Assembly: GCF_040412085.2 (NCBI RefSeq)
Contig: NZ_CP115920.1
Coordinates: 1,054,001-1,118,000 of the forward strand
Reading direction: 5' to 3'
Origin: Vibrio sp. CB1-14
GTDB taxonomy: Bacteria; Pseudomonadota; Gammaproteobacteria; Enterobacterales; Vibrionaceae
DNA length: 64,000 bases
In this document: one piece after another, positions 1-64,000 of the stretch
Position numbering within the stretch: position 1 is the first letter of the stretch
Layout: every line of letters starts with the position of its first letter
Notes under the pieces: model-generated
The model's database searches: none
The model's input: only the letters and a program-made list of their open reading frames with translations
Told to the model about the DNA's origin: nothing
Program-made: the position numbers and the translations under genes

Positions 1-51
1 CAAAAACAGTGCCGTCAATGTGTAAAACAGGCGACGAAAAAGTCTGTGCAT
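1..51 (-). CDS. lolB: LolB outer-membrane lipoprotein receptor, N-terminal end only (partial)
   Basis: Only the first 17 codons lie in the window, read leftward from an ATG at 51. They give a basic start (MHRLFRRL) followed by a hydrophobic run, which is how a signal peptide begins. Divergence from hemA is the usual place for lolB in gammaproteobacteria, where LolB receives lipoproteins from LolA and inserts them in the outer membrane. The lipobox and the body of the protein are outside the window, so the name rests on position plus a signal-peptide-like start. No strong ribosome binding site is visible. The 172 bases between this start and hemA hold no other gene. Confidence 0.55.
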   Translation of the reverse strand, partial: MHRLFRRLFYTLTALFL

Positions 52-223
52 AGGAAACTACTTACGTGATGGATTATTGTGCAAATTCAATACAATATTG
101 ACAGACTATAGCATCAATCCCACAAACTCAGGAAAACATATTGGTCAGAGTCTTTCAATAAGTGGTGCCATCAAGTAAAATTCTGCCCTATTTGTCAAAT
201 CTGTATCAGAGAATTCGCGTTAC

Positions 224-1483
224 ATGTCATTGCTTGCTATTGGTATTAACCACAATACAGCGTCAGTGGATCTGAGAGAAAAGGTGGCGTTCCCACCGGA
301 AAAACTCGACCGAGCATTGAATGAGCTGAGAGACAATGCCAAAGTCAATGGCTCGGTAATTTTGTCGACCTGTAACCGCACAGAAATCTACTGCGACACC
401 GGTGATACCAATAAAGCACAACTTATTGATTGGTTGGTGCGCTTTCACGACGTGCCAGCAGAGGAGTTAAAGCCTTCTTTGTATGTGTACGAAGAGCAAG
501 CGGCGATCAAACACTTAATGCGTGTGTCTTGTGGCCTAGATTCATTGGTACTGGGTGAGCCACAAATTCTTGGTCAAGTTAAACAAGCCTATAGCGACGC
601 TCGTGACCACCAATCGGTTGAAGGCGGTATAGAGAAGCTGTTCCAAAAGACCTTCTCTGTTGCGAAACGTGTTCGCACTGAAACCGAAATTGGTGGCAGT
701 GCGGTTTCTGTCGCTTATGCGGCAACGACACTGGCAAGACAGATCTTTGAATCTTTGGCGGACTCAACCGTGTTGCTGGTAGGCGCTGGTGAAACCATCG
801 AATTGGTTGCTAAGCACCTCGAAGGACAAGGCTGTAAAAAGATGATCGTCGCCAACCGAACCAAAGAGCGCGCAGAAGTGCTCGCCACCCAGTTCGGTGC
901 GCAGGTTATTGCGCTGAATGATATTCCCGAGGTATTGCCACAAGCCGATATCGTAATCAGTTCAACAGCGAGTCCATTGCCTATTATTGGTAAAGGCATG
1001 GTAGAGACCGCGATTAAGAAGCGCCGTTTTCAACCAATGCTGCTCATCGATATTGCTGTACCGCGTGACATTGAGTCACAAGTCGGCGAGCTAAATGATG
1101 CTTACCTTTACACCGTTGATGACCTACAGTCTATTGTCGATAGCAATATCGAGCAGCGTAAAGTAGAAGCCATTCAAGCTGAAGCGATTGTCAGCGAAGA
1201 GAGCGCGCAGTTTATGTCTTGGATGCGCTCATTGCAGGCAGTGGATAGTATTAGGCAGTATCGCAAACAAGCGAATGACACTAGACAAGATATACTTTCA
1301 AAAAGCTTACAAGCATTAGCAGCAGGGGGAGACCCAGAAAAAGTGCTGTTAGAGCTCAGTAATAAATTAACAAACAAGCTTATTCACGCGCCGACCAAAG
1401 CGCTGCAAGATGCTGCTGAGCAGGGTGAACCTGCAAAACTGGCAGTTATCCGACAGAGTTTGGGTTTAGACCAAACGAAATAA
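224..1483 (+). CDS. hemA: Glutamyl-tRNA reductase
   Basis: HemA reduces glutamyl-tRNA(Glu) to glutamate-1-semialdehyde with NADPH, the first committed step of C5-pathway tetrapyrrole synthesis in the cytosol. The 419-residue product has the normal family length. The catalytic cysteine sits in STCNRTE (Cys50), the tRNA/substrate domain carries [13 protein letters not shown] near residue 110, and the NADPH-binding fold follows at VLLVGAGE near residue 190. A helical dimerisation domain fills the C-terminus. It is first in a same-strand series with prfA 26 bases downstream, the common hemA-prfA-prmC arrangement. Identification is secure. Confidence 0.98.
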
Positions 1484-1509
1484 GCCTCACCCCGAGAAAA
1501 GACGCAATT

Positions 1510-2598
1510 ATGAAAGCCTCCATTCTAGTAAAATTGGAAACTCTGGTTGAACGCTATGAAGAAGTTCAACATTTACTTGGTGACCCTGGTGTTATCGGTG
1601 ATCAAGACAAGTTCCGTGCTCTATCGAAAGAGTACTCTCAGCTTGAAGAAGTGACCAAGTGTTTCCAAGCCTACCAGCAAGCGCAAGACGATCTTGAAGC
1701 GGCTGAAGAGATGGCAAAAGAAGACGATGCAGAAATGCGCGAAATGGCTCAAGAAGAGATCAAAGAAGCAAAAGCATCGATCGAAACGCTAGCGGACGAG
1801 CTGCAAATTCTTCTTCTTCCAAAAGATCCAAACGATGAGCGCAACTGTTTCCTAGAAATCCGTGCTGGCGCGGGTGGTGATGAAGCGGGTATCTTCGCGG
1901 GCAACCTATTCCGTATGTACTCTAAGTTTGCAGAGAAAAAAGGTTGGCGTATTGAGGTGATGAGCTGCAATGAGTCAGAGCAGGGCGGTTATAAAGAGAT
2001 GATCGCTAAAGTGTCTGGTGACGCAGTTTACGGCACAATGAAGTTTGAATCTGGTGGTCACCGTGTACAGCGTGTTCCAGAAACAGAATCGCAAGGTCGT
2101 GTTCACACGTCAGCATGTACTGTTGCGGTAATGCCTGAGATCCCAGAAGCGGATCTGCCAGAAATCAAAGCAGCGGATCTTAAGATTGATACCTTCCGTG
2201 CATCCGGCGCTGGTGGTCAGCACGTTAACACCACTGACTCTGCTATTCGTATTACCCACTTACCAACAGGTACAGTGGTAGAGTGTCAGGATGAGCGTTC
2301 ACAGCATAAGAACAAAGCGAAAGCGATGGCTGTACTAGCAGCACGTATCGTTCAAGCTGAAGAAGCTCGCCGTGCGGCAGAGGTTTCTGATGCTCGTCGT
2401 AACCTACTAGGTTCTGGTGACCGTAGTGACCGTATCCGTACTTACAACTACCCACAAGGCCGTGTGTCTGATCACCGCATCAACCTAACACTGTACCGTT
2501 TGAATGAAGTAATGGAAGGTGAAATGGCAAGCCTTATCGATCCAGTACTTCAAGAACACCAAGCGGATCAGCTGGCTGCGCTTGCAGAGAACCACTAA
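1510..2598 (+). CDS. prfA: Peptide chain release factor 1 (RF1)
   Basis: RF1 recognises UAA and UAG in the ribosomal A site and triggers hydrolysis of peptidyl-tRNA. The 362-residue protein has the universal GGQ motif ([12 protein letters not shown], Gln237), whose glutamine is methylated by PrmC, the product of the next gene. The RF1 codon-reading PxT tripeptide appears as PET in [11 protein letters not shown]. coli has PAT. The N-terminal helical domain is acidic and alanine-rich as usual. It lies between hemA and prmC, three bases from the latter. Confidence 0.98.
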
Positions 2599-2601
2599 TT
2601 C

Positions 2602-3456
2602 ATGTCGCTAGATATGTCTATAGAAGCGGTGCTCAAACGAGCATCGCTTGTTCTTTCTGAGTCAGGTAGTGACTCGCCAAGTCTAGATGCGGCAGTATTG
2701 CTCTGTCACGCCCTTGAAAAGCCGCGAAGCTACTTGCTTACTTGGCCAGAAAAAGAGCTAACCCCAGAGCAGGCGACTCAGTTAGATGCGCTAATGGCAA
2801 GACGCACCGCAGGTGAGCCAGTCGCGTATATTCTTGGCGAGCGAGAGTTTTGGTCATTGCCACTCAATGTTGCACCTAGCACGCTGATTCCAAGACCCGA
2901 TACCGAGCGTTTGGTTGAGCTTGCCCTAGATAAAGCGATGCTTATCGATGGTGATTTGCTTGATTTGGGCACGGGCACTGGCGCAATTGCGCTTGCTTTG
3001 GCATCGGAGCTTCCAAAACGTCAGCTTCAGGGGGTAGATTTTCAGCATGAGGCGGTTGAGCTTGCCAAAAGTAACGCCGACAAACTGAATATTGGTAATG
3101 TTCGCTTTGCTCAAGGCAGTTGGTTTGCGCCGATTGACCAGGGTCACAAGTTTGCGATTATTGTCTCCAACCCACCTTATATCGATGAAAACGACCCCCA
3201 TCTTTCTCAAGGGGATGTGCGTTTTGAACCATCGTCGGCATTAGTTGCAGAAAACAACGGTCTGGCCGATATAGAAACGATTACAGCGGCTGCGCCAAGT
3301 TATTTGCTTGATGGTGGCTGGCTTCTGTTCGAACACGGCTTTGAGCAGGGAGACGCGGTAAGACGCATCATGGAGCTCCATGGTTTTACCGAAGTTACTA
3401 CAGAGAAAGACTACGCCAACAATGATAGAGTGACACTCGGAAAGTGGCACCCATAA
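2602..3456 (+). CDS. prmC: Release factor glutamine N5-methyltransferase
   Basis: PrmC methylates the GGQ glutamine of RF1 and RF2 using S-adenosylmethionine. The product (284 residues from the first ATG) has the SAM-binding loop LLDLGTGTGAIALALA near residue 120 and the amide-methyltransferase signature NPPYI near residue 190. Two starts are plausible: ATG 2602, three bases after prfA, or ATG 2614, which begins MSIEAVLKRAS. Neither has a good Shine-Dalgarno sequence, in line with translation coupled to prfA. Function and substrate fit the neighbour exactly. Confidence 0.97.
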   Translation: MSLDMSIEAVLKRASLVLSESGSDSPSLDAAVLLCHALEKPRSYLLTWPEKELTPEQATQLDALMARRTAGEPVAYILGEREFWSLPLNVAPSTLIPRPDTERLVELALDKAMLIDGDLLDLGTGTGAIALALASELPKRQLQGVDFQHEAVELAKSNADKLNIGNVRFAQGSWFAPIDQGHKFAIIVSNPPYIDENDPHLSQGDVRFEPSSALVAENNGLADIETITAAAPSYLLDGGWLLFEHGFEQGDAVRRIMELHGFTEVTTEKDYANNDRVTLGKWHP

Positions 3457-3486
3457 CAACCAAAAGAAAGTAAGAGAGACGCTCAT

Positions 3487-3870
3487 ATGTATGAAGGATT
3501 AAAGCATTTTCACTTGTTGACGATTGCGATTTCAGTGGCCTTATTGTCGGTTCGATACGGACTGATGATGATGAATTCTCCAAAAGTGAATTTACCGTTC
3601 CTAAAACGCTTCCCACACATCAACGACTCTCTTTTATTGCTTTCTGGTTTTGGCCTTATTGCTTACACCGGCTTTGTCCCTTTTACTGATGCAGCGCCGT
3701 GGATGACAGAGAAAGTAACCTGCATTATGGCCTATTTTGCATTGGCCTTTTTCACGTTAAAGCTGGCAAAGAACAATTTATTAAGAACATGCGCCTTTTT
3801 TGGTGCGCTAGGGTGGCTATTGATGGCAGCGAAGATTGCCATGTTAAAAACGCCATTCCTAATGGGGTAA
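3487..3870 (+). CDS. SirB2-family inner-membrane protein
   Basis: A 127-residue, very hydrophobic protein with about four membrane segments and few polar stretches. Length, the start with YEGLKHFH and the position between prmC and a SirB1-type gene match the SirB2 (invasion-gene-expression up-regulator) family, whose biochemical role is not established. A clear ribosome binding site (AAGAGAGACG region) precedes ATG 3487. The next gene begins 3 bases after its stop, so the two are probably co-transcribed. Confidence 0.85.
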   Translation: MYEGLKHFHLLTIAISVALLSVRYGLMMMNSPKVNLPFLKRFPHINDSLLLLSGFGLIAYTGFVPFTDAAPWMTEKVTCIMAYFALAFFTLKLAKNNLLRTCAFFGALGWLLMAAKIAMLKTPFLMG

Positions 3871-3873
3871 ACC

Positions 3874-5552
<1,679 letters not shown>

Positions 5553-5575
5553 TCTCTAGCGATTCAATAGAAAAC

Positions 5576-5607
5576 AAAAAGCCAGCTTGTTATCAAGCTG
5601 GCTTTTT
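5576..5607 (+). terminator. Rho-independent terminator after kdsA
   Basis: A perfect 9-bp stem, GCCAGCTTG / CAAGCTGGC, with loop TTAT, is preceded by an A-run and followed by TTTTT. It lies just after the kdsA stop and should end transcription of the hemA-kdsA unit. Confidence 0.93.
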
Positions 5608-5755
5608 CATGTTAACTAATCCTGTTGGGCAATCGTTTCTTCGCAGAAAAATTGATCTTAACTGGTTGAATAGCTCGCTCTGTAGCGTCTCTATCCAGTA
5701 CAGTTTCCGAGCAGCAACATATATTACTGACTATTATGCCAACGAGTTTATATCA

Positions 5756-5777
5756 ACTTGTGATATAGATTACATAA
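5756..5777. promoter_or_regulatory. Probable CRP site in the nutA upstream region
   Basis: TGTGA-N6-TTACA at 5759-5774 differs from the CRP core TGTGA-N6-TCACA by one base, and the centre (TATAGAT) also resembles the consensus. It lies about 155 bases before the nutA ATG. The whole interval from the kdsA terminator to nutA (5608-5931) holds no convincing gene. It is AT-rich, as a promoter region would be. Activation of nutA by CRP is inferred. Confidence 0.6.
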
Positions 5778-5931
5778 AAGTGAAATCAGAATGTTATGTT
5801 TGATAGCTTACTTTAAACTAACGCAAATTTTGTCGATGTTTTTCTTGGCATTTTAAAATGCTTATCGGCAAAAAGTGAGTTATTTCAATATGCTCTAGGC
5901 AGTGGATCCCCAAAGTTCAAAAGGTATGACA

Positions 5932-7596
5932 ATGAAAAAAAGCCTTATGTTTAAGTCCGTACTCAGTGCGGCTATTATCGCGTCACTAGCAGGATGCGCA
6001 ACTCAACCCGAGCAAGAATGGAATGCTGATGAAACGTATAAGCTAACCATCCTGCATACCAATGACCATCACGGTCGCTTCTGGCAAAACAAATATGGCG
6101 AATATGGCATGGCAGCGCGTAAGACGCTAATCGACCAAATTCGTTCAGACGTGGAAGCAGAAGGCGGTAGCGTATTGCTACTTTCTGGTGGTGATATCAA
6201 CACGGGTGTGCCAGAGTCTGATCTTCAAGACGCTGAGCCAGACTTCAAAGGCATGAGCATGATTGGTTACGATGCGATGGCGCTAGGTAACCACGAATTT
6301 GATAACCCACTTGAGGTTCTGTTTAAACAGAAAGAGTGGGCAAACTTCCCAATGTTGTCTGCCAACATCTACGACAAAGAAACCGGCGAGCGCCTGTTTG
6401 ATGCTTACCACATGTTTGATAAGCAAGGCATCAAGATCGCGGTTATCGGTCTAACGACAGAAGATACGGCAAAAATTGGTAACCCTGAGTACATCGGTGG
6501 CATTGAATTCCGCGATCCAAAAGTAGAAGCGAAAAAGCTTATCGCTGAACTAAAAGAGACAGAAAAACCTGATCTTATTTTCGCCGTTACTCACATGGGT
6601 CACTATGAAAATGGTCAACGCGGTGTTAACGCACCAGGTGACGTAGCACTAGCACGTTACTTGAATGAAGGCGAATTAGACATGATTGTGGGTGGTCACT
6701 CACAAGAGCCTGTATGTATGGAAGGACCAAATGTCGTTAAGAAGAACTTCAAGCCGAGCGATGAATGTAAGCCTGATATTCAAAACGGTACTTGGATTGT
6801 TCAAGCGTACGAGTGGGGTAAATACGTCGGCCGTGCGGACTATGAGTTCAAAAACGGCGAGCTGAACATGGTGAGCTACGATCTTATTCCTGTGAACTTG
6901 AAGAAAAAAGTCAAAGTTGATGGTAAGAAGCAGCGCGTATTGGTTGAAGATGAAATCAAGCAAGATGCAGAGCTACTCGCTTTCCTATCACCATTCCAAG
7001 AAAAAGGCCAAGAGCAGCTAGGGGCTAAAATTGCTGACACAAACGGCAAGCTTGAAGGTGACCGTAATGTCGTTCGCTTTAGCCAAACTAACCTAGGTCG
7101 TTTGATTGGTACTGCACACATGGAACGCGCAAAAGCGGACTTTGCTGTGATGAACTCTGGTGGTGTCCGTGATTCTATCGCTGAAGGTGATGTCACTTAT
7201 AAAGATGTACTGATCGTTCAGCCATTTGGCAACATCATCACTTATACAGACATGACAGGTGCAGAAGTTCTTGATTACCTAAATGTTGTTGCGACAAAAC
7301 CAGTCGACTCAGGTGCTTATGCTCAGTTCGCTGGCATTGAAATGACAGTGGGTAAAGAGTCGGTTTCTAACGTTGTTATTAATGGCAAAGCGCTGGATCC
7401 TAAAGCGACTTACCGCTTTACCGTTCCAAGCTTTAATGCGGCAGGTGGCGATGGCTATCCAAAACTGACAGGTCACGCAGGTCACGTCAACACAGGCTTT
7501 GTTGATGCAGAAGTACTAAAAGAGTACCTAGAAGCGAACAGCCCAATTGATGTGAACAAGTATCAGCCAAAAGGCGAAATTGTTTATAAAAACTAG
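5932..7596 (+). CDS. nutA: 5'-nucleotidase lipoprotein (NutA/UshA family)
   Basis: The enzyme removes phosphate from extracellular nucleotides so that the nucleoside can be taken up. I chose ATG 5932, which gives 554 residues and a lipoprotein signal peptide (MKKSLMFKSV, lipobox LAGC); AAGG lies 7-10 bases upstream. An in-frame GTG at 5902 would spoil the signal peptide. Metal ligands are visible in LHTNDHHG, LSGGDINTG and ALGNHEFDN. The C-terminal nucleotide-binding domain includes MNSGGVRDSI and FNAAGGDGYP. Lipid anchoring matches Vibrio 5'-nucleotidases rather than soluble UshA of E. coli. A terminator follows, and a CRP-like site lies upstream. Confidence 0.95.
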   Translation: MKKSLMFKSVLSAAIIASLAGCATQPEQEWNADETYKLTILHTNDHHGRFWQNKYGEYGMAARKTLIDQIRSDVEAEGGSVLLLSGGDINTGVPESDLQDAEPDFKGMSMIGYDAMALGNHEFDNPLEVLFKQKEWANFPMLSANIYDKETGERLFDAYHMFDKQGIKIAVIGLTTEDTAKIGNPEYIGGIEFRDPKVEAKKLIAELKETEKPDLIFAVTHMGHYENGQRGVNAPGDVALARYLNEGELDMIVGGHSQEPVCMEGPNVVKKNFKPSDECKPDIQNGTWIVQAYEWGKYVGRADYEFKNGELNMVSYDLIPVNLKKKVKVDGKKQRVLVEDEIKQDAELLAFLSPFQEKGQEQLGAKIADTNGKLEGDRNVVRFSQTNLGRLIGTAHMERAKADFAVMNSGGVRDSIAEGDVTYKDVLIVQPFGNIITYTDMTGAEVLDYLNVVATKPVDSGAYAQFAGIEMTVGKESVSNVVINGKALDPKATYRFTVPSFNAAGGDGYPKLTGHAGHVNTGFVDAEVLKEYLEANSPIDVNKYQPKGEIVYKN

Positions 7597-7625
7597 ACTT
7601 TAACTGGTTTTTATTCAATAAATAG

Positions 7626-7652
7626 AACGGTGCCGAAAGGCGCCGTTTTTTT
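7626..7652 (+). terminator. Rho-independent terminator after nutA
   Basis: AACGGTGCC, loop GAAA, GGCGCCGTT and a seven-T run form a classical terminator with a stable GNRA-type loop. It ends only 25 bases before the ybaK start, so ybaK must have its own promoter or rely on read-through. Confidence 0.93.
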
Positions 7653-7676
7653 GGTCTGCGAGTTTTGGAGTAAGCA

Positions 7677-8153
7677 ATGACCCCGGCAATCAACCTAGCA
7701 AAAAAGAAGAAAATCACTCACACCGTTCATCAATACGATCACGATCCTCGCCATGAGAGTTATGGTTTGGAAGCGGTAGAAGCACTAGGGCAAGATCCCG
7801 CCACTGTATTTAAAACCTTACTGTTTGCTATCAACGGTGAACCGAAGAATTTAGCCGTTGCCGTTATTCCTGTGGCAGAAAAGCTCAATTTGAAGTTGGC
7901 AGCGAAAGCCGCTGGTGGTAAAAAGGCCGACATGGCAGATAAAGACATTGCCCAGAAAACAACAGGTTATGTACTTGGTGGTATTAGCCCTTTAGGCCAA
8001 AAGAAAGCATTACCGACGTTTATTCACAGCTCCGCCGAGAGCCTAGAAGCGATGTGTGTGAGTGCAGGAAAACGCGGGTTGGAGATTGAGTTAGCACCGA
8101 CTGATTTGGCGGCACTAACTCGAGCGAAATTTGTGAACTTATGTGAAGCTTAA
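7677..8153 (+). CDS. ybaK: Cys-tRNA(Pro)/Cys-tRNA(Cys) deacylase YbaK
   Basis: YbaK hydrolyses cysteine misattached to tRNA(Pro), backing up proofreading by prolyl-tRNA synthetase. The 158-residue single-domain protein has the usual length and family features: an N-terminal HxYxHDP stretch, VFKTLLF near residue 45, the lysine-rich segment KKADMADKDIAQKTTGYVLGG and GGISPLGQKK near residue 100. The start is ATG 7677 behind TTTTGGAG. Its 3' end faces the unknown leftward unit at 8159-9021, five bases away. Confidence 0.95.
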   Translation: MTPAINLAKKKKITHTVHQYDHDPRHESYGLEAVEALGQDPATVFKTLLFAINGEPKNLAVAVIPVAEKLNLKLAAKAAGGKKADMADKDIAQKTTGYVLGGISPLGQKKALPTFIHSSAESLEAMCVSAGKRGLEIELAPTDLAALTRAKFVNLCEA

Positions 8154-8158
8154 GTTAC

Positions 8159-8497
8159 TTAAATAGCCTTCACTTTCATTAGCACGTAAATGGTTAGCTG
8201 CGAGATAGCCAGTACGACAAGATTTTCTCTTAGAGTAAGTAGGCTTTCCCATTGAAGGTAAGAAATATAGTTAGAGGTCAGGCAGTAAATTAGAGACGTA
8301 AACGCCGCTACAGCAGATTTTGAACGTGTAATGCCGACATTAATAGATGTACATTGCTTCGCGATGATAAAGGCTAAAACTAGGGCGGCAATATTGTTTC
8401 CTTGGAGCATAGAGAGCGAGAGTACATCCCCCAATATTACCGAGAAGGTAACTAAGATAAGATAGCTAAACGCAATTACTGAAATGTACTTAGTCAT
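8159..8497 (-). CDS. Unrecognised small membrane protein, downstream member of a coupled pair
   Basis: I do not recognise this 112-residue protein. Nearly all of it is hydrophobic, with about four likely membrane segments (around residues 4-25, 33-52, 62-82 and 89-110) and very short loops. Its ATG overlaps the stop codon of the upstream gene in the arrangement TAATG, so translation is almost certainly coupled to it. The neighbours ybaK and rluF are core genes, so this pair looks like an accessory insertion between them. No catalytic motif is visible and I propose no function. Confidence 0.7.
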   Translation of the reverse strand: MTKYISVIAFSYLILVTFSVILGDVLSLSMLQGNNIAALVLAFIIAKQCTSINVGITRSKSAVAAFTSLIYCLTSNYISYLQWESLLTLRENLVVLAISQLTIYVLMKVKAI

Positions 8498-9021
8498 TAA
8501 ATACGTCTCTCGAGCTCATTAGAGTATTTTTGGGTTTCGTAATATGAAAACTCATGTACACCTATCAACGCAATGGAAGCGATTAATGTCGCTAAGTTTC
8601 CAGAACTTGCGCCGTTTTTTATGATCATCCAAGCGGAGCCTGCGGTACCGTATAGACCTGGGTTTGCGCCTACAATGCTAGACCATCGATTGAATTGATT
8701 GTGAAACTTTAGAAGCTCTGCCAGTTCTTCATTTGTTAGTGACCATTCAGCCCATTGTGGGTTTATCAACGCGTCTGTGCATTTAGAGATCAGAGAGCTT
8801 TTCAATTGATTGTGTTCTAGCTGGTGGATGGAAAGCATAGCTTGTTGGCGAGATTGCCTGTCAAGCTGTCGATACATGATAGTACCAGCCATAGCCAAGG
8901 ATATTTTTGATGCGTCGCCTTGTGCTAGATGAAGAGGAATATTGAGTATGCTGCTTAGATATCGAACCGCTTCTGTGTTGTTTTTGGGAAGATTATATCT
9001 AGCTAGAAAGTCGCTTTTCAT
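8497..9021 (-). CDS. Unrecognised 174-residue protein, upstream member of a coupled pair
   Basis: The preferred start is ATG 9021 (MKSDFLARYNLPKN); an in-frame TTG at 9051 would add ten residues encoded by a perfect hairpin. The first 130 residues look soluble and helical, with NTEAVRYLSSILNIPLHLAQGD near the N-terminus. Near the C-terminus is a short hydrophobic stretch (NLATLIASIALIGVHEF) followed by a charged tail. I recognise no family. The product is paired with a polytopic membrane protein through a one-base TAATG overlap, which suggests that the two act together at the membrane; that is inference. Confidence 0.72.
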   Translation of the reverse strand: MKSDFLARYNLPKNNTEAVRYLSSILNIPLHLAQGDASKISLAMAGTIMYRQLDRQSRQQAMLSIHQLEHNQLKSSLISKCTDALINPQWAEWSLTNEELAELLKFHNQFNRWSSIVGANPGLYGTAGSAWMIIKNGASSGNLATLIASIALIGVHEFSYYETQKYSNELERRI

Positions 9022-9052
9022 ATTGAGCCCTAATCGAAGTTTAGGGCTCAAT
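9022..9052 (-). promoter_or_regulatory. Perfect hairpin covering the ribosome binding site of the unknown pair
   Basis: ATTGAGCCCTAA (9022-9033) and TTAGGGCTCAAT (9041-9052) are exact reverse complements separated by seven bases. On the minus strand the second arm runs directly into ATG 9021 and contains the only Shine-Dalgarno-like sequence (AGGG). Folded, the RNA would hide the ribosome binding site. There is no T-run, so it is not a normal terminator. Control of translation is inferred. Confidence 0.6.
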
Positions 9053-9143
9053 TACAACTTATAGTTACCTTGCTAACCTATTTGTCAAATTGAACGCTGC
9101 GAGGCGTATCAATCAAAGTAGTAATATCGTTACTTAGGATTTA

Positions 9144-10274
9144 CTACTTTTTCAGCGACAAAGTCCCACCGACACGAGGCTTACGTTGTCCCGAATCTGA
9201 CTGACTGGATTTCGGGCTGACGGGCTTTTTAGCTACAGGTTTGGCTGGGCGAGATTTATTACCAGAATGACTCGGTTTACGCTGGCTAGGTTTGCCTCCA
9301 CGACCACCTTCATCACTGCGTTGGTTGTCTGAATCAGAATGACGACGCTTGCTTGGGCTACGGCGGTACTCATCGGCACCGTGACCAGAATACGTTTTCA
9401 TGTTGTCACGGTTGTTGCGACTCGCTGAGCGCGGGTTTCTGCCGTCACGCTGGTTCTTCTCAAACTCAGCTTCTCGACGCGCATCGTGCAACTTAGCATC
9501 GGTAGCCTTAGTGATACGGCGACCCTTAGCGTCTTTGCGTGAAGCCTCTTCTGTACTGACAGAGCCCTCACACATGCGCAGAATTTCTGCCACTTCTTCA
9601 TCGCTTAGGTAACGCCATTTACCGTTAGGAATGCCATCGATAGAGATGTTCATAATGCGCACGCGACGCAGCTTTAGAACGTCATAGCCTAGCGCTTCAC
9701 ACATACGGCGGATCTGACGGTTGAGGCCTTGTGTCAGCGTAATACGGAACGAGAACTTGGTCTCTTGCTCAACTTTACACGGCAAAGTGACGGTATCAAG
9801 GATAGCGACACCTGCGCCCATCTTTTTGATGAAGTCTTTGGTGATCGGCTTATCGACGCGGACGACGTACTCTTTTTCGTGGTTGTTGCCAGCACGAAGG
9901 ATCTTATTCACGATGTCACCGTCATTGGTTAAGAAGATAAGACCATCGGAAGGTTTATCTAATCGGCCAATAGGGAAGATACGCTTGTGGTGACCAACAA
10001 AGTCGACAATGTTTCCAGGTACATCACGCTCGGTAGTACAGGTGATACCTGTCGGCTTGTTTAGGGCGATGTAGATCGGCTTTTCCTTGCTACGAACAGG
10101 TTTACCATCAATCTCAACATCATCGCCAGGTAGCACCTTTGTGCCCATTTCCGGCACCTTGCCATTGATCGTTACGCGTTGCTGCTCAATGAGCCTATCC
10201 GCTTCACGACGCGAGCAAAAGCCCGTTTCACTGATGTATTTGTTGAGACGTTTTCCGTCAGCAGGGTTCGACAT
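9144..10274 (-). CDS. rluF: 23S rRNA pseudouridine synthase RluF with a long basic tail
   Basis: RluF converts U2604 of 23S rRNA to pseudouridine. The 376-residue product begins with an S4 RNA-binding domain ([19 protein letters not shown]). The catalytic domain has [10 protein letters not shown], with Asp106 as the expected nucleophile, and [18 protein letters not shown]. Close agreement with E. coli RluF (for example [21 protein letters not shown]) separates it from RluB and RluE. From about residue 245 there is a tail of some 130 residues rich in Arg, Ser, Lys, Asp and Gly, longer than the E. coli tail and apparently disordered. Confidence 0.93.
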
Positions 10275-10345
10275 GCGAGGTTATCACTCTATGTTGGTCA
10301 GTTTTAAAGGTCGCGTATTTTATACCCAACCCAGCGTTAAGTCAC

Positions 10346-10927
10346 TTAACTCGTGCGTTTTTGATGGCGTTCGCGATTCTCAAGCTTCTTTTCTTGGCTC
10401 TTTCGAAGCATGACATACACTGCACCACTACCACCATGAAAGCGTTGGGCGCTATGAACACACTGGACATCTTTGATTTGCGTTAGCCAGTTTGCCAAGT
10501 AGCTTTTCATAAGAGCGGGCGGGTTTGAACGCTCCCCGCGGCCATGGACAATAATCACGGTGCGAATATCCATGCGCATACATTGCTGCAAGAACTTAAT
10601 CACCTCATCACGAGCTTCTTTCAGTGTTCGCCTGTGTAAGTCGAGTTTAGCTTGAAGTGGGTACTTGCCTAGTCTGAGCTTGCGATACACCCCCTCCTGC
10701 ACACCATCACGCTTGAACTCGATAATGTCGTCAGGCTTGACCATAGGTGCATAGTCGATGGAGAGATATTCAGGGTCTTGCTCAGATAGCCAAAGTGCGG
10801 CTTGGCGCTTTGCTATTTGCGCGTCAGAAACCTGGTGGGACTTTTTCAGTTCGACGGTGTCGTGCTGGATAGGCTTTACATCGCCCATCATTTGTTGAAA
10901 TAGGTCTAGGTCATCGTCTTGAGACAT
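10346..10927 (-). CDS. smrA: Smr-domain DNA endonuclease SmrA
   Basis: A 193-residue protein whose C-terminal half is a Smr domain: LDLHRRTLKEARDEV, then VIIVHGRGE (the HGxG-type motif) and HGGSGAVYVMLR. The N-terminal portion (DLDLFQQMMGDVKPI, and FKRDGVQEGVYRKLRLGKYP) and the ending QEKKLENRERHQKR follow E. coli SmrA (YdaL) rather than SmrB. Smr domains of this class nick DNA or cleave RNA; the physiological substrate is not settled. The gene is leftward, between rluF and the DUF3149 gene. Confidence 0.9.
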   Translation of the reverse strand: MSQDDDLDLFQQMMGDVKPIQHDTVELKKSHQVSDAQIAKRQAALWLSEQDPEYLSIDYAPMVKPDDIIEFKRDGVQEGVYRKLRLGKYPLQAKLDLHRRTLKEARDEVIKFLQQCMRMDIRTVIIVHGRGERSNPPALMKSYLANWLTQIKDVQCVHSAQRFHGGSGAVYVMLRKSQEKKLENRERHQKRTS

Positions 10928-10992
10928 AACTGCATCTCGAAATAAGCCAATTTAATGGCAGTATATACGAAGTCAGCACAAAAGTGAGAGCA

Positions 10993-11026
10993 TAAAAACC
11001 GGAGTGAACAGGCGATCCACTCCGGT
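10993..11026 (-). terminator. Terminator downstream of the DUF3149 gene
   Basis: ACCGGAGTG and CACTCCGGT form a perfect 9-bp stem (10998-11006 with 11018-11026). Read leftward, the stem is followed by TTTT, which fits termination of the small gene at 11065-11205 ahead of smrA. Confidence 0.8.
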
Positions 11027-11064
11027 GCATAGCAGTTATCTATTTACATAGACGCTAAGCGATT

Positions 11065-11205
11065 CTAGTGAGGAGATTTGTCATTCATTACTTTATATAT
11101 GAAGAAAGCACCGTAAAACAGCATCAGACCAAACGCCCCAAAGATGACAATCATCGAAGACAAGCCCACTGCATTACCAAATAGGAGATCAAGCCAAAAG
11201 TCCAT
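11065..11205 (-). CDS. DUF3149 small inner-membrane protein
   Basis: A 46-residue protein starting MDFWLDLLFGNAVGLSS, with one long hydrophobic segment (MIVIFGAFGLMLFYGAFFIYKV) and a short polar tail. The pattern matches the DUF3149 family of Vibrio and relatives; function unknown. I set the start at ATG 11205 because TGGAGG sits just upstream; a further in-frame start at 11265 would add 20 residues with no ribosome binding site. It is single-gene, with its own terminator at 10993-11026. Confidence 0.85.
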   Translation of the reverse strand: MDFWLDLLFGNAVGLSSMIVIFGAFGLMLFYGAFFIYKVMNDKSPH

Positions 11206-11462
11206 GTTTCCTCCAAAAAGTAGTGAAGACAGAGTTACGTTAACGTTTGGTGCAAAAATGAACACTGATCTGGATCAATTGTACCCAGACTGTTAATGGC
11301 CTGTATGTTAGTGTGTGTATTTGGTCACATTTTTCGTGCTTCTGGCTAGTTGCTGACCAAACAACTCGGTTTTAGTAAAAAGATGCCATAAAAGCCTTGC
11401 ACGCCTCAGAATTATCAGTAATATACGCATCCGTTGACAGGCAATAAGCCACTCAGCAATCT

Positions 11463-11539
<77 letters not shown>

Positions 11540-11550
11540 TTTTTAGAAAA

Positions 11551-11575
11551 GCCTCGCTATTTAGCGAGGCTTTTT
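11551..11575 (+). terminator. Rho-independent terminator after tRNA-Pro
   Basis: GCCTCGCTA, loop TT, TAGCGAGGC, then TTTTT. It starts 12 bases after the CCA end of the tRNA. Confidence 0.93.
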
Positions 11576-11635
11576 GCGTTTTGGCGAAAGCAATTTTGTA
11601 AACGATGTGCCCGGTTTGTACAAGATCGCAGTGAG

Positions 11636-11796
11636 CAGGCGATGCGACGTAGGAGCTAGTCTTGGTTCTCCCCCTTGATAACGGGGCGCGTAGCTGGGGG
11701 AGTTAGAGGGGGTGCTCTTGGTTTTTTATCTTTAATTTTAGAGTGTTAAAGATATAAGAGCACCCCTCCCAGCCTCCCCTTATTAAGGGGAGGAGC
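11636..11796. repeat. GC-box palindromic repeat, copy 1 (rearranged form)
   Basis: Two GC-rich modules flank a 36-base AT-rich stretch. Module A (11636-11719) runs from GCGATGCGACG through GTTCTCCCCCTT to GGGGTGCTCTT. Module B (11756-11796) runs from AAGAGCACCCC through CCTCCCCTTATTAAGGGGAGG. Both modules recur at 31897-32044, but with the GAGCACC heads pointing outward there and inward here. Module B is itself a palindrome centred on CCCCTTATTAAGGGG. The sequence is non-coding and lies between tRNA-Pro and the leftward gene at 11812. The family looks like a dispersed, non-autonomous Vibrio intergenic repeat, but I cannot name it. Confidence 0.75.
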
Positions 11797-11811
11797 AAAA
11801 GATCGTCTACT

Positions 11812-12225
11812 TTAAACCGCAACAACTTCACGGCGCGCTATTACCTTACCAATAACCCCTTCAATACCCAACACTGCAAAAATAATCGCAAAAAACGCCA
11901 CAACGCCACCAAACGCACCAGTAAATGCAACATGCTGACCAAATAGCATCGCAATTACACCCATGGCCACAAACTTAGAGCCAACCAAAATAATGTATGA
12001 AGACACGCCGCGTTTGAGCTTTGGCATCGTTTTGTGCGTCAGGAAATAGGCCGCCATCACTTTCTCCAAAGAAATAGCTCCTTTTAGCATTCCTGCCAGT
12101 ATGACCGAAGCCAGTACCGCTACTTCTAGGCTAGCAATAAATACCCAGTCCCAAGATGCGTTTAAGACCAACATAACGATAGTGGTGATAACAGAGCTGA
12201 TGGCGATATCTTTAAGCATTTTCAT
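11812..12225 (-). CDS. Unrecognised four-helix membrane protein
   Basis: A 137-residue hydrophobic protein beginning MKMLKDIAISSVITTIVMLV. About four membrane segments can be placed (roughly residues 6-24, 27-47, 76-96 and 100-125), with one polar loop (LTHKTMPKLKRG) between the second and third. An AGAGGAA ribosome binding site precedes ATG 12225. I recognise no family. It is transcribed alone and leftward, between the palindromic repeat and the formate dehydrogenase leader. Confidence 0.75.
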   Translation of the reverse strand: MKMLKDIAISSVITTIVMLVLNASWDWVFIASLEVAVLASVILAGMLKGAISLEKVMAAYFLTHKTMPKLKRGVSSYIILVGSKFVAMGVIAMLFGQHVAFTGAFGGVVAFFAIIFAVLGIEGVIGKVIARREVVAV

Positions 12226-12356
12226 TGATTGATTCCTCTTGGAGTAGTTCTTGCTGACGTGCTTAAAGTACCAATTACAGGAGGACTACTTTTACCATTT
12301 TACGCCATCAGCGGATGCTGATTAAGTGTTATTGTCACACATTTGTTGGGTTTATT

Positions 12357-12384
12357 TTGACCTTTAAAAGTGTGTGGTTATACT
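12357..12384 (+). promoter_or_regulatory. Sigma-70 promoter candidate for the formate dehydrogenase gene
   Basis: TTGACC at 12357-12362 and TATACT at 12379-12384 are separated by 16 bases, close to the consensus. A start near 12391 would leave a leader of about 265 bases before ATG 12658. The interval 12226-12657 contains no gene that I can support. Confidence 0.55.
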
Positions 12385-12474
12385 AAAGGCAGTTATGCTC
12401 CTATTTGTAAATCCCCCTTTGCGGTGGACCCCCTGAGAGCGAAAAAAATTCTCATTTTAGATTTGTTCTACCAC

Positions 12475-12490
12475 TGTGACGACGATCACA
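12475..12490. promoter_or_regulatory. Consensus CRP site upstream of the formate dehydrogenase gene
   Basis: TGTGA-CGACGA-TCACA matches the CRP core exactly on both half-sites. It lies 168 bases before the start codon and about 85 bases downstream of the sigma-70 candidate at 12357. CRP could therefore repress that promoter or activate a nearer one. An FNR site (TTGAT-N4-ATCAA) is a poorer fit. Confidence 0.65.
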
Positions 12491-12657
12491 ATCAGCTTGG
12501 TTGCTGACGATTTGCTGTACCTGCCACATCTTTATCGATTTGCCCGCTAGATGGATCGCGGCAAACTTATTGGTGTTGATTTTGGGTGCGATCCGTCTTG
12601 ATGCCACTCGGCATTCACAGTGGGCTAATAACCATCTGTCTAAAAAGAGATAGCTCT

Positions 12658-15600
12658 ATGAATGTAATTATCAATGGTCAGTCTTACCTACTGCGTGACA
12701 GCAAGAGCATTCTTGATGTGGCCAAAGATATCAAAGTGGATGTTCCGTCACTGTGCTCAATCAGCAAGCATGCAGAGAAACAATCGTGCGACATGTGTGT
12801 GGTCGAAGTTGTCGGCCAAGGGGTGGTTAAAGCTTGTGAAACCCAAGTGCAAGATGGGATGACCATCGTTACCGAATCCACCCAACTCAACACATTGCGC
12901 CGTCAAGCGCTCAATAAAATATTCGCGGATCACAACGCCGATTGTGAAGCGCCATGCAAAGTCGCTTGTCCTGCGAATGTTGATATTCAAACTTACCTCT
13001 ATCACATCGCCGAGGCCGATCATCATCAAGCAGTGAAAGTCATCAAAGACACACTGCCTATGCCCATCTCCATAGGCCGAGTCTGCCCTGCGTTTTGTGA
13101 GCACGAATGTCGCCGAAGCTTAGTCGATGAGCCGCTGGCCATTCGTCAGCTTAAGCGCCACGCTGCCGATATTGACTTATCCCTTGCGGAACAGTTCGAG
13201 CCATCAAAGCTGCCTTACAACGGCCATCGAGTCGCCATCGTTGGTGCTGGCCCTGGTGGTCTAGCTTGTGGTTACTATCTCAGTTACCAAGGTTTCGCTG
13301 TCGATGTGTTTGAATCTATGCCGCAAGCGGGCGGTTGGCTGCGTTACGGGATCCCAGAATACCGTCTGCCTAAAGATATCCTAGACAAAGAAATTGAGCT
13401 GATGTGTCGAGGTGGGATGCAAATTCGAACCAACACTGTGCTTGGCAAAGATGTCACTCTTGATGATCTGACCGCCAATTATGAAGCGGTTTGCCTTGCT
13501 GTTGGCGCAACCAAAGCGGTGAACATGCCTTATCCAGGCTCAGATTTGGATGGCTGTATTCTTGGTGTTGATTATCTTAAAGATCATATGACCGACAAGC
13601 ACTTTACCATGGGTCGTAAAGTGGCGGTGATTGGTGGCGGCAATACTGCGATAGACTGTGCGCGTACCGCTATCCGTGAGGGGGCAGACACCACGATTAT
13701 TTATCGTCGTACTCGCAATGAAATGCCTGCCGAGCTGCATGAAATTGAAGCGGCTGAACTTGAAGGCGTGAAGTTCAAGTTCCTAACCAACCCCAAGAGC
13801 AACGTGGCTGATGAAAAGGGTAGAGTTAAGGCCATTGAGCTGGAAGTTATGGCGTTGGGCGAACCTGATAGTTCAGGGCGCCGTCGCCCAGTGTCTACTG
13901 GTGAAACCCAGACTCTTGAGTTTGATACCGTTATTTCTGCTTTATCACAAAAGCCGGATGTGGAGTTCCTAAAAACTGCCCGCCAATCTCTCCCGTTGAC
14001 CGATTGGGGAACGGCATCCGCCGATGGTGATTCCATGCACCATGGCTACAACGTCTATAGCATCGGTGATTTTAGGCGCGGCCCTGCGACGGCCATTGAA
14101 GCCATTGCCGATGGTAAAAAAGCCGCCGACGCCATTGAGCGCTACATTCTCGAAGGGCATTTTAAACCGGAACCTGCGCCGTTTAATAGCCGAAAAGCTG
14201 AGCGATTAACCGAAGTTCGCCAAGCGGAGTATTTGCAAGAGCGCGCCAAGTCGAGAGCCAAAGCGACTCATCTCGATGTTGAACTGTGCCAAACCAGTTA
14301 TCAAGAAGTGGAACTGGGAATGACCGATGCGGACGCAATCGCAGAAGCTGCTCGCTGCTTAGAATGTGGCTGTCAGGCGAACACTCAATGTGATTTACGC
14401 GATTATGCCAGTGAATATCAGGTGGATTATCGAGAAATTGATACCGAAGATCGCAAGATGTTCCCGGTGGACAAATCCAGTGAGTTTATTGTGTTCGATG
14501 CTAACCGCTGTATTAGTTGTGGTTCGTGTGTGCATGCTTGTCAGACTGAATCAGTACATGGCATTTTAAACTTCTCTGAATCCGCACATAGACCCTCCTT
14601 CCCAGATGGCGCCACAATGGGGGACAGCAACTGCATTCAATGCGGTGCTTGTGTTCAGGTATGTCCAACAGGGGCGCTGGTGGATAAACGAGATAAATCT
14701 CACAGCCGTGTAGAAATGCTGACGCCAGTCAAAACCATCTGTACCTATTGCGGCGTGGGTTGCCGCGTTGAAATGTATGTTGATGCGGCCAACAACAAAA
14801 TTCGCTATGTGAAAGGTGACCCTACGTCGCCGGTCAATCAAGGTATGCTATGCGTGAAAGGTCGATTTGGTTTTGATTTCATTCATAGCGATGAAAGATT
14901 AACCACGCCTCTGATCAGAAAAGCTGGTGAGCTTGTGCCAGCGTCTTGGGATGAAACCATTAGTTACGTGGCGGACAAACTGACCAAGATTAAGTCGATG
15001 TATGGCAGTGATAGTCTAGCCGGGTTCTCATCAGCTAAAACCACCAATGAAGATAACTACGCGTTTCAAAAACTGTTTAGACGAGAGCTGGGTACCAACA
15101 ACATTGACCACTGTGCAAGGCTTTGTCACTCATCGACGGTGACCGGCCTTGAAGCCTCATTTGGTAGTGGTGCAATGACCAATGATATTCCAAGTATTGC
15201 GCACTCTGACGTCATTTTTATCATCGGCTCTGATACCAGTGCAGCGCACCCAATCATTGCGTCACATATCAAACAGGCGATTGCTGGTGGCGCTCGCCTT
15301 CTTGTCGCGGATCCGAAACGCATTGATATGGCTGACCACGCAGAGCTCTATGTACGCCATCGTCCCGGAACAGATGTGATGCTACTCAATGCCATCATGC
15401 ATGTTATCGACAAAAATGGCTGGCACGATCAAGCGTTTATCGATGAACGCACCGAGGGGTATGAATCGTTTGTCACTGAAATCCGAAAACCAGACTACAG
15501 CCCAGAAAATGCGGCGCTCATTACCGGTGTGGCCGCGTTTGATATTGAGCGTGTTGCCGAACTTATCGGTACTGCTAAAGTAACATCTGTGTTTTATTCG

Positions 15601-16773
15601 ATGGGCATCACTCAGCACACAACGGGTCATGACAATGTACGTTCCATTGCTAACTTGCAAATGCTCTGTGGCAATGTTGGTGTTGAAGGTGGCGGTATTA
15701 ACCCGCTTCGTGGTCAATCAAACGTACAAGGCTCTTGTGATATGGGGGCGCTGCCAACCGATTTCCCAGGCTATCAAAAAGTCACCGATCCAGAGGTGCA
15801 AGCGAAGTTTGCCAAAGTATGGAACAGTGACAACCTGCCAACCGAGCGCGGTAAGACGCTGACAGAGATCATCGACGGAGCCTGTGATGGCGACATCAAA
15901 GCCTTGTACGTGATGGGTGAGAACCCAGTATTGAGCGACCCAGATCAAGCACACGCGGTGCATGGTTTAAAATCTTTGGACTTCTTGATAGTGCAAGATA
16001 TCTTCCTCACCGAGACCGCGCAGCTAGCCGATGTCGTATTGCCTTCCTATTCCTTTGCCGAAAAAGCGGGGCACTTCACCAATACCGAACGACGAGTACA
16101 ACGTTTGGTACCGGCTGTACAAGCCCCGGGCGAGGCGCGTGAAGATTGGCAAATTATCCAATCTATCGCTAATGCGATGGGTAGCGATTGGCAATATGAG
16201 TCGGTTCAGGACATCACCGAAGAGATCGCTGATGTGACGCCGCAATACCACGGTATTCGCTGGCAGTCGGTGGGTAAAAATGGATTGCAGTGGCCGTGTA
16301 ATAACGTTAAGCCATTTGGTACTCGCATTATGCACCAAGACCAGTTTATTCGTGGTAAAGGTGCAATGGCAGCGATTCCATTTGAGTATGCGGCTGAGCT
16401 TCCGGATAAAGAGTTCCCTATGGTCCTCACCACAGGTCGCTTGCTTGAGCAGTTCCACACTGGAACCATGACGCGTAAAACCAAAGGGTTAGATAACCTT
16501 GCGGGGCCGCGCATTATGATGAGTGTAGAAGATGCCGAGGCGATGGGCGTCGCGAATGGCCAGCCAGTTAAGCTAGTGTCACGCCGTGGTGAGATCTCCG
16601 CGCCAGCGTTTGTTACTAAACGTATGCAGCAAGGGGTAGTGTTTGTCCCCTTCCATTTTGCAGAATCGGCGGCTAATAAACTCACTAATACGGCAACCGA
16701 TCCTCACGCCAAAATACCCGAGTTTAAGGTATCGGCAGTCAGATTGGAGCGGGTCACTCAGGCGGCGATGTAG
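12658..16773 (+). CDS. Single-chain formate dehydrogenase fused to an NAD(P)H:FAD (GltD-like) module
   Basis: A 1371-residue iron-sulfur molybdoenzyme predicted to oxidise formate and pass electrons to NAD(P) within one chain. In order: a 2Fe-2S domain (residues 1-75, CSISKHAEKQSCDMC); a GltD-like cysteine-rich segment (ACPANVDIQTYL, GRVCPAFCEHEC) with FAD site VAIVGAGPGGLACGY and NAD(P) site VAVIGGGNTAIDCAR; two 4Fe-4S clusters (CISCGSCVHAC, CIQCGACVQVC); the 4Fe-4S entry of the Mo domain (CTYCGVGCRVE); and the bis-MGD domain. The Mo ligand is Cys823 in CARLCHSST, where selenoproteins have Sec. NPLRGQSNVQGSCDMGALP is a formate dehydrogenase signature. I chose ATG 12658 because the 2Fe-2S domain begins there; an earlier in-frame start adds 24 unlike residues. 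Confidence 0.88.
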   Translation: MNVIINGQSYLLRDSKSILDVAKDIKVDVPSLCSISKHAEKQSCDMCVVEVVGQGVVKACETQVQDGMTIVTESTQLNTLRRQALNKIFADHNADCEAPCKVACPANVDIQTYLYHIAEADHHQAVKVIKDTLPMPISIGRVCPAFCEHECRRSLVDEPLAIRQLKRHAADIDLSLAEQFEPSKLPYNGHRVAIVGAGPGGLACGYYLSYQGFAVDVFESMPQAGGWLRYGIPEYRLPKDILDKEIELMCRGGMQIRTNTVLGKDVTLDDLTANYEAVCLAVGATKAVNMPYPGSDLDGCILGVDYLKDHMTDKHFTMGRKVAVIGGGNTAIDCARTAIREGADTTIIYRRTRNEMPAELHEIEAAELEGVKFKFLTNPKSNVADEKGRVKAIELEVMALGEPDSSGRRRPVSTGETQTLEFDTVISALSQKPDVEFLKTARQSLPLTDWGTASADGDSMHHGYNVYSIGDFRRGPATAIEAIADGKKAADAIERYILEGHFKPEPAPFNSRKAERLTEVRQAEYLQERAKSRAKATHLDVELCQTSYQEVELGMTDADAIAEAARCLECGCQANTQCDLRDYASEYQVDYREIDTEDRKMFPVDKSSEFIVFDANRCISCGSCVHACQTESVHGILNFSESAHRPSFPDGATMGDSNCIQCGACVQVCPTGALVDKRDKSHSRVEMLTPVKTICTYCGVGCRVEMYVDAANNKIRYVKGDPTSPVNQGMLCVKGRFGFDFIHSDERLTTPLIRKAGELVPASWDETISYVADKLTKIKSMYGSDSLAGFSSAKTTNEDNYAFQKLFRRELGTNNIDHCARLCHSSTVTGLEASFGSGAMTNDIPSIAHSDVIFIIGSDTSAAHPIIASHIKQAIAGGARLLVADPKRIDMADHAELYVRHRPGTDVMLLNAIMHVIDKNGWHDQAFIDERTEGYESFVTEIRKPDYSPENAALITGVAAFDIERVAELIGTAKVTSVFYSMGITQHTTGHDNVRSIANLQMLCGNVGVEGGGINPLRGQSNVQGSCDMGALPTDFPGYQKVTDPEVQAKFAKVWNSDNLPTERGKTLTEIIDGACDGDIKALYVMGENPVLSDPDQAHAVHGLKSLDFLIVQDIFLTETAQLADVVLPSYSFAEKAGHFTNTERRVQRLVPAVQAPGEAREDWQIIQSIANAMGSDWQYESVQDITEEIADVTPQYHGIRWQSVGKNGLQWPCNNVKPFGTRIMHQDQFIRGKGAMAAIPFEYAAELPDKEFPMVLTTGRLLEQFHTGTMTRKTKGLDNLAGPRIMMSVEDAEAMGVANGQPVKLVSRRGEISAPAFVTKRMQQGVVFVPFHFAESAANKLTNTATDPHAKIPEFKVSAVRLERVTQAAM

Positions 16774-17887
16774 TATCACTCCAAGTTTTTAGGATATCGA
16801 AAGGAGGCAAGCCATTGGGCTTGCTTCTTTGCCCTTGGCGCCATGCTTTTAGCTGATTGACGTAGGTAAGAATGTGCGCCACGGCAACGAACAGTTGATT
16901 GGGCACCATTTGATCGATTTGCGTGGTGTGATAGATAGCTCGGGTCAGTTCTGGGCTTTGCACGACTTCAACTTGATGCTTTGCCGCGAGTTCACGTATG
17001 TATACTGCTACATCGTTTTTTCCTTTCGCAACGACAAAGGGTGCTTCGGCTTGGGAGAGGTCGTAGACAAGTGCCACGCTATAGTGGGTTGGGTTAGTCA
17101 GTACGACACTGGCGTTCGGCACTCGCTCGTTGGCACCTCGTTTGGCATTCTGTGTTTGGATCTGCCGAATACGCGCTTTTACCTCGGGTCGCCCTTCTTG
17201 CTCTTTGTGCTCATCTTTTACCTCTTGCTTAGTCATTTTCATTTGCTTGGTGAACTCATGGCGTTGATAGGGAAAATCAATCAGTCCAAACAGTAAATAG
17301 CCCAAATACTCGACAGTAATTGAGCTTACAGTCGCGAGCACATTATCAAACGGCGCGCTAACAAGGCCGGTAATCACAGCCATGTACTGATTGATGACCC
17401 AATAGAGGATGGCGAAAAACAGCGACACCTTTACCGTATTTTTTATCAGCTCGACCACAGACTGGGTCGAGAAGATGCGTTTCAGTCCTTTGAGCGGGCT
17501 GATGCGCTCAAGCTTCGGTGCCAGCAGAGTCGGACTGTACACCCAGCCTCCCAATAGTGTTGAGCCTAAAATTGCGCTAATGAGCTGGTAGATCAACAGA
17601 GGAAAGAACAGCATGATCATCGCAAACAGTGCTTTGCCGACTAGCTCAATAAGCAGATGAAACTGGCCAATGATACTGATATCGAATTCATAGCAAATCA
17701 AAAACAGCTCAATCAAAGTTTGCCCAAGTCTATCTATGTTCAATACGTAATAGGCGACAACGACAACTAGCGTGAGTGAGGAGACAAAGTCTTTAGCTCT
17801 GGGGATCTGACCTTCCCGACGTGCCTTAGCCAACTTGTGCTGGCTGGGCAGTTCACTTTTGTCACCGCTGTCCTGATTATCAGCCAT
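16754..17887 (-). CDS. flhB: Lateral-flagellum-type export gate protein FlhB
   Basis: FlhB is the flagellar export switch protein. The 377-residue product is full length. It has the basic N-terminus (KLAKARREGQIPRAKD), four membrane segments, and a cytoplasmic domain with the self-cleaving NPTH motif at residues 265-268. The start overlaps fliR by eight bases, as in an intact operon. However, its last codons overlap the 3' end of the formate dehydrogenase gene by 20 bases, and flhA, which normally follows, is absent. With fliP broken and fliQ lost, the gate it serves cannot be assembled from this locus alone. Confidence 0.93.
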   Translation of the reverse strand: MADNQDSGDKSELPSQHKLAKARREGQIPRAKDFVSSLTLVVVVAYYVLNIDRLGQTLIELFLICYEFDISIIGQFHLLIELVGKALFAMIMLFFPLLIYQLISAILGSTLLGGWVYSPTLLAPKLERISPLKGLKRIFSTQSVVELIKNTVKVSLFFAILYWVINQYMAVITGLVSAPFDNVLATVSSITVEYLGYLLFGLIDFPYQRHEFTKQMKMTKQEVKDEHKEQEGRPEVKARIRQIQTQNAKRGANERVPNASVVLTNPTHYSVALVYDLSQAEAPFVVAKGKNDVAVYIRELAAKHQVEVVQSPELTRAIYHTTQIDQMVPNQLFVAVAHILTYVNQLKAWRQGQRSKPNGLPPFDILKTWSDTTSPPE

Positions 17888-18659
17888 TCGGAAGCCTCAA
17901 GATGTAATTGAGGTGTCGATTAAGCTCCAGTGCCAATTCAAAGTAATGATCGCCAATCCCAGTCAGCGACGCCATCATGGCAAAGAGCCCCAGTAACATA
18001 GTCATCGGAAAGCCAAGGGCGAAGACGTTAAGCGCTGGTGCTGCCTTATTCATTAATCCAAAGGTGATGTTACTGAGTAGCATGACAACAATCGCTGGGG
18101 CGGCCACTAGCAGCCCGGTTGCGAACATCCACGACACCATTTTGAGAACATAGTCGATGCTGGTAAAGGGAAACAGAGAGTCGAGTGGCCAGTGGGTGAA
18201 GCTGTTTTTAAGTTGCAGCAACACAATAAGATGACCATCGATGGATAGAAATAGCAGCATCGCAGTGATAAACATAATTCGACCGATAATCGCGATGCTT
18301 ACCCCATTGGCTGGGTCGTTCATAATCGCCATTGCCAGCCCCATTTGCATGGATATCGCTTGCCCAGCTATTGAGAAGATGGTGAAGAAAATCATCACCG
18401 CAAAGCCGATGAGAAACCCAAAGATCAATTGGTAAAGCGTGAAGATAATCGCGTCAATGGAGAATGGGTTGAAAGGGGGAACCGTGTCGATCATGGGAGC
18501 GAGTAGCAATGAGAATACAAATGCGAACAAAATTTTCACTCGCATCGGTATCGCTTTGTCGACGAAAAAGGGTGCAATCACAAACAGACCCGTTAAGCGC
18601 ACAAATGGCCACCAAATCAACCCAAGCCATTGCGTGATTTCGGTAAACGTGATGACCAT
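17880..18659 (-). CDS. fliR: Lateral-flagellum-type export gate protein FliR
   Basis: FliR forms the inner-membrane export gate with FliP and FliQ. The product is 259 residues, a normal length, with about six membrane segments, the family stretch GLAMAIMNDPANGVS near residue 110 and PALNVFALGFPMTMLLGL near residue 210. It appears intact. Its ATG lies only nine bases beyond the early stop of fliP, where fliQ (about 90 codons) should be. Downstream it overlaps flhB. Confidence 0.93.
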   Translation of the reverse strand: MVITFTEITQWLGLIWWPFVRLTGLFVIAPFFVDKAIPMRVKILFAFVFSLLLAPMIDTVPPFNPFSIDAIIFTLYQLIFGFLIGFAVMIFFTIFSIAGQAISMQMGLAMAIMNDPANGVSIAIIGRIMFITAMLLFLSIDGHLIVLLQLKNSFTHWPLDSLFPFTSIDYVLKMVSWMFATGLLVAAPAIVVMLLSNITFGLMNKAAPALNVFALGFPMTMLLGLFAMMASLTGIGDHYFELALELNRHLNYILRLPNG

Positions 18660-18668
18660 GGCATCACC

Positions 18669-19271
18669 CTACCTCAGTAGGAATGGCAAAAACAACATAA
18701 AGCCTATCTGAAAGGCCACTTTGAGTTCGCTGAGCAAATAGGCAGGCAAAAGAATAAGAAAAGGGATGGCTTCCTCGTCAGCGATTTTGGTTTCACCAGC
18801 GATCTTGGTGACTTGCTCTAGCGCTTTGCGCTGAGTTTGGTCGAGCATATAGCGCCGCAGCGGCTTCTCGGCGGTTTTGAGTGCTTGAATCAAGGTAGCT
18901 TCGCCATTGCTATAGGGCACGTAGGCGTCGTCGTAGATTTTTGTCCATACTGGGCGCATGATGAGCAGGGTAAAAATGAGCGCAATGCCGACCAGCACTT
19001 GATTGGGCGGGGTTTGCTGCAAGCCCAGAGCTTGACGAAGAATGGCAAGCACAATCACGATGCGAGTGAAGCTGGTACACATGATGACAAACGCAGGTAC
19101 AAAGCTGAGCAGCGTCATCAAGATCAGAATTTGCAGTTTTACGCTGTATTCTGTGCCATTGTCACCTTGAGTCTCGGTTAAAATGGTCAGCCCCTCGGCG
19201 TTCGCGAGGTAGGGCATTAGAAGCATTGAACAACCAACCAACCTTAGTGCGATTCGCAATGATCGTGTCAT
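18669..19271 (-). pseudogene. fliP: Truncated export gate gene fliP (C-terminal part lost with fliQ)
   Basis: The 200-residue product has a signal peptide (MTRSLRIALRLVGCSMLLM), the FliP signatures LSFVPAFVIMCTSFTRIVIV and LRQALGLQQTPPNQVL, and ends in VAFQIGFMLFLPFLLR. In intact FliP proteins the corresponding FLPFL is followed by about 50 more residues forming the last membrane segments. Here the frame hits TAG three codons past FLPF and fliR begins within ten bases. This is a deletion scar that removed the fliP end and all of fliQ. An alternative, a short natural FliP, is unlikely because no fliQ is present. Confidence 0.88.
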
Positions 19272-19281
19272 GAGCGCTTAC

Positions 19282-19671
19282 CTACTGACTTGGCTTTTTA
19301 ATGATGCTAAGCAGCCTGACACCATACTGGCCATTTTTAGACACGATCTCACCAGTGCCAAAAGAGGTGCCGTTAATTTTAATATCCACAGGATCGCCTT
19401 CGTGTTTCTCTAGCATAACAACACTGCCTGATTTGAGGTTGAGCAGCTCATCCAAGATCAGAGTCTTACGAGCAACCTCAACGGTGATATCGACCGGAAT
19501 ACTTTTTAGCAGGTTCACACTGCTTGCCGGCGAACTCTCGCTGGTATGCAGTTCTTCGTCTTCGAGATCGTCAAGATCCAAATCTAAATCGTCGAGATCA
19601 GGCAGTTCATCTTGTAGGTTCATGTCTTCGATGGAGACGTCGAGGTCTCGCGTTGGTTTGTTTTCAGCCAT
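19282..19671 (-). CDS. fliN: Flagellar C-ring protein FliN (lateral type)
   Basis: FliN forms the base of the flagellar switch complex. The 129-residue product has an acidic Asp/Leu-rich N-terminus (DELPDLDDLDLDLDDLEDEE) and a C-terminal SpoA domain with IPVDITVEVARKTLILDELL and VMLEKHEGDPVDIKING, the expected length and layout. It appears intact and overlaps the fliM remnant upstream by eight bases. Its SpoA partner FliM is broken here. Confidence 0.92.
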   Translation of the reverse strand: MAENKPTRDLDVSIEDMNLQDELPDLDDLDLDLDDLEDEELHTSESSPASSVNLLKSIPVDITVEVARKTLILDELLNLKSGSVVMLEKHEGDPVDIKINGTSFGTGEIVSKNGQYGVRLLSIIKKPSQ

Positions 19672-20077
19672 CGATCTTCACTCCCAGCTCTGAGTCTATG
19701 GTTTGCAGTTTGCCAAAAAAGGTCGGATGTCCGTTGACCTTGATGGTGAGGTTTTTACATAGCGTCAAAGGCAGTACATCACCCGGTGCCAATTTTGACA
19801 GCTCGTGCAAGGTGCACTGACCCGTTAACAGCACACAACCTAGCTCAACAGGTTGATAGCGCAGGGTGTTGAGGATCTCGTCTCTATCGAAGGTTTCATT
19901 GTTGCCGAGCATTTCCCGTAGCTTCTTCACATAGCGATCGTCGATCATGATGGTGATCGCTATCTCTTGATGATCGACACGAAAAACAATGTTGACCCCA
20001 ACGTTGGACGGCTCGTGTTCAGTGTTGTCGAGTAGGTAGTGTTTGGCGTCAGCCGTCATGATGTTGGCAAGTGCCAT
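19664..20077 (-). pseudogene. fliM: C-terminal fragment of fliM
   Basis: The readable product is 137 residues, against roughly 300 or more for a full FliM. It keeps the end of the middle domain (FRVDHQEIAITIMIDDRYVKKL) and the SpoA domain (VELGCVLLTGQCTLHELSKL, GDVLPL, NGHPTFFGKL). The N-terminal FliG- and CheY-binding parts are missing. The fragment begins where a rightward fliL-like fragment begins (20071), so the two share the break. The ATG at 20077 is probably an internal methionine codon left near the junction. Confidence 0.85.
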
Positions 20078-20388
20078 TGGATGTACCTTTAGAGCAGGTT
20101 GAAGTTCAGGTGGATAACGTGCTGGTACCCATCAATCTGGGTAACCGCCAAAGTTTATTGCTGCTGGATGTGTCACTGTTCACGCCCAGTAGCAATGAGA
20201 TCTACTTGAATGAGCAGCGCAGTCGAATCAAAAATCGAATCATTAAGAAATTCAGCGTGAAAGACAGGGAGTACTTTTTCAATAAAGAGTTTATCTATGT
20301 GATACAAGACGACCTCAAAGATGACCTATCCGAGGTAGCGTCTTTGCAGGTGGGCGATGTGCTCGTGACTAAGGCTGTGTTTCAGTAG
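20071..20388 (+). pseudogene. C-terminal fragment of a FliL-like gene (lafF position)
   Basis: The readable 105-residue product matches the FliL pattern. It has VPINLGNRQSLLLLDVSLFT, then RSRIKNRIIKKFSVKDREYF, then LQVGDVLVTKAVFQ at the end, comparable with the usual VxDVLFTxFVxQ ending. The N-terminal membrane segment of FliL is absent. The apparent GTG start at 20071 overlaps the leftward fliM fragment by seven bases. In the lateral system of Vibrio parahaemolyticus a FliL-like gene directly precedes the sigma-28, MotA and MotB genes, as here. Confidence 0.72.
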
Positions 20389-20393
20389 GTGGC

Positions 20394-21104
20394 ATGATGT
20401 TACTGCAACCTAAGTATCAACACACTCAAACCGAAGAGGAATCAAGCATTCAAGAGCTTGAGAAGTTGGTGTTGCAGAAAAACTTAAAGCTCATTAATAG
20501 GCTCTTGTACCAATACCGTTACGCCGTCGACGAAGGGACGTTTGAAGACTTACGCCAGACCGCCATGATGACCTTGGTCATTGAGCTGCGAAAGTTTGAT
20601 CACGTTGCGAATGATGATTTTAGACGCGCGGTCGCAGTGAGGATCCGAGGTGAGTTGGTGGATGAACTTCGGCGGCGTGATTATATGGAGCGTGACAAGC
20701 GTCAGCTCGTCAACCGTATTAAGTTTGCCCAGCAGAAGCTAGTCCAGCAGCTTAACCGAGAGCCTACCACCGTTGAAGTTTGTCACTTTCTCGGTATCGA
20801 GGACAGTGACTTTCAAAAGGCCATGAGTCTGGTGGATGTATTTGATGATATTGAGCTGGAAAATGTGGTCACGGCAGTGCCGGAAACAGACCGACAGTTG
20901 CTGTTTGAGGAAGTCAGAGAGGTGCTAGAGACCTTGCCGGAAATGGAAAAACGAATTCTGTATCTGGTGTATGTCAAAAGTCTCAACACCAAAGAGGTGG
21001 CATTGGTACTCGATGTCAATGAAACCAAGGTGCATAGATTAAAGCATCGAGGGTTGGACATTCTGAAAAGCAGAATGAGGGAGAGTGACGCATGCAAAAG
21101 TTGA
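20394..21104 (+). CDS. lafS: Sigma-28-family sigma factor, lateral-flagellum type (LafS-like)
   Basis: A 236-residue FliA-type sigma factor. Region 2 includes YRYAVDEGTFEDLRQTAMMTL and the region 2.4/3 stretch VRIRGELVDELRRRDY; region 4 includes LPEMEKRILYLVYVKSLNTKEVALVLDVNETKVHRLKHRGL. In lateral systems this factor transcribes flagellin, stator and late genes. The frame is intact. ATG 20394 and ATG 20397 are adjacent candidates. The next gene starts inside its last five codons (13-base overlap). Confidence 0.9.
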   Translation: MMLLQPKYQHTQTEEESSIQELEKLVLQKNLKLINRLLYQYRYAVDEGTFEDLRQTAMMTLVIELRKFDHVANDDFRRAVAVRIRGELVDELRRRDYMERDKRQLVNRIKFAQQKLVQQLNREPTTVEVCHFLGIEDSDFQKAMSLVDVFDDIELENVVTAVPETDRQLLFEEVREVLETLPEMEKRILYLVYVKSLNTKEVALVLDVNETKVHRLKHRGLDILKSRMRESDACKS

Positions 21105-21958
21105 TAGGTGTTGTCGTCGTACTCAGCGTCATTTTTGGTGGCTTTATTTTCCTAGGTGGTAAATTTGAGTTCATCTTTAAGTGGTCTGAAATCATTATTA
21201 TTTTTGGTGCTGCCTTTGCGAGCTTATTAATGTCGACAACATCGGGCACGCTCAAGTTAATGACGCAGCAACTTGGGTTGGCTTTCCGAGCCACACCTCA
21301 CAATAAAGACTACTACCAAGAGCTACTCTCTTTGATGTTTGAGCTTATCAATATTGCGCGGGTGCAAAACATTAAGGCTCTTGATATCCACGTAGAGAAT
21401 CCGGACTCCAGTAAGATTTTTGCTAAGTATCCTATGGTGACTAAGGATACCTTGACCACTAATTTTATTATCGATTCGTTCAGGCAGGTGATCACCGGTA
21501 AGAAGTCACACCATCTACTTGAGGCGTTTTTAGAAGAAGAAATTGAACACCTTGAAGACGAATACACCAAGCCGTCTGAAAAGCTGCATGCTACCGCTGA
21601 GGCAATGCCTGGGCTCGGCATCTTAGCGGCGGTGATGGGGATCATTTTAACCATGCAAGGCTTAGATGGTGAGATTTCTGAAATCGGTAAAAACATTGCA
21701 GCGGCATTGGTGGGAACCTTTACTGGTGTATTTGGTTGTTACTGTGTTTTAGGGCCAATGTCGAGCAGCATCAAGGATGTGTCAGAAAGTCAGGTTGCGC
21801 CACTGCAGTGCGTGAAATCGATATTGTCTGCTTACTCTCAAGGTCAGTCGGCGCACATGTGTGCTAACGCCGGTAGGAAAAATATTGAAACCCGCTATAA
21901 ACCGTCGTTTGTTGAGCTGGAAAAAGCCGTAGAAGTGTTGCGTTCTCAGCCGTCTTAA
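21092..21958 (+). CDS. lafT: MotA-type stator protein (LafT-like)
   Basis: MotA-type proteins form the ion-channel stator with MotB. The 288-residue product has the four-segment MotA layout: two early membrane helices (VVVLSVIFGGFIFLGG; EIIIIFGAAFASLLMS), a large cytoplasmic loop, and the late pair including MPGLGILAAVMGIILTMQGL and AAALVGTFTGVFGCYCVLGP. The frame is intact. It overlaps the sigma gene by 13 bases and lies 48 bases before the MotB gene. Lateral stators of this group are proton-driven; the ion here is inferred from the family. Confidence 0.92.
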   Translation: MQKLIGVVVVLSVIFGGFIFLGGKFEFIFKWSEIIIIFGAAFASLLMSTTSGTLKLMTQQLGLAFRATPHNKDYYQELLSLMFELINIARVQNIKALDIHVENPDSSKIFAKYPMVTKDTLTTNFIIDSFRQVITGKKSHHLLEAFLEEEIEHLEDEYTKPSEKLHATAEAMPGLGILAAVMGIILTMQGLDGEISEIGKNIAAALVGTFTGVFGCYCVLGPMSSSIKDVSESQVAPLQCVKSILSAYSQGQSAHMCANAGRKNIETRYKPSFVELEKAVEVLRSQPS

Positions 21959-22006
21959 TGCAACAGAACCGCTCACAACCTAATCCCAACCAAGGGAGGA
22001 GCCGCT

Positions 22007-22954
22007 ATGGAGCAGCCCATTGTTTTTGCCAGAAAAGGCCGCAAAAAACGTGATCCTCTGCAACATGGTGGCTGGAAGGTTGCGATGGCCGATTTGATGA
22101 TCTCTCTAATGTGCTTGTTCTTGGTGCTGTGGATTTTACAAGTTGTCGATGTGGAAGATCAGAAGAAGCTGCTTAACTACTTTGCTTATGGTAACGATCC
22201 GATTCAGCATCATGGCACAACGGAAACCGGCGGTAACTCGGTGAATCCGCTGCCACTGCCTTCGGTCGCCACTTCTCATTACGATGCCGATCTGCATCGA
22301 ATTAATGATACATCGGTATTGTCCGGTGAGTTTAACAGTCAACAAGAACTTGAAGTGCTCGCCGAGCGGGTTAAACAGCAGCTAAGCGGTATTGATGCGC
22401 TGGGTAGCGTTGCGGTTGTCATCACGCCGCAAGGTCTAAAACTGGTGATTGCTGATTCTGAAAAAGGGCCAATGTTTTATCGCGGAGGCGCTAAAGTCAC
22501 ACCGTTTTATCAAGACTTGTTACTCAGCTTGGCTCGGCTACTTTCCAGCATTGAGAACAAAATGATCATCACAGGTCACACCGATGCAAGCCGCTTTAAA
22601 GGTGGACGCACGACCAACTGGGAGCTATCGAGCAATCGAGCGAACAGTGCTCGTTATTATCTCGACAAAGGAGGGCTACAAGAACGACACATCTTTCAGG
22701 TATCCGGAATGAGCGATACGGCGCCGATTGATCTCGATAACCCTAAGTCTGGCATCAACCGGCGTATCGAGTTGTATATTTTGACCGCTGAAACTCTACG
22801 TCAGCTCAACAAAGTTTATAAAGAGTTTGCCGCGTTCAGTTTTAATGAGCAAAAGCTCGATTCTCTGATAGACAGTTCAAAGCAGCAGGCGATTCGAGAA
22901 GCGACAAGGAATCAGCCAATCACGCCTTTCGAGGTAATGAAACGCTATGACTAA
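22007..22954 (+). CDS. lafU: MotB-type stator protein (LafU-like)
   Basis: MotB-type proteins anchor the stator to peptidoglycan. The 315-residue product has a short basic cytoplasmic tail, one membrane helix with the essential ion-binding aspartate (Asp29 in VAMADLMISLMCLFLVLW), and an OmpA-like peptidoglycan-binding domain (MIITGHTDASRF, NWELSSNRANSARYYL, INRRIELYIL). The frame is intact. A strong AAGGGAGGAG ribosome binding site precedes ATG 22007. The next gene overlaps its end by eight bases. Confidence 0.93.
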   Translation: MEQPIVFARKGRKKRDPLQHGGWKVAMADLMISLMCLFLVLWILQVVDVEDQKKLLNYFAYGNDPIQHHGTTETGGNSVNPLPLPSVATSHYDADLHRINDTSVLSGEFNSQQELEVLAERVKQQLSGIDALGSVAVVITPQGLKLVIADSEKGPMFYRGGAKVTPFYQDLLLSLARLLSSIENKMIITGHTDASRFKGGRTTNWELSSNRANSARYYLDKGGLQERHIFQVSGMSDTAPIDLDNPKSGINRRIELYILTAETLRQLNKVYKEFAAFSFNEQKLDSLIDSSKQQAIREATRNQPITPFEVMKRYD

Positions 22955-23237
22955 CCTAGTGATCCCCAGTACCAACATGCGTAAGTGCCTTGCGTGGCTC
23001 ATTGTTGTTGATTATCTGTTGATCGCCTTTTATGTCTATCTGGCGACCAGCTTACTCTATTTCGATGTTTTCTTGATTGGCGTGCTGATTGCGGTCTACA
23101 ACCTTCTTATGGTCACTTTTGTGGTGAAACAACCGGCGGGGTTTATTACGTTATCCCGTGACAAACACCTAGTATTACCGATTTGCTTTGCCGCATTCTT
23201 AGGATCAGTGATTGTGGTCTTGACGGTGTTTTGGTGA
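22947..23237 (+). CDS. Small membrane protein coupled to the MotB-type gene
   Basis: A 96-residue protein with three likely membrane helices (about residues 14-34, 37-58 and 73-95) and a short basic loop (KQPAGFITLSRDKH). It begins inside the last codons of the MotB gene, so translation is probably coupled. I recognise no family. Its position suggests a link with the stator pair or a remnant of the lateral locus; no function can be read from the sequence. Confidence 0.65.
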   Translation: MTNLVIPSTNMRKCLAWLIVVDYLLIAFYVYLATSLLYFDVFLIGVLIAVYNLLMVTFVVKQPAGFITLSRDKHLVLPICFAAFLGSVIVVLTVFW

Positions 23238-23339
23238 AAAAAGTTGGCTCAATTTCAAATAATTGTGCGACGTATGTTGTAAAAATGCCCGTCTCGGCCT
23301 ATATTGTAATCGTAGTGTAATAAAAAGGAGATATTGCCT

Positions 23340-23438
23340 ATGCATCAAGAAATGATTCAACCTACCAACCTTGGCGTTATTAGTCGCACTTGCCTTTTCT
23401 CTCTAGGTACAGTGATCGCAATTCTTGCGATGCTCTAA
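23340..23438 (+). CDS. Candidate 32-residue membrane microprotein
   Basis: ATG 23340 follows AAAAAGGAGATATTGCCT, a near-perfect Shine-Dalgarno at good spacing. The frame runs 32 codons to TAA: a polar start (MHQEMIQPTNLGVISR) and a hydrophobic end (TCLFSLGTVIAILAML). A single-pass topology is likely. The rest of the 23239-23643 interval shows nothing else I can support. The case rests on the ribosome binding site and the membrane-like sequence, and no family is recognised. Confidence 0.55.
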   Translation: MHQEMIQPTNLGVISRTCLFSLGTVIAILAML

Positions 23439-23643
23439 TAACAATACTTCTTAGGGGACAGCCCAAACGCTTCGATTCACTGCATTCTCTGTATTTAGCA
23501 GTTACCGCAGACAGCAATCTTCGCAAATGGGCGTTCCTCTAGGCGAAACCACACACAATACCCACACTTTTCGTTTCTTTTTTAAACCCTTCTAGTCGCT
23601 ATACTCATATCAATTGTCTTTGATATCTCGTAATGAGACCGAT

Positions 23644-25101
23644 ATGCCGCTGCTAGATCGAATCGCGATTACTCACCGATACACAACGTTGCCTTCCGGC
23701 TTCTATCGCTATGTTTTGCCCACTCCCCTCGACAATCCAAGATGGGTGATTTGGAATCAACCACTTGCTGAACGGTTTGGCTTTCCCGGTAACGCTAATC
23801 AATCTTCTGAGCTTTTAAAAATTTTGTCTGGCACCTCCTTCGCTGAACAATTTAAACCATTAGCGATGAAATACGCTGGGCATCAGTTTGGCATCTACAA
23901 TCCAGATTTAGGTGATGGACGAGGACTATTGCTTGGGGAGTTGATCTCGGACTCTGGCAGCGTATTCGATCTACATTTAAAAGGGGCAGGGCAAACGCCT
24001 TACTCACGCTCGGGAGACGGACGCGCAGTGCTGCGTTCAACCATTCGTGAGTATTTGTGTAGCGAGGCCATGGCAGGATTGGGCATTCCAACCACTCGTG
24101 CCCTTGGCATGATGGTCACAGATACGCCTGTGTATCGAGAGAAGGTTGAATCAGGCGCGTTACTACTTCGTCTGGCCGAGACCCATATTCGTTTTGGCCA
24201 TTTTGAACACTTCTTTTATACCGAGCAGCACGATCACTTACAGCATTTAGCAGATAAAGTGATTGAGTGGCACTTCCCTCAATGCCAGCACACGAAGCAG
24301 CCATATCTTGCGATGTTCGAATGTATCGTTGCATTAACAGCCGACATGATTGCCCATTGGCAAGCAAAAGGATTTGCTCATGGGGTGATGAATACCGATA
24401 ACATGTCGATACTCGGCCAAACCTTTGATTATGGCCCATTCGGATTTATGGACGATTATGAGCCAGGCTATATTTGTAATCATTCAGACTATCAAGGGCG
24501 TTATGCGTTCAATAATCAGCCCTCTATCGCACTGTGGAATTTGACCGCTTTAGCGCAGGCGCTCACTCCTTTTATCGTGCGTGCAGATTTAGAGCGGGCA
24601 CTTGAGCAGTTCACTCCAAGGCTTCAAAGCCAATACAGCACCTATATGCGCGCTAAGTTTGGCTTAGTTGAAAAATACCCAGAGGATGGTGCATTTTTTA
24701 ATGATAGCTTCGCGTTCATGGAGTCGGAAGGTGTCGATTACACTCGTTTTTTTAGAGCTTTATCTTGTTTAGATAGCCATGATAGCGCTTCGATCATTGA
24801 TTTGTTTGTAGATAGAACCAAGGCAGAGAAATGGCTCAGTGAGTACTTATTGCGCTGTGAAAAAGAGGCTCTCAAAACACCTGAGCGCTGTGAGCAGATG
24901 CGTAAAGCAAACCCGAAGTACATCCTGCGGAATTACTTGGCTCAGCAGGCCATCGATAAAGCCGAACAGGGGGACTTTTCACTCGTTCATACACTCGCAG
25001 ATGTGTTAAAAACGCCTTATGATGAACAGCCCGAGTACAACCATTTGGCAAAACTTCCGCCTGAATGGGGCAAGAGAATGGCGATTAGCTGCTCTTCTTA
25101 A
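23644..25101 (+). CDS. selO: Protein adenylyltransferase SelO
   Basis: SelO is a pseudokinase-fold enzyme that transfers AMP to protein Ser, Thr or Tyr. From ATG 23644 the product is 485 residues, the family norm; an upstream in-frame TTG at 23614 would add ten residues with no better ribosome binding site. Signatures include [20 protein letters not shown] near residue 80, [19 protein letters not shown] near residue 115 and [20 protein letters not shown] near residue 245. The C-terminal Cys of some members is present as a Ser-Cys-Ser-Ser end. It is a single gene with 148 bases before the next. Confidence 0.95.
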
Positions 25102-25249
25102 TGTAGGTAAACGTTCAAATTGGGTACTTCCATGTCATTTTTGTGAACTTGAGCAAAACTAAGTAGCAAAATTTATAAACGAATCAATAATAACTCCTAG
25201 CTAAAACCCTTACACTGTATAGATCGCAGTGCAGACTTAAGGGAACATA

Positions 25250-25978
25250 ATGCAGGCTAAGACGCACATTTTAGTTGTGGATGATGACGAGGAAATCCGT
25301 CTATTACTTGAAGAGTATCTGACTAAAGCAGGCTTTCAAGTTTCAGGGGCGGAAGATGGCGTTGAGATGGAGCTGTTCATCAAAGCCAAGGGGTATCCTG
25401 ATCTCATTTTGCTAGATGTGATGTTACCTGGTGATGATGGTTTCACCCTATGTCAGCGAGTGAGACGCGAGTCCCAAGTGCCTATCATCATGTTGACCGC
25501 AGTATCCGATGAAACCGATCAGATCATTGGCCTTGAGATTGGTGCTGATGACTACATCGCCAAGCCGTTCAGCCCAAGACAGTTAATGGCTCGCATTAAA
25601 GCTTTGTTACGTCGCGCGCATATTCATGAAGATAAGCATGATGATACGCCGCCAAGAACCATAGACTTTGGTGATTGGCACCTCGACACTATTGCTCACC
25701 GAATGACGAATAGAGCTAATGGGCGCAGCCACGATCTTTCCGGTAGTGATTTTGCGCTGTTGATGCTGTTTCTATCGCGTCCGAATGAAATTCTTGACCG
25801 AGATACCATCTCTTTTGCCACGCGCGGCCGTGAAGCGCTGCCTTATGAACGTGGGATTGATGTTCAATTGAGCCGTATTCGTAATCGTCTTGGAACCAGC
25901 AAAGCGTTTCCTCACTATATCAAAACCATGCGTGGTAATGGTTACATCCTTTCAGTGCCTGTGGAATACGGTCAATAA
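25250..25978 (+). CDS. OmpR-family response regulator (probable sugar-uptake regulator, GltR-like)
   Basis: A 242-residue regulator with a receiver domain (acidic pair in VVDDDEE, phosphorylated Asp56 in LILLDVMLPG, Lys in AKPFSP) and a winged-helix DNA-binding domain (IDVQLSRIRNRLG, IKTMRGNGYIL). The cognate kinase starts four bases later, and a glucose-type ABC importer follows. The same arrangement (GltR/GtrS beside gtsABCD) is known in Pseudomonas, so control of the downstream importer is the likely job. That link is inferred from context. Confidence 0.9.
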   Translation: MQAKTHILVVDDDEEIRLLLEEYLTKAGFQVSGAEDGVEMELFIKAKGYPDLILLDVMLPGDDGFTLCQRVRRESQVPIIMLTAVSDETDQIIGLEIGADDYIAKPFSPRQLMARIKALLRRAHIHEDKHDDTPPRTIDFGDWHLDTIAHRMTNRANGRSHDLSGSDFALLMLFLSRPNEILDRDTISFATRGREALPYERGIDVQLSRIRNRLGTSKAFPHYIKTMRGNGYILSVPVEYGQ

Positions 25979-25981
25979 TTC

Positions 25982-27436
25982 ATGTCTAGAACACGCTGGT
26001 TCAAGCGATTGAGCCCGAACTCTCTGGTCGCTCGAACGCTACTGCTGACTCTGCTTGCAGTTTTTTGCTCTCAGAGTGTACTGACTGCCATTTGGTATCA
26101 GAAAACCAAGCAGGATGAACTCTCTGGTATTCGCGATACGTCAGCCAGCATGGCGACTATGTTTGCTTCTACCGTGACCTTTTTTCAAAAGTTACCGATT
26201 AAGTACCGTCATATCGTGCTGGATCAAATCCGCAATATGGGGGGAACTCGTTTCTTTGTTTCCTTTAACCATGAAGAGCTGTTGGTTGAGCCCATTCCAG
26301 ATACGCCGCTAAAAGAAGCGGCGATGATGTCGGTGAAAAGGGTGCTGATTGATAAGCTTCCAACCATCGAAGCGGTCAAAGTGGATTTCTCAAAGGCTGA
26401 GAATCTCAGGTTACTTAAAAACGATATTTTTCTTAATGATTTACCGAGGTCGTGGGCTCACCATACGTTGACCTTGGGACCGCTAGATCCACCGATTTTG
26501 GTAGTACAGCTCAAGCTTAAGAAAGGTGAGTGGATTTATATTGCGGCTTTGCTGCCTTCCCCTTACATGCAGCTCGATGATCAGTTTTTCTCTAAAGATC
26601 AGTTGGTGTTTTTGGTTATTTTTACCTCACTGATGCTGCTTCTGACATTTTTGCTCGTGCGAGCGCAAGTGAAACCACTGAAACGTTTGGCGAAAGCCGC
26701 CAATGAAATGAGCATGGATATTGATCAGTCGCCACTCAAAGAAGAGGGTGCAACAGAGCTGGTTACCGCAACCCGGGCATTTAATCGCATGCAAACCCGG
26801 ATTAGAAAATATGTATCTGACAGAGAGCATTTATTTTCTTCCATCTCCCATGACTTAAAAACGCCTATTACCCGCTTGAGGCTTCGCGCTGAACTGCTTG
26901 ATGATGATGCCAAGCGTCACAAGTTCAACCAAGATCTTGATGATTTAGAGATGATGGTTAAAGGTGCTTTGCAGTGTGTGCGCGATACGGACTTGCATGA
27001 GAACAATGACTTTGTCGATCTCAATGAGATGATCAGAAACGTCTCGGAAACCTACAATCAGGTGCACACGCAAGTGAGTTTTACGGCGCTGCAAATGGAG
27101 CCAGTGGTACTTAAACCTTTGGCGATTAAGCGTGTGTTAACCAACCTCATCGACAATGCAGTGAAGTACGGTAAGCATGCTTTTGTATCCATCGAAGAGA
27201 ATCCGACATGGATCGTTATCACAATTCTAGACAAAGGTAACGGCATTCCAGAAGCGCAATTAGAAGCGGTTTTTGAGCCTTATACTCGTCTCGCGAATGA
27301 TAAAGATGGGCACGGTTTAGGTCTTGGAATTTGCCGCAACATCTTGCACGGTCTGGGCGGAGACCTTGTGCTACAAAATTCAGAGCAAGGTGGTTTAGAG
27401 GTGAAAGTCTATATTCCACCTAATTTAGAAGCTTAG
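25982..27436 (+). CDS. Sensor histidine kinase (partner of the upstream regulator, GtrS-like)
   Basis: A 484-residue membrane kinase. Two membrane helices (about residues 15-38 and 207-227) flank a periplasmic sensor domain of roughly 165 residues, then a HAMP linker, a dimerisation domain with His290 in SSISHDLKTPITR, and an ATP-binding domain with DNAVKYG and GHGLGLGICRNIL. The start lies four bases after the regulator. A CRP-like site overlaps its stop codon and belongs to the gtsA promoter. Sensing of a sugar acid or related ligand is inferred from the Pseudomonas counterpart. Confidence 0.9.
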   Translation: MSRTRWFKRLSPNSLVARTLLLTLLAVFCSQSVLTAIWYQKTKQDELSGIRDTSASMATMFASTVTFFQKLPIKYRHIVLDQIRNMGGTRFFVSFNHEELLVEPIPDTPLKEAAMMSVKRVLIDKLPTIEAVKVDFSKAENLRLLKNDIFLNDLPRSWAHHTLTLGPLDPPILVVQLKLKKGEWIYIAALLPSPYMQLDDQFFSKDQLVFLVIFTSLMLLLTFLLVRAQVKPLKRLAKAANEMSMDIDQSPLKEEGATELVTATRAFNRMQTRIRKYVSDREHLFSSISHDLKTPITRLRLRAELLDDDAKRHKFNQDLDDLEMMVKGALQCVRDTDLHENNDFVDLNEMIRNVSETYNQVHTQVSFTALQMEPVVLKPLAIKRVLTNLIDNAVKYGKHAFVSIEENPTWIVITILDKGNGIPEAQLEAVFEPYTRLANDKDGHGLGLGICRNILHGLGGDLVLQNSEQGGLEVKVYIPPNLEA

Positions 27437-27450
27437 TGATAGATTTCACA
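27435..27450. promoter_or_regulatory. CRP-like site before gtsA
   Basis: AGTGA-TAGATT-TCACA has one mismatch to the CRP core. It overlaps the last base of the kinase coding end and lies about 130 bases before the gtsA ATG. Catabolite control of a sugar importer would be expected. Confidence 0.55.
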
Positions 27451-27452
27451 GT

Positions 27453-27468
27453 GTAACACCTCTGTTAC
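27453..27468. promoter_or_regulatory. Palindromic operator candidate before gtsA
   Basis: GTAACA-CCTC-TGTTAC is a perfect inverted repeat three bases after the CRP-like site, and a further related half-site (GTTAACAG) follows at 27474-27481. A dimeric regulator, possibly the adjacent OmpR-family protein, could bind here. The assignment to that regulator is inference. Confidence 0.45.
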
Positions 27469-27575
27469 TTTGGGTTAACAGTTTGTTGCAATGAGGATTG
27501 CTGGTTTTTTCTACACTGTGTATCGAACAGGGGCAAGAATAGCCCTTTGTCTAATCCAATACATGGAAGATAACA

Positions 27576-28829
27576 ATGAAAATGAATAAAACCCTACTGA
27601 CTCTATCCCTCGCTGCTGCCACCCTACCTTCGCTGTCTAGTGCTGGTGAAGTGGAAGTCCTTCACTGGTGGACCTCTGGTGGTGAGGCGAAATCCGTACA
27701 AGAGCTGAAAGCGATGCTAGAAGAGCAAGGTCACTCTTGGAAAGACTTTGCTGTTGCAGGCGGTGGCGGTGAAAGTGCAATGACGGTACTTAAGACTCGC
27801 GCAGTGTCTGGTAACCCACCTTCAGCGGCACAAATCAAAGGTCATGACATTCAGGAGTGGGGCGGCTTGGGCTTCCTAACTAACCTTGACAGCGTGGCAC
27901 AATCTGGCGGCTGGGATCAAAGTGTTCCTAGCATGGTGACTGACATCATGAAATTCAATGGTGAGTACGTAGCAGTGCCTGTCAACGTCCACCGTGTTAA
28001 CTGGCTTTGGGCTAACCCAGAAGTTCTGCAAAAAGCTGGTGTTGAAGTGCCGAAAACGCTGGATGACTTTTTTGCTGCAGCAGAGAAAATCAAAGCCGCA
28101 GGTTTTATCCCTCTCGCACACGGTGGCCAGCCATGGCAAGACGCAACCGTATTTGAAGCGGTTGCGCTAGATGTACTAGGTTCCGATGGCTATCGTAAAG
28201 CGTTCGTTGACCTAGACATGGACACGCTATCGGGTGACAAGATGGTAGAAGTCTTCACCAAGTTCCAAAAAGTGCATGACTACATCGATGCGAACTCTCC
28301 AGGTCGTGACTGGAACGTTGCAACCTCGATGGTTATCAATGGTGAAGCGGCAATGCAGATCATGGGTGACTGGGCGAAAGGTGAGTTCACTGCTGCTGGC
28401 AAGGTACCGGGTAAAGACTATATCTGTGCTCCAGCTCCGGGTACAGATGGCCAGTTCACACACAACGTCGATAGCTTCGCATTCTTTGAAATCAAAGATG
28501 AAAGCAATGTAGCGGCGCAAAAAGCTCTAGCAGCAACAATCTTGGATAAGAAGTTCCAAGAAGTGTTCAACCTCAACAAGGGTTCCATCCCAGTTCGTAC
28601 CGATATGGACATGAGCGCGTTTGACCAATGTGCTCTGGACTCAATGGCGAGCTTCAAAGCAACGGCGAAAACCGGTGATCTTGTACCGAGTATGGCTCAT
28701 GGCATGTCGACGACCAGTTACGCTCAAGGTGCTATCTACGACGTAGTCACAAACTTCTTTAATGATCCAAAAGCGGATCCAAAAGAAGCAGCACAAAAGC
28801 TAGCGAAAGCAGTTAAAGCGGCTATCTAG
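27576..28829 (+). CDS. gtsA: Glucose-type ABC importer, periplasmic binding protein GtsA
   Basis: A 417-residue family 1 solute-binding protein. A signal peptide ([21 protein letters not shown], cleavage near residue 23) sends it to the periplasm. The sequence tracks the Pseudomonas glucose/mannose-binding GtsA closely: [60 protein letters not shown] and [10 protein letters not shown]. It therefore probably binds glucose or a related sugar. A structured RNA element lies between it and gtsB and may let gtsA be expressed above the rest. Confidence 0.92.
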
Positions 28830-28846
28830 TCACTTCCTCCTAAACT

Positions 28847-28911
28847 AAGCGTTAAAGCTGACTCTCTCCCTTGAATTAGGGAGAGAGCGGTGCCTTGCAC
28901 CTTTAGCGCTT
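28847..28911 (+). promoter_or_regulatory. Three-way-junction RNA element between gtsA and gtsB
   Basis: An outer stem (AAGCGTTAAA at 28847-28856 with TTTAGCGCTT at 28902-28911, one wobble) encloses two hairpins. The first is CTCTCTCCCT / AGGGAGAGAG (10 bp, loop TGAATT, 28862-28887). The second is GGTGC / GCACC (5 bp, loop CTT, 28889-28901). No T-run follows, so it is not a simple terminator. Intergenic structures after a binding-protein gene commonly stabilise the upstream message; that role is inferred. Confidence 0.65.
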
Positions 28912-28948
28912 GCTCAATTCCGAAAGCAGTTATCAGTAAGGAAAAGTT

Positions 28949-29878
28949 ATGGAGCAGGCTTTGAATGCACAAGACTCGAATAAGCAGTCCGCGCCAAAAC
29001 TCAGCTTGGTAGATCGCCTTCAAAATTGGCTACCCAAAATAGTCATGGCACCCACCATGCTGGTTACCGTAGTGTGTATCTACGGGTTCATCTTTTGGAC
29101 CGCGGCGATCTCATTAACCAACTCGCGTTTTCTCCCCTCGTTTAACTTTGTCGGCTTTACTCAGTATGAGAAGCTGATGGAGAACGACCGTTGGATCACT
29201 TCTATTACCAATCTTGGTATTTTTGGCGTGTTGTTCATGCTAATTGCGATTGTCCTCGGTGTGGGACTCGCAATATTGCTTGACCAAAATATCCGCCAAG
29301 AAGGCGCAATTCGTACTATCTACCTCTACCCGATGGCACTCTCTTTCATTGTCACAGGTACGGCGTGGAAATGGATCTTAAACCCAGGTCTCGGCATCGA
29401 AAAACTCATGCATGACTGGGGTTTCGAAAACTTTAAGTTTGATTGGCTGGTCAACTCCGATATGGCGGTTTATACCCTAGTGATAGCGGCGGTTTGGCAA
29501 TCATCTGGCTTTGTGATGGCGATGTTTCTAGCCGGGCTTCGCGGTATTGATTCGTCGATCATTAAAGCGGCGCAAATCGATGGTGCAAATTTGCCAACTA
29601 TCTATTGGAAAATCATTTTGCCTTGTCTGCGCCCGGTGTTCTTTAGTGCAGTCATCATTACGTCTCACATCGCCATCAAGAGCTTCGACTTGGTGACTGC
29701 GATGACCGCAGGCGGCCCTGGTTACTCCTCTGACTTACCAGCGCTCTTCATGTACGCACACTCATTTACTCGTGGTCAGGTTGGTCTCGGCGCAGCGAGT
29801 GCCATGATGATGCTCGCAGGGATATTGGCGATTTTGGTTCCGTACTTGTACTCAGAGCTTAGGGAGAAGAAATCATGA
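28949..29878 (+). CDS. gtsB: Glucose-type ABC importer, permease GtsB
   Basis: A 309-residue MalF-type permease with six membrane helices and a hydrophilic N-terminal tail. The coupling-helix motif reads IIKAAQIDGANLPTIYWKII near residue 210, where the ATPase docks. The start is behind AAGGAAAAGTT. The last four bases overlap the gtsC start (ATGA), so the permeases are translationally coupled. Confidence 0.92.
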   Translation: MEQALNAQDSNKQSAPKLSLVDRLQNWLPKIVMAPTMLVTVVCIYGFIFWTAAISLTNSRFLPSFNFVGFTQYEKLMENDRWITSITNLGIFGVLFMLIAIVLGVGLAILLDQNIRQEGAIRTIYLYPMALSFIVTGTAWKWILNPGLGIEKLMHDWGFENFKFDWLVNSDMAVYTLVIAAVWQSSGFVMAMFLAGLRGIDSSIIKAAQIDGANLPTIYWKIILPCLRPVFFSAVIITSHIAIKSFDLVTAMTAGGPGYSSDLPALFMYAHSFTRGQVGLGAASAMMMLAGILAILVPYLYSELREKKS

Positions 29879-30732
29879 ATACGTCGATGAATCTCTCAAG
29901 ACTTTTTATCTACTCGGCGTTGACTTTCTTCTGCTTAGTATACTTGATGCCATTGTTTGTCATGGCCATTACGTCATTTAAGACGCTGCCTGATATTAAA
30001 GCCGGCAACCTGATGTCGCTACCAACAGAGTGGGTATTTGACGCATGGAGTAAAGCATGGAGTAGCGCTTGTACTGGCGTGAAATGTGAAGGGGTGAAGA
30101 GCTATTTCTGGAACTCATTCCAAATGGTGATCCCGGCCGTGGCAATATCAACCTTGCTTGGTGCGTTCAACGGTTACGTGATCACTAAGTGGAAGTTTCG
30201 AGGCTCTGATCTGTTTTTCAGCTTGCTACTGTTCGGGTGCTTTATTCCATTCCAAGTAATCTTGCTACCAATGGCGGCGCTACTTGGAAAGCTAGGTCTC
30301 GCGAACACAACTGCGGGTTTGGTAGCGGTACACGTTATCTATGGCATGGCCTTTACGACACTGTTCTTCCGTAACTTCTACATTGCGGTGCCAGATGAGC
30401 TTGTCAAGGCGGCCAAACTGGATGGTGCGGGCTTCTTCACTATCTTCTTTAAAATCCTGCTGCCACTTTCGACACCTATCATCATGGTGACAGTGATTTG
30501 GCAGTTCACCTCAATTTGGAATGACTTCTTATTCGGGGTCGTCTATTCAGGCTCAGAGACGCAACCGATAACGGTGGCACTCAACAACTTGGTCAACACG
30601 AGTACGGGTGTCAAAGAGTACAACGTTGATATGGCCGCTGCGATCATCGCTGCGTTGCCAACGCTGGTGGTCTACGTACTGGCAGGGAAGTATTTTGTTC
30701 GCGGTCTCACTGCGGGTTCAGTAAAAGGATAA
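29875..30732 (+). CDS. gtsC: Glucose-type ABC importer, permease GtsC
   Basis: A 285-residue MalG-type permease with six membrane helices. The coupling motif is ELVKAAKLDGAGFFTIFFKI near residue 180. It overlaps gtsB by four bases and precedes the ATPase gene by five. The cysteine pair in SACTGVKCEG in the first periplasmic loop may form a disulfide. Confidence 0.92.
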   Translation: MNTSMNLSRLFIYSALTFFCLVYLMPLFVMAITSFKTLPDIKAGNLMSLPTEWVFDAWSKAWSSACTGVKCEGVKSYFWNSFQMVIPAVAISTLLGAFNGYVITKWKFRGSDLFFSLLLFGCFIPFQVILLPMAALLGKLGLANTTAGLVAVHVIYGMAFTTLFFRNFYIAVPDELVKAAKLDGAGFFTIFFKILLPLSTPIIMVTVIWQFTSIWNDFLFGVVYSGSETQPITVALNNLVNTSTGVKEYNVDMAAAIIAALPTLVVYVLAGKYFVRGLTAGSVKG

Positions 30733-30737
30733 TCAAC

Positions 30738-31850
30738 ATGGCAACATTAGAACTTAAACAGATCCGCAAAACCTATCGCAATGCGGACAACGAAACCCTT
30801 AAAGGTATCGATATCAGTATCGACTCCGGTGAGTTCCTTATCCTTGTAGGGCCATCGGGCTGCGGCAAATCGACCTTGATGAACACCATTGCGGGTCTTG
30901 AGGATATCAGCGCAGGAGAAATTGTGATTGATGGTCGCGATGTCGCTCAGGTGCAGCCAAAAGATCGTGATATTGCTATGGTGTTTCAATCTTACGCCCT
31001 TTATCCAAACATGACGGTACGTGGCAACATCGCCTTCGGTCTAAAAATTCGCAAGATGCCCCAAGAGCAAATTGATGCCGAAGTTAATCGCGTTGCTGAG
31101 ATGCTACAAATCGACCATCTTCTTGACCGCAAACCATCACAACTTTCTGGCGGGCAGAGACAAAGGGTAGCAATGGGCCGAGCGCTGGCGCGACGTCCTA
31201 AGCTTTACTTGTTTGATGAGCCGCTGTCTAACCTAGATGCGAAGCTGCGTGTTGAGATGCGCCATCAGATTAAACGTCTCCATCAGCAGTTAAATACGAC
31301 GATTGTGTATGTAACGCATGACCAAATCGAAGCGATGACGCTCGCTGATCGCATCGCAGTCATGAAAGACGGTGAGTTGCAGCAACTGGGCACACCCAAA
31401 GAGATCTATAACGAGCCAAACAATATGTTTGTCGCAGGATTTATGGGTTCACCATCGATGAACTTCATCAAGACACGTGTTGATTTGGATGAGAATGATA
31501 AGCCGATTATTCGTGTGTTCTCGGGTGACAATGAGCAGCACGTCGTCGCACTACCAGAATCTTTGCGTCCACAAGACGGCAATGAGATTGTGATTGGTCT
31601 GCGTCCTGAACACATTACTGAGAAGCTTGAAGACGAGGCAGTCGTTGCGACTCAAGTCAGCCTTAAATTGGAAGTTCTTGAGCCAACGGGGCCTGATGTC
31701 ATTGCTATGGTTAAGGTTAATGACCAAGAAGTCGCGTGTCGTTTGTCTCCTGAGTTTGATGCCAGTGTGGGGCAGGTGGCTCCGTTGTACTTTGATATGT
31801 CTAAGGCGGTGTTTTTTGATGCTGTGACTGAGGAGAGGTTGTTGGTGTAG
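30738..31850 (+). CDS. gtsD: Glucose-type ABC importer, ATPase GtsD (MsmX/UgpC type)
   Basis: A 370-residue ABC ATPase. Visible motifs are Walker A (GPSGCGKST), Q-loop (AMVFQSYALYP), signature LSGGQRQRVAMGRALAR, Walker B (LYLFDEPLSNLD) and the H-loop (VYVTHD). The C-terminal 130 residues form the TOBE/MalK-type regulatory domain (VIGLRPEHI). Other sugar importers often share such ATPases. The gene ends the gts operon; a palindromic repeat lies 46 bases downstream. Confidence 0.94.
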   Translation: MATLELKQIRKTYRNADNETLKGIDISIDSGEFLILVGPSGCGKSTLMNTIAGLEDISAGEIVIDGRDVAQVQPKDRDIAMVFQSYALYPNMTVRGNIAFGLKIRKMPQEQIDAEVNRVAEMLQIDHLLDRKPSQLSGGQRQRVAMGRALARRPKLYLFDEPLSNLDAKLRVEMRHQIKRLHQQLNTTIVYVTHDQIEAMTLADRIAVMKDGELQQLGTPKEIYNEPNNMFVAGFMGSPSMNFIKTRVDLDENDKPIIRVFSGDNEQHVVALPESLRPQDGNEIVIGLRPEHITEKLEDEAVVATQVSLKLEVLEPTGPDVIAMVKVNDQEVACRLSPEFDASVGQVAPLYFDMSKAVFFDAVTEERLLV

Positions 31851-31896
31851 GGCTGTGGGGCTTGATGCTTCGCGTTTTAAATCAGTTAAAAGCAAG

Positions 31897-32044
31897 AAGA
31901 GCACCCCCTCTAACTCCCCCTTATAAAGGGGGAGAACAATAGGCTAGCTTCTATCGTCGCATCGCTAATTATTCAGTTCAGGCGATGCGGCAGCGAGCCG
32001 TCTGTTCCTCCCCTTAATAAGGGGAGGCTAGGAGGGGTGCTCTT
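31897..32044. repeat. GC-box palindromic repeat, copy 2 (148-bp near-palindromic element)
   Basis: The element begins AAGAGCACCCC and ends GGGGTGCTCTT, so its ends are inverted repeats. The left arm (through CTCCCCCTTATAAAGGGGGAG) matches module A of copy 1, and the right arm (CCTCCCCTTAATAAGGGGAGG) matches module B. The arms meet around GTCGCATCGC and GGCGATGCGGC, which are also near-inverted. It is non-coding and sits between gtsD and the dctP promoter. A non-autonomous mobile element or a boundary/terminator repeat would fit. Confidence 0.78.
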
Positions 32045-32138
32045 CTTTTTCCTCTACTCCCCAACAAAACTTTTCGGCCATTTCCCACCAATCCCGCAAC
32101 TCCTCATGTGTCACTTTCCACCCATTCTCCAACCCCAG

Positions 32139-32160
32139 AATCGCTTTCAGTTAAGCGATT
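32139..32160. promoter_or_regulatory. Palindrome upstream of the dctP promoter (probable DctD binding site)
   Basis: AATCGCTT-N6-AAGCGATT is a perfect 8-bp inverted repeat. It ends 38 bases before the sigma-54 promoter at 32199, a workable position for an enhancer-binding regulator. The dctD gene downstream encodes exactly such a regulator. Binding is inferred, not shown. Confidence 0.5.
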
Positions 32161-32198
32161 GCTCTCTATCTATCTGAAAAACAAAAACTATCCAACCC

Positions 32199-32213
32199 TG
32201 GCACCCTTATTGC
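32199..32213 (+). promoter_or_regulatory. Sigma-54 promoter of dctPQM
   Basis: TGGCAC-N5-TTGC fits the -24/-12 consensus, and the GG and GC pairs are 12 bases apart as required. Transcription would start near 32225, about 47 bases before the dctP ATG. Confidence 0.82.
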
Positions 32214-32271
32214 TCCTTAATACCCATCAGTACCCATAGACGGGACTGCATCAATCCAAAGGAGAATAATA

Positions 32272-33270
32272 ATGTTAAAGCCTCTATCCCTACTGTCTGC
32301 CTCTGCTCTTGCACTTGTTAGCTTCAATGCCGCTGCGAACTGTGATCCGGGTGAAATTGTCATCAAGTTCAGTCATGTAACCAATACGGACAAGCACCCG
32401 AAAGGTATCGCTGCGTCATTGCTCGAAGAGCGTGTGAATACTGAGATGAACGGCAAAGCGTGTATGCAGGTATTCCCTAACTCGACACTGTACGATGACA
32501 ACAAAGTTCTCGAAGCCCTTTTGAACGGCGATGTTCAACTTGCCGCTCCTTCACTTTCTAAATTCGAGAAGTTTACTAAGAAATACCGCATCTTCGATTT
32601 GCCATTCTTGTTTGAAAACGTGGAAGCGGTGGATCGTTTCCAAAACTCAGAATCGGGTGAACAACTGAAAAATGCGATGAAACGTCGCGGCCTACAAGGA
32701 CTTGCGTTTTGGCATAACGGCATGAAACAGATGTCGGCGAACAAGCCGCTTTTGGTACCGAGTGATGCGAAAGATCTGAAGTTCCGTGTTCAGGCATCAG
32801 ACGTACTGGTTGCGCAGTTTGAGCAGTTGGGTGCTAACCCTCAGAAAATGTCGTTCAAAGAAGTGTATGGCGGCCTGCAAACTAAGGTTATTGATGGTCA
32901 GGAGAATACTTGGTCAAACATATACGGTAAGAAATTCTTCGAAGTACAGGACGGTGTTACAGAAACCAACCACGGCATTCTTGATTACCTAGTCGTGACT
33001 TCTCGTGAATTCTGGGATGGCATGCCAGAAGACACCCGTAAGCAGTTTGCACAAATCCTAAAAGAAGTGACGGACACCCGTAATGCTGAGTCAACCAAGG
33101 TAAACCTAGCCAACAAGAATAACATTGTTGAGTCGGGCGGTGTGGTGCGTACTCTAACGCCAGAGCAACGTCAGCAATGGGTAGAAGCGCTTCAACCAGT
33201 ATGGCAGAAGTTTGAGAAAGACATCGGCTCTGATCTTATCGAAGCGGCGCTAGCGTCTAACCAACAATAA
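32272..33270 (+). CDS. dctP: C4-dicarboxylate TRAP transporter, binding protein DctP
   Basis: A 332-residue periplasmic TRAP binding protein with a signal peptide (MLKPLSLLSASALALVSF). Family segments include VIKFSHVTNTDKHPKG near the mature N-terminus, FRVQASDVLVAQFEQLGANP near residue 170 (with the carboxylate-binding arginine) and GGLQTKVIDGQENTWSNIY. It captures succinate, fumarate or malate for the DctQM permease. Strong GGAG ribosome binding site. Behind the sigma-54 promoter at 32199. Confidence 0.95.
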   Translation: MLKPLSLLSASALALVSFNAAANCDPGEIVIKFSHVTNTDKHPKGIAASLLEERVNTEMNGKACMQVFPNSTLYDDNKVLEALLNGDVQLAAPSLSKFEKFTKKYRIFDLPFLFENVEAVDRFQNSESGEQLKNAMKRRGLQGLAFWHNGMKQMSANKPLLVPSDAKDLKFRVQASDVLVAQFEQLGANPQKMSFKEVYGGLQTKVIDGQENTWSNIYGKKFFEVQDGVTETNHGILDYLVVTSREFWDGMPEDTRKQFAQILKEVTDTRNAESTKVNLANKNNIVESGGVVRTLTPEQRQQWVEALQPVWQKFEKDIGSDLIEAALASNQQ

Positions 33271-33336
33271 ACATTAAGTCGTACATGGCCTCACCGGATG
33301 TGAGGCCATCTCCCTGTCCCAATTATTACAAAAGCG

Positions 33337-33999
33337 ATGTATCACATGGAACAGTCTCTTATTTCTCGTATTGGTAAGGTCACCGATGCCTTTGAAGAAA
33401 CGCTGATCGCGTTCTTTCTTGGTGCGATGACGCTGTTGACCTTTGCCAATGTTATTTCTCGTTATGTGTTTAACGACAACATTTTGTGGGCACTTGAACT
33501 GACCGTCTTTATGTTCGCCTGGATGGTGCTGGTTGGTGCGTCCTACGGTGTGAAGAAACACTTCCATATCGGTGTAGATGTGGTGATCAATATGGTGTCG
33601 GAGAAGCACCGTAAGCTGTTTGCTATCTTGTCTGTTTTGGCTTGTCTAACATTCTCTGTCCTACTTCTCATCGGCTCATGGAACTATTGGTATCCGTTTG
33701 TCACCGAGAGAGCTTGGTATGAAACAGACGATATCCCTATGCCTGAAATGTTCCAGTTCTTAGCTGATTGGCTTAATGAAGGTGAGCGTTATGAAAAAAT
33801 GCCTCGATTTATCCCCTATATGGCGCTTCCTATTGGCATGGCATTGCTGACTTTCCGATTTGCTCAGGCGGCCTACCAAATCTTTAGTGGAAAACTGGAT
33901 CGACTAATCGCAGGCCATGAAGTGGAAGAGGATTTAGAAGCACTAAAAGCTGAGATGCAAGATAACGCGTTTGATAACGTCAAGGACAAGGATAAATAA
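33337..33999 (+). CDS. dctQ: C4-dicarboxylate TRAP transporter, small membrane subunit DctQ
   Basis: A 220-residue protein with four membrane helices and the DctQ signature NVISRYVFNDNILWALELT near residue 40. It is longer than many DctQ proteins because of an insert between helices three and four (TERAWYETDDIPMPEMFQF) and a charged C-terminal tail. Starts at 33337 and 33346 are both possible; neither has a clear Shine-Dalgarno. The dctM gene begins two bases after its stop. Confidence 0.93.
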   Translation: MYHMEQSLISRIGKVTDAFEETLIAFFLGAMTLLTFANVISRYVFNDNILWALELTVFMFAWMVLVGASYGVKKHFHIGVDVVINMVSEKHRKLFAILSVLACLTFSVLLLIGSWNYWYPFVTERAWYETDDIPMPEMFQFLADWLNEGERYEKMPRFIPYMALPIGMALLTFRFAQAAYQIFSGKLDRLIAGHEVEEDLEALKAEMQDNAFDNVKDKDK

Positions 34000-34001
34000 G
34001 C

Positions 34002-35363
34002 ATGGACATTCTATTACTCTTTTTGATGGTGATAGGCTTTATGCTTATCGGGGTGCCGATCGCGGTATCACTTGGCCTATCGAGTATTCTATTTCTTTTG
34101 ATGCATTCAGACGCATCATTGGCGTCGGTGGCGCAAACCCTGTTTAATGCATTTGCCGGTCACTACACACTACTGGCGATTCCCTTCTTTATTTTGGCAT
34201 CCAGTTTTATGTCCACGGGCGGTGTGGCGAAACGAATTATCCGCTTTGCGATTGCAATGGTAGGCTGGTTCCGTGGTGGTCTTGCGATGGCATCGGTGGT
34301 GGCTTGTATGATGTTTGCGGCTCTGTCTGGCTCGTCGCCAGCGACGGTGGTCGCCATCGGTAGTATCGTAATCGCAGGTATGATCAAAAACGGCTACACC
34401 AAGGAGTTTGCCGCAGGGGTTATCTGTAACGCGGGCACTTTAGGTATCCTTATTCCACCTTCCATTGTTATGGTGGTCTATGCGGCTGCAACCGATGTGT
34501 CAGTAGGCCGTATGTTCCTTGGCGGCGTTATTCCTGGGCTACTAGCGGGTCTCATGTTGATGATCGCCATCTACATTGCCGCAAAAGTAAAAGGGCTTCC
34601 CAAGCAACCATTTGTGGGCTGGAAAGAGGTGTTTGATTCTGCCCGTGAGGCGAGTTGGGGTTTGTTGCTGGTAGTCATCATTCTTGGTGGTATCTACGGC
34701 GGGGTATTCACCCCTACGGAAGCAGCGGCAGTGGCAGCGGTTTACTCGTTCCTGATTGCCAATTTTATCTACAAAGATATGGGGCCGTTTGCGGATAAAG
34801 AAAATACTAAGCCAGTGCTTATTAAAGTGTTTGAGACCTTTGTGCACAAAGACACCAAGCACACGCTTTTTGAAGCGGGTAAGCTCACCATCATGCTGCT
34901 GTTTATCATCGCTAACGCACTGATCCTTAAGCACGTGCTGACTGAAGAACGTATTCCACAGATGATAACCGAATCCATGTTATCTGCGGGCTTGGGACCT
35001 ATTACCTTCCTGATTGTGGTGAACGTTCTGTTGCTTATTGGTGGTCAGTTTATGGAACCGTCAGGCCTACTGATTATTGTGGCACCCTTGGTGTTCCCAA
35101 TTGCTATCGCGCTTGGCATCGATCCTATTCATCTAGGGATTATGATGGTAGTGAATATGGAAATAGGCATGATAACGCCACCTGTTGGGCTCAACTTGTT
35201 TGTGACGGCGGGCGTGGCGAAGATGTCGATGATGGGCGTAGTGAAAGCCGCACTGCCATGGGTGGCCGTGATGTTCTTGTTCCTGATTATCGTGACTTAC
35301 GTGCCTTGGGTGTCAACTTGGTTACCAACGACCTTGATGGGCCCGGAAATCATCACCAAGTAA
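34002..35363 (+). CDS. dctM: C4-dicarboxylate TRAP transporter, large permease DctM
   Basis: A 453-residue protein of about 12 membrane segments that carries the Na+-coupled substrate path. Family stretches include FMLIGVPIAVSLGLSS near the start, FAALSGSSPATVVAIGSI near residue 105, ICNAGTLGILIPPSI near residue 140 and INTPPVGLNLF-type ending (MITPPVGLNLFVTAGV) near residue 390. It closes the dctPQM operon at a bidirectional terminator. Confidence 0.95.
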   Translation: MDILLLFLMVIGFMLIGVPIAVSLGLSSILFLLMHSDASLASVAQTLFNAFAGHYTLLAIPFFILASSFMSTGGVAKRIIRFAIAMVGWFRGGLAMASVVACMMFAALSGSSPATVVAIGSIVIAGMIKNGYTKEFAAGVICNAGTLGILIPPSIVMVVYAAATDVSVGRMFLGGVIPGLLAGLMLMIAIYIAAKVKGLPKQPFVGWKEVFDSAREASWGLLLVVIILGGIYGGVFTPTEAAAVAAVYSFLIANFIYKDMGPFADKENTKPVLIKVFETFVHKDTKHTLFEAGKLTIMLLFIIANALILKHVLTEERIPQMITESMLSAGLGPITFLIVVNVLLLIGGQFMEPSGLLIIVAPLVFPIAIALGIDPIHLGIMMVVNMEIGMITPPVGLNLFVTAGVAKMSMMGVVKAALPWVAVMFLFLIIVTYVPWVSTWLPTTLMGPEIITK

Positions 35364-35383
35364 GTTAGAACCAAAAAAGCAAA

Positions 35384-35403
35384 AGGAGGTCGTTAGACCT
35401 CCT
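35384..35403. terminator. Bidirectional terminator between dctM and the 61-residue gene
   Basis: AGGAGGTC, loop GTTA, GACCTCCT is a perfect 8-bp stem. Read leftward it is followed by TTTTGCTTTTTT; read rightward the T-content is weak. It overlaps the last codons of the leftward gene at 35393. Confidence 0.8.
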
Positions 35404-35578
35404 CATCAATATGCTTACCATAATTCTCGCGCGGATCGGATTGAAAACGTCTTTCATACAGAACACGTTTTGACTTTACCTTGCGTCTTTCCTCAGCAGC
35501 GACACGTTGCTCAACGTAAAAAATGCCATCTATCTCAACTGTGTCAGAAATGAAGGGCACTTTGGTTTTTTCCCCCAT
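35393..35578 (-). CDS. Small charged protein of unknown function
   Basis: A 61-residue soluble, highly charged protein (for example VAAEERRKVKSKRVLYERRF) with no membrane segment and no cysteine pair. AAGGAG lies nine bases upstream of the ATG at 35578. I recognise no family. It lies between dctM and dctD, opposite to dctPQM and in the same direction as dctD. Confidence 0.7.
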   Translation of the reverse strand: MGEKTKVPFISDTVEIDGIFYVEQRVAAEERRKVKSKRVLYERRFQSDPRENYGKHIDEEV

Positions 35579-35663
35579 AACGACTCCTTATTAATAATCT
35601 TGTATGCAACTCTTTGGCTACACTTTCAAGTATAGGAGATATGTATCACAGTTCTACCTTATT

Positions 35664-37007
35664 TTAGCTGTCGCTTTTGTAGGACTCTTTAATAAGCTGA
35701 TATTTCTGCATTTTATCGTACAATGTTTTTCTCGGGACATTGAGCTTTTCCATGGTTTGCTTGATGCTGCCATGGGTGTCGATGAGAGCCTGCTCAATGA
35801 CACTTTTTTCAAATAATCCCACCTGTTCAGCGAGGCTTTGGCCACGCTCTTGGTCATCATTTTGGGCATTACCGGCTTGAATTTTACCAAGCAGGACAAA
35901 ACGCTCGGCACAGTTTCTCAGCTCTCTAACATTACCAGGCCAATCATGGCTGATTAATTGGCTGAGTTCTGCCACGGAGAGTGCGTTGGCGGTTTTGCCA
36001 TAACGCGATGCTGCGACCAGTTGAAAGTGGTGAAAAAGCGCTGCGATATCATCTTTTCGGTCTCGAAGCGGGGGGAGGTCAAGCGTGACGATGTTGAGGC
36101 GGTAATAGAGATCTTGGCGAAAATCACCCGCCAATGACGCTTGGTTGAGATCTGCTTTGGTTGCTGCGATGACGCGAATATTTAGTGGGATGAGGGTATT
36201 GGAGCCTACTCGCTCGATAGCGCGCTCTTGTAATACACGTAGCAAGCGGATCTGTGCCTGCATTGGCATTGACTCAATTTCATCAAGAAATAGTGTGCCC
36301 CCTTGGGCATGTTCAAACTTACCAATCCGAGTATTATCTGCACCAGTAAATGCGCCTTTCTCATGACCGTACAGTTCGCTTTCAATTAAGTTTTCAGGCA
36401 CTGCACCACAGTTGACGGCGACAAAGTTAGCATCGCGCCTACTGCTTTGCTCGTGCAGCGAACGGGCGACCAACTCTTTCCCTGTTCCCGTTTCACCAAA
36501 GAGCAGAATATCGGCATCAGTATCGGCAATCATCCCAATCGTCTCACGCAGAGTTTGAATTACAGGGGTGTCGCCAATGATCCTCGGACCTAGCGTTTGG
36601 CTTGCCTTTAGAGAACGTTTTAGCTGTTCGTTCTCTAAAGTAAGGTGACGCTTTTCAATTGCTCTTTGGGTAGTCTCAATCAAGCGTTCAGCGGAAAACG
36701 GTTTTTCAATGAAATCGTAAGCACCATCTTGGATTGCCTGAACGGCCATGGAAATATCGCCATGCCCAGTAATCAAAATTACAGGAATACCATCGTAATG
36801 ATGACTGATGGTGTTGAGTAGATCTAAACCTGACAAACCTGGTAAGCGAATATCGGAAATTATGGCCAAGGGCGTTTCTTGCTTGAGAGCGAGTAGGGCA
36901 TCCTCAACACTGGCAAAACACCTTGCGTCGATATCGGAAAGCTCGAAGCTTTGTTCCAAGGCGATTCGAATATCAGATTCATCATCAATAAAAAACACTT
37001 GGCTCAT
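35664..37007 (-). CDS. dctD: Sigma-54-dependent C4-dicarboxylate response regulator DctD
   Basis: A 447-residue enhancer-binding regulator. It has a receiver domain (Asp52 in IISDIRLPG), an AAA+ domain with Walker A GETGTGKE and the sigma-54 contact loop GAFTGA, and a Fis-type helix-turn-helix at the C-terminus (GSIKQTMEKLNVPRKTLYDK). It should activate the sigma-54 promoter of dctPQM. The start overlaps the end of dctB by four bases. Confidence 0.95.
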   Translation of the reverse strand: MSQVFFIDDESDIRIALEQSFELSDIDARCFASVEDALLALKQETPLAIISDIRLPGLSGLDLLNTISHHYDGIPVILITGHGDISMAVQAIQDGAYDFIEKPFSAERLIETTQRAIEKRHLTLENEQLKRSLKASQTLGPRIIGDTPVIQTLRETIGMIADTDADILLFGETGTGKELVARSLHEQSSRRDANFVAVNCGAVPENLIESELYGHEKGAFTGADNTRIGKFEHAQGGTLFLDEIESMPMQAQIRLLRVLQERAIERVGSNTLIPLNIRVIAATKADLNQASLAGDFRQDLYYRLNIVTLDLPPLRDRKDDIAALFHHFQLVAASRYGKTANALSVAELSQLISHDWPGNVRELRNCAERFVLLGKIQAGNAQNDDQERGQSLAEQVGLFEKSVIEQALIDTHGSIKQTMEKLNVPRKTLYDKMQKYQLIKESYKSDS

Positions 37008-38830
37008 ACAGGCTTCCTTGTGGATGTTTTGGCGGGTTGATTGGATGCTTTTATAGATTGTAGAAACGGTAGCTCGACGCTAAAGCGCGCGCCACCAAGA
37101 GCGGACTCGCTCACATGGATGTGTCCATCGAGGTTGTGAATAATTTGCTGTGAGATCGAAAGCCCAAGCCCTAAGCCGTTTTCTTTGGTGGTGTAAAAAG
37201 GCTCAAACAGGGTTGGCGAGGAGTAATCGGCCAGTCCCGAGCCAGAATCGTCAACATGGATCATGACTGCCGAATCGGTGAGCTCTATAGTTAAATTTAA
37301 CCGCTTTTCGGTGCAATTCTCCATCGCTTGCATGGCATTGGTCATTAGATTGATCAGCACTTGTTCAAGTTGAATTGGGTTGATGAGGACTAGGATATCT
37401 TGCTGATCGACGACGCAATCCAGTTTAACCTGATGGCTCTTAAGCTGCGGTTGGATAAGCTCAATAGTCGAAAACACCACGGGCGCCAATTTCACTTCAC
37501 TAAGTTCATTGGCATCACTGCGTCTGGCAAAGGATTTGAGCTGCTGACTGATCTTGGCCATTCGCTCGGTAAGGGCAACAATACGGCTAAGGTTATCTTT
37601 AGCTCGATCGACTTTGTGTTTGTCGATAAAGCGCTGACCATTTTCAGCAAAGCTGCGGATAGCGGCGAGTGGATTGTTAAGCTCATGGCTAATGCTGGCC
37701 GACATCTGCCCTAGCACCGCCAGTTTGGCTGCTTGAACCAACTCATCTTGAGCTTGTCGAAGCGCTTTTTCGGTTTTGACACGCTCATCAATTTCTACAT
37801 GTAACTTCGCTGTTCTTTCCATCACTTGAAATTCAAGTTTTTGCTTCGCTTCTGCTTGCAGTTGCTCGATTTGCCTGTGGCGGTAGCGGCGATTTTCGGC
37901 AAGGGCGACGAACAGATAGATTGAAATAAACACCAAAGCCAGCACGCTGATAAAACCGAACAGGTCGACGTAGAGCGCAGATAGTGGCGTCAGCACGCGC
38001 AGTATCAGATTGGGAATCCCAGACTCCCGTTGAGTGGCTAAGTAGTGCTTAGTAAAGAGGTTCCCTTTGGGATTGGTAAGCAAGGTAGTGCTTGCCAACA
38101 GGTCACCTTGAAAGCCGAGGCTTTTGATATGGGTTTGCAGATATTGTCTAGAGTCTCGGACGGTGGTGAGTGTGTCTTCGTCAATATTCGTTAGGCTGTT
38201 AAATAGCCACTCAGAGTCGCTAGACATAAACACAATGTTGTTGCTATCGGTGGCCACGTAAATGCTGGTGTCGCTTTGCCAACTTCGCTCAATGGAAGAG
38301 AGATCCATTTTCACCACGACCACGCCGATGTGGTCTGCGGCATAAGTTACGGGAAACGAGTAATAGTATCCTCTCTGTCCTGAAGTAGAACCCAGCGCAA
38401 AGTAGGCGCTCTGTTTGCCTTCAATCGCATATTGAAAATAAGGGCGAAAAGCAAAGTTCTTGCCGACAAAGGAATGGGGAAGGTTCCAGTTACTCGAAGC
38501 GATAGTGTTACCGTAGCGGTCTAGCAGGTATGTGTCGGAGGCAAGAATGATTTTGTTCGCTTGCTGCAGGTAACGATTGGTCACTTCAATTTGAGCCGAG
38601 TTATTGGGTGCTTGCAATGCATCGACTAACTCTTTGTCTTGAGACAAAAGTTGGGGAATATGACGGTATTTGTCGAGCTTGCTATCTATTGTTTCAACAA
38701 AGCGATTGAGCCAGTTTTGATGCTGTAATTGCATCGTCTCTAAGCTGTGATGCCAGTACCAATGCCCCGCTGCAGTGGAGATAAAAACAAACAGCGCTAT
38801 AAAGCTCACTAAAATTCGTTTTAATCGCAT
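37004..38830 (-). CDS. dctB: C4-dicarboxylate sensor histidine kinase DctB
   Basis: A 608-residue membrane kinase from ATG 38830, chosen because GAGGT lies just upstream; an ATG at 38854 would add eight residues. Two membrane helices (near residues 8-24 and 280-302) bracket a large periplasmic double-Cache-type sensor domain. A coiled linker, the H-box SASISHELNNPLAAI and an ATP-binding domain (NLMTNAMQAM, GLGLGLSISQQI) follow. It phosphorylates DctD in response to dicarboxylates. Confidence 0.94.
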   Translation of the reverse strand: MRLKRILVSFIALFVFISTAAGHWYWHHSLETMQLQHQNWLNRFVETIDSKLDKYRHIPQLLSQDKELVDALQAPNNSAQIEVTNRYLQQANKIILASDTYLLDRYGNTIASSNWNLPHSFVGKNFAFRPYFQYAIEGKQSAYFALGSTSGQRGYYYSFPVTYAADHIGVVVVKMDLSSIERSWQSDTSIYVATDSNNIVFMSSDSEWLFNSLTNIDEDTLTTVRDSRQYLQTHIKSLGFQGDLLASTTLLTNPKGNLFTKHYLATQRESGIPNLILRVLTPLSALYVDLFGFISVLALVFISIYLFVALAENRRYRHRQIEQLQAEAKQKLEFQVMERTAKLHVEIDERVKTEKALRQAQDELVQAAKLAVLGQMSASISHELNNPLAAIRSFAENGQRFIDKHKVDRAKDNLSRIVALTERMAKISQQLKSFARRSDANELSEVKLAPVVFSTIELIQPQLKSHQVKLDCVVDQQDILVLINPIQLEQVLINLMTNAMQAMENCTEKRLNLTIELTDSAVMIHVDDSGSGLADYSSPTLFEPFYTTKENGLGLGLSISQQIIHNLDGHIHVSESALGGARFSVELPFLQSIKASNQPAKTSTRKPV

Positions 38831-39205
38831 GAAACTACCTCTACAGCCTAACACCTATAGGTTAACGAATATGACTAACTTGTGGCGAAAAAGTTATGAA
38901 TTCTGAGAGGTGGAAAAGCTGCAAAACAGGAGCAAGATCTCTTTTTTAGTCTTTCACTAAAAAAAGCCCTTCAATCTCTTGAAAAAGACGATATTGTCCC
39001 CATTTCAATGTGGACTTGGGAGAAAACAGCAATGATTTCCCAATTCTTTGAGTAATTAGCGACAAAAGCGTCGATTGACCCGACTTCGACTCGACAGGGT
39101 AGGTGGAGATCGCTAGAATGTCGCGTCTGAAATTTTGTCCTGAGACTAATCAGAGATGCCTTTAAGTTGACCCGTTCAGCATGACGAAGACGTCACTCAT
39201 TAGTC

Positions 39206-39354
39206 CGATAACCAAAGCAAGGTGCTCTATAAAGTGCCGCTGACTGGTTATCGATGCTCATTTTAAAGAAGTACCTTTGGGTACTAACAAGGATGAAGCG
39301 GAAATATCTTAGAGATATTGACGCTCATACGCTCAGCCAACACTGAGCCAAACT
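39206..39354 (+). promoter_or_regulatory. Structured leader upstream of tig
   Basis: The 536 bases between dctB and tig (38831-39366) hold no gene. The last third is rich in perfect hairpins: CGATAACCA / TGGTTATCG (39206-39214 with 39245-39253), AGTACC / GGTACT (39270-39285), AATATCT / AGATATT (39303-39319) and GCTCAG / CTGAGC (39331-39348). A ribosome binding site (GAGG) follows just before the tig ATG. The role is unknown; a long structured 5' untranslated region or a small RNA are the options. Confidence 0.5.
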
Positions 39355-39366
39355 GAGGTTTATACA

Positions 39367-40671
39367 ATGCAAGTTACTGTTGAAACTCTAGAGGGCCTAG
39401 AGCGCCGTCTAAACATTACTGTTCCTGCTGCTAACATCGAAGACGCAGTGACAGCTGAACTACGCAACATCGCGAAAAACCGTCGTTTCGATGGTTTCCG
39501 TAAAGGCAAAGTGCCAATGAAGATGGTTGCTAAAATGTACGGCCAAGCAGTACGTCAAGACGTGATGGGTGAAGTTATGCAACGTCACTTCATCGAAGCA
39601 ATCGTTTCTGAAAAAATCAATCCAGCAGGTGCACCAACTTTCGCTCCTGTTGAGAACGAAGCTGGTAAAGATCTAGTATTCACTGCAACTTTCGAAGTGT
39701 ACCCAGAAGTAGAACTTAAGGGTCTAGAGAGCGTTGTTGTTGAAAAACCAACGACTGAAGTACAAGACGCAGACGTTGAAGAGATGATCGAAACTCTACG
39801 TAAGCAACAAGCATCTTGGACTGACGTTGAAGAAGCTGCTGAAGACGGCAAGCGTGTAACTATCGACTTCACTGGCTCTATCGACGGTGAAGAGTTCGAA
39901 GGCGGTAAAGCTGAGAACTTCCCACTAGAGATGGGCGCTGGTCGCATGATCCCAGGTTTCGAAGACGGTATCCAAGGTAAGACTGCGGGTATGGAATTCG
40001 AAATCGACGTAAACTTCCCAGAAGATTACCACGCTGAAAACCTAAAAGGTAAAGCGGCTAAGTTCCTAATCAAAGTGATCAAGGTTGAAGCTCAAGAACT
40101 ACCAGAAATCAACGACGAGTTCGTTGCTAAGTTCGGTGTTGTTGAAGGTGGCGTTGACGCTCTTAAAGCAGAAGTTCGCAAGAACATGGAGCGCGAGCTT
40201 AAGCAAGCAATCAAGAACCGCATCAAAGAGCAAGCTCTTGACGGTCTAGTTAAAGAGAACGACATCGACGTTCCTGCTGCGCTAATCGATCAAGAAATCG
40301 GTGCACTACGTCAGCAAGCTGCACAACGCTTCGGCGGCAACCCAGAAGCAGCTGCACAGCTTCCACGTGAGCTATTCGAAGAGCAAGCTAAGCGCCGCGT
40401 AGTGGTTGGTCTTCTTCTAGGTGAAGTGATCAAGTCTGAAGGGCTAGAAGCTAGCGATGAGAAAGTGAAAGAGCTTATCTCTGAAATGGCAACGGCATAC
40501 GAAGATCCATCAGAAGTTATCGCTTACTACGAGCAAAACGAGCAAATGATGAACAACATGCGCAACGTTGCACTAGAAGAGCAAGCGATCGACGCGATCC
40601 TAGCTAAAGCACAGGTTTCTGACAAAGAAGTTAGCTTCAACGAGCTAATGAACCAACAGCCTGCAGCGTAA
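39367..40671 (+). CDS. tig: Trigger factor (ribosome-associated chaperone)
   Basis: Trigger factor binds nascent chains at the ribosome exit. The 434-residue product has the ribosome-docking signature GFRKGKVP near residue 45, the FKBP-type prolyl isomerase domain ([32 protein letters not shown]) at about 160-240, and a helical C-terminal substrate cradle. Strongly biased codon use suggests high expression. First of the tig-clpP-clpX-lon block. Confidence 0.98.
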
Positions 40672-40723
40672 TAAGCAATATCTTGTATAGAAGGTTGACT
40701 TAGAGTCGACTTCTCTGCTAACA

Positions 40724-40755
40724 ATGGTCCGTATGATGTTTATCATCCGGGCCAT
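40724..40755 (+). terminator. Hairpin between tig and clpP
   Basis: ATGGTCCGTATGAT and ATCATCCGGGCCAT form a 14-bp stem with one wobble and one mismatch around GTTT, followed by TTATTTTA. The tail is weak for a terminator, so partial read-through into clpP is likely. Confidence 0.6.
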
Positions 40756-40776
40756 TTATTTTAGGGACATAAGAAT

Positions 40777-41400
40777 ATGAGCTACCAAGAAAAAAATGCA
40801 ATGTCGCCAATTATGAACGCGCTAGTACCTATGGTGGTTGAACAAACTTCCCGTGGCGAACGCTCTTACGATATTTATTCGCGACTACTAAAAGAACGAA
40901 TCATTTTCTTGACTGGTCAAGTGGAAGACAACATGGCGAACCTCATCGTCGCCCAAATGCTTTTCCTAGAATCAGAAAATCCTGACAAAGATATTTTCCT
41001 TTACATCAACTCACCAGGCGGCAGTGTTACTGCGGGTATGTCTATCTACGACACCATGCAGTTCATCAAGCCTAACGTCAGCACGCTATGTACTGGTCAA
41101 GCATGCTCGATGGGTGCTTTCCTACTTGCTGGTGGTGCGCCAGGTAAACGCTTTGCGCTACCAAACTCTCGCGTAATGATTCACCAACCACTTGGTGGTT
41201 TCCAAGGTCAGGCGTCAGACATTCAGATCCACGCGCAAGAGATCCTGACAATCAAAGAGAAGCTAAACAAACTTCTTGCTGAGCACTCGGGTCAACCAAT
41301 CGAAGTGGTTGAAAAAGATACTGACCGTGACAACTTCATGTCAGCGGCTCAAGCAGCTGAATACGGTATTATCGACGAAGTTTTAACCCATCGCGGTTAA
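40777..41400 (+). CDS. clpP: ATP-dependent Clp protease proteolytic subunit
   Basis: ClpP forms the double-heptamer protease chamber served by ClpX and ClpA. The 207-residue product has the catalytic triad Ser111 (GQACSMGAF), His136 (MIHQPLGG) and Asp185 (DTDRDNF). A short N-terminal propeptide is expected before the mature ALVPMV region. It lies 123 bases before clpX. Confidence 0.98.
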
Positions 41401-41523
41401 CCCGTCATCGTTTGAGTGAAATAAGACTGGATTGCTGCCCTTGAAAAATGAATTCTCGGGCGCAATATAGTCTAAATTGATATACACTCAAAACATAGAA
41501 AGTAAAGGCTAAGAGGTTAGCGA

Positions 41524-42804
41524 ATGACAGATAAAAGCAAAGAGGGCGGTAGCGGTAAACTGTTGTACTGCTCTTTCTGTGGTAAAAGTCAGCACGAAGT
41601 TCGCAAGCTAATCGCAGGTCCGTCTGTTTACATTTGCGATGAATGCGTTGATTTATGCAACGACATTATCCGTGAAGAAATCAAAGATGTGCTGCCGAAG
41701 AAGGAATCTGAAGCGTTGCCAACGCCAAGAGACATTCGCGCGCACCTAGACGATTACGTAATCGGTCAAGACTATGCGAAGAAAGTTCTCTCTGTTGCCG
41801 TGTACAACCATTACAAGCGCTTGCGCAATGGTGATACAACGGCTGACGGTGTTGAACTCGGTAAGAGTAACATCCTTCTTATCGGTCCAACGGGTAGTGG
41901 TAAAACGCTACTTGCTGAGACGCTTGCACGTTTCCTTGATGTTCCATTCACTATGGCCGACGCAACAACACTAACCGAAGCCGGTTATGTTGGTGAAGAC
42001 GTAGAAAACATCATTCAGAAACTACTGCAAAAGTGCGACTACGACGTAGCAAAAGCAGAGCGTGGCATCGTTTATATCGATGAAATCGATAAGATCTCAC
42101 GTAAGGCTGAAAACCCGTCAATCACACGTGATGTGTCTGGCGAAGGTGTTCAGCAAGCACTACTTAAACTGGTTGAAGGTACTATCGCTTCTGTACCACC
42201 TCAAGGTGGTCGTAAGCATCCACAGCAAGAGTTCTTGCAAGTGGACACGTCTAAAATCTTATTTATCTGTGGCGGTGCGTTTGCCGGCCTAGATAAAGTG
42301 ATTGACCAACGTGTAGCGACAGGTACGGGTATTGGCTTTGGCGCGGAAGTTCGCTCTAAAGACGAAACCAAAACCGTTGGTGAGCTATTCACTCAAGTAG
42401 AGCCAGAAGATTTGGTGAAATACGGCCTTATCCCTGAGTTCATTGGACGTCTTCCGGTCACAACGACCCTGACTGAACTTGATGAAGATGCACTTATCCA
42501 AATCCTAAACGAGCCTAAGAACGCCCTGACTAAGCAGTATGGCGCGTTGTTCGAGCTTGAAGGTGTTGAACTTGAGTTCCGCGAAGATGCACTGCGTGCT
42601 ATTGCTGCCAAGGCAATGGAGCGTAAAACAGGTGCTCGTGGCCTTCGTTCAATCCTTGAAGGCGTGCTTCTAGAAACCATGTATGAGCTACCATCGGCAA
42701 CCGATGTGAGCAAAGTGGTTATCGATGAAAGCGTGATAAATGGCGAGTCAGAACCGCTACTTATCTACACCAACAACGACAATCAAGTGGCAAGCGCAGA
42801 GTAA
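41524..42804 (+). CDS. clpX: ATP-dependent Clp protease ATP-binding subunit ClpX
   Basis: ClpX unfolds tagged proteins and feeds them to ClpP. The 426-residue product has an N-terminal zinc-binding domain ([16 protein letters not shown]), Walker A GPTGSGKT, Walker B VYIDEIDK, the pore loop GYVGEDV and a ClpP-docking IGF-type loop (TGIGFGAEV). A CTTGAAA sequence at 41440 resembles a heat-shock -35 box, but no clear -10 partner is seen. Confidence 0.98.
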
Positions 42805-42820
42805 TTTGCCAAGTTCACTC

Positions 42821-42849
42821 AAAAAGGAGGTATTGATTACCTCCTTTTT
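42821..42849 (+). terminator. Rho-independent terminator after clpX
   Basis: AAAAAGGAGGTA, loop TTGAT, TACCTCCTTTTT with a further T-rich tail. Stem of 12 bp including the A-T flank. Confidence 0.92.
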
Positions 42850-42860
42850 TTATTTTCTTT

Positions 42861-42889
42861 ATTGAATCCAACGATTACGCCCCCATATA
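42861..42889 (+). promoter_or_regulatory. Heat-shock (sigma-32) promoter of lon
   Basis: ATTGAAT (-35 like) at 42861-42867 and CCCCATATA (-10, matching CCCCATNT) at 42881-42889 are 13 bases apart. It lies about 35 bases before the lon ATG, right after the clpX terminator, and fits the known heat-shock control of lon. Confidence 0.72.
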
Positions 42890-42922
42890 CTGAAAATAAT
42901 ACTAAGCGGAAGAGAGAATAAT

Positions 42923-45274
42923 ATGAACTTGGAACGTTCCGAGCGTATAGAAATCCCGGTATTGCCTCTGCGCGACGTTGTGGTTTACCCACACATGGTG
43001 ATTCCTTTGTTTGTTGGCCGCGAAAAGTCGATCAGCTGTTTAGAAGCTGCGATGGACAATGACAAGCAAGTACTCCTAGTAGCTCAAAAAGAAGCAGATA
43101 CTGAAGAGCCAAAAATTGATGACCTGTACACTACAGGTACAGTGGCGACGATTCTACAGCTGCTCAAGTTGCCTGACGGTACAGTGAAGGTACTGGTTGA
43201 GGGTCAACAACGAGCGAACATCAGCAGCTACCGTGACGAAGACTTTTTTGTTGCGGATGCAGAATTCCTAATTACTCCTGAACTTGAAGAGCGTGAAGAA
43301 GAAGTCATTGTGCGCAGCGCGATTGACCAATTCGAAGGCTTTATCAAGCTCAACAAAAAAATCCCACCAGAAGTGCTCACCTCTCTGGGTGGAATTGATG
43401 AAGCAGCGCGTCTTGCAGACACCATCGCAGCACATATGCCATTAAAACTTGCTGACAAACAGCAAGTGCTTGAGCTACTTGATGTGACTGAGCGTCTCGA
43501 GTTCTTGATGGGGCAAATGGAATCTGAAATCGACTTACTTCAAGTTGAAAAGAGAATCCGCGGCCGCGTTAAGAAGCAGATGGAGAAATCTCAGCGCGAG
43601 TACTACTTGAATGAGCAAATGAAGGCTATCCAGAAAGAGCTGGGTGACCTTGATGATGCGCCAGATGAGTTCGAGACGCTAAAAGCGAAAATCGAAGAAT
43701 CAAAAATGCCGGCGGAAGCAAAAGAGAAGACAGAACAAGAGCTGCAGAAGCTTAAGATGATGTCTCCTATGTCAGCGGAAGCAACCGTGGTTCGCAGTTA
43801 CATCGATTGGATGGTAGGCGTACCGTGGGCGAAGCGCTCTAAGGTTAAGAAAAACCTCGCTAAAGCAGAAGAAGTACTGAATGAAGACCACTACGGTCTA
43901 GAGCGCGTGAAAGAGCGCATCCTTGAGTACTTAGCGGTTCAAAACCGCATTAACAAGCTTAAAGGCCCAATCCTTTGTCTTGTTGGTCCTCCAGGTGTAG
44001 GTAAGACTTCTCTAGGTCGCTCTATTGCAGCCGCAACAGGTCGTAAGTACGTTCGTATGGCGCTTGGCGGCGTGCGTGATGAAGCGGAAATCCGTGGTCA
44101 CCGTCGTACCTATATCGGCTCTATGCCCGGTAAGCTGATTCAGAAAATGTCGAAAGTGGGTGTTAAGAACCCGCTGTTCCTGCTTGATGAAATCGATAAG
44201 ATGTCATCGGATATGCGTGGCGACCCTTCATCTGCTCTGCTTGAGGTTCTAGATCCAGAACAAAACAATGCCTTTAACGATCACTACCTTGAGGTGGATT
44301 ACGATCTGTCTGACGTCATGTTTGTGGCGACGTCGAACTCGATGAACATCCCTGGCCCTCTTCTAGACCGTATGGAAGTGATTCGTCTGTCAGGTTATAC
44401 CGAAGACGAGAAGCTTAACATTGCAACGCGTCACCTTGTATCGAAACAGGTACAACGCAATGGTCTGAAGCCGCACGAGATTGAAATTGAAGACTCTGCG
44501 ATCATCGGCATCATCCGTTACTACACTCGCGAAGCGGGCGTACGTAGCCTAGAGCGTGAAATCTCGAAGATCTGTCGTAAAGCGGTGAAGAACATCCTGC
44601 TTGACCCAGCACTGAAGAAAGAGACGGTCAACCAAGACAATCTGAAAGAATATCTTGGCGTACAGCGCTTCGACTACGGCAAAGCTGATGACAGCAATCG
44701 TATTGGTCAGGTGACTGGCCTCGCCTGGACAGAAGTAGGCGGCGACTTACTGACTATCGAAACAGAATCGATGGTTGGTAAAGGCAAGCTAACGCAAACG
44801 GGCTCACTTGGCGACGTGATGCAAGAGTCTATTCAGGCTGCGATGACGGTCGTTCGTTCTCGCGCTGAAAAGCTAGGTATCAACACTGACTTTTACGAGA
44901 AGCGTGATATCCACGTACACGTACCAGAGGGTGCAACACCTAAAGATGGCCCAAGTGCGGGTATCGCTATGTGTACCGCGCTGGTTTCAAGCTTGACGGG
45001 TAATCCAGTGAAAGCAGAAGTGGCGATGACAGGTGAAATCACCTTGCGCGGCGAAGTACTGCCAATTGGTGGCTTGAAAGAGAAGCTGCTTGCTGCACAC
45101 CGCGGTGGTATCAAAACCGTGTTGATTCCAAAGGACAATGAACGTGATCTAGAAGAAATTCCTGACAACGTAATTGCTGATTTGAAGGTAATTCCTGTTC
45201 AATGGATCGACGAAGTTCTTGAGGTAGCACTTGAGCGAGCACCGCTTGGAGCGGCGTTTGAGCCTGTAAAATAG
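42923..45274 (+). CDS. lon: ATP-dependent protease Lon
   Basis: Lon degrades misfolded and regulatory proteins. The 783-residue product has the usual layout: an N-terminal LON substrate domain ([20 protein letters not shown]), a coiled region, the AAA+ module (Walker [10 protein letters not shown], Walker [10 protein letters not shown]) and the protease domain with Ser678 in PKDGPSAG and the partner Lys in GLKEKLLAA. Behind a sigma-32 promoter. Confidence 0.98.
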
Positions 45275-45304
45275 TGATGTGCCCCAAATTTAGCTAAAAG
45301 AAAT

Positions 45305-45341
45305 ACGCTGATAAGTAAAAAAAGCTTGTCAGCGTTTTTTT
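45305..45341 (+). terminator. Rho-independent terminator after lon
   Basis: ACGCTGATAAG and CTTGTCAGCGT (one wobble) with loop TAAAAAAAG, then a seven-T run. Confidence 0.9.
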
Positions 45342-45467
45342 GTGGCACTAACTTTAGCTATGTAACTCTGAAGCCCTTGATGGACAAGGCTTGGAGTCTT
45401 TAACTACGAGAATGGAACTAACGTTACCTTTAAAAATAATAATTGGGTAACAGAAAGGGGAAACACA

Positions 45468-45740
45468 GTGAACAAAACACAATTAGTGGAAAAAATCGCA
45501 GAAAACGCAGATCTATCTAAAGCTTCAGCTGGTCGTGCACTAGACGCTTTCATCGAAGCAGTTAGCACTACTCTAGAAGAAGGTGATCAAGTGGCTCTAG
45601 TTGGCTTTGGTACATTCAGCGTACGTACTCGTGCTGCTCGTACTGGTCGTAACCCAAAAACTGGCGAAGAGATCCAAATCTCTGAAGCTAAAGTTCCTGC
45701 ATTCAAGGCGGGTAAAGCGCTTAAAGACGCTTGTAACTAA
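45468..45740 (+). CDS. hupB: HU DNA-binding protein, beta subunit
   Basis: HU is a nucleoid-bending protein. The 90-residue product matches HU-beta ([53 protein letters not shown]). The start is GTG, behind AAAGGGGA; a non-ATG start on so highly expressed a gene is notable. It follows lon as in E. coli and precedes ppiD. Confidence 0.97.
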
Positions 45741-45837
45741 TCTTTTGTTGCAGTTGGTTGTAAATCTTGGATTGACTGCACAAAAATTAAGCTTTCAACA
45801 AGCTTGATCGACAAATAAAGTCGAACCTTTTTTAAAT

Positions 45838-45860
45838 ATGCGCATCTTACTGATGCGCAT
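45838..45860 (+). terminator. Rho-independent terminator after hupB
   Basis: ATGCGCATC, loop TTACT, GATGCGCAT, then TTCTTTTTCT. It separates hupB from ppiD. Confidence 0.9.
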
Positions 45861-45925
45861 TTCTTTTTCTGATATTATCCCATGCAGTTGAAGATAACCC
45901 TTCCTTTCTGGAGAGTAATAAAATT

Positions 45926-47785
45926 ATGATGGAGCGAATTCGCGAGGGCGTGAATAGCATCGCGGTTAAAATTATCTTAGGACTCATTATTTTGTCTTTT
46001 GTGTTTGCAGGTGTTGGCAGCTATATCGCTGGCGGTATCGGTAACACAGCTGCCAAAGTGGGTAATGTTGAGATCGGTCGTGGCGAGTTTGAGCAGGCGT
46101 ATCAAAACGAGCGTAATCGTATGCAGTCGCAAATGGGCGAGTACTTCTCGACTCTACTTGGCGACCCAAGCTATGTCGCTTCTTTCCGTAAATCGGTACT
46201 CGATCGCATGATCGACGATGTGCTCATTGAGCAACACGCGGAATCTCTAGGTCTTCGCATCAGCGATTCTCAAATTCGTACTATGATGCTTGAAATGCCG
46301 CAGTTTCAAAACGACGGCAAATTTGACTCAGAACTTTACCAAGCAACGCTACGTCGTGCCGGTTTCACTGCTGACAGCTTTGCAGAATACCTTCGTCGTG
46401 ACCTAGTGCGTAGCCAATTGCTAAGCGCACTTCAAGGCAGCGAATTCACATTGCCAAGTGAAATTGAAACACAAGGCAAACTGCTGACTCAAACACGTGA
46501 CATTAAAACTCTTACGCTATCGCTTGAAGAGTTTGCTAACAAAGCCGTGATTACAGACGAAGAAGTCCAGCAGTACTACCAAGAAAACCCTGCTCAATTT
46601 ACTCGCCCAGAGCAAGTAAAAGTATCTTACATCGAGCTATCAGCACAAGCGCTTAAAGACAGCGTAACAGTGACAGATGAAGATGTTACGCAATACTACG
46701 ATGAGCACCTAGATAAGTACTCGACGGATGAGCAACGTGAAGTTAGCCACATTCTTGTTCAAGGTGATGATGAAGCGAAAGCACAAGCTATCCTTGATGA
46801 GCTAAATGCAGGCGCAGACTTTGCAACGTTAGCGCAAGAAAAGTCTGAAGATATCGGCAGTGCTGAAGAAGGCGGTTCACTAGGTTGGATTGAACGTGAC
46901 GTTATGGATACTGCGTTCGAAGAAGCCGCATTTGCACTGGTTAACGTTGGCGATCGCACTGGTCTGGTTAAATCTGACTTCGGTTACCACATCATTCAAT
47001 TGGACGCGGTTAAAGCATCAGAATCTAAGCCACTTGCTGAAGTGAAAGCTGAGATTGTTGCTGAGCTTAAAGACCAAGTTGCGATTGATGAGTTCTACAG
47101 CCTGCAAAATGAGCTAGAGAAAGTCGCGTTCGAATACCCAGATTCATTGGATGACGCAGCAGAGGCCGTTAACCAGAAGGTGGTAACGACTGACTTTATC
47201 TCGCAAATCGATGCACCTGAAATCTTGAAGTCAGCGACAGTGATGCAAGCTATTCAATCACCAGAAGTGAAAGAAGATGGCCTGAACTCTGAAGTGATGG
47301 AAGTGGCTCCTGAGCACATCATTGTGGTTCGTGTTGACGACCTTCGCGAGCAAACTGTACTTCCTATCGAAGAGGTGCAAGAGCAAGTTGAAACTCAGCT
47401 AGCGAAAGTGAAAGGTGAGCAAGCGGCAATGGAACTTGGTGTTCAACTGGTTAATGAGCTTAAAGAAGGCATATCGGATGCGCTTAACGCAAACGGTCTA
47501 ACCTTTGGTGAGCTAGAAACTATCGATCGCAGTTCACCTCTAGCAGGTACTGTGTTCGCAATGTCTAAACCAGAAGAAGGTGCAGCAAGCTTCGCTCAAA
47601 CTAAAGACATGCAAGGCAATGTTGTTGTCGTTGAACTGAACAAAGTGATGTCAGATTACAACAGTGCTTACAACGAGCAAATTGGTGCACAGATGATTCG
47701 TGAGGCGACTCAGCAAGACATCAGCTCTGTGATTGCTATCCTACGCAGTAACACTGAAATTGAGTACTTCCTAGACGCTCAATAA
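45926..47785 (+). CDS. ppiD: Periplasmic chaperone / peptidyl-prolyl isomerase PpiD
   Basis: PpiD is anchored in the inner membrane near SecYEG and assists proteins leaving the translocon. The 619-residue product has one N-terminal membrane helix (about residues 14-36), a SurA-like N-domain, one parvulin domain at about 265-360 (EVSHILVQGDDEAKAQ, GGSLGWIERDVMDTAFEEA, FGYHIIQLD) and a helical C-terminal part. ATG 45926 and ATG 45929 are adjacent starts. Follows hupB as in E. coli. Confidence 0.96.
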   Translation: MMERIREGVNSIAVKIILGLIILSFVFAGVGSYIAGGIGNTAAKVGNVEIGRGEFEQAYQNERNRMQSQMGEYFSTLLGDPSYVASFRKSVLDRMIDDVLIEQHAESLGLRISDSQIRTMMLEMPQFQNDGKFDSELYQATLRRAGFTADSFAEYLRRDLVRSQLLSALQGSEFTLPSEIETQGKLLTQTRDIKTLTLSLEEFANKAVITDEEVQQYYQENPAQFTRPEQVKVSYIELSAQALKDSVTVTDEDVTQYYDEHLDKYSTDEQREVSHILVQGDDEAKAQAILDELNAGADFATLAQEKSEDIGSAEEGGSLGWIERDVMDTAFEEAAFALVNVGDRTGLVKSDFGYHIIQLDAVKASESKPLAEVKAEIVAELKDQVAIDEFYSLQNELEKVAFEYPDSLDDAAEAVNQKVVTTDFISQIDAPEILKSATVMQAIQSPEVKEDGLNSEVMEVAPEHIIVVRVDDLREQTVLPIEEVQEQVETQLAKVKGEQAAMELGVQLVNELKEGISDALNANGLTFGELETIDRSSPLAGTVFAMSKPEEGAASFAQTKDMQGNVVVVELNKVMSDYNSAYNEQIGAQMIREATQQDISSVIAILRSNTEIEYFLDAQ

Positions 47786-47870
47786 TCAGGTGCTCAGCTA
47801 TTACCAGCTCGGTAAGCTGAGACAGTATTAGTTCATTCACACTTGAATGTAACTGATAGTTCAATAATAA

Positions 47871-47899
47871 CGGACTGCTTATGCAGTCCGTTATAGTTT
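47871..47899 (+). terminator. Terminator after ppiD
   Basis: CGGACTGC, loop TTAT, GCAGTCCG, then TTATAGTTT. The T-run is interrupted. An ATG at 47881 within the loop is therefore not a real start for the next gene. Confidence 0.78.
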
Positions 47900-47976
47900 C
47901 ACCCTGTCAGACTTCCATCCAAATTCGCTTCCATTATGTTGGCTCACTCCTAAACCAACTACAAATAGGGACAATC

Positions 47977-48270
47977 ATGAAATTACTAACAACACTTTGG
48001 CTTGCAGTTATGTTGCTAGCGGCGCCTACCGCCACTGTATGGGCCGCTGACGGTGACAAACTGGAAGGTATAGACATTACGGTAAATATTAACCAAGCCG
48101 AGCCAGAGGAGCTGGCAGAGCTCTTAAAAGGAGTCGGTATTGAGAAGGCGCAAAAGATTGTTGATTATCGCAAGCAGCACGGTAAGTTCACGTCTGCTGA
48201 TGATTTAACCCAGGTCAAAGGCATCGGCGCAGCGACGGTAGAAAAAAACCGCGACCGAATTACCCTTTAA
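47977..48270 (+). CDS. ComEA-family helix-hairpin-helix protein
   Basis: A 97-residue secreted protein from ATG 47977, chosen because a signal peptide (MKLLTTLWLAVMLLAAP, cleavage near AWA-ADG) starts there. The mature part is a double helix-hairpin-helix domain (INQAEPEELAELLKGVGIEK, FTSADDLTQVKGIGAATVEK) that binds DNA without sequence preference. ComEA in Vibrio draws DNA into the periplasm during transformation; some Vibrio genomes carry more than one such protein, and which this one is cannot be told here. Its end overlaps the rhombosortase end by 11 bases. Confidence 0.88.
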   Translation: MKLLTTLWLAVMLLAAPTATVWAADGDKLEGIDITVNINQAEPEELAELLKGVGIEKAQKIVDYRKQHGKFTSADDLTQVKGIGAATVEKNRDRITL

Positions 48271-48817
48271 CGGCTGCGCTGCGATAGTGGTAGAGTAGTG
48301 CCAATCCAAAGCCCGCGGCTAATCCAATAGCGTGGGCTTGTACTGCCACATTAGCTTCAATTAACGCTGATGTTGCCGCCGACCCACCAAAATACAGCTC
48401 CCATCCTACTTTCACCCCCCCACCAATCACCAACAGCCAGCTTGATTTTCGACTCTCAAGAGACTCTTTAAGCGCCCAAAACGCGAAGATAGCGTGCAAA
48501 ATGCCAGAGAGTCCCAAATAGTAGCTGAGTGAACTAAGGAGCAGACCAGTGCCAATTACAGCGGCGCTGAAAAGGGTGACTGACATTAGGAGGCGCCAGT
48601 TGGGACGAAACAGATAACAGATCACCCAGAGAGCGGCTAGGTTCATGCCAAGGTGTGCTAAGTTGGTGTGTGAGAAATTTCCTGTTACTATCCGCCACCA
48701 CTGGCCGGAGTATATAGCCAGTTTGTTCCATTCAACCCAGTTCTGTAGCGCAGGGATTTGCAGTAATGCGCACAGTAAACTAAACAGCGATAGCCTTATG
48801 ACGAAAGAAGTGTCCAT
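48260..48817 (-). CDS. rrtA: Rhombosortase (GlyGly-CTERM processing protease)
   Basis: A 185-residue, six-helix rhomboid-family protease with the serine nucleophile Ser104 in GLSGILHAIF, His162 in AHAIGLAAGF and the HxxxN motif (His55 to Asn59). The short form with no extra domains is that of rhombosortases, which cut GlyGly-CTERM anchors from type II secretion substrates in Vibrio and relatives. No GlyGly-CTERM substrate lies in this window. Its ATG overlaps that of tapT in a shared CATG. Confidence 0.88.
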   Translation of the reverse strand: MDTSFVIRLSLFSLLCALLQIPALQNWVEWNKLAIYSGQWWRIVTGNFSHTNLAHLGMNLAALWVICYLFRPNWRLLMSVTLFSAAVIGTGLLLSSLSYYLGLSGILHAIFAFWALKESLESRKSSWLLVIGGGVKVGWELYFGGSAATSALIEANVAVQAHAIGLAAGFGLALLYHYRSAAVKG

Positions 48818-49427
48818 GTCTCGTTATTGTCCAAAATGCCTCAAAGCTAAGCGGGCATGTATTTGTCAGTGGATAGAACGCATCCACTGTGACACACAAT
48901 TGATCATTTTGCAGCATAGCAGTGAAGAAAAGCGGCCACTGGGTACGGCACGCATTCTGTCGCTTTCCCTTAAGAATGCACGTTTGTTTATTGGCGAAGA
49001 TTTTAGTCTGCATGACGAGCTCAATACGTTACTGGACGATAAGCGCTATCAAAGTGTGGTTCTCTATCCGGGAGAGGGTGCGCGAACAGTGTCTGAGGTG
49101 AAAACTAAGGCGGGGCATAAACCGCTCCGCGTCATACTGCTTGATGGTACGTGGAAGAAAGCCTTTAAAATGTGGAAGCTATCGACCAACTTACATTCGC
49201 TAGCTCTTGTAAAACTTGCCGATGATTTGATAGGTGACTACCGTATTCGAAAAGCCCCATCAAGTAATGCGCTGTCGACGGTTGAAGCAGGCTTTCATCT
49301 GCTTGAGTCGATTGAACCTAATGTCGACTTTACGCCGTTAATTACAGCGTTCAATGAGATGATCGGCTTTCAAATCGACAATATGCCAAAAGGTGTGTTT
49401 GAGCGAAATTATTCAGGGAAGCGTTAG
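48816..49427 (+). CDS. tapT: tRNA-uridine aminocarboxypropyltransferase (DTW domain)
   Basis: TapT makes acp3U at position 47 of several tRNAs using the aminocarboxypropyl group of SAM. The 203-residue product has an N-terminal Cys4 zinc knuckle (CPKCLKAKRACIC), the substrate stretch LQHSSEEKRPLGTARI and the DTW motif in LLDGTWKKAFKMW. I prefer ATG 48816 (AAGAAG upstream); ATG 48798 would add six residues. The last codons (YSGKR) are written by the first copy of a tandem duplication at the 3' end. Confidence 0.9.
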   Translation: MSRYCPKCLKAKRACICQWIERIHCDTQLIILQHSSEEKRPLGTARILSLSLKNARLFIGEDFSLHDELNTLLDDKRYQSVVLYPGEGARTVSEVKTKAGHKPLRVILLDGTWKKAFKMWKLSTNLHSLALVKLADDLIGDYRIRKAPSSNALSTVEAGFHLLESIEPNVDFTPLITAFNEMIGFQIDNMPKGVFERNYSGKR

Positions 49428-49464
49428 TTCAGGGAAGCGTTAGTGGCGACTTAACGCTTCCCTG
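49412..49464. terminator. Convergent terminator with a 16-bp tandem duplication
   Basis: TTCAGGGAAGCGTTAG occurs twice in tandem (49412-49427, 49428-49443). The second copy pairs with TAACGCTTCCCTG at 49452-49464 to make a 13-bp perfect stem with a nine-base loop. T-runs are poor on both sides. It lies between tapT and the leftward dgt-type gene. Confidence 0.75.
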
Positions 49465-49471
49465 GCTTATC

Positions 49472-50824
49472 TTAGCTTGCCGCAAATAATTGCTGATGCA
49501 TCTTCTGCGCATAGCCATCGGTCATGGCCGAGATGTAGTCGGCGATGACGCGCATGCCATCGTCATGCTGGCCACAGGCTTTTCTCCACAGCTGACACGT
49601 CGACTCAGGCAACAGTCTCTCAGGATCGGCGCTAAAGGCTTCAAACAGATCCATAATGATTTGCTGCCCCTTATACTCAAAAATTTGAACCCTTGGCACT
49701 TGAATCACATACTGACTAACGAACTGTTTGAGCACATCAAGCACTGCAGCCATCCCTTCTTCAAGGTAGGCGTTATATGCCAGTAGCGGACTCTCAAATT
49801 GGCTGTCTGGTATTGGCTCGACTCTAATACTGGTCAATAGCGCATTGACGATACCGCCAATGGCGTCCTTGCGTTCATAGTGCTTACCGGAGAATAACAG
49901 CTCAGAGATAGAATCAATATTTTGGGTTAACCAGTTTGGTTCTAGATTTCTTAACGCTTCTGCCGCACTTTGCTGCCATCGCTGCTCATCAATAAGCTCC
50001 AGCACAATCGCATCTTCCAAATCATGGACGCCATAAGCGATGTCATCAGCAAGCTCCATAATGGAGCAATCGAGCGATTTAAATCGAGTTTTGCGATGTC
50101 CTAGAGGTGATGTTTGCTGTGCGCGCATGGTCTGAAATAGCGCCTTGTCGGGCGGGGTTAACGGCTGCAGTACCCAATCGAACTGCACCGAGTCTTTATC
50201 GTAGATACCCTTTGCTGGCGACCAGTCTTTGGCTTTCAACTGACGCTGATTGGCCACAGCATGAGGCTGCTTGTCCGTGCGCGTTTGGCTAATAAATGCA
50301 GGGTATTTCAAAAGCCCTAACAAGGCTCTTCTAGTCAAGTTCATCCCGTGGGCTTCAGTATAAGGCTCTAACTGGGTCACGATACGAAACGTTTGGGCGT
50401 TACCTTCAAAGCCACCATACTCTCGCATCATATAGTTCAGTGCTACTTCACCACCATGGCCATAGGGCGGGTGGCCAATGTCGTGCGCCAGACACAATGC
50501 CTCGATTAACGCATCACTTGGCATTAACTCTGCGAATTGTGGCTGCTTTTGCTTGAGCTGGGCCACAATGCCAGAGCCGATTTGCGCGGCTTCCAGAGAG
50601 TGTGTCAATCGGGTGCGATGAAAGTCATTCACGCCCGTGCCATGAACCTGCGTTTTTGCTTGTAAGCGGCGAAATGCAGCAGAGTGAAGAATGCGTGCTC
50701 GGTCGCGCTGGTAAGGGTCGCGATGATCGTTGCGGCGAAGTTTGTGCTCGTCACTGTGCCTGACTTGCCAGATGTCTAATGGATCAAGAGAAATGGCGTT
50801 TGGAGTGCAGTTACCTAATGTCAT
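49472..50824 (-). CDS. dgt: dGTPase-like triphosphohydrolase (Dgt type 2)
   Basis: An HD-domain enzyme that splits dNTPs into deoxynucleoside and triphosphate. The 450-residue product has the metal-binding H...HD...D set in THSLEAAQIGSG, LAHDIGHPPYGHGGE and ELADDIAYGVHDLEDA. Length and order fit the dGTPase-like group common in Vibrio rather than the 505-residue E. coli Dgt. It lies 14 bases downstream of yfbR, another nucleotide phosphohydrolase of the HD family, so the two are likely co-transcribed. Confidence 0.93.
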   Translation of the reverse strand: MTLGNCTPNAISLDPLDIWQVRHSDEHKLRRNDHRDPYQRDRARILHSAAFRRLQAKTQVHGTGVNDFHRTRLTHSLEAAQIGSGIVAQLKQKQPQFAELMPSDALIEALCLAHDIGHPPYGHGGEVALNYMMREYGGFEGNAQTFRIVTQLEPYTEAHGMNLTRRALLGLLKYPAFISQTRTDKQPHAVANQRQLKAKDWSPAKGIYDKDSVQFDWVLQPLTPPDKALFQTMRAQQTSPLGHRKTRFKSLDCSIMELADDIAYGVHDLEDAIVLELIDEQRWQQSAAEALRNLEPNWLTQNIDSISELLFSGKHYERKDAIGGIVNALLTSIRVEPIPDSQFESPLLAYNAYLEEGMAAVLDVLKQFVSQYVIQVPRVQIFEYKGQQIIMDLFEAFSADPERLLPESTCQLWRKACGQHDDGMRVIADYISAMTDGYAQKMHQQLFAAS

Positions 50825-50838
50825 TATCTCTCCTGGTG

Positions 50839-51423
50839 CTAGCTAATTTCGTCGAGTGACAGTTCGAAGCTTGGGGCGAAAGTGTGAAGGAAGTAATCCA
50901 TCTCCGGTGTTTTTCGTTGTTGCAGCGTTTCATCCAAGCGTTTCTTGGCGAGCGCGTACTCATGATTGCCTGCGCTGAGTTCTTCAAGGCATTTGAGATA
51001 CGCACAGATAGAGTCCGCCTGCTTCACTATTTGTGAGTCCTCTTCGTGAGCGGCGTTGGAGAGCAAAAATGGCTTAAAGTCTTCTTGAAACTCATCCGGC
51101 AGAAGTGACAAAAGTTTGTGCTCGGCAGCGGCTTCTATCTTTTTGTATTCTTTGGCGATTTCTGGGTTGTAGTATTTAACTGGCGTAGGTAAATCACCGG
51201 TCAATACTTCGCTGGTGTCGTGGTACATCGCTAAAATCGCAATGCGTTCTGGATTGGTATTGCCACCGAACTTCTTGTTTTTGATGATGGCAAGGGCATG
51301 AGCGACAAACGCGACTTGCAGGCTGTGTTCGGAGATATTTTCGGTAGAGACTGAGCGCATGAGAGGCCAACGTTGGATCAGTTTCATGCGAGCGAGGTGA
51401 GCGAAAAAGTGACTTTCTTTCAT
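50839..51423 (-). CDS. yfbR: 5'-deoxynucleotidase YfbR
   Basis: YfbR removes phosphate from deoxynucleoside 5'-monophosphates. The 194-residue HD-domain protein has [38 protein letters not shown] and [15 protein letters not shown], with the metal ligands in H, HD and D positions. It follows alaA on the same strand, as in E. coli (yfbR beside alaA), with an 81-base gap containing a hairpin. Confidence 0.95.
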
Positions 51424-51443
51424 ACAACGTTTTCCCCTTAATC

Positions 51444-51467
51444 CGCGCCCAGTAAAGGTTGGGCGCG
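51444..51467. terminator. Hairpin between alaA and yfbR
   Basis: CGCGCCCA, eight-base loop, TGGGCGCG: a perfect 8-bp GC-rich stem. T-runs are lacking, so it may be an attenuator or a processing site rather than a full terminator. Confidence 0.5.
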
Positions 51468-51504
51468 TATTAAGAATAGGCTTTATTGTATCAATATGAA
51501 AGAG

Positions 51505-52719
51505 TTACTGACTGTAGGTAGACAGGAACTTCTCAAATCGGCCAATCGCCATTTCCAAGTCTTCCACATGTGGAAGAGTAACAATTCTAAAGTGATCCGG
51601 CTTCGGCCAGTTAAAGCCAGTGCCTTGTACCAGCAACACTTTTTCCTGCTTGAGGAAGTCGAGTACCATCTTTTGATCGTCTTTGATGTTGTACATCTTA
51701 GTGTCGATTTTCGGGAAAAGGTACATTGCGCCTTTTGGTTTGACGCACGATACACCAGGGATCTGAGTGATCAACTCATACGCTTTATCGCGCTGCTCAA
51801 GTAAGCGGCCACCCGGTAAGATAAGCTCATTGATACTCTGATAACCCCCTAGCGCGGTTTGAATAGCATGCTGCATAGGTACGTTGGCGCAAAGACGCAT
51901 CGAAGCCAGCATTTCAAGGCCAGCGACGTAGCCTGTTGCCATTTCCTTTGGTCCGGTCATGAACATCCAGCCGCCGCGAAAGCCACAAACGCGATAAGAC
52001 TTGGATAGGCCGTTGAAGGTCATCACAAGTACATCTTCTGTTAATGTTGCGACTGAAGTGTGAGTGGCACCGTCATAAAGAACTTTGTCGTAAATCTCGT
52101 CAGCAAAGATAATCAGTTTATGCTGGCGTGCAATTTCGATGACTTCTAGCAGGAAATCACGACTGTAGACTGCGCCGGTAGGGTTGTTCGGGTTGATAAG
52201 AACAATGCCGCGCGTTTTTGGCGTGATTTTCTTCTTGATGTCATCAAGATCCGGATACCAGTCCGCTTCTTCGTCACATAGGTAGTGCACCGGGTTGCCA
52301 CCAGAAAGTGACACCGCTGCAGTCCACAGTGGGTAGTCAGGAGCGGGAACTAACATTTCATCGCCGTTGTTTAACAACGCTTGCATCGCCATTACAATAA
52401 GCTCAGAAACGCCGTTGCCAATGTAAACGTCTTCAACGTCGAGGCTGTGAATGCCCTTGCGTTGGTAGTGTTGAACTACAGCTTTGCGAGCGGAGTATAT
52501 ACCTTTAGAGTCACAGTAACCTTGTGAAGTAGGCAGGTTTCTGATGACATCGACTAGAATTTCATCAGGGGCGTCAAAACCAAACGGGGCTGGGTTACCG
52601 ATATTGAGTTTCAGTATTTTATGTCCCTCTTCTTCCATGCGCTTAGCATGTTTGAGTACAGGACCCCTAATGTCGTAGCAGACATTATCGAGTTTTGACG
52701 ACATCCCGATATTTTTCAT
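51505..52719 (-). CDS. alaA: Alanine transaminase AlaA
   Basis: AlaA makes alanine from pyruvate with glutamate as amino donor. The 404-residue PLP enzyme of fold type I has INPNNPTGAVYSRDFL, the pyridoxal lysine in FNGLSKSYRVCGFRGGW and the N-terminal family stretch RGPVLKHAKRMEEEGHKIL. It is divergent from menF, with 228 bases between the starts. Confidence 0.95.
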   Translation of the reverse strand: MKNIGMSSKLDNVCYDIRGPVLKHAKRMEEEGHKILKLNIGNPAPFGFDAPDEILVDVIRNLPTSQGYCDSKGIYSARKAVVQHYQRKGIHSLDVEDVYIGNGVSELIVMAMQALLNNGDEMLVPAPDYPLWTAAVSLSGGNPVHYLCDEEADWYPDLDDIKKKITPKTRGIVLINPNNPTGAVYSRDFLLEVIEIARQHKLIIFADEIYDKVLYDGATHTSVATLTEDVLVMTFNGLSKSYRVCGFRGGWMFMTGPKEMATGYVAGLEMLASMRLCANVPMQHAIQTALGGYQSINELILPGGRLLEQRDKAYELITQIPGVSCVKPKGAMYLFPKIDTKMYNIKDDQKMVLDFLKQEKVLLVQGTGFNWPKPDHFRIVTLPHVEDLEMAIGRFEKFLSTYSQ

Positions 52720-52947
52720 TGTTTAATTCCTAAAAATTCGATAATTTCTTTACTAAATTACACCAAAATGGCTTTTGAAAGAATAAAAATCTGATCAAAG
52801 TGGAAAATAAAGCACGCTGCCAAAAGGCGGAGATGTGAGCAGGTTGACATCATGAGCAATTAATCGCCTTGTGGCTTGATCTATAGGGTTGGTAGAAATA
52901 GAGTATTTCGTGTATATAGGAACAAATTTTAAGGTTATGAGGTTGAT

Positions 52948-54255
52948 TTGTCTCAGTTAACAACAGCTATCGCTCAACTTGTCAGCAAACTTGAAAATGC
53001 CCCACAAGGTTGTAAACGACTGGAGCAAGGCATCAAGGGACGTCCCAAGTCTCACTGCATCGACTGGCTGGAAGCGCAACCTCATTATCCGAAGTTTTAT
53101 TGGCAATCCCGCGACACTCGCGAAGAGGTAGTGGCGCTAGGTCAATTACACACATTCTCTGAAGCCGCTCCCGCTTACACTATCTTGGCAGAAAACCAGC
53201 GTGTATGGGGTGGGCGTTCCTTCGATGGCCATACAGACAAAAATCGCCGTTGCATGTCAGCCTTTTTCTTCTTGCCGCAAATTGAACTGATACGCTTCGA
53301 TCAAAACTGGCGTATTGCCGTTAATATCAGTATGAGCGTCGAGAAAGCAATAGCAGCGCTCAAGCAGTTGGTAATAGATGTTGCCGAGTTGCCACCGCTT
53401 GCCACATCCATTTCGAGCCTAACTCATACTCCTAATGAGCAGCAGTGGCACCGACTCGTTGGTGACGTGCTAACGGGCATTGAAAATAATCAGTTCAAGA
53501 AGGTTGTACTCGCGCGCAAAACCACGGTTGATGTCAAACAGCCTATTTCACCAGCACAATTGCTCAAAGCCAGTTATCGAGAAAATCATCATAGCTTCCA
53601 TTTTATGATGGTGCTTTCCAAAGAGTTGGCATTTGTTGGCTCGACACCAGAGCGGCTCTATCGCCGAGTGGGTCAACAGCTTGAGACGGAAGCCTTAGCG
53701 GGCACGATCGGTCGCGGTGATAATGCGGCGGATGATATGAAGCTGGCTAACTGGCTGACACAAGATGTGAAAAACATCAACGAAAACCAATACGTGGTTG
53801 ATGACATTTTGCAAAGCTTAGCACCTCATTCCGACGAGGTTCATTTAGAACAAGAGCTTCGTTTAGTACGTCTTCGAAAGGTGCAGCATTTAAAGCGCAA
53901 TATTGTTGCTCAGTTAAACAAAGGCATAAATGCGGTACAGCTACTGCAAGCACTTCAGCCGACAGCGGCGGTCGCCGGTTTGCCTCGCAAAGAAGCGATG
54001 GCGTTTATTGAACAAAGAGAGCCGTTTGCTCGGGGCTGGTACGCAGGCTCTGTGGGTTATTTAAGCCATGAGCGCGCTGAGTTTTGCGTTGCCATTCGCA
54101 GCGCTTTACTAATGAAAGATGAGGTTCAATTGTTTGCCGGTGCGGGCATTGTTCCTGGTTCAGTTGCCGAACACGAATGGCAAGAGTTAGACAAGAAAAT
54201 GTCGACATTGCTCAGCCTTATCTCTGATAACCCGTCTCTTGGAGTGGCTTCATGA
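52948..54255 (+). CDS. menF: Menaquinone-specific isochorismate synthase
   Basis: MenF converts chorismate to isochorismate, the entry to menaquinone. The 435-residue product is a chorismate-binding enzyme with FKKVVLARKTTVDV near residue 190, FVGSTPERLYRR near residue 230 and GWYAGSVGYL near residue 360. The start is TTG 52948 behind TGAGG; no ATG nearby is in frame. The last four bases overlap the menD start (ATGA). Confidence 0.95.
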   Translation: MSQLTTAIAQLVSKLENAPQGCKRLEQGIKGRPKSHCIDWLEAQPHYPKFYWQSRDTREEVVALGQLHTFSEAAPAYTILAENQRVWGGRSFDGHTDKNRRCMSAFFFLPQIELIRFDQNWRIAVNISMSVEKAIAALKQLVIDVAELPPLATSISSLTHTPNEQQWHRLVGDVLTGIENNQFKKVVLARKTTVDVKQPISPAQLLKASYRENHHSFHFMMVLSKELAFVGSTPERLYRRVGQQLETEALAGTIGRGDNAADDMKLANWLTQDVKNINENQYVVDDILQSLAPHSDEVHLEQELRLVRLRKVQHLKRNIVAQLNKGINAVQLLQALQPTAAVAGLPRKEAMAFIEQREPFARGWYAGSVGYLSHERAEFCVAIRSALLMKDEVQLFAGAGIVPGSVAEHEWQELDKKMSTLLSLISDNPSLGVAS

Positions 54256-55970
54256 GCAACCATCAAGCCGCGCTCAATCGTGTTTGGACACAAACATTAC
54301 TGGAAGAGTGTTATCGCCAAGGCGTAAGACATGTTTGTATTGCTCCAGGCTCACGTTCAACGCCGCTTACTTTAGAGGCGGTTGAACATTCAGGGCTCAC
54401 TCTTCACACTCATTTTGATGAGCGCGGCCTCGGTTTCTTTGCGTTGGGGCTGGCTAAACGTACGCAAAGCCCAGTGGCCGTTATCGTCACTTCTGGTACC
54501 GCTGTTGCGAATTTATTGCCGGCAGTGGCAGAGTCCAAGCTCACCAAAGAACCATTGATATTACTTACGTCCGATAGACCTGTAGAGCTTGTCGGCTGCG
54601 GTGCTAACCAAGCTATCGAGCAAACAGGCATATTCTCTTCGCATGTGAGTTACGCGCTTGATTTGCCTTCGCCATCGACACAAGTGCCTTTGCCATGGCT
54701 TCTCACCTCCATCGATTATGCTTTTGCTGAGCAAAGACTGCGTGGCGGTAGCATTCATATTAACTGCCCATTCCCTGAGCCTCTTTATGGCGGGGAAGAT
54801 AAAACAGTATTTGCTGACTACCTAGCCAGCGTTAGTGCATGGCAAGCAAGCAGTGATTGCTTCTCTGGTTACACCGAAAACAGGCTGCATAATATCGCCC
54901 AAGACGCTGAGTCACTCGACCTTGTTTCGCGTAAAGGCGTTATCGTTGTTGGCAGCGTTCGCCTTGCTGAGGCAAAACAGGCGCTAGCGCTTGCTAATCA
55001 GCTTGGTTGGCCGGTGCTTTGCGATCCTCAATCGGGTGTGAGCGAGCGTTGGCAGCGCTATGATATTTGGCTGCAAAATAAAGCGGCCAATGCTGAGCTG
55101 GCGCAGGCTGATTTTATCTTGCAAGTCGGGTCAAGACTGGTGTCAAAGCGATTATTGAGCTGGATTGATCATCAAGCCGAAGCAGGGTGCGAGTACGTAC
55201 TACTTACCCCTGTGCTTGATCGGCTAAATCCAAGTCACCTCAGACAAAAGCAGCTTTGTGTCAACGTTAAGGATTGGCTCAGTGCGGCATTAAAGGTGCT
55301 TTCACAAGCTCAACATTCAGGCTGGGCAGAGTCGCTCATTGATGCTTCAGAAGCGGTGAGGTCGAAATTCCTTAGCACGCCACATTTAACTGAATTTGAT
55401 GTGGCGAGAAGTGTTGAGGCGCTGCCAGACAGTGTGGATTTGTTTATCGGTAACAGTTTGATTGTACGCTTGGTTGATATGCTGACGTCTCTGCCTGCGA
55501 TTGAAACCTACAGTAATCGCGGAGCTTCCGGCATCGATGGTCTGGTGGCAACGGCAGCTGGAGTGCAAAAGGGGAGTGAACGCTCGTTAGTGTTGTACAT
55601 CGGTGATACTTCACTACTTTACGATTTGAATTCGTTAGCTCTGTTCTCACGCTCTAATAAACCATGTGTGATTGTCGTGACCAACAATGATGGCGGCGCT
55701 ATTTTTGACATGCTTCCCACGCCATCAGAGCAGAAGTCACAGTATTATCAAATGCCTCATGGTTACCAATTTCATCATGCAGCGGCGCAATTTGGTCTGC
55801 GCTATCATGCGCCACAAGACAAATCTGAATTAGAGTCTGCTGTGGCTCACCATCTCTCTCAGGGTGAAGGTACTTTGTTATTAGAAGTGACCACTCAACC
55901 TAACGAAGTTGGAGAGATGATTCGCCAGCTTGGGAGAAGTGTGGCTAATGATGTTAGTTATGCCCAATGA
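54252..55970 (+). CDS. menD: SEPHCHC synthase MenD
   Basis: MenD joins isochorismate and 2-oxoglutarate using thiamine diphosphate. The 572-residue product has the conserved N-terminal GVRHVCIAPGSRSTPLTLEA, HTHFDERGLGFFALGLAK with the cofactor glutamate, SNRGASGIDGLVATAAG near residue 420 and the cofactor motif from GDTSLLYD to NNDGGAIFDMLP. It overlaps menF and menH by four bases each. Confidence 0.97.
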   Translation: MSNHQAALNRVWTQTLLEECYRQGVRHVCIAPGSRSTPLTLEAVEHSGLTLHTHFDERGLGFFALGLAKRTQSPVAVIVTSGTAVANLLPAVAESKLTKEPLILLTSDRPVELVGCGANQAIEQTGIFSSHVSYALDLPSPSTQVPLPWLLTSIDYAFAEQRLRGGSIHINCPFPEPLYGGEDKTVFADYLASVSAWQASSDCFSGYTENRLHNIAQDAESLDLVSRKGVIVVGSVRLAEAKQALALANQLGWPVLCDPQSGVSERWQRYDIWLQNKAANAELAQADFILQVGSRLVSKRLLSWIDHQAEAGCEYVLLTPVLDRLNPSHLRQKQLCVNVKDWLSAALKVLSQAQHSGWAESLIDASEAVRSKFLSTPHLTEFDVARSVEALPDSVDLFIGNSLIVRLVDMLTSLPAIETYSNRGASGIDGLVATAAGVQKGSERSLVLYIGDTSLLYDLNSLALFSRSNKPCVIVVTNNDGGAIFDMLPTPSEQKSQYYQMPHGYQFHHAAAQFGLRYHAPQDKSELESAVAHHLSQGEGTLLLEVTTQPNEVGEMIRQLGRSVANDVSYAQ

Positions 55971-56833
55971 CATCCGTTATGCCTACACCTGAACGGTTAG
56001 CGTATCGCTATACACCCGCCCACTCATCGCCCGAAGCGCCTTTGGTGGTGTTTGTTCATGGTTTTTTAGGGGCAGGTGATGACTGGGATGCGGTCAATCA
56101 AGTGTTACCTGAGTATCATCGGCTGACGATCGACCTTCCTGGTCACGGAAAAAGTTGCCCAGTTCAAGGCGTAAGTTTTGATCAAGTTTGCAGAATGATT
56201 ACTGCGACAATACTAGACTGTATTCAAGCACATAAATTGAGTGCAACAATGCCGGTTTGTTTGGTTGGTTACTCACTTGGTGCACGCCTTTTGATGTATT
56301 TGATGACCAAGCACCGCGCGATACACGAAACAATTAATGAACTAAATGTTAATGGCTTAGTGATTGAAGGAGGCAATTTTGGCTTGCCTGACGATGAACA
56401 AAAAAACGCGCGTTGGCGTAGCGATAGCCTATGGGCTCAGCGCTTCAAGCAGGAAGAGATTGGCGCGGTTTTGGCCGATTGGTATCAGCAAGCGGTGTTT
56501 TCCTCACTAAATCATGAGCAAAGACAACTTTTGATTGCTAAGCGCAGTGTTAACCTTGGGAGTGCATTGAGCGACATGTTGCTGGCCACGTCATTGGCGA
56601 AGCAGCCTGACTTACTCCCGAGCGTGAAAGCATTGTCGTTCTCAGAACATCGCAAACCACTCTATATCTGTGGTGAGTTCGATAACAAATTTACTCAGCT
56701 TGCCATTGGCAGTGGGCTTGATTACGAACCTATTGCCAGTGCAGGCCACAACGTACACAAAGAGCAGCCACGGGCTTTTGTCTTGCGGCTGCGCACTTAT
56801 CTAGAACAAATGAGCTTAGGCTCAGTAAAATAA
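55967..56833 (+). CDS. menH: SHCHC synthase MenH
   Basis: MenH removes pyruvate from SEPHCHC. The 288-residue alpha/beta hydrolase has the oxyanion stretch FVHGFLGAGDDWDAV, the nucleophile serine in LVGYSLGARLLMYL and the catalytic histidine in SAGHNVHKEQP near the C-terminus. It overlaps menD by four bases and is 12 bases from menB. Confidence 0.93.
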   Translation: MTSVMPTPERLAYRYTPAHSSPEAPLVVFVHGFLGAGDDWDAVNQVLPEYHRLTIDLPGHGKSCPVQGVSFDQVCRMITATILDCIQAHKLSATMPVCLVGYSLGARLLMYLMTKHRAIHETINELNVNGLVIEGGNFGLPDDEQKNARWRSDSLWAQRFKQEEIGAVLADWYQQAVFSSLNHEQRQLLIAKRSVNLGSALSDMLLATSLAKQPDLLPSVKALSFSEHRKPLYICGEFDNKFTQLAIGSGLDYEPIASAGHNVHKEQPRAFVLRLRTYLEQMSLGSVK

Positions 56834-56845
56834 TTGGAATAGATC

Positions 56846-57712
56846 ATGGCTAAAACCGTTGGATTAACAGAAGAAGAGCTATACGCACCCGTTGATTGGG
56901 CTGATGTAACGGGTGACTTTGAAGAGATCACCTATCACAAGTCAAAAGATGGCATTGCAAAAATCACCATAGCTCGCCCGCAAGTACACAATGCGTTCAC
57001 GCCACGTACCGTCAATGAAATGATCAAAGCGTTAGCGGATGCACGCTACGATGAAGGTGTCGGCGTTATTATCCTAACTGGCCTTGGTGAGAAGGCGTTC
57101 TGCTCTGGTGGTGACCAAAGCGTTCGTGGTGACTACGGCGGCTACCAAGATGATTCAGGCACTCACCACTTGAATGTATTGGATTTCCAGCGTCAGATCC
57201 GTACTTGTCCAAAACCTGTCATTGCATCGGTAGCGGGTTGGGCCGTTGGTGGTGGTCACGTACTGCACATGATGTGTGATCTAACGATTGCTGCAGACAA
57301 TGCGCAATTTGGTCAAACTGGACCAAAAGTTGGCTCGTTTGATGGTGGTTGGGGCGCGTCATACATGGCACGTATCGTTGGCCAGAAGAAAGCGCGTGAG
57401 ATTTGGTTCCTATGTCGTTTCTACGACGCACAAGAAGCCGTGGACATGGGACTGGTTAACACCGTTGTGCCAATTGCTGATCTTGAGAAGGAAACCGTAC
57501 GCTGGTGTCGTGAAGTACTTCAGCACAGCCCAATGGCGCTTCGCTGTCTGAAAGCGGCATTGAATGCTGACTGTGATGGACAAGCTGGTCTTCAGGAGCT
57601 TGCGGGTAACGCAACCATGATGTTCTACATGACAGAAGAAGGTCAGGAAGGTCGCAACGCGTTTAACGAAAAACGTCGCCCTGACTTTGACAAGTTCCCA
57701 AGAAACCCATAA
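56846..57712 (+). CDS. menB: 1,4-dihydroxy-2-naphthoyl-CoA synthase
   Basis: MenB closes the second ring of the naphthoquinone. The 288-residue crotonase-family enzyme has [16 protein letters not shown] near residue 90, the oxyanion glycines in [17 protein letters not shown] and [14 protein letters not shown] hairpin terminator follows directly after its stop, dividing the men operon. Confidence 0.97.
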
Positions 57713-57724
57713 CACAATTGTAAT

Positions 57725-57742
57725 GGCTGCCTTTTGGCAGCC
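57725..57742 (+). terminator. Hairpin after menB
   Basis: GGCTGCC, TTTT, GGCAGCC, then TATTTACGTTT. The stem is perfect (7 bp) but the T-run is broken. It may partly reduce expression of menC and menE. Confidence 0.75.
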
Positions 57743-57906
57743 TATTTACGTTTGGTAGCGGTTGGTTGAGAGAGCGCTCAATATAGTGCATGAATACCAT
57801 TTTTGGGGAACTCTTAGCCCATGCCGCGGCCTAACCCGGTGTATTGTTCATAGTCACCGTTCTTCTCAAGGTGGCTGTGATGACTTCTTATGAAGTGGGA
57901 ACGACC

Positions 57907-58911
57907 ATGAGACAAGCAAAACTCTATCGCTACTGTCTGCCTATGGACAGCGGTGTTATTCTTCGCGAGCAAAAGCTCACTGCAAGGGAAGGGTGGGTTG
58001 TAGAACTCAGTGACAACGGCCGCGTTGCATTGGGTGAAATCGCCCCGTTACCTGGATTCAGTCAAGAGTCGCTAGAAGCGGCTGGCGTTCAAGCTCAAGC
58101 CCAACTCGAATTATGGGTACACAATCAACCTACCGATATCGAAAGCTGTTACCCATCGGTGGCGTTTGGTCTCTCGGCAGCATTGCTAGAGCTCGGCGGT
58201 AAGCTACCTGCGGAAGGTAACTATCGAGCAGCGCCACTGTGCAGTGGTGACCCAGATGAGCTGATCCCTAAGCTCAATAACATGCAAGGCAAGAAAGTCG
58301 CCAAGATTAAGGTTGGCCTTTACGAAGCTATTCGTGATGGGATGATTGTTAGCCTGTTGCTAGAATCCATACCAGACCTCACATTAAGGCTCGATGCGAA
58401 CCGCTCTTGGACGCTAGAAAAAGCTAAACAGTTCGCTAAGTATGTCGCGCCATCGCTAAGGCAGCGTATTGCCTTTATAGAGGAGCCTTGCCAGCAGCCC
58501 GGCGACAGTGTGTCGTTCGCGATAGATACTGGTATTGCTATCGCTTGGGATGAGACCTTGCAAGCCGCGGTTCACCAGAGTGATTTTGCGGTCAAACACC
58601 TTACAGGCGTGAAAGCACTGATTATAAAACCGACCTTAGTTGGTAGTATCGACAAGTGCATGGCGCTGGTCGAAGAAGCAAAAGCGCACGCCATTCAAGT
58701 GGTGATAAGTTCTAGCCTTGAGTCGAGTGTCGGACTTGGGCAGCTTGCACGATTGACAAATTGGCTCAATCCAGAAGAAACACCAGGGCTGGATACGATG
58801 CAGCTATTTGGCGCTCAGCTTGAAACGCCATGGCCTGGATGTTTGCTGCCAGTACAAACGCTGGCAGAGCAAACCGTGTATTGGCAGTCACATGGCGATA
58901 ATGAGGCTTAA
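57907..58911 (+). CDS. menC: o-Succinylbenzoate synthase
   Basis: MenC dehydrates SHCHC to o-succinylbenzoate. From ATG 57907 (MRQAKLYRYCLPM, GTGGGA upstream) the product is 334 residues, the family norm; an earlier in-frame start adds 21 residues that look unlike MenC. Enolase-superfamily lysines and acids appear in KVAKIKVGLYE, LRLDANRSW, IEEPCQ and KALIIKPTLVG. The stop overlaps the menE start (TAATG). Confidence 0.93.
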   Translation: MRQAKLYRYCLPMDSGVILREQKLTAREGWVVELSDNGRVALGEIAPLPGFSQESLEAAGVQAQAQLELWVHNQPTDIESCYPSVAFGLSAALLELGGKLPAEGNYRAAPLCSGDPDELIPKLNNMQGKKVAKIKVGLYEAIRDGMIVSLLLESIPDLTLRLDANRSWTLEKAKQFAKYVAPSLRQRIAFIEEPCQQPGDSVSFAIDTGIAIAWDETLQAAVHQSDFAVKHLTGVKALIIKPTLVGSIDKCMALVEEAKAHAIQVVISSSLESSVGLGQLARLTNWLNPEETPGLDTMQLFGAQLETPWPGCLLPVQTLAEQTVYWQSHGDNEA

Positions 58912-60353
58912 TGACGTCCGTTAATCCACCGCTCCCTCTTTGGGAGCATTGGGCGCAGCTCACTCCGAACAAGATTGCGATTAAAAATCAAGCTCACGCT
59001 ATGACGTGGCATGAGCTTTGTGAGCAAATTCAATCACTCGGCCAGTACTTAGTTGAACAAGATTTAGCACCTGGTGATGTCGTATGTCTTGTTGGCAGAG
59101 CTGAGCAGAGCTTGGTACTTCGATATCTTGCCTGCCTCGCTCACGGCGTTATTCCTGCCTTGCTCAATGACCAACCCAAGTCTCAGCTTATCACTAAATT
59201 TGATACCTTGTATCGCACTGATGAGCCGGCGAATGTCTGGGGTAACTGTCAATGGGATGAGTTAACGGCTCAGCGTGATGAGCATGAGCATGAGCTTTAT
59301 CGCATCGAAAGATCCGATGATGACAGCTCTAAAGCGAACTCACAGCTAACAAATGCCATTGAGATGACCGAACCCGTTGTCTCGATTGTTTTTACCTCTG
59401 GCTCTACGGGGCTACCTAAAGCTGTCGCTCACAGTGCATCTAATCATCTCGCATCGGCAGCGGGCTTATTGCAGCGCTTTCGCTTTACCGCTGATGACTC
59501 TTGGCTGCTTAGTCTACCTATGTTTCATGTCTCTGGGCTTGCCATAGTTTGGCGCTGGCTAACTGTGGGGGCAACGCTCAACATTGCTTCTGGAAACTTT
59601 GCCGCAGATATTGCGAATGTCACTCATGCATCGCTCGTTGCCACTCAGCTCAAGCGAATCATCGATAATCAATGGCCAACCTCGCTAGAACGCGTGTTGC
59701 TTGGTGGCAGTCAGATTGCGCAGACATTAGTGGAAAGCGCAGAGGCTCGTGGGATTGAGTCTTGGATGGGCTATGGCATGACAGAAACCGCATCAACGGT
59801 GACAGCAAAGCGTGTCGATGCGATTGCTTCTTCAGGTACATTGTTGCCACACCGAGCATTAAAAGTGGAGAACGAGCGTATCTATGTTGCAGGTGACACT
59901 CTCGCTCGTGGCTATTTTGTGCAAGGAAAGATTAGCCCGCTTGCGCTGGAGTCTGGCTGGTTTGATACCAAAGATCTTGGCTGCTGGAATACACAACGAG
60001 AGCTGTGCGTCATCGGCCGCGCTGACAACCTGTTTATTTCCGGTGGTGAAAATGTTCACTGTGAAGAGGTCGAAGCAGCGCTGAATAGTTTGAGCTTTAT
60101 CAGTCAAGCAATAGTAGTGCCTGTTGAGGATGAAGAGTTTGGTGCGCGGTGTGTGGCTTTGGTGCAGGCAAAGAGTCAACCTGAGCTTAGCAAAATGCGT
60201 GATTTACTCACCCCTCTGCTGGCTAAATTCAAACACCCAATTGGCTACTTCTTAATGCCAAATCAACTGACCTCGTCAGGGATCAAAGTCGCTCGTCGAG
60301 ACGTCAAGCAGTGGCTCGCTGCTTCTCAGTCGGATTTTATTGTTATTTCATAG
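58911..60353 (+). CDS. menE: o-Succinylbenzoate-CoA ligase
   Basis: MenE activates o-succinylbenzoate with CoA and ATP. The 480-residue AMP-forming ligase has the P-loop IVFTSGSTGLPKAV near residue 165, GYGMTETAST near residue 285, the hinge region DLGCWNTQRELCVIGRADN and the C-terminal catalytic lysine in SSGIKVARRDVKQW. It completes the men cluster. Confidence 0.94.
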   Translation: MTSVNPPLPLWEHWAQLTPNKIAIKNQAHAMTWHELCEQIQSLGQYLVEQDLAPGDVVCLVGRAEQSLVLRYLACLAHGVIPALLNDQPKSQLITKFDTLYRTDEPANVWGNCQWDELTAQRDEHEHELYRIERSDDDSSKANSQLTNAIEMTEPVVSIVFTSGSTGLPKAVAHSASNHLASAAGLLQRFRFTADDSWLLSLPMFHVSGLAIVWRWLTVGATLNIASGNFAADIANVTHASLVATQLKRIIDNQWPTSLERVLLGGSQIAQTLVESAEARGIESWMGYGMTETASTVTAKRVDAIASSGTLLPHRALKVENERIYVAGDTLARGYFVQGKISPLALESGWFDTKDLGCWNTQRELCVIGRADNLFISGGENVHCEEVEAALNSLSFISQAIVVPVEDEEFGARCVALVQAKSQPELSKMRDLLTPLLAKFKHPIGYFLMPNQLTSSGIKVARRDVKQWLAASQSDFIVIS

Positions 60354-60431
60354 TCCAAATCGGCATTGTTCATTCCAAGCAAGGCTCACCATAATATCCA
60401 TTATTGAATTGGCTAAGCGAGACGGAAGGGA

Positions 60432-60629
60432 ATGAACAAGCTATTAATGATTGCGATAGGATTGCAGATAGGTCTTGCATTAACCTCTGAGGGATTGTCG
60501 CAAGCGCTTGCAGAGTTAACTGCTTTTTTGCTCACAGCGATCCTTTACTTAAACCACAAGAAATCAAAGTCTGCTTCGAACAAGAATGCTCTATCGCCTT
60601 CCACTGATATAAACAACATCAGTACCTAA
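60432..60629 (+). CDS. Small membrane protein of unknown function
   Basis: A 65-residue protein with two hydrophobic stretches (about residues 3-18 and 27-41) and a polar Ser/Asn/Lys-rich tail. A strong GGAAGGG ribosome binding site precedes ATG 60432. I recognise no family. Its end is 12 bases from the convergent end of the YeiH gene. Confidence 0.6.
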   Translation: MNKLLMIAIGLQIGLALTSEGLSQALAELTAFLLTAILYLNHKKSKSASNKNALSPSTDINNIST

Positions 60630-60641
60630 TTAACAGCCTGC

Positions 60642-61568
60642 TTAAGCGAACAAAAGCCAGCTAAGAGACGTTATCGAAATTAGTAGCCACATCGTGATCC
60701 CAAATAACATAGGCTTACTGCCCGCTTGTTTGAGCCTTTGGATGGATATGCTGGTTCCAATCAAGAATAGACACACCACCAACAACTTTTTCGATACATC
60801 GAAAATGCCGTTATACGCCCATTCAAATTGAGGTAAGTAGTCACTAACCAAAATGGCGCCGCAGTAAAAGAAGATAAAGTAAGGGATCGTTAGCTTGCTG
60901 TTTTTGTTGCGAAACAGCATCGCACTCACTAGCGCAACAGGAATTATCCATAACGCTCTGGCAAGTTTCAATGTCGTTGCTGTGGTAAGTGCTTGCTCAC
61001 CATACGCAGATGCCGCGCCCACGACCGATGAGGTATCGTGGATGGCGATAGCAGCCCATGTACCAAAGGTATGCTGATCGATTGATAACGCATGGCCAAT
61101 AACCGGAAAGACAAACAGCGCAAGCGAGTTCAATACAAATACGGTCGCGAGCGCAATGGCAATACTTTCGTCATCGGCATCAATAGCAGGGGCAACCGCG
61201 GCAATGGCACTGCCACCGCAAATCGCAGTACCTGACGAGATCAAATAGCCAGTGTGTTTATCCAATCCCATTTGCCTTGCTAGAGCCCAACCAATCACCA
61301 GCGTACCAATGATGGTGGCGATAATAAGGCCGATACCGTCACTGGTTGCTTGCAGAGCTTGGTCAAGGTGGATACCAAAACCCAAACCAACAATCGAGTA
61401 AGCAAGTAACTTTTTGGTGTATTTGGCGATAGGAATATCGTGCGGCACTAAGCTAAAAGTGGTGAGAAGAAAGCCAAAAATCAGCGCCATTGGTGAGCTT
61501 ACCCAAGGGGTCAAACAAGCAATAATCCCGAGGAAGAACAGAGGGTAAGAGCGTAGTTGGGATATCAT
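60642..61568 (-). CDS. yeiH: YeiH-family putative anion exporter
   Basis: A 308-residue polytopic membrane protein from ATG 61568, chosen because AAGG lies ten bases upstream; an earlier start at 61589 adds seven residues. About ten helices are visible, with the family stretches [17 protein letters not shown] near residue 110 and [18 protein letters not shown] near residue 175. The family (UPF0324) is annotated as putative sulfate exporter, but substrates are poorly tested. Confidence 0.9.
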
Positions 61569-61672
61569 CAAAATCCTTACAAACAGCAAAAGCGCTAGCT
61601 AATAGCAGTTGAAATGCCAATCAATAGTTAGCGAAGTGTAGCGAGAGTTTAAGGTAAGTAAAACTAAATAAA

Positions 61673-61711
61673 ATTTAACGGGCGTTCAGTAAAACTAAAC
61701 GCCCGTTAAAT
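61673..61711 (-). terminator. Terminator downstream of the MFS-acyltransferase gene
   Basis: ATTTAACGGGCGTT and AACGCCCGTTAAAT form a perfect 14-bp stem around an 11-base loop. Read leftward it runs into TTTATTTAGTTTT. It lies between the stop at 61733 and the yeiH start. Confidence 0.88.
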
Positions 61712-61732
61712 AGGTTAATAGTATTGCTCCGG

Positions 61733-63607
61733 CTAGCGGTAGTCACCACGCAGTTCAGACACTTTCTCGAACATGGTTTGGCTTGATGCTTCTTCGGGAA
61801 GTACGGGCGTGCCCGCTTCTAGCTCCAGTTTCGCTCTAAATCGAGTTGGTAGTCCTTTACATGCACGTCCTTTGTGACGACTGAAGTAGCTTCCCCACAA
61901 ACCCTTAAGCGCCATCGGGATGACAGGAACTGGCGAGCGCTTTAGCACAATATCAATACCGCGCATAAACTCATTCATCTCACCATCGGCAGTCAAACGG
62001 CCTTCAGGGAAGATACAAACAATTTCGCCAGCCGCGAGTGCTTGCTCAATCTCCACAAAGGCGCGGCGAATCGTGCCTTTGCGTTTGGCTGAAATTGGGA
62101 TCACGCCTGCACGTTTTAGGAAGCGACGCACTGGTTTGAAGTTTGCGTAGTCCTCTTCCATAACAAAGCGGATTAAGCGCGGACTTGCCGCACTCATGAC
62201 CAACGCATCCATGTAACTCACATGATTACAGACAATCAGCGCGCCGCCTTTCTCTGGAAGGTGATGCAGGTTTTTGTGGCTGATGCGATACATGATGTTC
62301 GTAAGAATCCAAATCAGAAAACGCACTACGAAGACTGGTGCTTGCAAAAACAGGTAAGTAGCCATCAAAAAGTTAAGTGCTGAAAGCAGGATAAACAGCT
62401 CAACAATAGAAAGTCCCAGCACTGAAAGGCCAACAATACCCAGTACTGCACTACCAACCATAAATAAAGAGTTGTAGATATTGAGAGCGGCAATGACACG
62501 GGCGCGCTCTGTCGGTTTCGCCTGCTGCTGCATTAACGCATACAAAGGAACGATAAACAGACCACCGGAGGCACCAAGAGCAAGCAGATAGCCGAACACG
62601 GGCCACAGTGCTGTGTGCGAAACAAACTCGCTAAACGATGCAAACTGCGGAAGCTCTTCGGGTACGGCAAACGCCATCAATGCACCAAAGATAGTGATAC
62701 CAATGCTACCAATTGGCACAATGCCGACATCAATACGGTTTTTCGACATTTTGTCACAGAGCATAGAGCCAAGGGCAATACCGACAGAGAATAACGCCAA
62801 TAGGAAAGAGACTGCGGCCTCATTGCCCATCAAATGGATCTTAGTGAAGTTCGGGAATTGCGTTAAGTAAGCCGCGCCCAAAAACCAAAACCAGCTAATC
62901 GCCATGATGCATTGGAACACCACTCGATCTTGGTGAGCGATCTTGAGCGTTTCTTTGGTTTGCTTAACTGGTTGCCAGCGGAATTTAAGATCTGGATCCG
63001 CCGCGGGTGCATTGGGGATTGAACGACTCGATATATAGCCAGCCAATGCGAACACAATCACACTGGCTGCCGCCACATATTTAGCGCTCTCAGAGGAGGC
63101 AATAATGCCCGCACCCAAAGTACCCAATAGAATCGCGAGAAAAGTCCCTGTTTCTACCAACGCGTTGCCCGATAGGAGTTCGTTTGGTTTGAGTTGCTGT
63201 GGCAGTAGCGCGTATTTTACCGGGCCAAAAAAAGCAGACTGGGTACCCATCAAAAATAGCAACAGTAGCAGAATACCATAGCTTTCGGTGACAAAACCAA
63301 TGGCGCCAAGGCACATGATACCAATCTCCGCTAGCTTAACTTTGCGGATGAACCACGACTTCTCGTATTTGTCAGCCAGGACACCTGCGGAAGCAGAGAA
63401 CAAGAAGAAAGGCAGAATAAACAACCCTGCAGCAAGGTTGATGAACAAGTTGCTCGAAATAGGTAGTACTTGTGGGCCAGCGAACGCAACAAAAAGGAGT
63501 AGAACGTTTTTAAAAATGTTGTCGTTGAATGCGCCGAAAAACTGAGTAACAAAGTAGGGCATAAAGCGTCTTTCGGTAAGTAAAGACGCAGTTTTGGTGT
63601 TAGGCAT
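61733..63607 (-). CDS. MFS transporter fused to a PlsC-type acyltransferase
   Basis: A 624-residue two-domain membrane protein. Residues 1-400 are an LplT-like MFS transporter of about 12 helices (FFGAFNDNIFKNVLLLFVAF, FGPVKYALLPQQL). Residues 430-624 are a glycerolipid acyltransferase with NHVSYMDALV (the Hx4D motif) and FPEGRLTADGEM. The architecture suggests import of a lysophospholipid and its re-acylation, as LplT and Aas do in E. coli. The acyl-ACP synthetase domain of long Aas fusions is absent, so the acyl donor must come from elsewhere. AGGAAAGG precedes the ATG. A TetR gene lies 15 bases upstream. Confidence 0.9.
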   Translation of the reverse strand: MPNTKTASLLTERRFMPYFVTQFFGAFNDNIFKNVLLLFVAFAGPQVLPISSNLFINLAAGLFILPFFLFSASAGVLADKYEKSWFIRKVKLAEIGIMCLGAIGFVTESYGILLLLLFLMGTQSAFFGPVKYALLPQQLKPNELLSGNALVETGTFLAILLGTLGAGIIASSESAKYVAAASVIVFALAGYISSRSIPNAPAADPDLKFRWQPVKQTKETLKIAHQDRVVFQCIMAISWFWFLGAAYLTQFPNFTKIHLMGNEAAVSFLLALFSVGIALGSMLCDKMSKNRIDVGIVPIGSIGITIFGALMAFAVPEELPQFASFSEFVSHTALWPVFGYLLALGASGGLFIVPLYALMQQQAKPTERARVIAALNIYNSLFMVGSAVLGIVGLSVLGLSIVELFILLSALNFLMATYLFLQAPVFVVRFLIWILTNIMYRISHKNLHHLPEKGGALIVCNHVSYMDALVMSAASPRLIRFVMEEDYANFKPVRRFLKRAGVIPISAKRKGTIRRAFVEIEQALAAGEIVCIFPEGRLTADGEMNEFMRGIDIVLKRSPVPVIPMALKGLWGSYFSRHKGRACKGLPTRFRAKLELEAGTPVLPEEASSQTMFEKVSELRGDYR

Positions 63608-63622
63608 TACCTTTCCTTTTAA

Positions 63623-64000
63623 TTACCAGCTTTTGAGGTAATTTGAGATGAGATCTTTGATGAGCACACTGCCATCAATAGGTTCTGAGGTGAAAAACTT
63701 GTCATCGACACTGAGTAGCGTGATACCGTGCACGCCAGCCCAAAGTACACGACTAGCCTTCATGACGTCAGTCGGTAAACGTTCTGGGCGAAGCTCAGAC
63801 AATAAATGCTCCAACATACCAGTCATACCGTCGATGCGCTGCGACTGCCACTCTGGAAGTTGGTCACCATTCATGTTGTGCTCAAATATTAATTGCCAAC
63901 GATACGGGTACTTCTTTGCAAAATCATGATAGCAAATAGCCAGCGCATACAAGGCTTGCTCAGCGTTGTCCGTTTTTTCGATGACTAGTTTCGATTCTTG
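63623..64000 (-). CDS. TetR-family regulator, C-terminal part (cut by the window edge)
   Basis: The frame stays open to base 64000, so 125 residues of the C-terminal part are seen and the DNA-binding N-terminus lies outside. The segment FAKKYPYRWQLIFEH and WAGVHGITLLSV match the ligand-binding WHG-type C-terminal domain of TetR regulators. It is immediately upstream of the MFS-acyltransferase gene on the same strand and probably regulates it or is co-transcribed with it. An apparent TTG start at 63952 is not the true start. Confidence 0.82.
   Translation of the reverse strand, partial: QESKLVIEKTDNAEQALYALAICYHDFAKKYPYRWQLIFEHNMNGDQLPEWQSQRIDGMTGMLEHLLSELRPERLPTDVMKASRVLWAGVHGITLLSVDDKFFTSEPIDGSVLIKDLISNYLKSW

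Follow-up and report, generated by a model that had tools for sequence, protein, structure and literature searches.

A truncated flagellar locus on chromosome 1 of Vibrio chaetopteri CB1-14T, very probably the recent remnant of a third, lateral-like system

The question

The window analysed here, a stretch of 64,000 nucleotides from chromosome 1 of Vibrio chaetopteri CB1-14T, contains ten flagellar frames, seven of them full length, with neither flhA nor fliQ among them. How did a chromosome come to carry such an incomplete flagellar locus, and what was lost? A preliminary description of the sequence regarded the locus as the outer frame of the Vibrio lateral-flagellum locus, reduced by deletions that left three readable scars, and offered a choice between recent loss and continued selection on some of the remaining genes. 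The gene order that it gave is real and was confirmed by profile matches: flhB, fliR, a truncated fliP, fliN and the C-terminal part of fliM run leftward, followed rightward by the C-terminal part of fliL, genes for a sigma-28 factor, MotA and MotB, and a 96-aa ORF. The features, in coordinates of the window, are as follows.

16754..17887, minus strand: flhB, full length, 377 aa (Pfam PF01312, 357.8 bits)
17880..18659, minus strand: fliR, full length, 259 aa (PF01311 and TIGR01400, above cut-off)
18669..19271, minus strand: fliP', about 200 aa, last fifth missing (Pfam FliP positions 1-146 of 191)
18678..18688: scar of deletion A, an 11-bp near-direct repeat, 10/11 alike
19282..19671, minus strand: fliN, full length, 129 aa (PF01052, 74.4 bits)
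19664..20077, minus strand: fliM', C-terminal 137 aa (intact FliM of the relative G044, 253 aa)
20071..20388, plus strand: fliL', C-terminal 105 codons (FliL of G044, 145 aa; Pfam FliL 24.4 bits, cut-off 24.6)
20073..20079: scar of deletion B, a 7-bp perfect direct repeat
20394..21104, plus strand: sigma-28 family factor (lafS-like), full length (TIGR02479 101 bits, under the cut-off of 189.6)
21092..21958, plus strand: motA-like stator gene (lafT-like), full length (TIGR03818, above cut-off)
22007..22954, plus strand: motB-like stator gene (lafU-like), full length (OmpA and MotB_plug domains)
22947..23237, plus strand: orf96, a 96-aa ORF and the last gene of the locus

The frames of flhB, fliR, fliN, the sigma factor and both stator genes are uninterrupted. 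At the left edge, the 3' end of flhB overlaps fdhF; near the centre, fliL' lacks its N-terminal part together with the hydrophobic stretch located there. The right half is a fliL-lafS-lafT-lafU end block of the kind found in the classical Laf system (the LafU model NF005273 matches under its cut-off), and its sigma factor is 99% identical to that of G044. Compared with the G044 protein, orf96 shows 71-97% identity in six nearer relatives and 23% in G145; no match was found in G092, G057, G159 or G209, and the counterpart in the classical lateral set is weak.

The intact locus in related genomes

Near relatives carry an orthologous, intact locus, which fdhF and selO flank there as they do in the window. 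There, flhB-fliR-fliQ-fliP-fliN-fliM run leftward and flgBCDEFGHIJKL-motY-fliEFG-orf335-flgMNA rightward, followed by flhA leftward and lafA-fliDS-orf106-fliK-fliL-lafSTU-orf96 rightward. This third-type locus differs from the classical Vibrio Laf system, whose gene set and LafS/LafT/LafU-like end are similar, in that the flg genes lie inside one locus, fliHIJ and lafK were not found, and its FlhA is distinct. Indeed, in a tree of 26 FlhA rows, in which the third type is represented by the relatives since the window has no FlhA, it forms a separate clade (support 100/100) with a long stem branch. The point at which it joins lies among the lateral rows, and these do not fall on one side of a branch. 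One of the relatives with an intact locus, V. mediterranei (G035), has three FlhA proteins, while the available text of PMC7374056 speaks only of a dual (polar and lateral) system in this species.

Sites of sigma-54 type were not above chance in the intact G044 locus (13 against 14.5 and 9 against 13.1 expected). The product of orf335 has no Pfam match, no NCBIfam match above cut-off and no PDB sequence match. Its structural model (mean pLDDT 74) resembles flagellins with a Foldseek E of 2e-7, but with TM-scores below 0.45 and large rmsd. Given the missing family and PDB sequence matches and the flagellin-like model, a substitute ATPase is thought unlikely; the model makes a filament or junction protein the more likely role. 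In V. maritimus, lafT and other genes have frame breaks. These were rejected as signs of decay because the assemblies concerned also have breaks in further genes (selO, ompR, hk and a second flhA in JCM 19240; hk and a second flhA in CAIM 1455).

Two deletions and their scars

Comparison by blastn and at the junctions with V. maritimus JCM 19240 showed that two deletions are needed to derive the window locus from the intact form, supporting the earlier reading as a deletion relic with readable scars, although not their number. Deletion A (414 bp against JCM 19240) removed the 3' end of fliP and fliQ; deletion B (23,729 bp against the same strain) spans the front of fliM to the front of fliL. 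The supposed third scar, where flhB meets fdhF, was ruled out by the identical abutment in relatives: fdhF adjoins flhB in G052 and G035, and fdhF-flhB-fliR form a single unbroken DNA match in G044 and G059. In the relatives, flhA sits between fliM and fliL, and flhB is already the neighbour of fdhF; the loss of flhA is therefore counted within the large deletion.

A direct repeat of at least 7 bp, as found at deletion B, occurs in 0.054% of random pairs of nearby ends. Both deletions lie on short direct repeats and would have arisen through slipped mispairing or end joining at microhomology. Near FliP proteins (E <= 1e-75) were found in 19 of the 227 genus genomes searched, with an open frame of 253-300 aa in 18 of these and a short one (202 aa) only in CB1-14; a database FliP with just two differences over the 198 residues before the junction is nevertheless full length. 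In a database search whose length limits excluded full-length FliM, the single truncated match was a 103-aa FliM of V. maritimus JCM19235, whose shortness is probably due to a broken frame in that assembly. No second copy of the deletion B scar was present among the FliM database matches, which do not include the window's own FliM' either, and a search for near matches to window positions 18000-22000 found none in 72,556 plasmid records.

Selection and age of the loss

Five-taxon codon fits were restricted to columns in which four or more taxa were represented, with stop codons and the pieces beside frame breaks masked; hk, which the G044 stretch lacks, was left out. On the window's own branch omega is 0.063 (about 0.045-0.09), compared with 0.026 elsewhere, and omega = 1 is rejected (2dlnL 105). 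The rise is concentrated in the export/switch half (0.102 against 0.029, LRT 17.1), whereas in the fliL-lafSTU-orf96 half it is not significant (0.034, about 0.02-0.06, against 0.019, LRT 2.07). Of the flanks, fdhF shows no rise (0.032 against 0.027, LRT 0.32), and the rise in ompR plus selO narrowly misses significance (0.103 against 0.057, LRT 3.58). Long neutral drift is therefore rejected, and there is slight relaxation, mainly of the export/switch half. On these grounds the loss is probably recent. If both halves are made to decay neutrally from one date, the fit worsens by about 5 in 2dlnL, a value read off the grid of fits; constraint may thus persist on the stator/sigma half. Thus the choice between recent loss and selection on some genes was well put, and of the two, recent loss accompanied by slight relaxation is favoured, while leaving room for selection on the sigma and stator genes. 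That the surviving frames are clean would be explained by a loss that is recent relative to the split from V. maritimus; the sister strain CB2-10 has an ANI of 99.7% according to the genome description (PMC11945961).

Other flagellar systems and alternative explanations

Both a polar and a lateral system are present elsewhere in the genome. The lateral set, at C1:36.8-72 kb of the same chromosome, has its own FlhA, FliHIJ and sigma-54 activator, and was recovered almost entirely by family and homology matches, flgN being the gene not detected; its gene order and the name "classical" are what we take to be those of the Vibrio lateral set. The presence of a second system elsewhere, considered in the preliminary description as evidence against a relic, is borne out by these two sets, but their genes are paralogous and are not the missing pieces of this locus. 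The genome encodes two FlhA, two FliQ and two FliF (48% and 31%), and no flagellin was found outside the places of the polar and lateral sets. Of the deleted block, the initial 11.2 kb was searched as DNA and had no match above 76% identity. These searches, for FlhA, FliQ, flagellin, FliF and the 11.2 kb of DNA, revealed no displaced copies, and relocation of the missing genes was rejected.

The initial assignment to the classical lateral locus draws on shared gene names, a similar outer order, homologues in the same genome that are 24-70% identical at the protein level, and the position of the third FlhA clade among lateral rows, which makes descent from a lateral system possible. With the classical set present, including the genes named above, a separate and strongly supported FlhA clade, and neither fliHIJ nor lafK found in the intact third-type loci read, a degraded classical locus is very improbable. 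An assembly artefact, in which reads from the middle had been merged or dropped, deserves equally little credence: misjoins at the two short-repeat junctions are conceivable, but the chromosome is described as closed at 141x coverage (PMC11945961), repeats of 7 and 11 bp would be too short for the usual assembly collapse, and the searches above found none of the lost genes elsewhere in the genome. An unlikely but better alternative is partial retention: the left half decays, but the sigma factor and stator pair of the right half remain expressed and under selection, for instance because they serve the classical lateral motor as a reserve stator or sigma. The contrast in relaxation between the halves and the full length of all genes from lafS onward agree with it. 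Against it, fliL' is truncated and the block has no upstream region; a search for sites of the sigma-70 type at 19500-20700 found no promoter-like sequence (shuffles, mean 1.4); and sigma, MotA and MotB proteins are already encoded in the classical set, with no more than 26-42% identity to those of the window. The lack of stops is uninformative if the loss is recent, as about one would be expected at a neutral fraction of 0.038.

The data presented above have led us to a model in which the window locus is, very probably, what is left of a third flagellar system, lateral-like and now dead, whose middle was recently lost by two deletions. The ancestor would have been one intact locus between fdhF and selO, from which flagellin, rod, hook, rings, MS ring, FliG, FlhA, FliQ and the ends of FliP, FliM and FliL were removed and, judged by position, the region where both gene blocks would start. 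Because the deletions took core parts and this presumed start region, the left-over genes would be unable to produce a flagellum, and they are probably silent. The third system was presumably dispensable, its loss being affordable since the polar and classical lateral systems remain. The relic is ordinary decay.

A probable parent system without export ATPase genes

The FliHIJ ATPase complex is usually counted as core to the flagellum. In all 12 intact third-type loci read (10/10 and 2/2), fliH, fliI and fliJ were not found, and the best match to a lafK-type sigma-54 regulator (E 0.085) was not convincing. Among relatives with unbroken FlhA frames, the number of FliI equals the number of FlhA minus one in 16 of 16, the counts of G059, G118 and G176 being left out as too broken. 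Two Vibrio genomes, G159 and G209, yielded no flagellar set besides the third-type locus, and searches of both for FliI and FliH found neither; an ATPase could therefore not be borrowed from another flagellum there. Most testable genes of the locus in these two genomes are under strong purifying selection. On this sequence evidence we lean towards the view that the relic derives from a naturally export-ATPase-free flagellum of the Vibrionaceae, with a complete locus under strong purifying selection, which would assemble without FliH, FliI and FliJ of its own. Titles and abstracts of the open-licence literature searched described neither a third flagellar system for Vibrio nor a natural flagellar locus without FliI.

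Comparison with known systems

Partial and lost flagellar loci are known from other bacteria, and are likened here by description. The Flag-2 remnants of E. coli K-12 and B (fhiA, mbhA) are also end pieces, two in number, of a secondary flagellar locus that has lost its middle, although, in the account available, they consist of just two pseudogenes of a Flag-2 type system (PMC3032704), whereas the window keeps ten frames of a system without FliHIJ and LafK. The supernumerary loci flag-1 to flag-5 of the Enterobacterales likewise give some genomes three flagellar loci, with known decay by deletion; flag-1, flag-3 and flag-4, in this different bacterial order, are described with a fliEFGHIJKLMNOPQR block and hence keep fliHIJ (PMC7526173). 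A 33-kb flagellar deletion in Xanthomonas fuscans 4834-R is also an en bloc, strain-variable loss, but that strain is reported as non-motile and the loss as tied to an insertion sequence (PMC3826837), while in the window the lost system is a third one and the breakpoints fall on short direct repeats. In Salmonella, an export gate lacking FliH and FliI is reported to export by membrane voltage with no ATPase ring (PMC8179193); those are laboratory mutants that retain FliJ, whereas the third-type Vibrio locus is without all three genes in nature.

Taken as a relic, the locus is a clean example of a third flagellar system lost en bloc: both junctions can be read, and near relatives are intact. 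Its ATPase-less parent system is the more interesting part. If the third-type locus makes flagella, species that have no other flagellar locus would provide a natural test of the dispensability of FliHIJ in wild bacteria.

The relic and the intact locus from which it derives

The relic at 16754..23237 of the window (G000:C1:1054001-1118000) holds ten genes, between fdhF and selO on chromosome 1 (C1, 3,497,892 bases) of the CB1-14 genome (G000, 5,543,559 bp). In its available text, the CB1-14T paper gives the same length for chromosome 1 and replicon lengths that sum to 5,543,559, with a printed total of 5,591,686 (PMC11945961).

Genes of the relic (primes mark truncated genes)
Leftward: flhB, fliR, fliP', fliN, fliM'
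Rightward: fliL', sigma-28 family factor (lafS), motA (lafT), motB (lafU), 96-aa ORF (orf96)

The 200-aa fliP' spans Pfam positions 1–146 of 191, the Pfam match of fliL' is slightly below cut-off, and the 96-aa ORF has no family match. fliM' and fliL' overlap head-to-head by 7 bp, leaving zero gap between the leftward and rightward gene blocks. Within 19500–20700, no sigma-70-like promoter sites were found (1.4 expected by chance), and three terminator-like sites were present against 0.9 expected.

Among 148 genomes of the genus, ten others encode a sigma factor more than 38% identical to that of the relic.

Identity to the relic's sigma factor
G059 (V. maritimus JCM 19240) 100%; G044 99%; G052 94%
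G035 (V. mediterranei) 83%; G147 80%; G056 74%
G118 fragments 81–82%; G145 48%; G092 47%; G057 39%

In nine of these ten, the fliM side is separated from the fliL side by about 23–29 kb, G118 being too fragmented for the distance; in the tenth intact copy, that of V. maritimus CAIM 1455 (G176), the separation is 35 kb. In G044, Pfam identifies in this block flgB-L (rod, hook and ring genes, named from domain and position), motY, fliE, fliF, fliG, orf335, flgM, flgN (match below cut-off), flgA, flhA, lafA, fliD, fliS, orf106, fliK and fliL, with no Pfam family for orf335 or orf106. Comparison with nine other loci shows the 36-gene layout of G044 repeated in all of them; the exceptions are three distant loci, each with one or two genes undetected among flgN, orf106 and orf96, and with a fliM identity of 20–23%.

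orf335 (L037:4869-5876 and homologues) is conserved between fliG and flgM without any family match; its predicted model was likened to flagellins with low TM-scores, and its 11 database homologues include named ones from Vibrio and Photobacterium. In G176, an island between flgA and flhA (L180:14440-19852, L181:3447-6129) carries NeuB, DegT aminotransferase, sugar dehydratase, acetyltransferase, AMP-binding, MptE-like and FkbM genes, a set that would fit the decoration of flagellin with nonulosonic acid. In G035 and G056, too, gene spacing points to additional DNA around flgA-flhA.

Two deletions

Compared with G059 (90–91% DNA identity), the window is without 414 bp and 23,729 bp, and the remainder of 12.0–27.6 kb aligns with small gaps only. 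The small deletion, which took the fliP 3' end and fliQ, lies within an 11-bp repeat whose copies differ at one position, with at most 6 bp unbroken (0.23% of random nearby end pairs). The large one, from the front of fliM to the front of fliL, is bounded by a perfect 7-bp repeat, equalled or bettered in 0.054% of such pairs. The preliminary description had counted three scars; there are two, since flhA in relatives lies inside the large deletion and flhB meets fdhF in relatives too, directly adjoining it in G052 and G035 and with a continuous fdhF-flhB DNA match between the window and both G044 and G059.

Two other flagellar sets lie elsewhere in the genome, as paralogous systems distinct from the parts lost here. 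Over cut-off, G000 has two each of FlhA, FliQ, FliH and FliI, with a polar set at about C1:2.66 Mb and a classical lateral set at C1:36.8–72 kb. The latter has Pfam matches to FliJ (below cut-off), FliI, FliH, FliG, FliF, FliE, a sigma-54 activator, MotY, FliM, FliP, flagellin, FliD, FliS, FliK, FliL, FlgL, FlgK, FlgJ, FlgI and FlgH, and homology matches to flgB-G, flgA, flgM, fliN, fliQ, fliR, flhB, flhA, lafS, lafT and lafU; flgN was undetected in it. No displaced third-type flhA, fliQ, flagellin, flgL or fliF was found in the genome. A DNA query with the deleted block's first 11.2 kb matched G000 only at the polar and classical lateral places (69–76% identity).

Selection and age of the loss

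In a five-taxon codon fit (window, G176, G059, G044, G052; 2136 codons), omega (dN/dS) of the relic genes was 0.063 on the window branch against 0.026 elsewhere (LRT 15.05). The left five genes gave 0.102 against 0.029 (LRT 17.12) and the right five 0.034 against 0.019 (LRT 2.07); the flanks gave 0.032 against 0.027 for fdhF (LRT 0.32) and 0.103 against 0.057 for ompR+selO (LRT 3.58). On the branch to G176, omega of the relic genes was 0.033 (LRT 0.44). Gene by gene, omega rose for fliP (LRT 6.84), flhB (5.98) and fliN (4.54), with no significant change for fliR, fliM, fliL, lafS, lafT, lafU or orf96. With seven taxa, omega = 1 was rejected by 105.

If subsequent decay was fully neutral, the loss falls in the last 3.8% of the window branch (upper about 6.6%), or 7.6% by the left half and 1.5% by the right. 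Since only about one stop codon is expected after so late a loss (27 if the whole branch were neutral), the clean frames, with none seen, are no proof either way. A FliP from a database differs at two of the 198 residues preceding the junction and is itself full length. Between the recent loss and continued selection proposed earlier, the omega estimates and this near-identical FliP favour recent loss; the right half may still be in use, as the low LRT for its five genes would allow.

A third flagellar type

Tblastn of the ten intact loci with classical lateral FliH, FliI, FliJ and LafK and polar FliI found nothing convincing (best E 0.81 for FliI, 0.085 for LafK); FliF and FliG controls gave E below 1e-68. 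Among 19 relatives examined (G059, G118 and G176 fragmented), FlhA exceeded over-cut-off FliI by one in all 16 with unbroken FlhA frames. Two FlhA and one FliI in G147 and G197 fit polar plus third type without a classical lateral set, and G200 has four export sets, one without FliI, its fourth FlhA adjoining a FliI (G200:C25:92490-98301).

The third-type locus is the sole flagellar set found in two relatives, G159 (C2:26.6-66.9 kb, L200-L202) and G209 (C9:118-148 kb, L204-L206), whose assemblies are rated 100% complete, that of G209 in about 70 contigs. Each has one FlhA, beside third-type genes. Of the 36 proteins of G044, 34 have matches in these two loci, all but fliM and orf96, and in G159 an ORF of 269 aa carries a FliM/N domain. 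FliHIJ and LafK were not found in these loci (best FliI E 0.73); the whole genomes gave no FliH match and no FliI over cut-off, with one weaker FliI match each, 226 (G159) and 228 (G209) bits against a cut-off of 379.5, which we take to be the level expected of ATP synthase subunits.

Between G159 and G209, 19 genes were compared, six with saturated dS; dN/dS was 0.01–0.05 in 10 of the 13 computable and higher in motY (0.19), fliD (0.08) and lafA (0.37), several other values being rough (dS >1.5). The low dS of lafA and of the nearly identical fliD (dS 0.03), in otherwise much diverged loci, suggests recent recombination around flagellin.

In a tree of FlhA from 26 loci, polar and third-type FlhA each form a clade (100/100). 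Lateral FlhA do not fall on one side of a branch, and both clades attach among them, a placement by which third-type FlhA may have derived from a lateral FlhA.

Events of the kind that left this relic are already known, E. coli fhiA/mbhA being the closest parallel. A paper on the near relative V. mediterranei, in its available text, treats Vibrio flagella as a dual system (PMC7374056). The unusual part is the type of system from which the relic came, a putative flagellum system.
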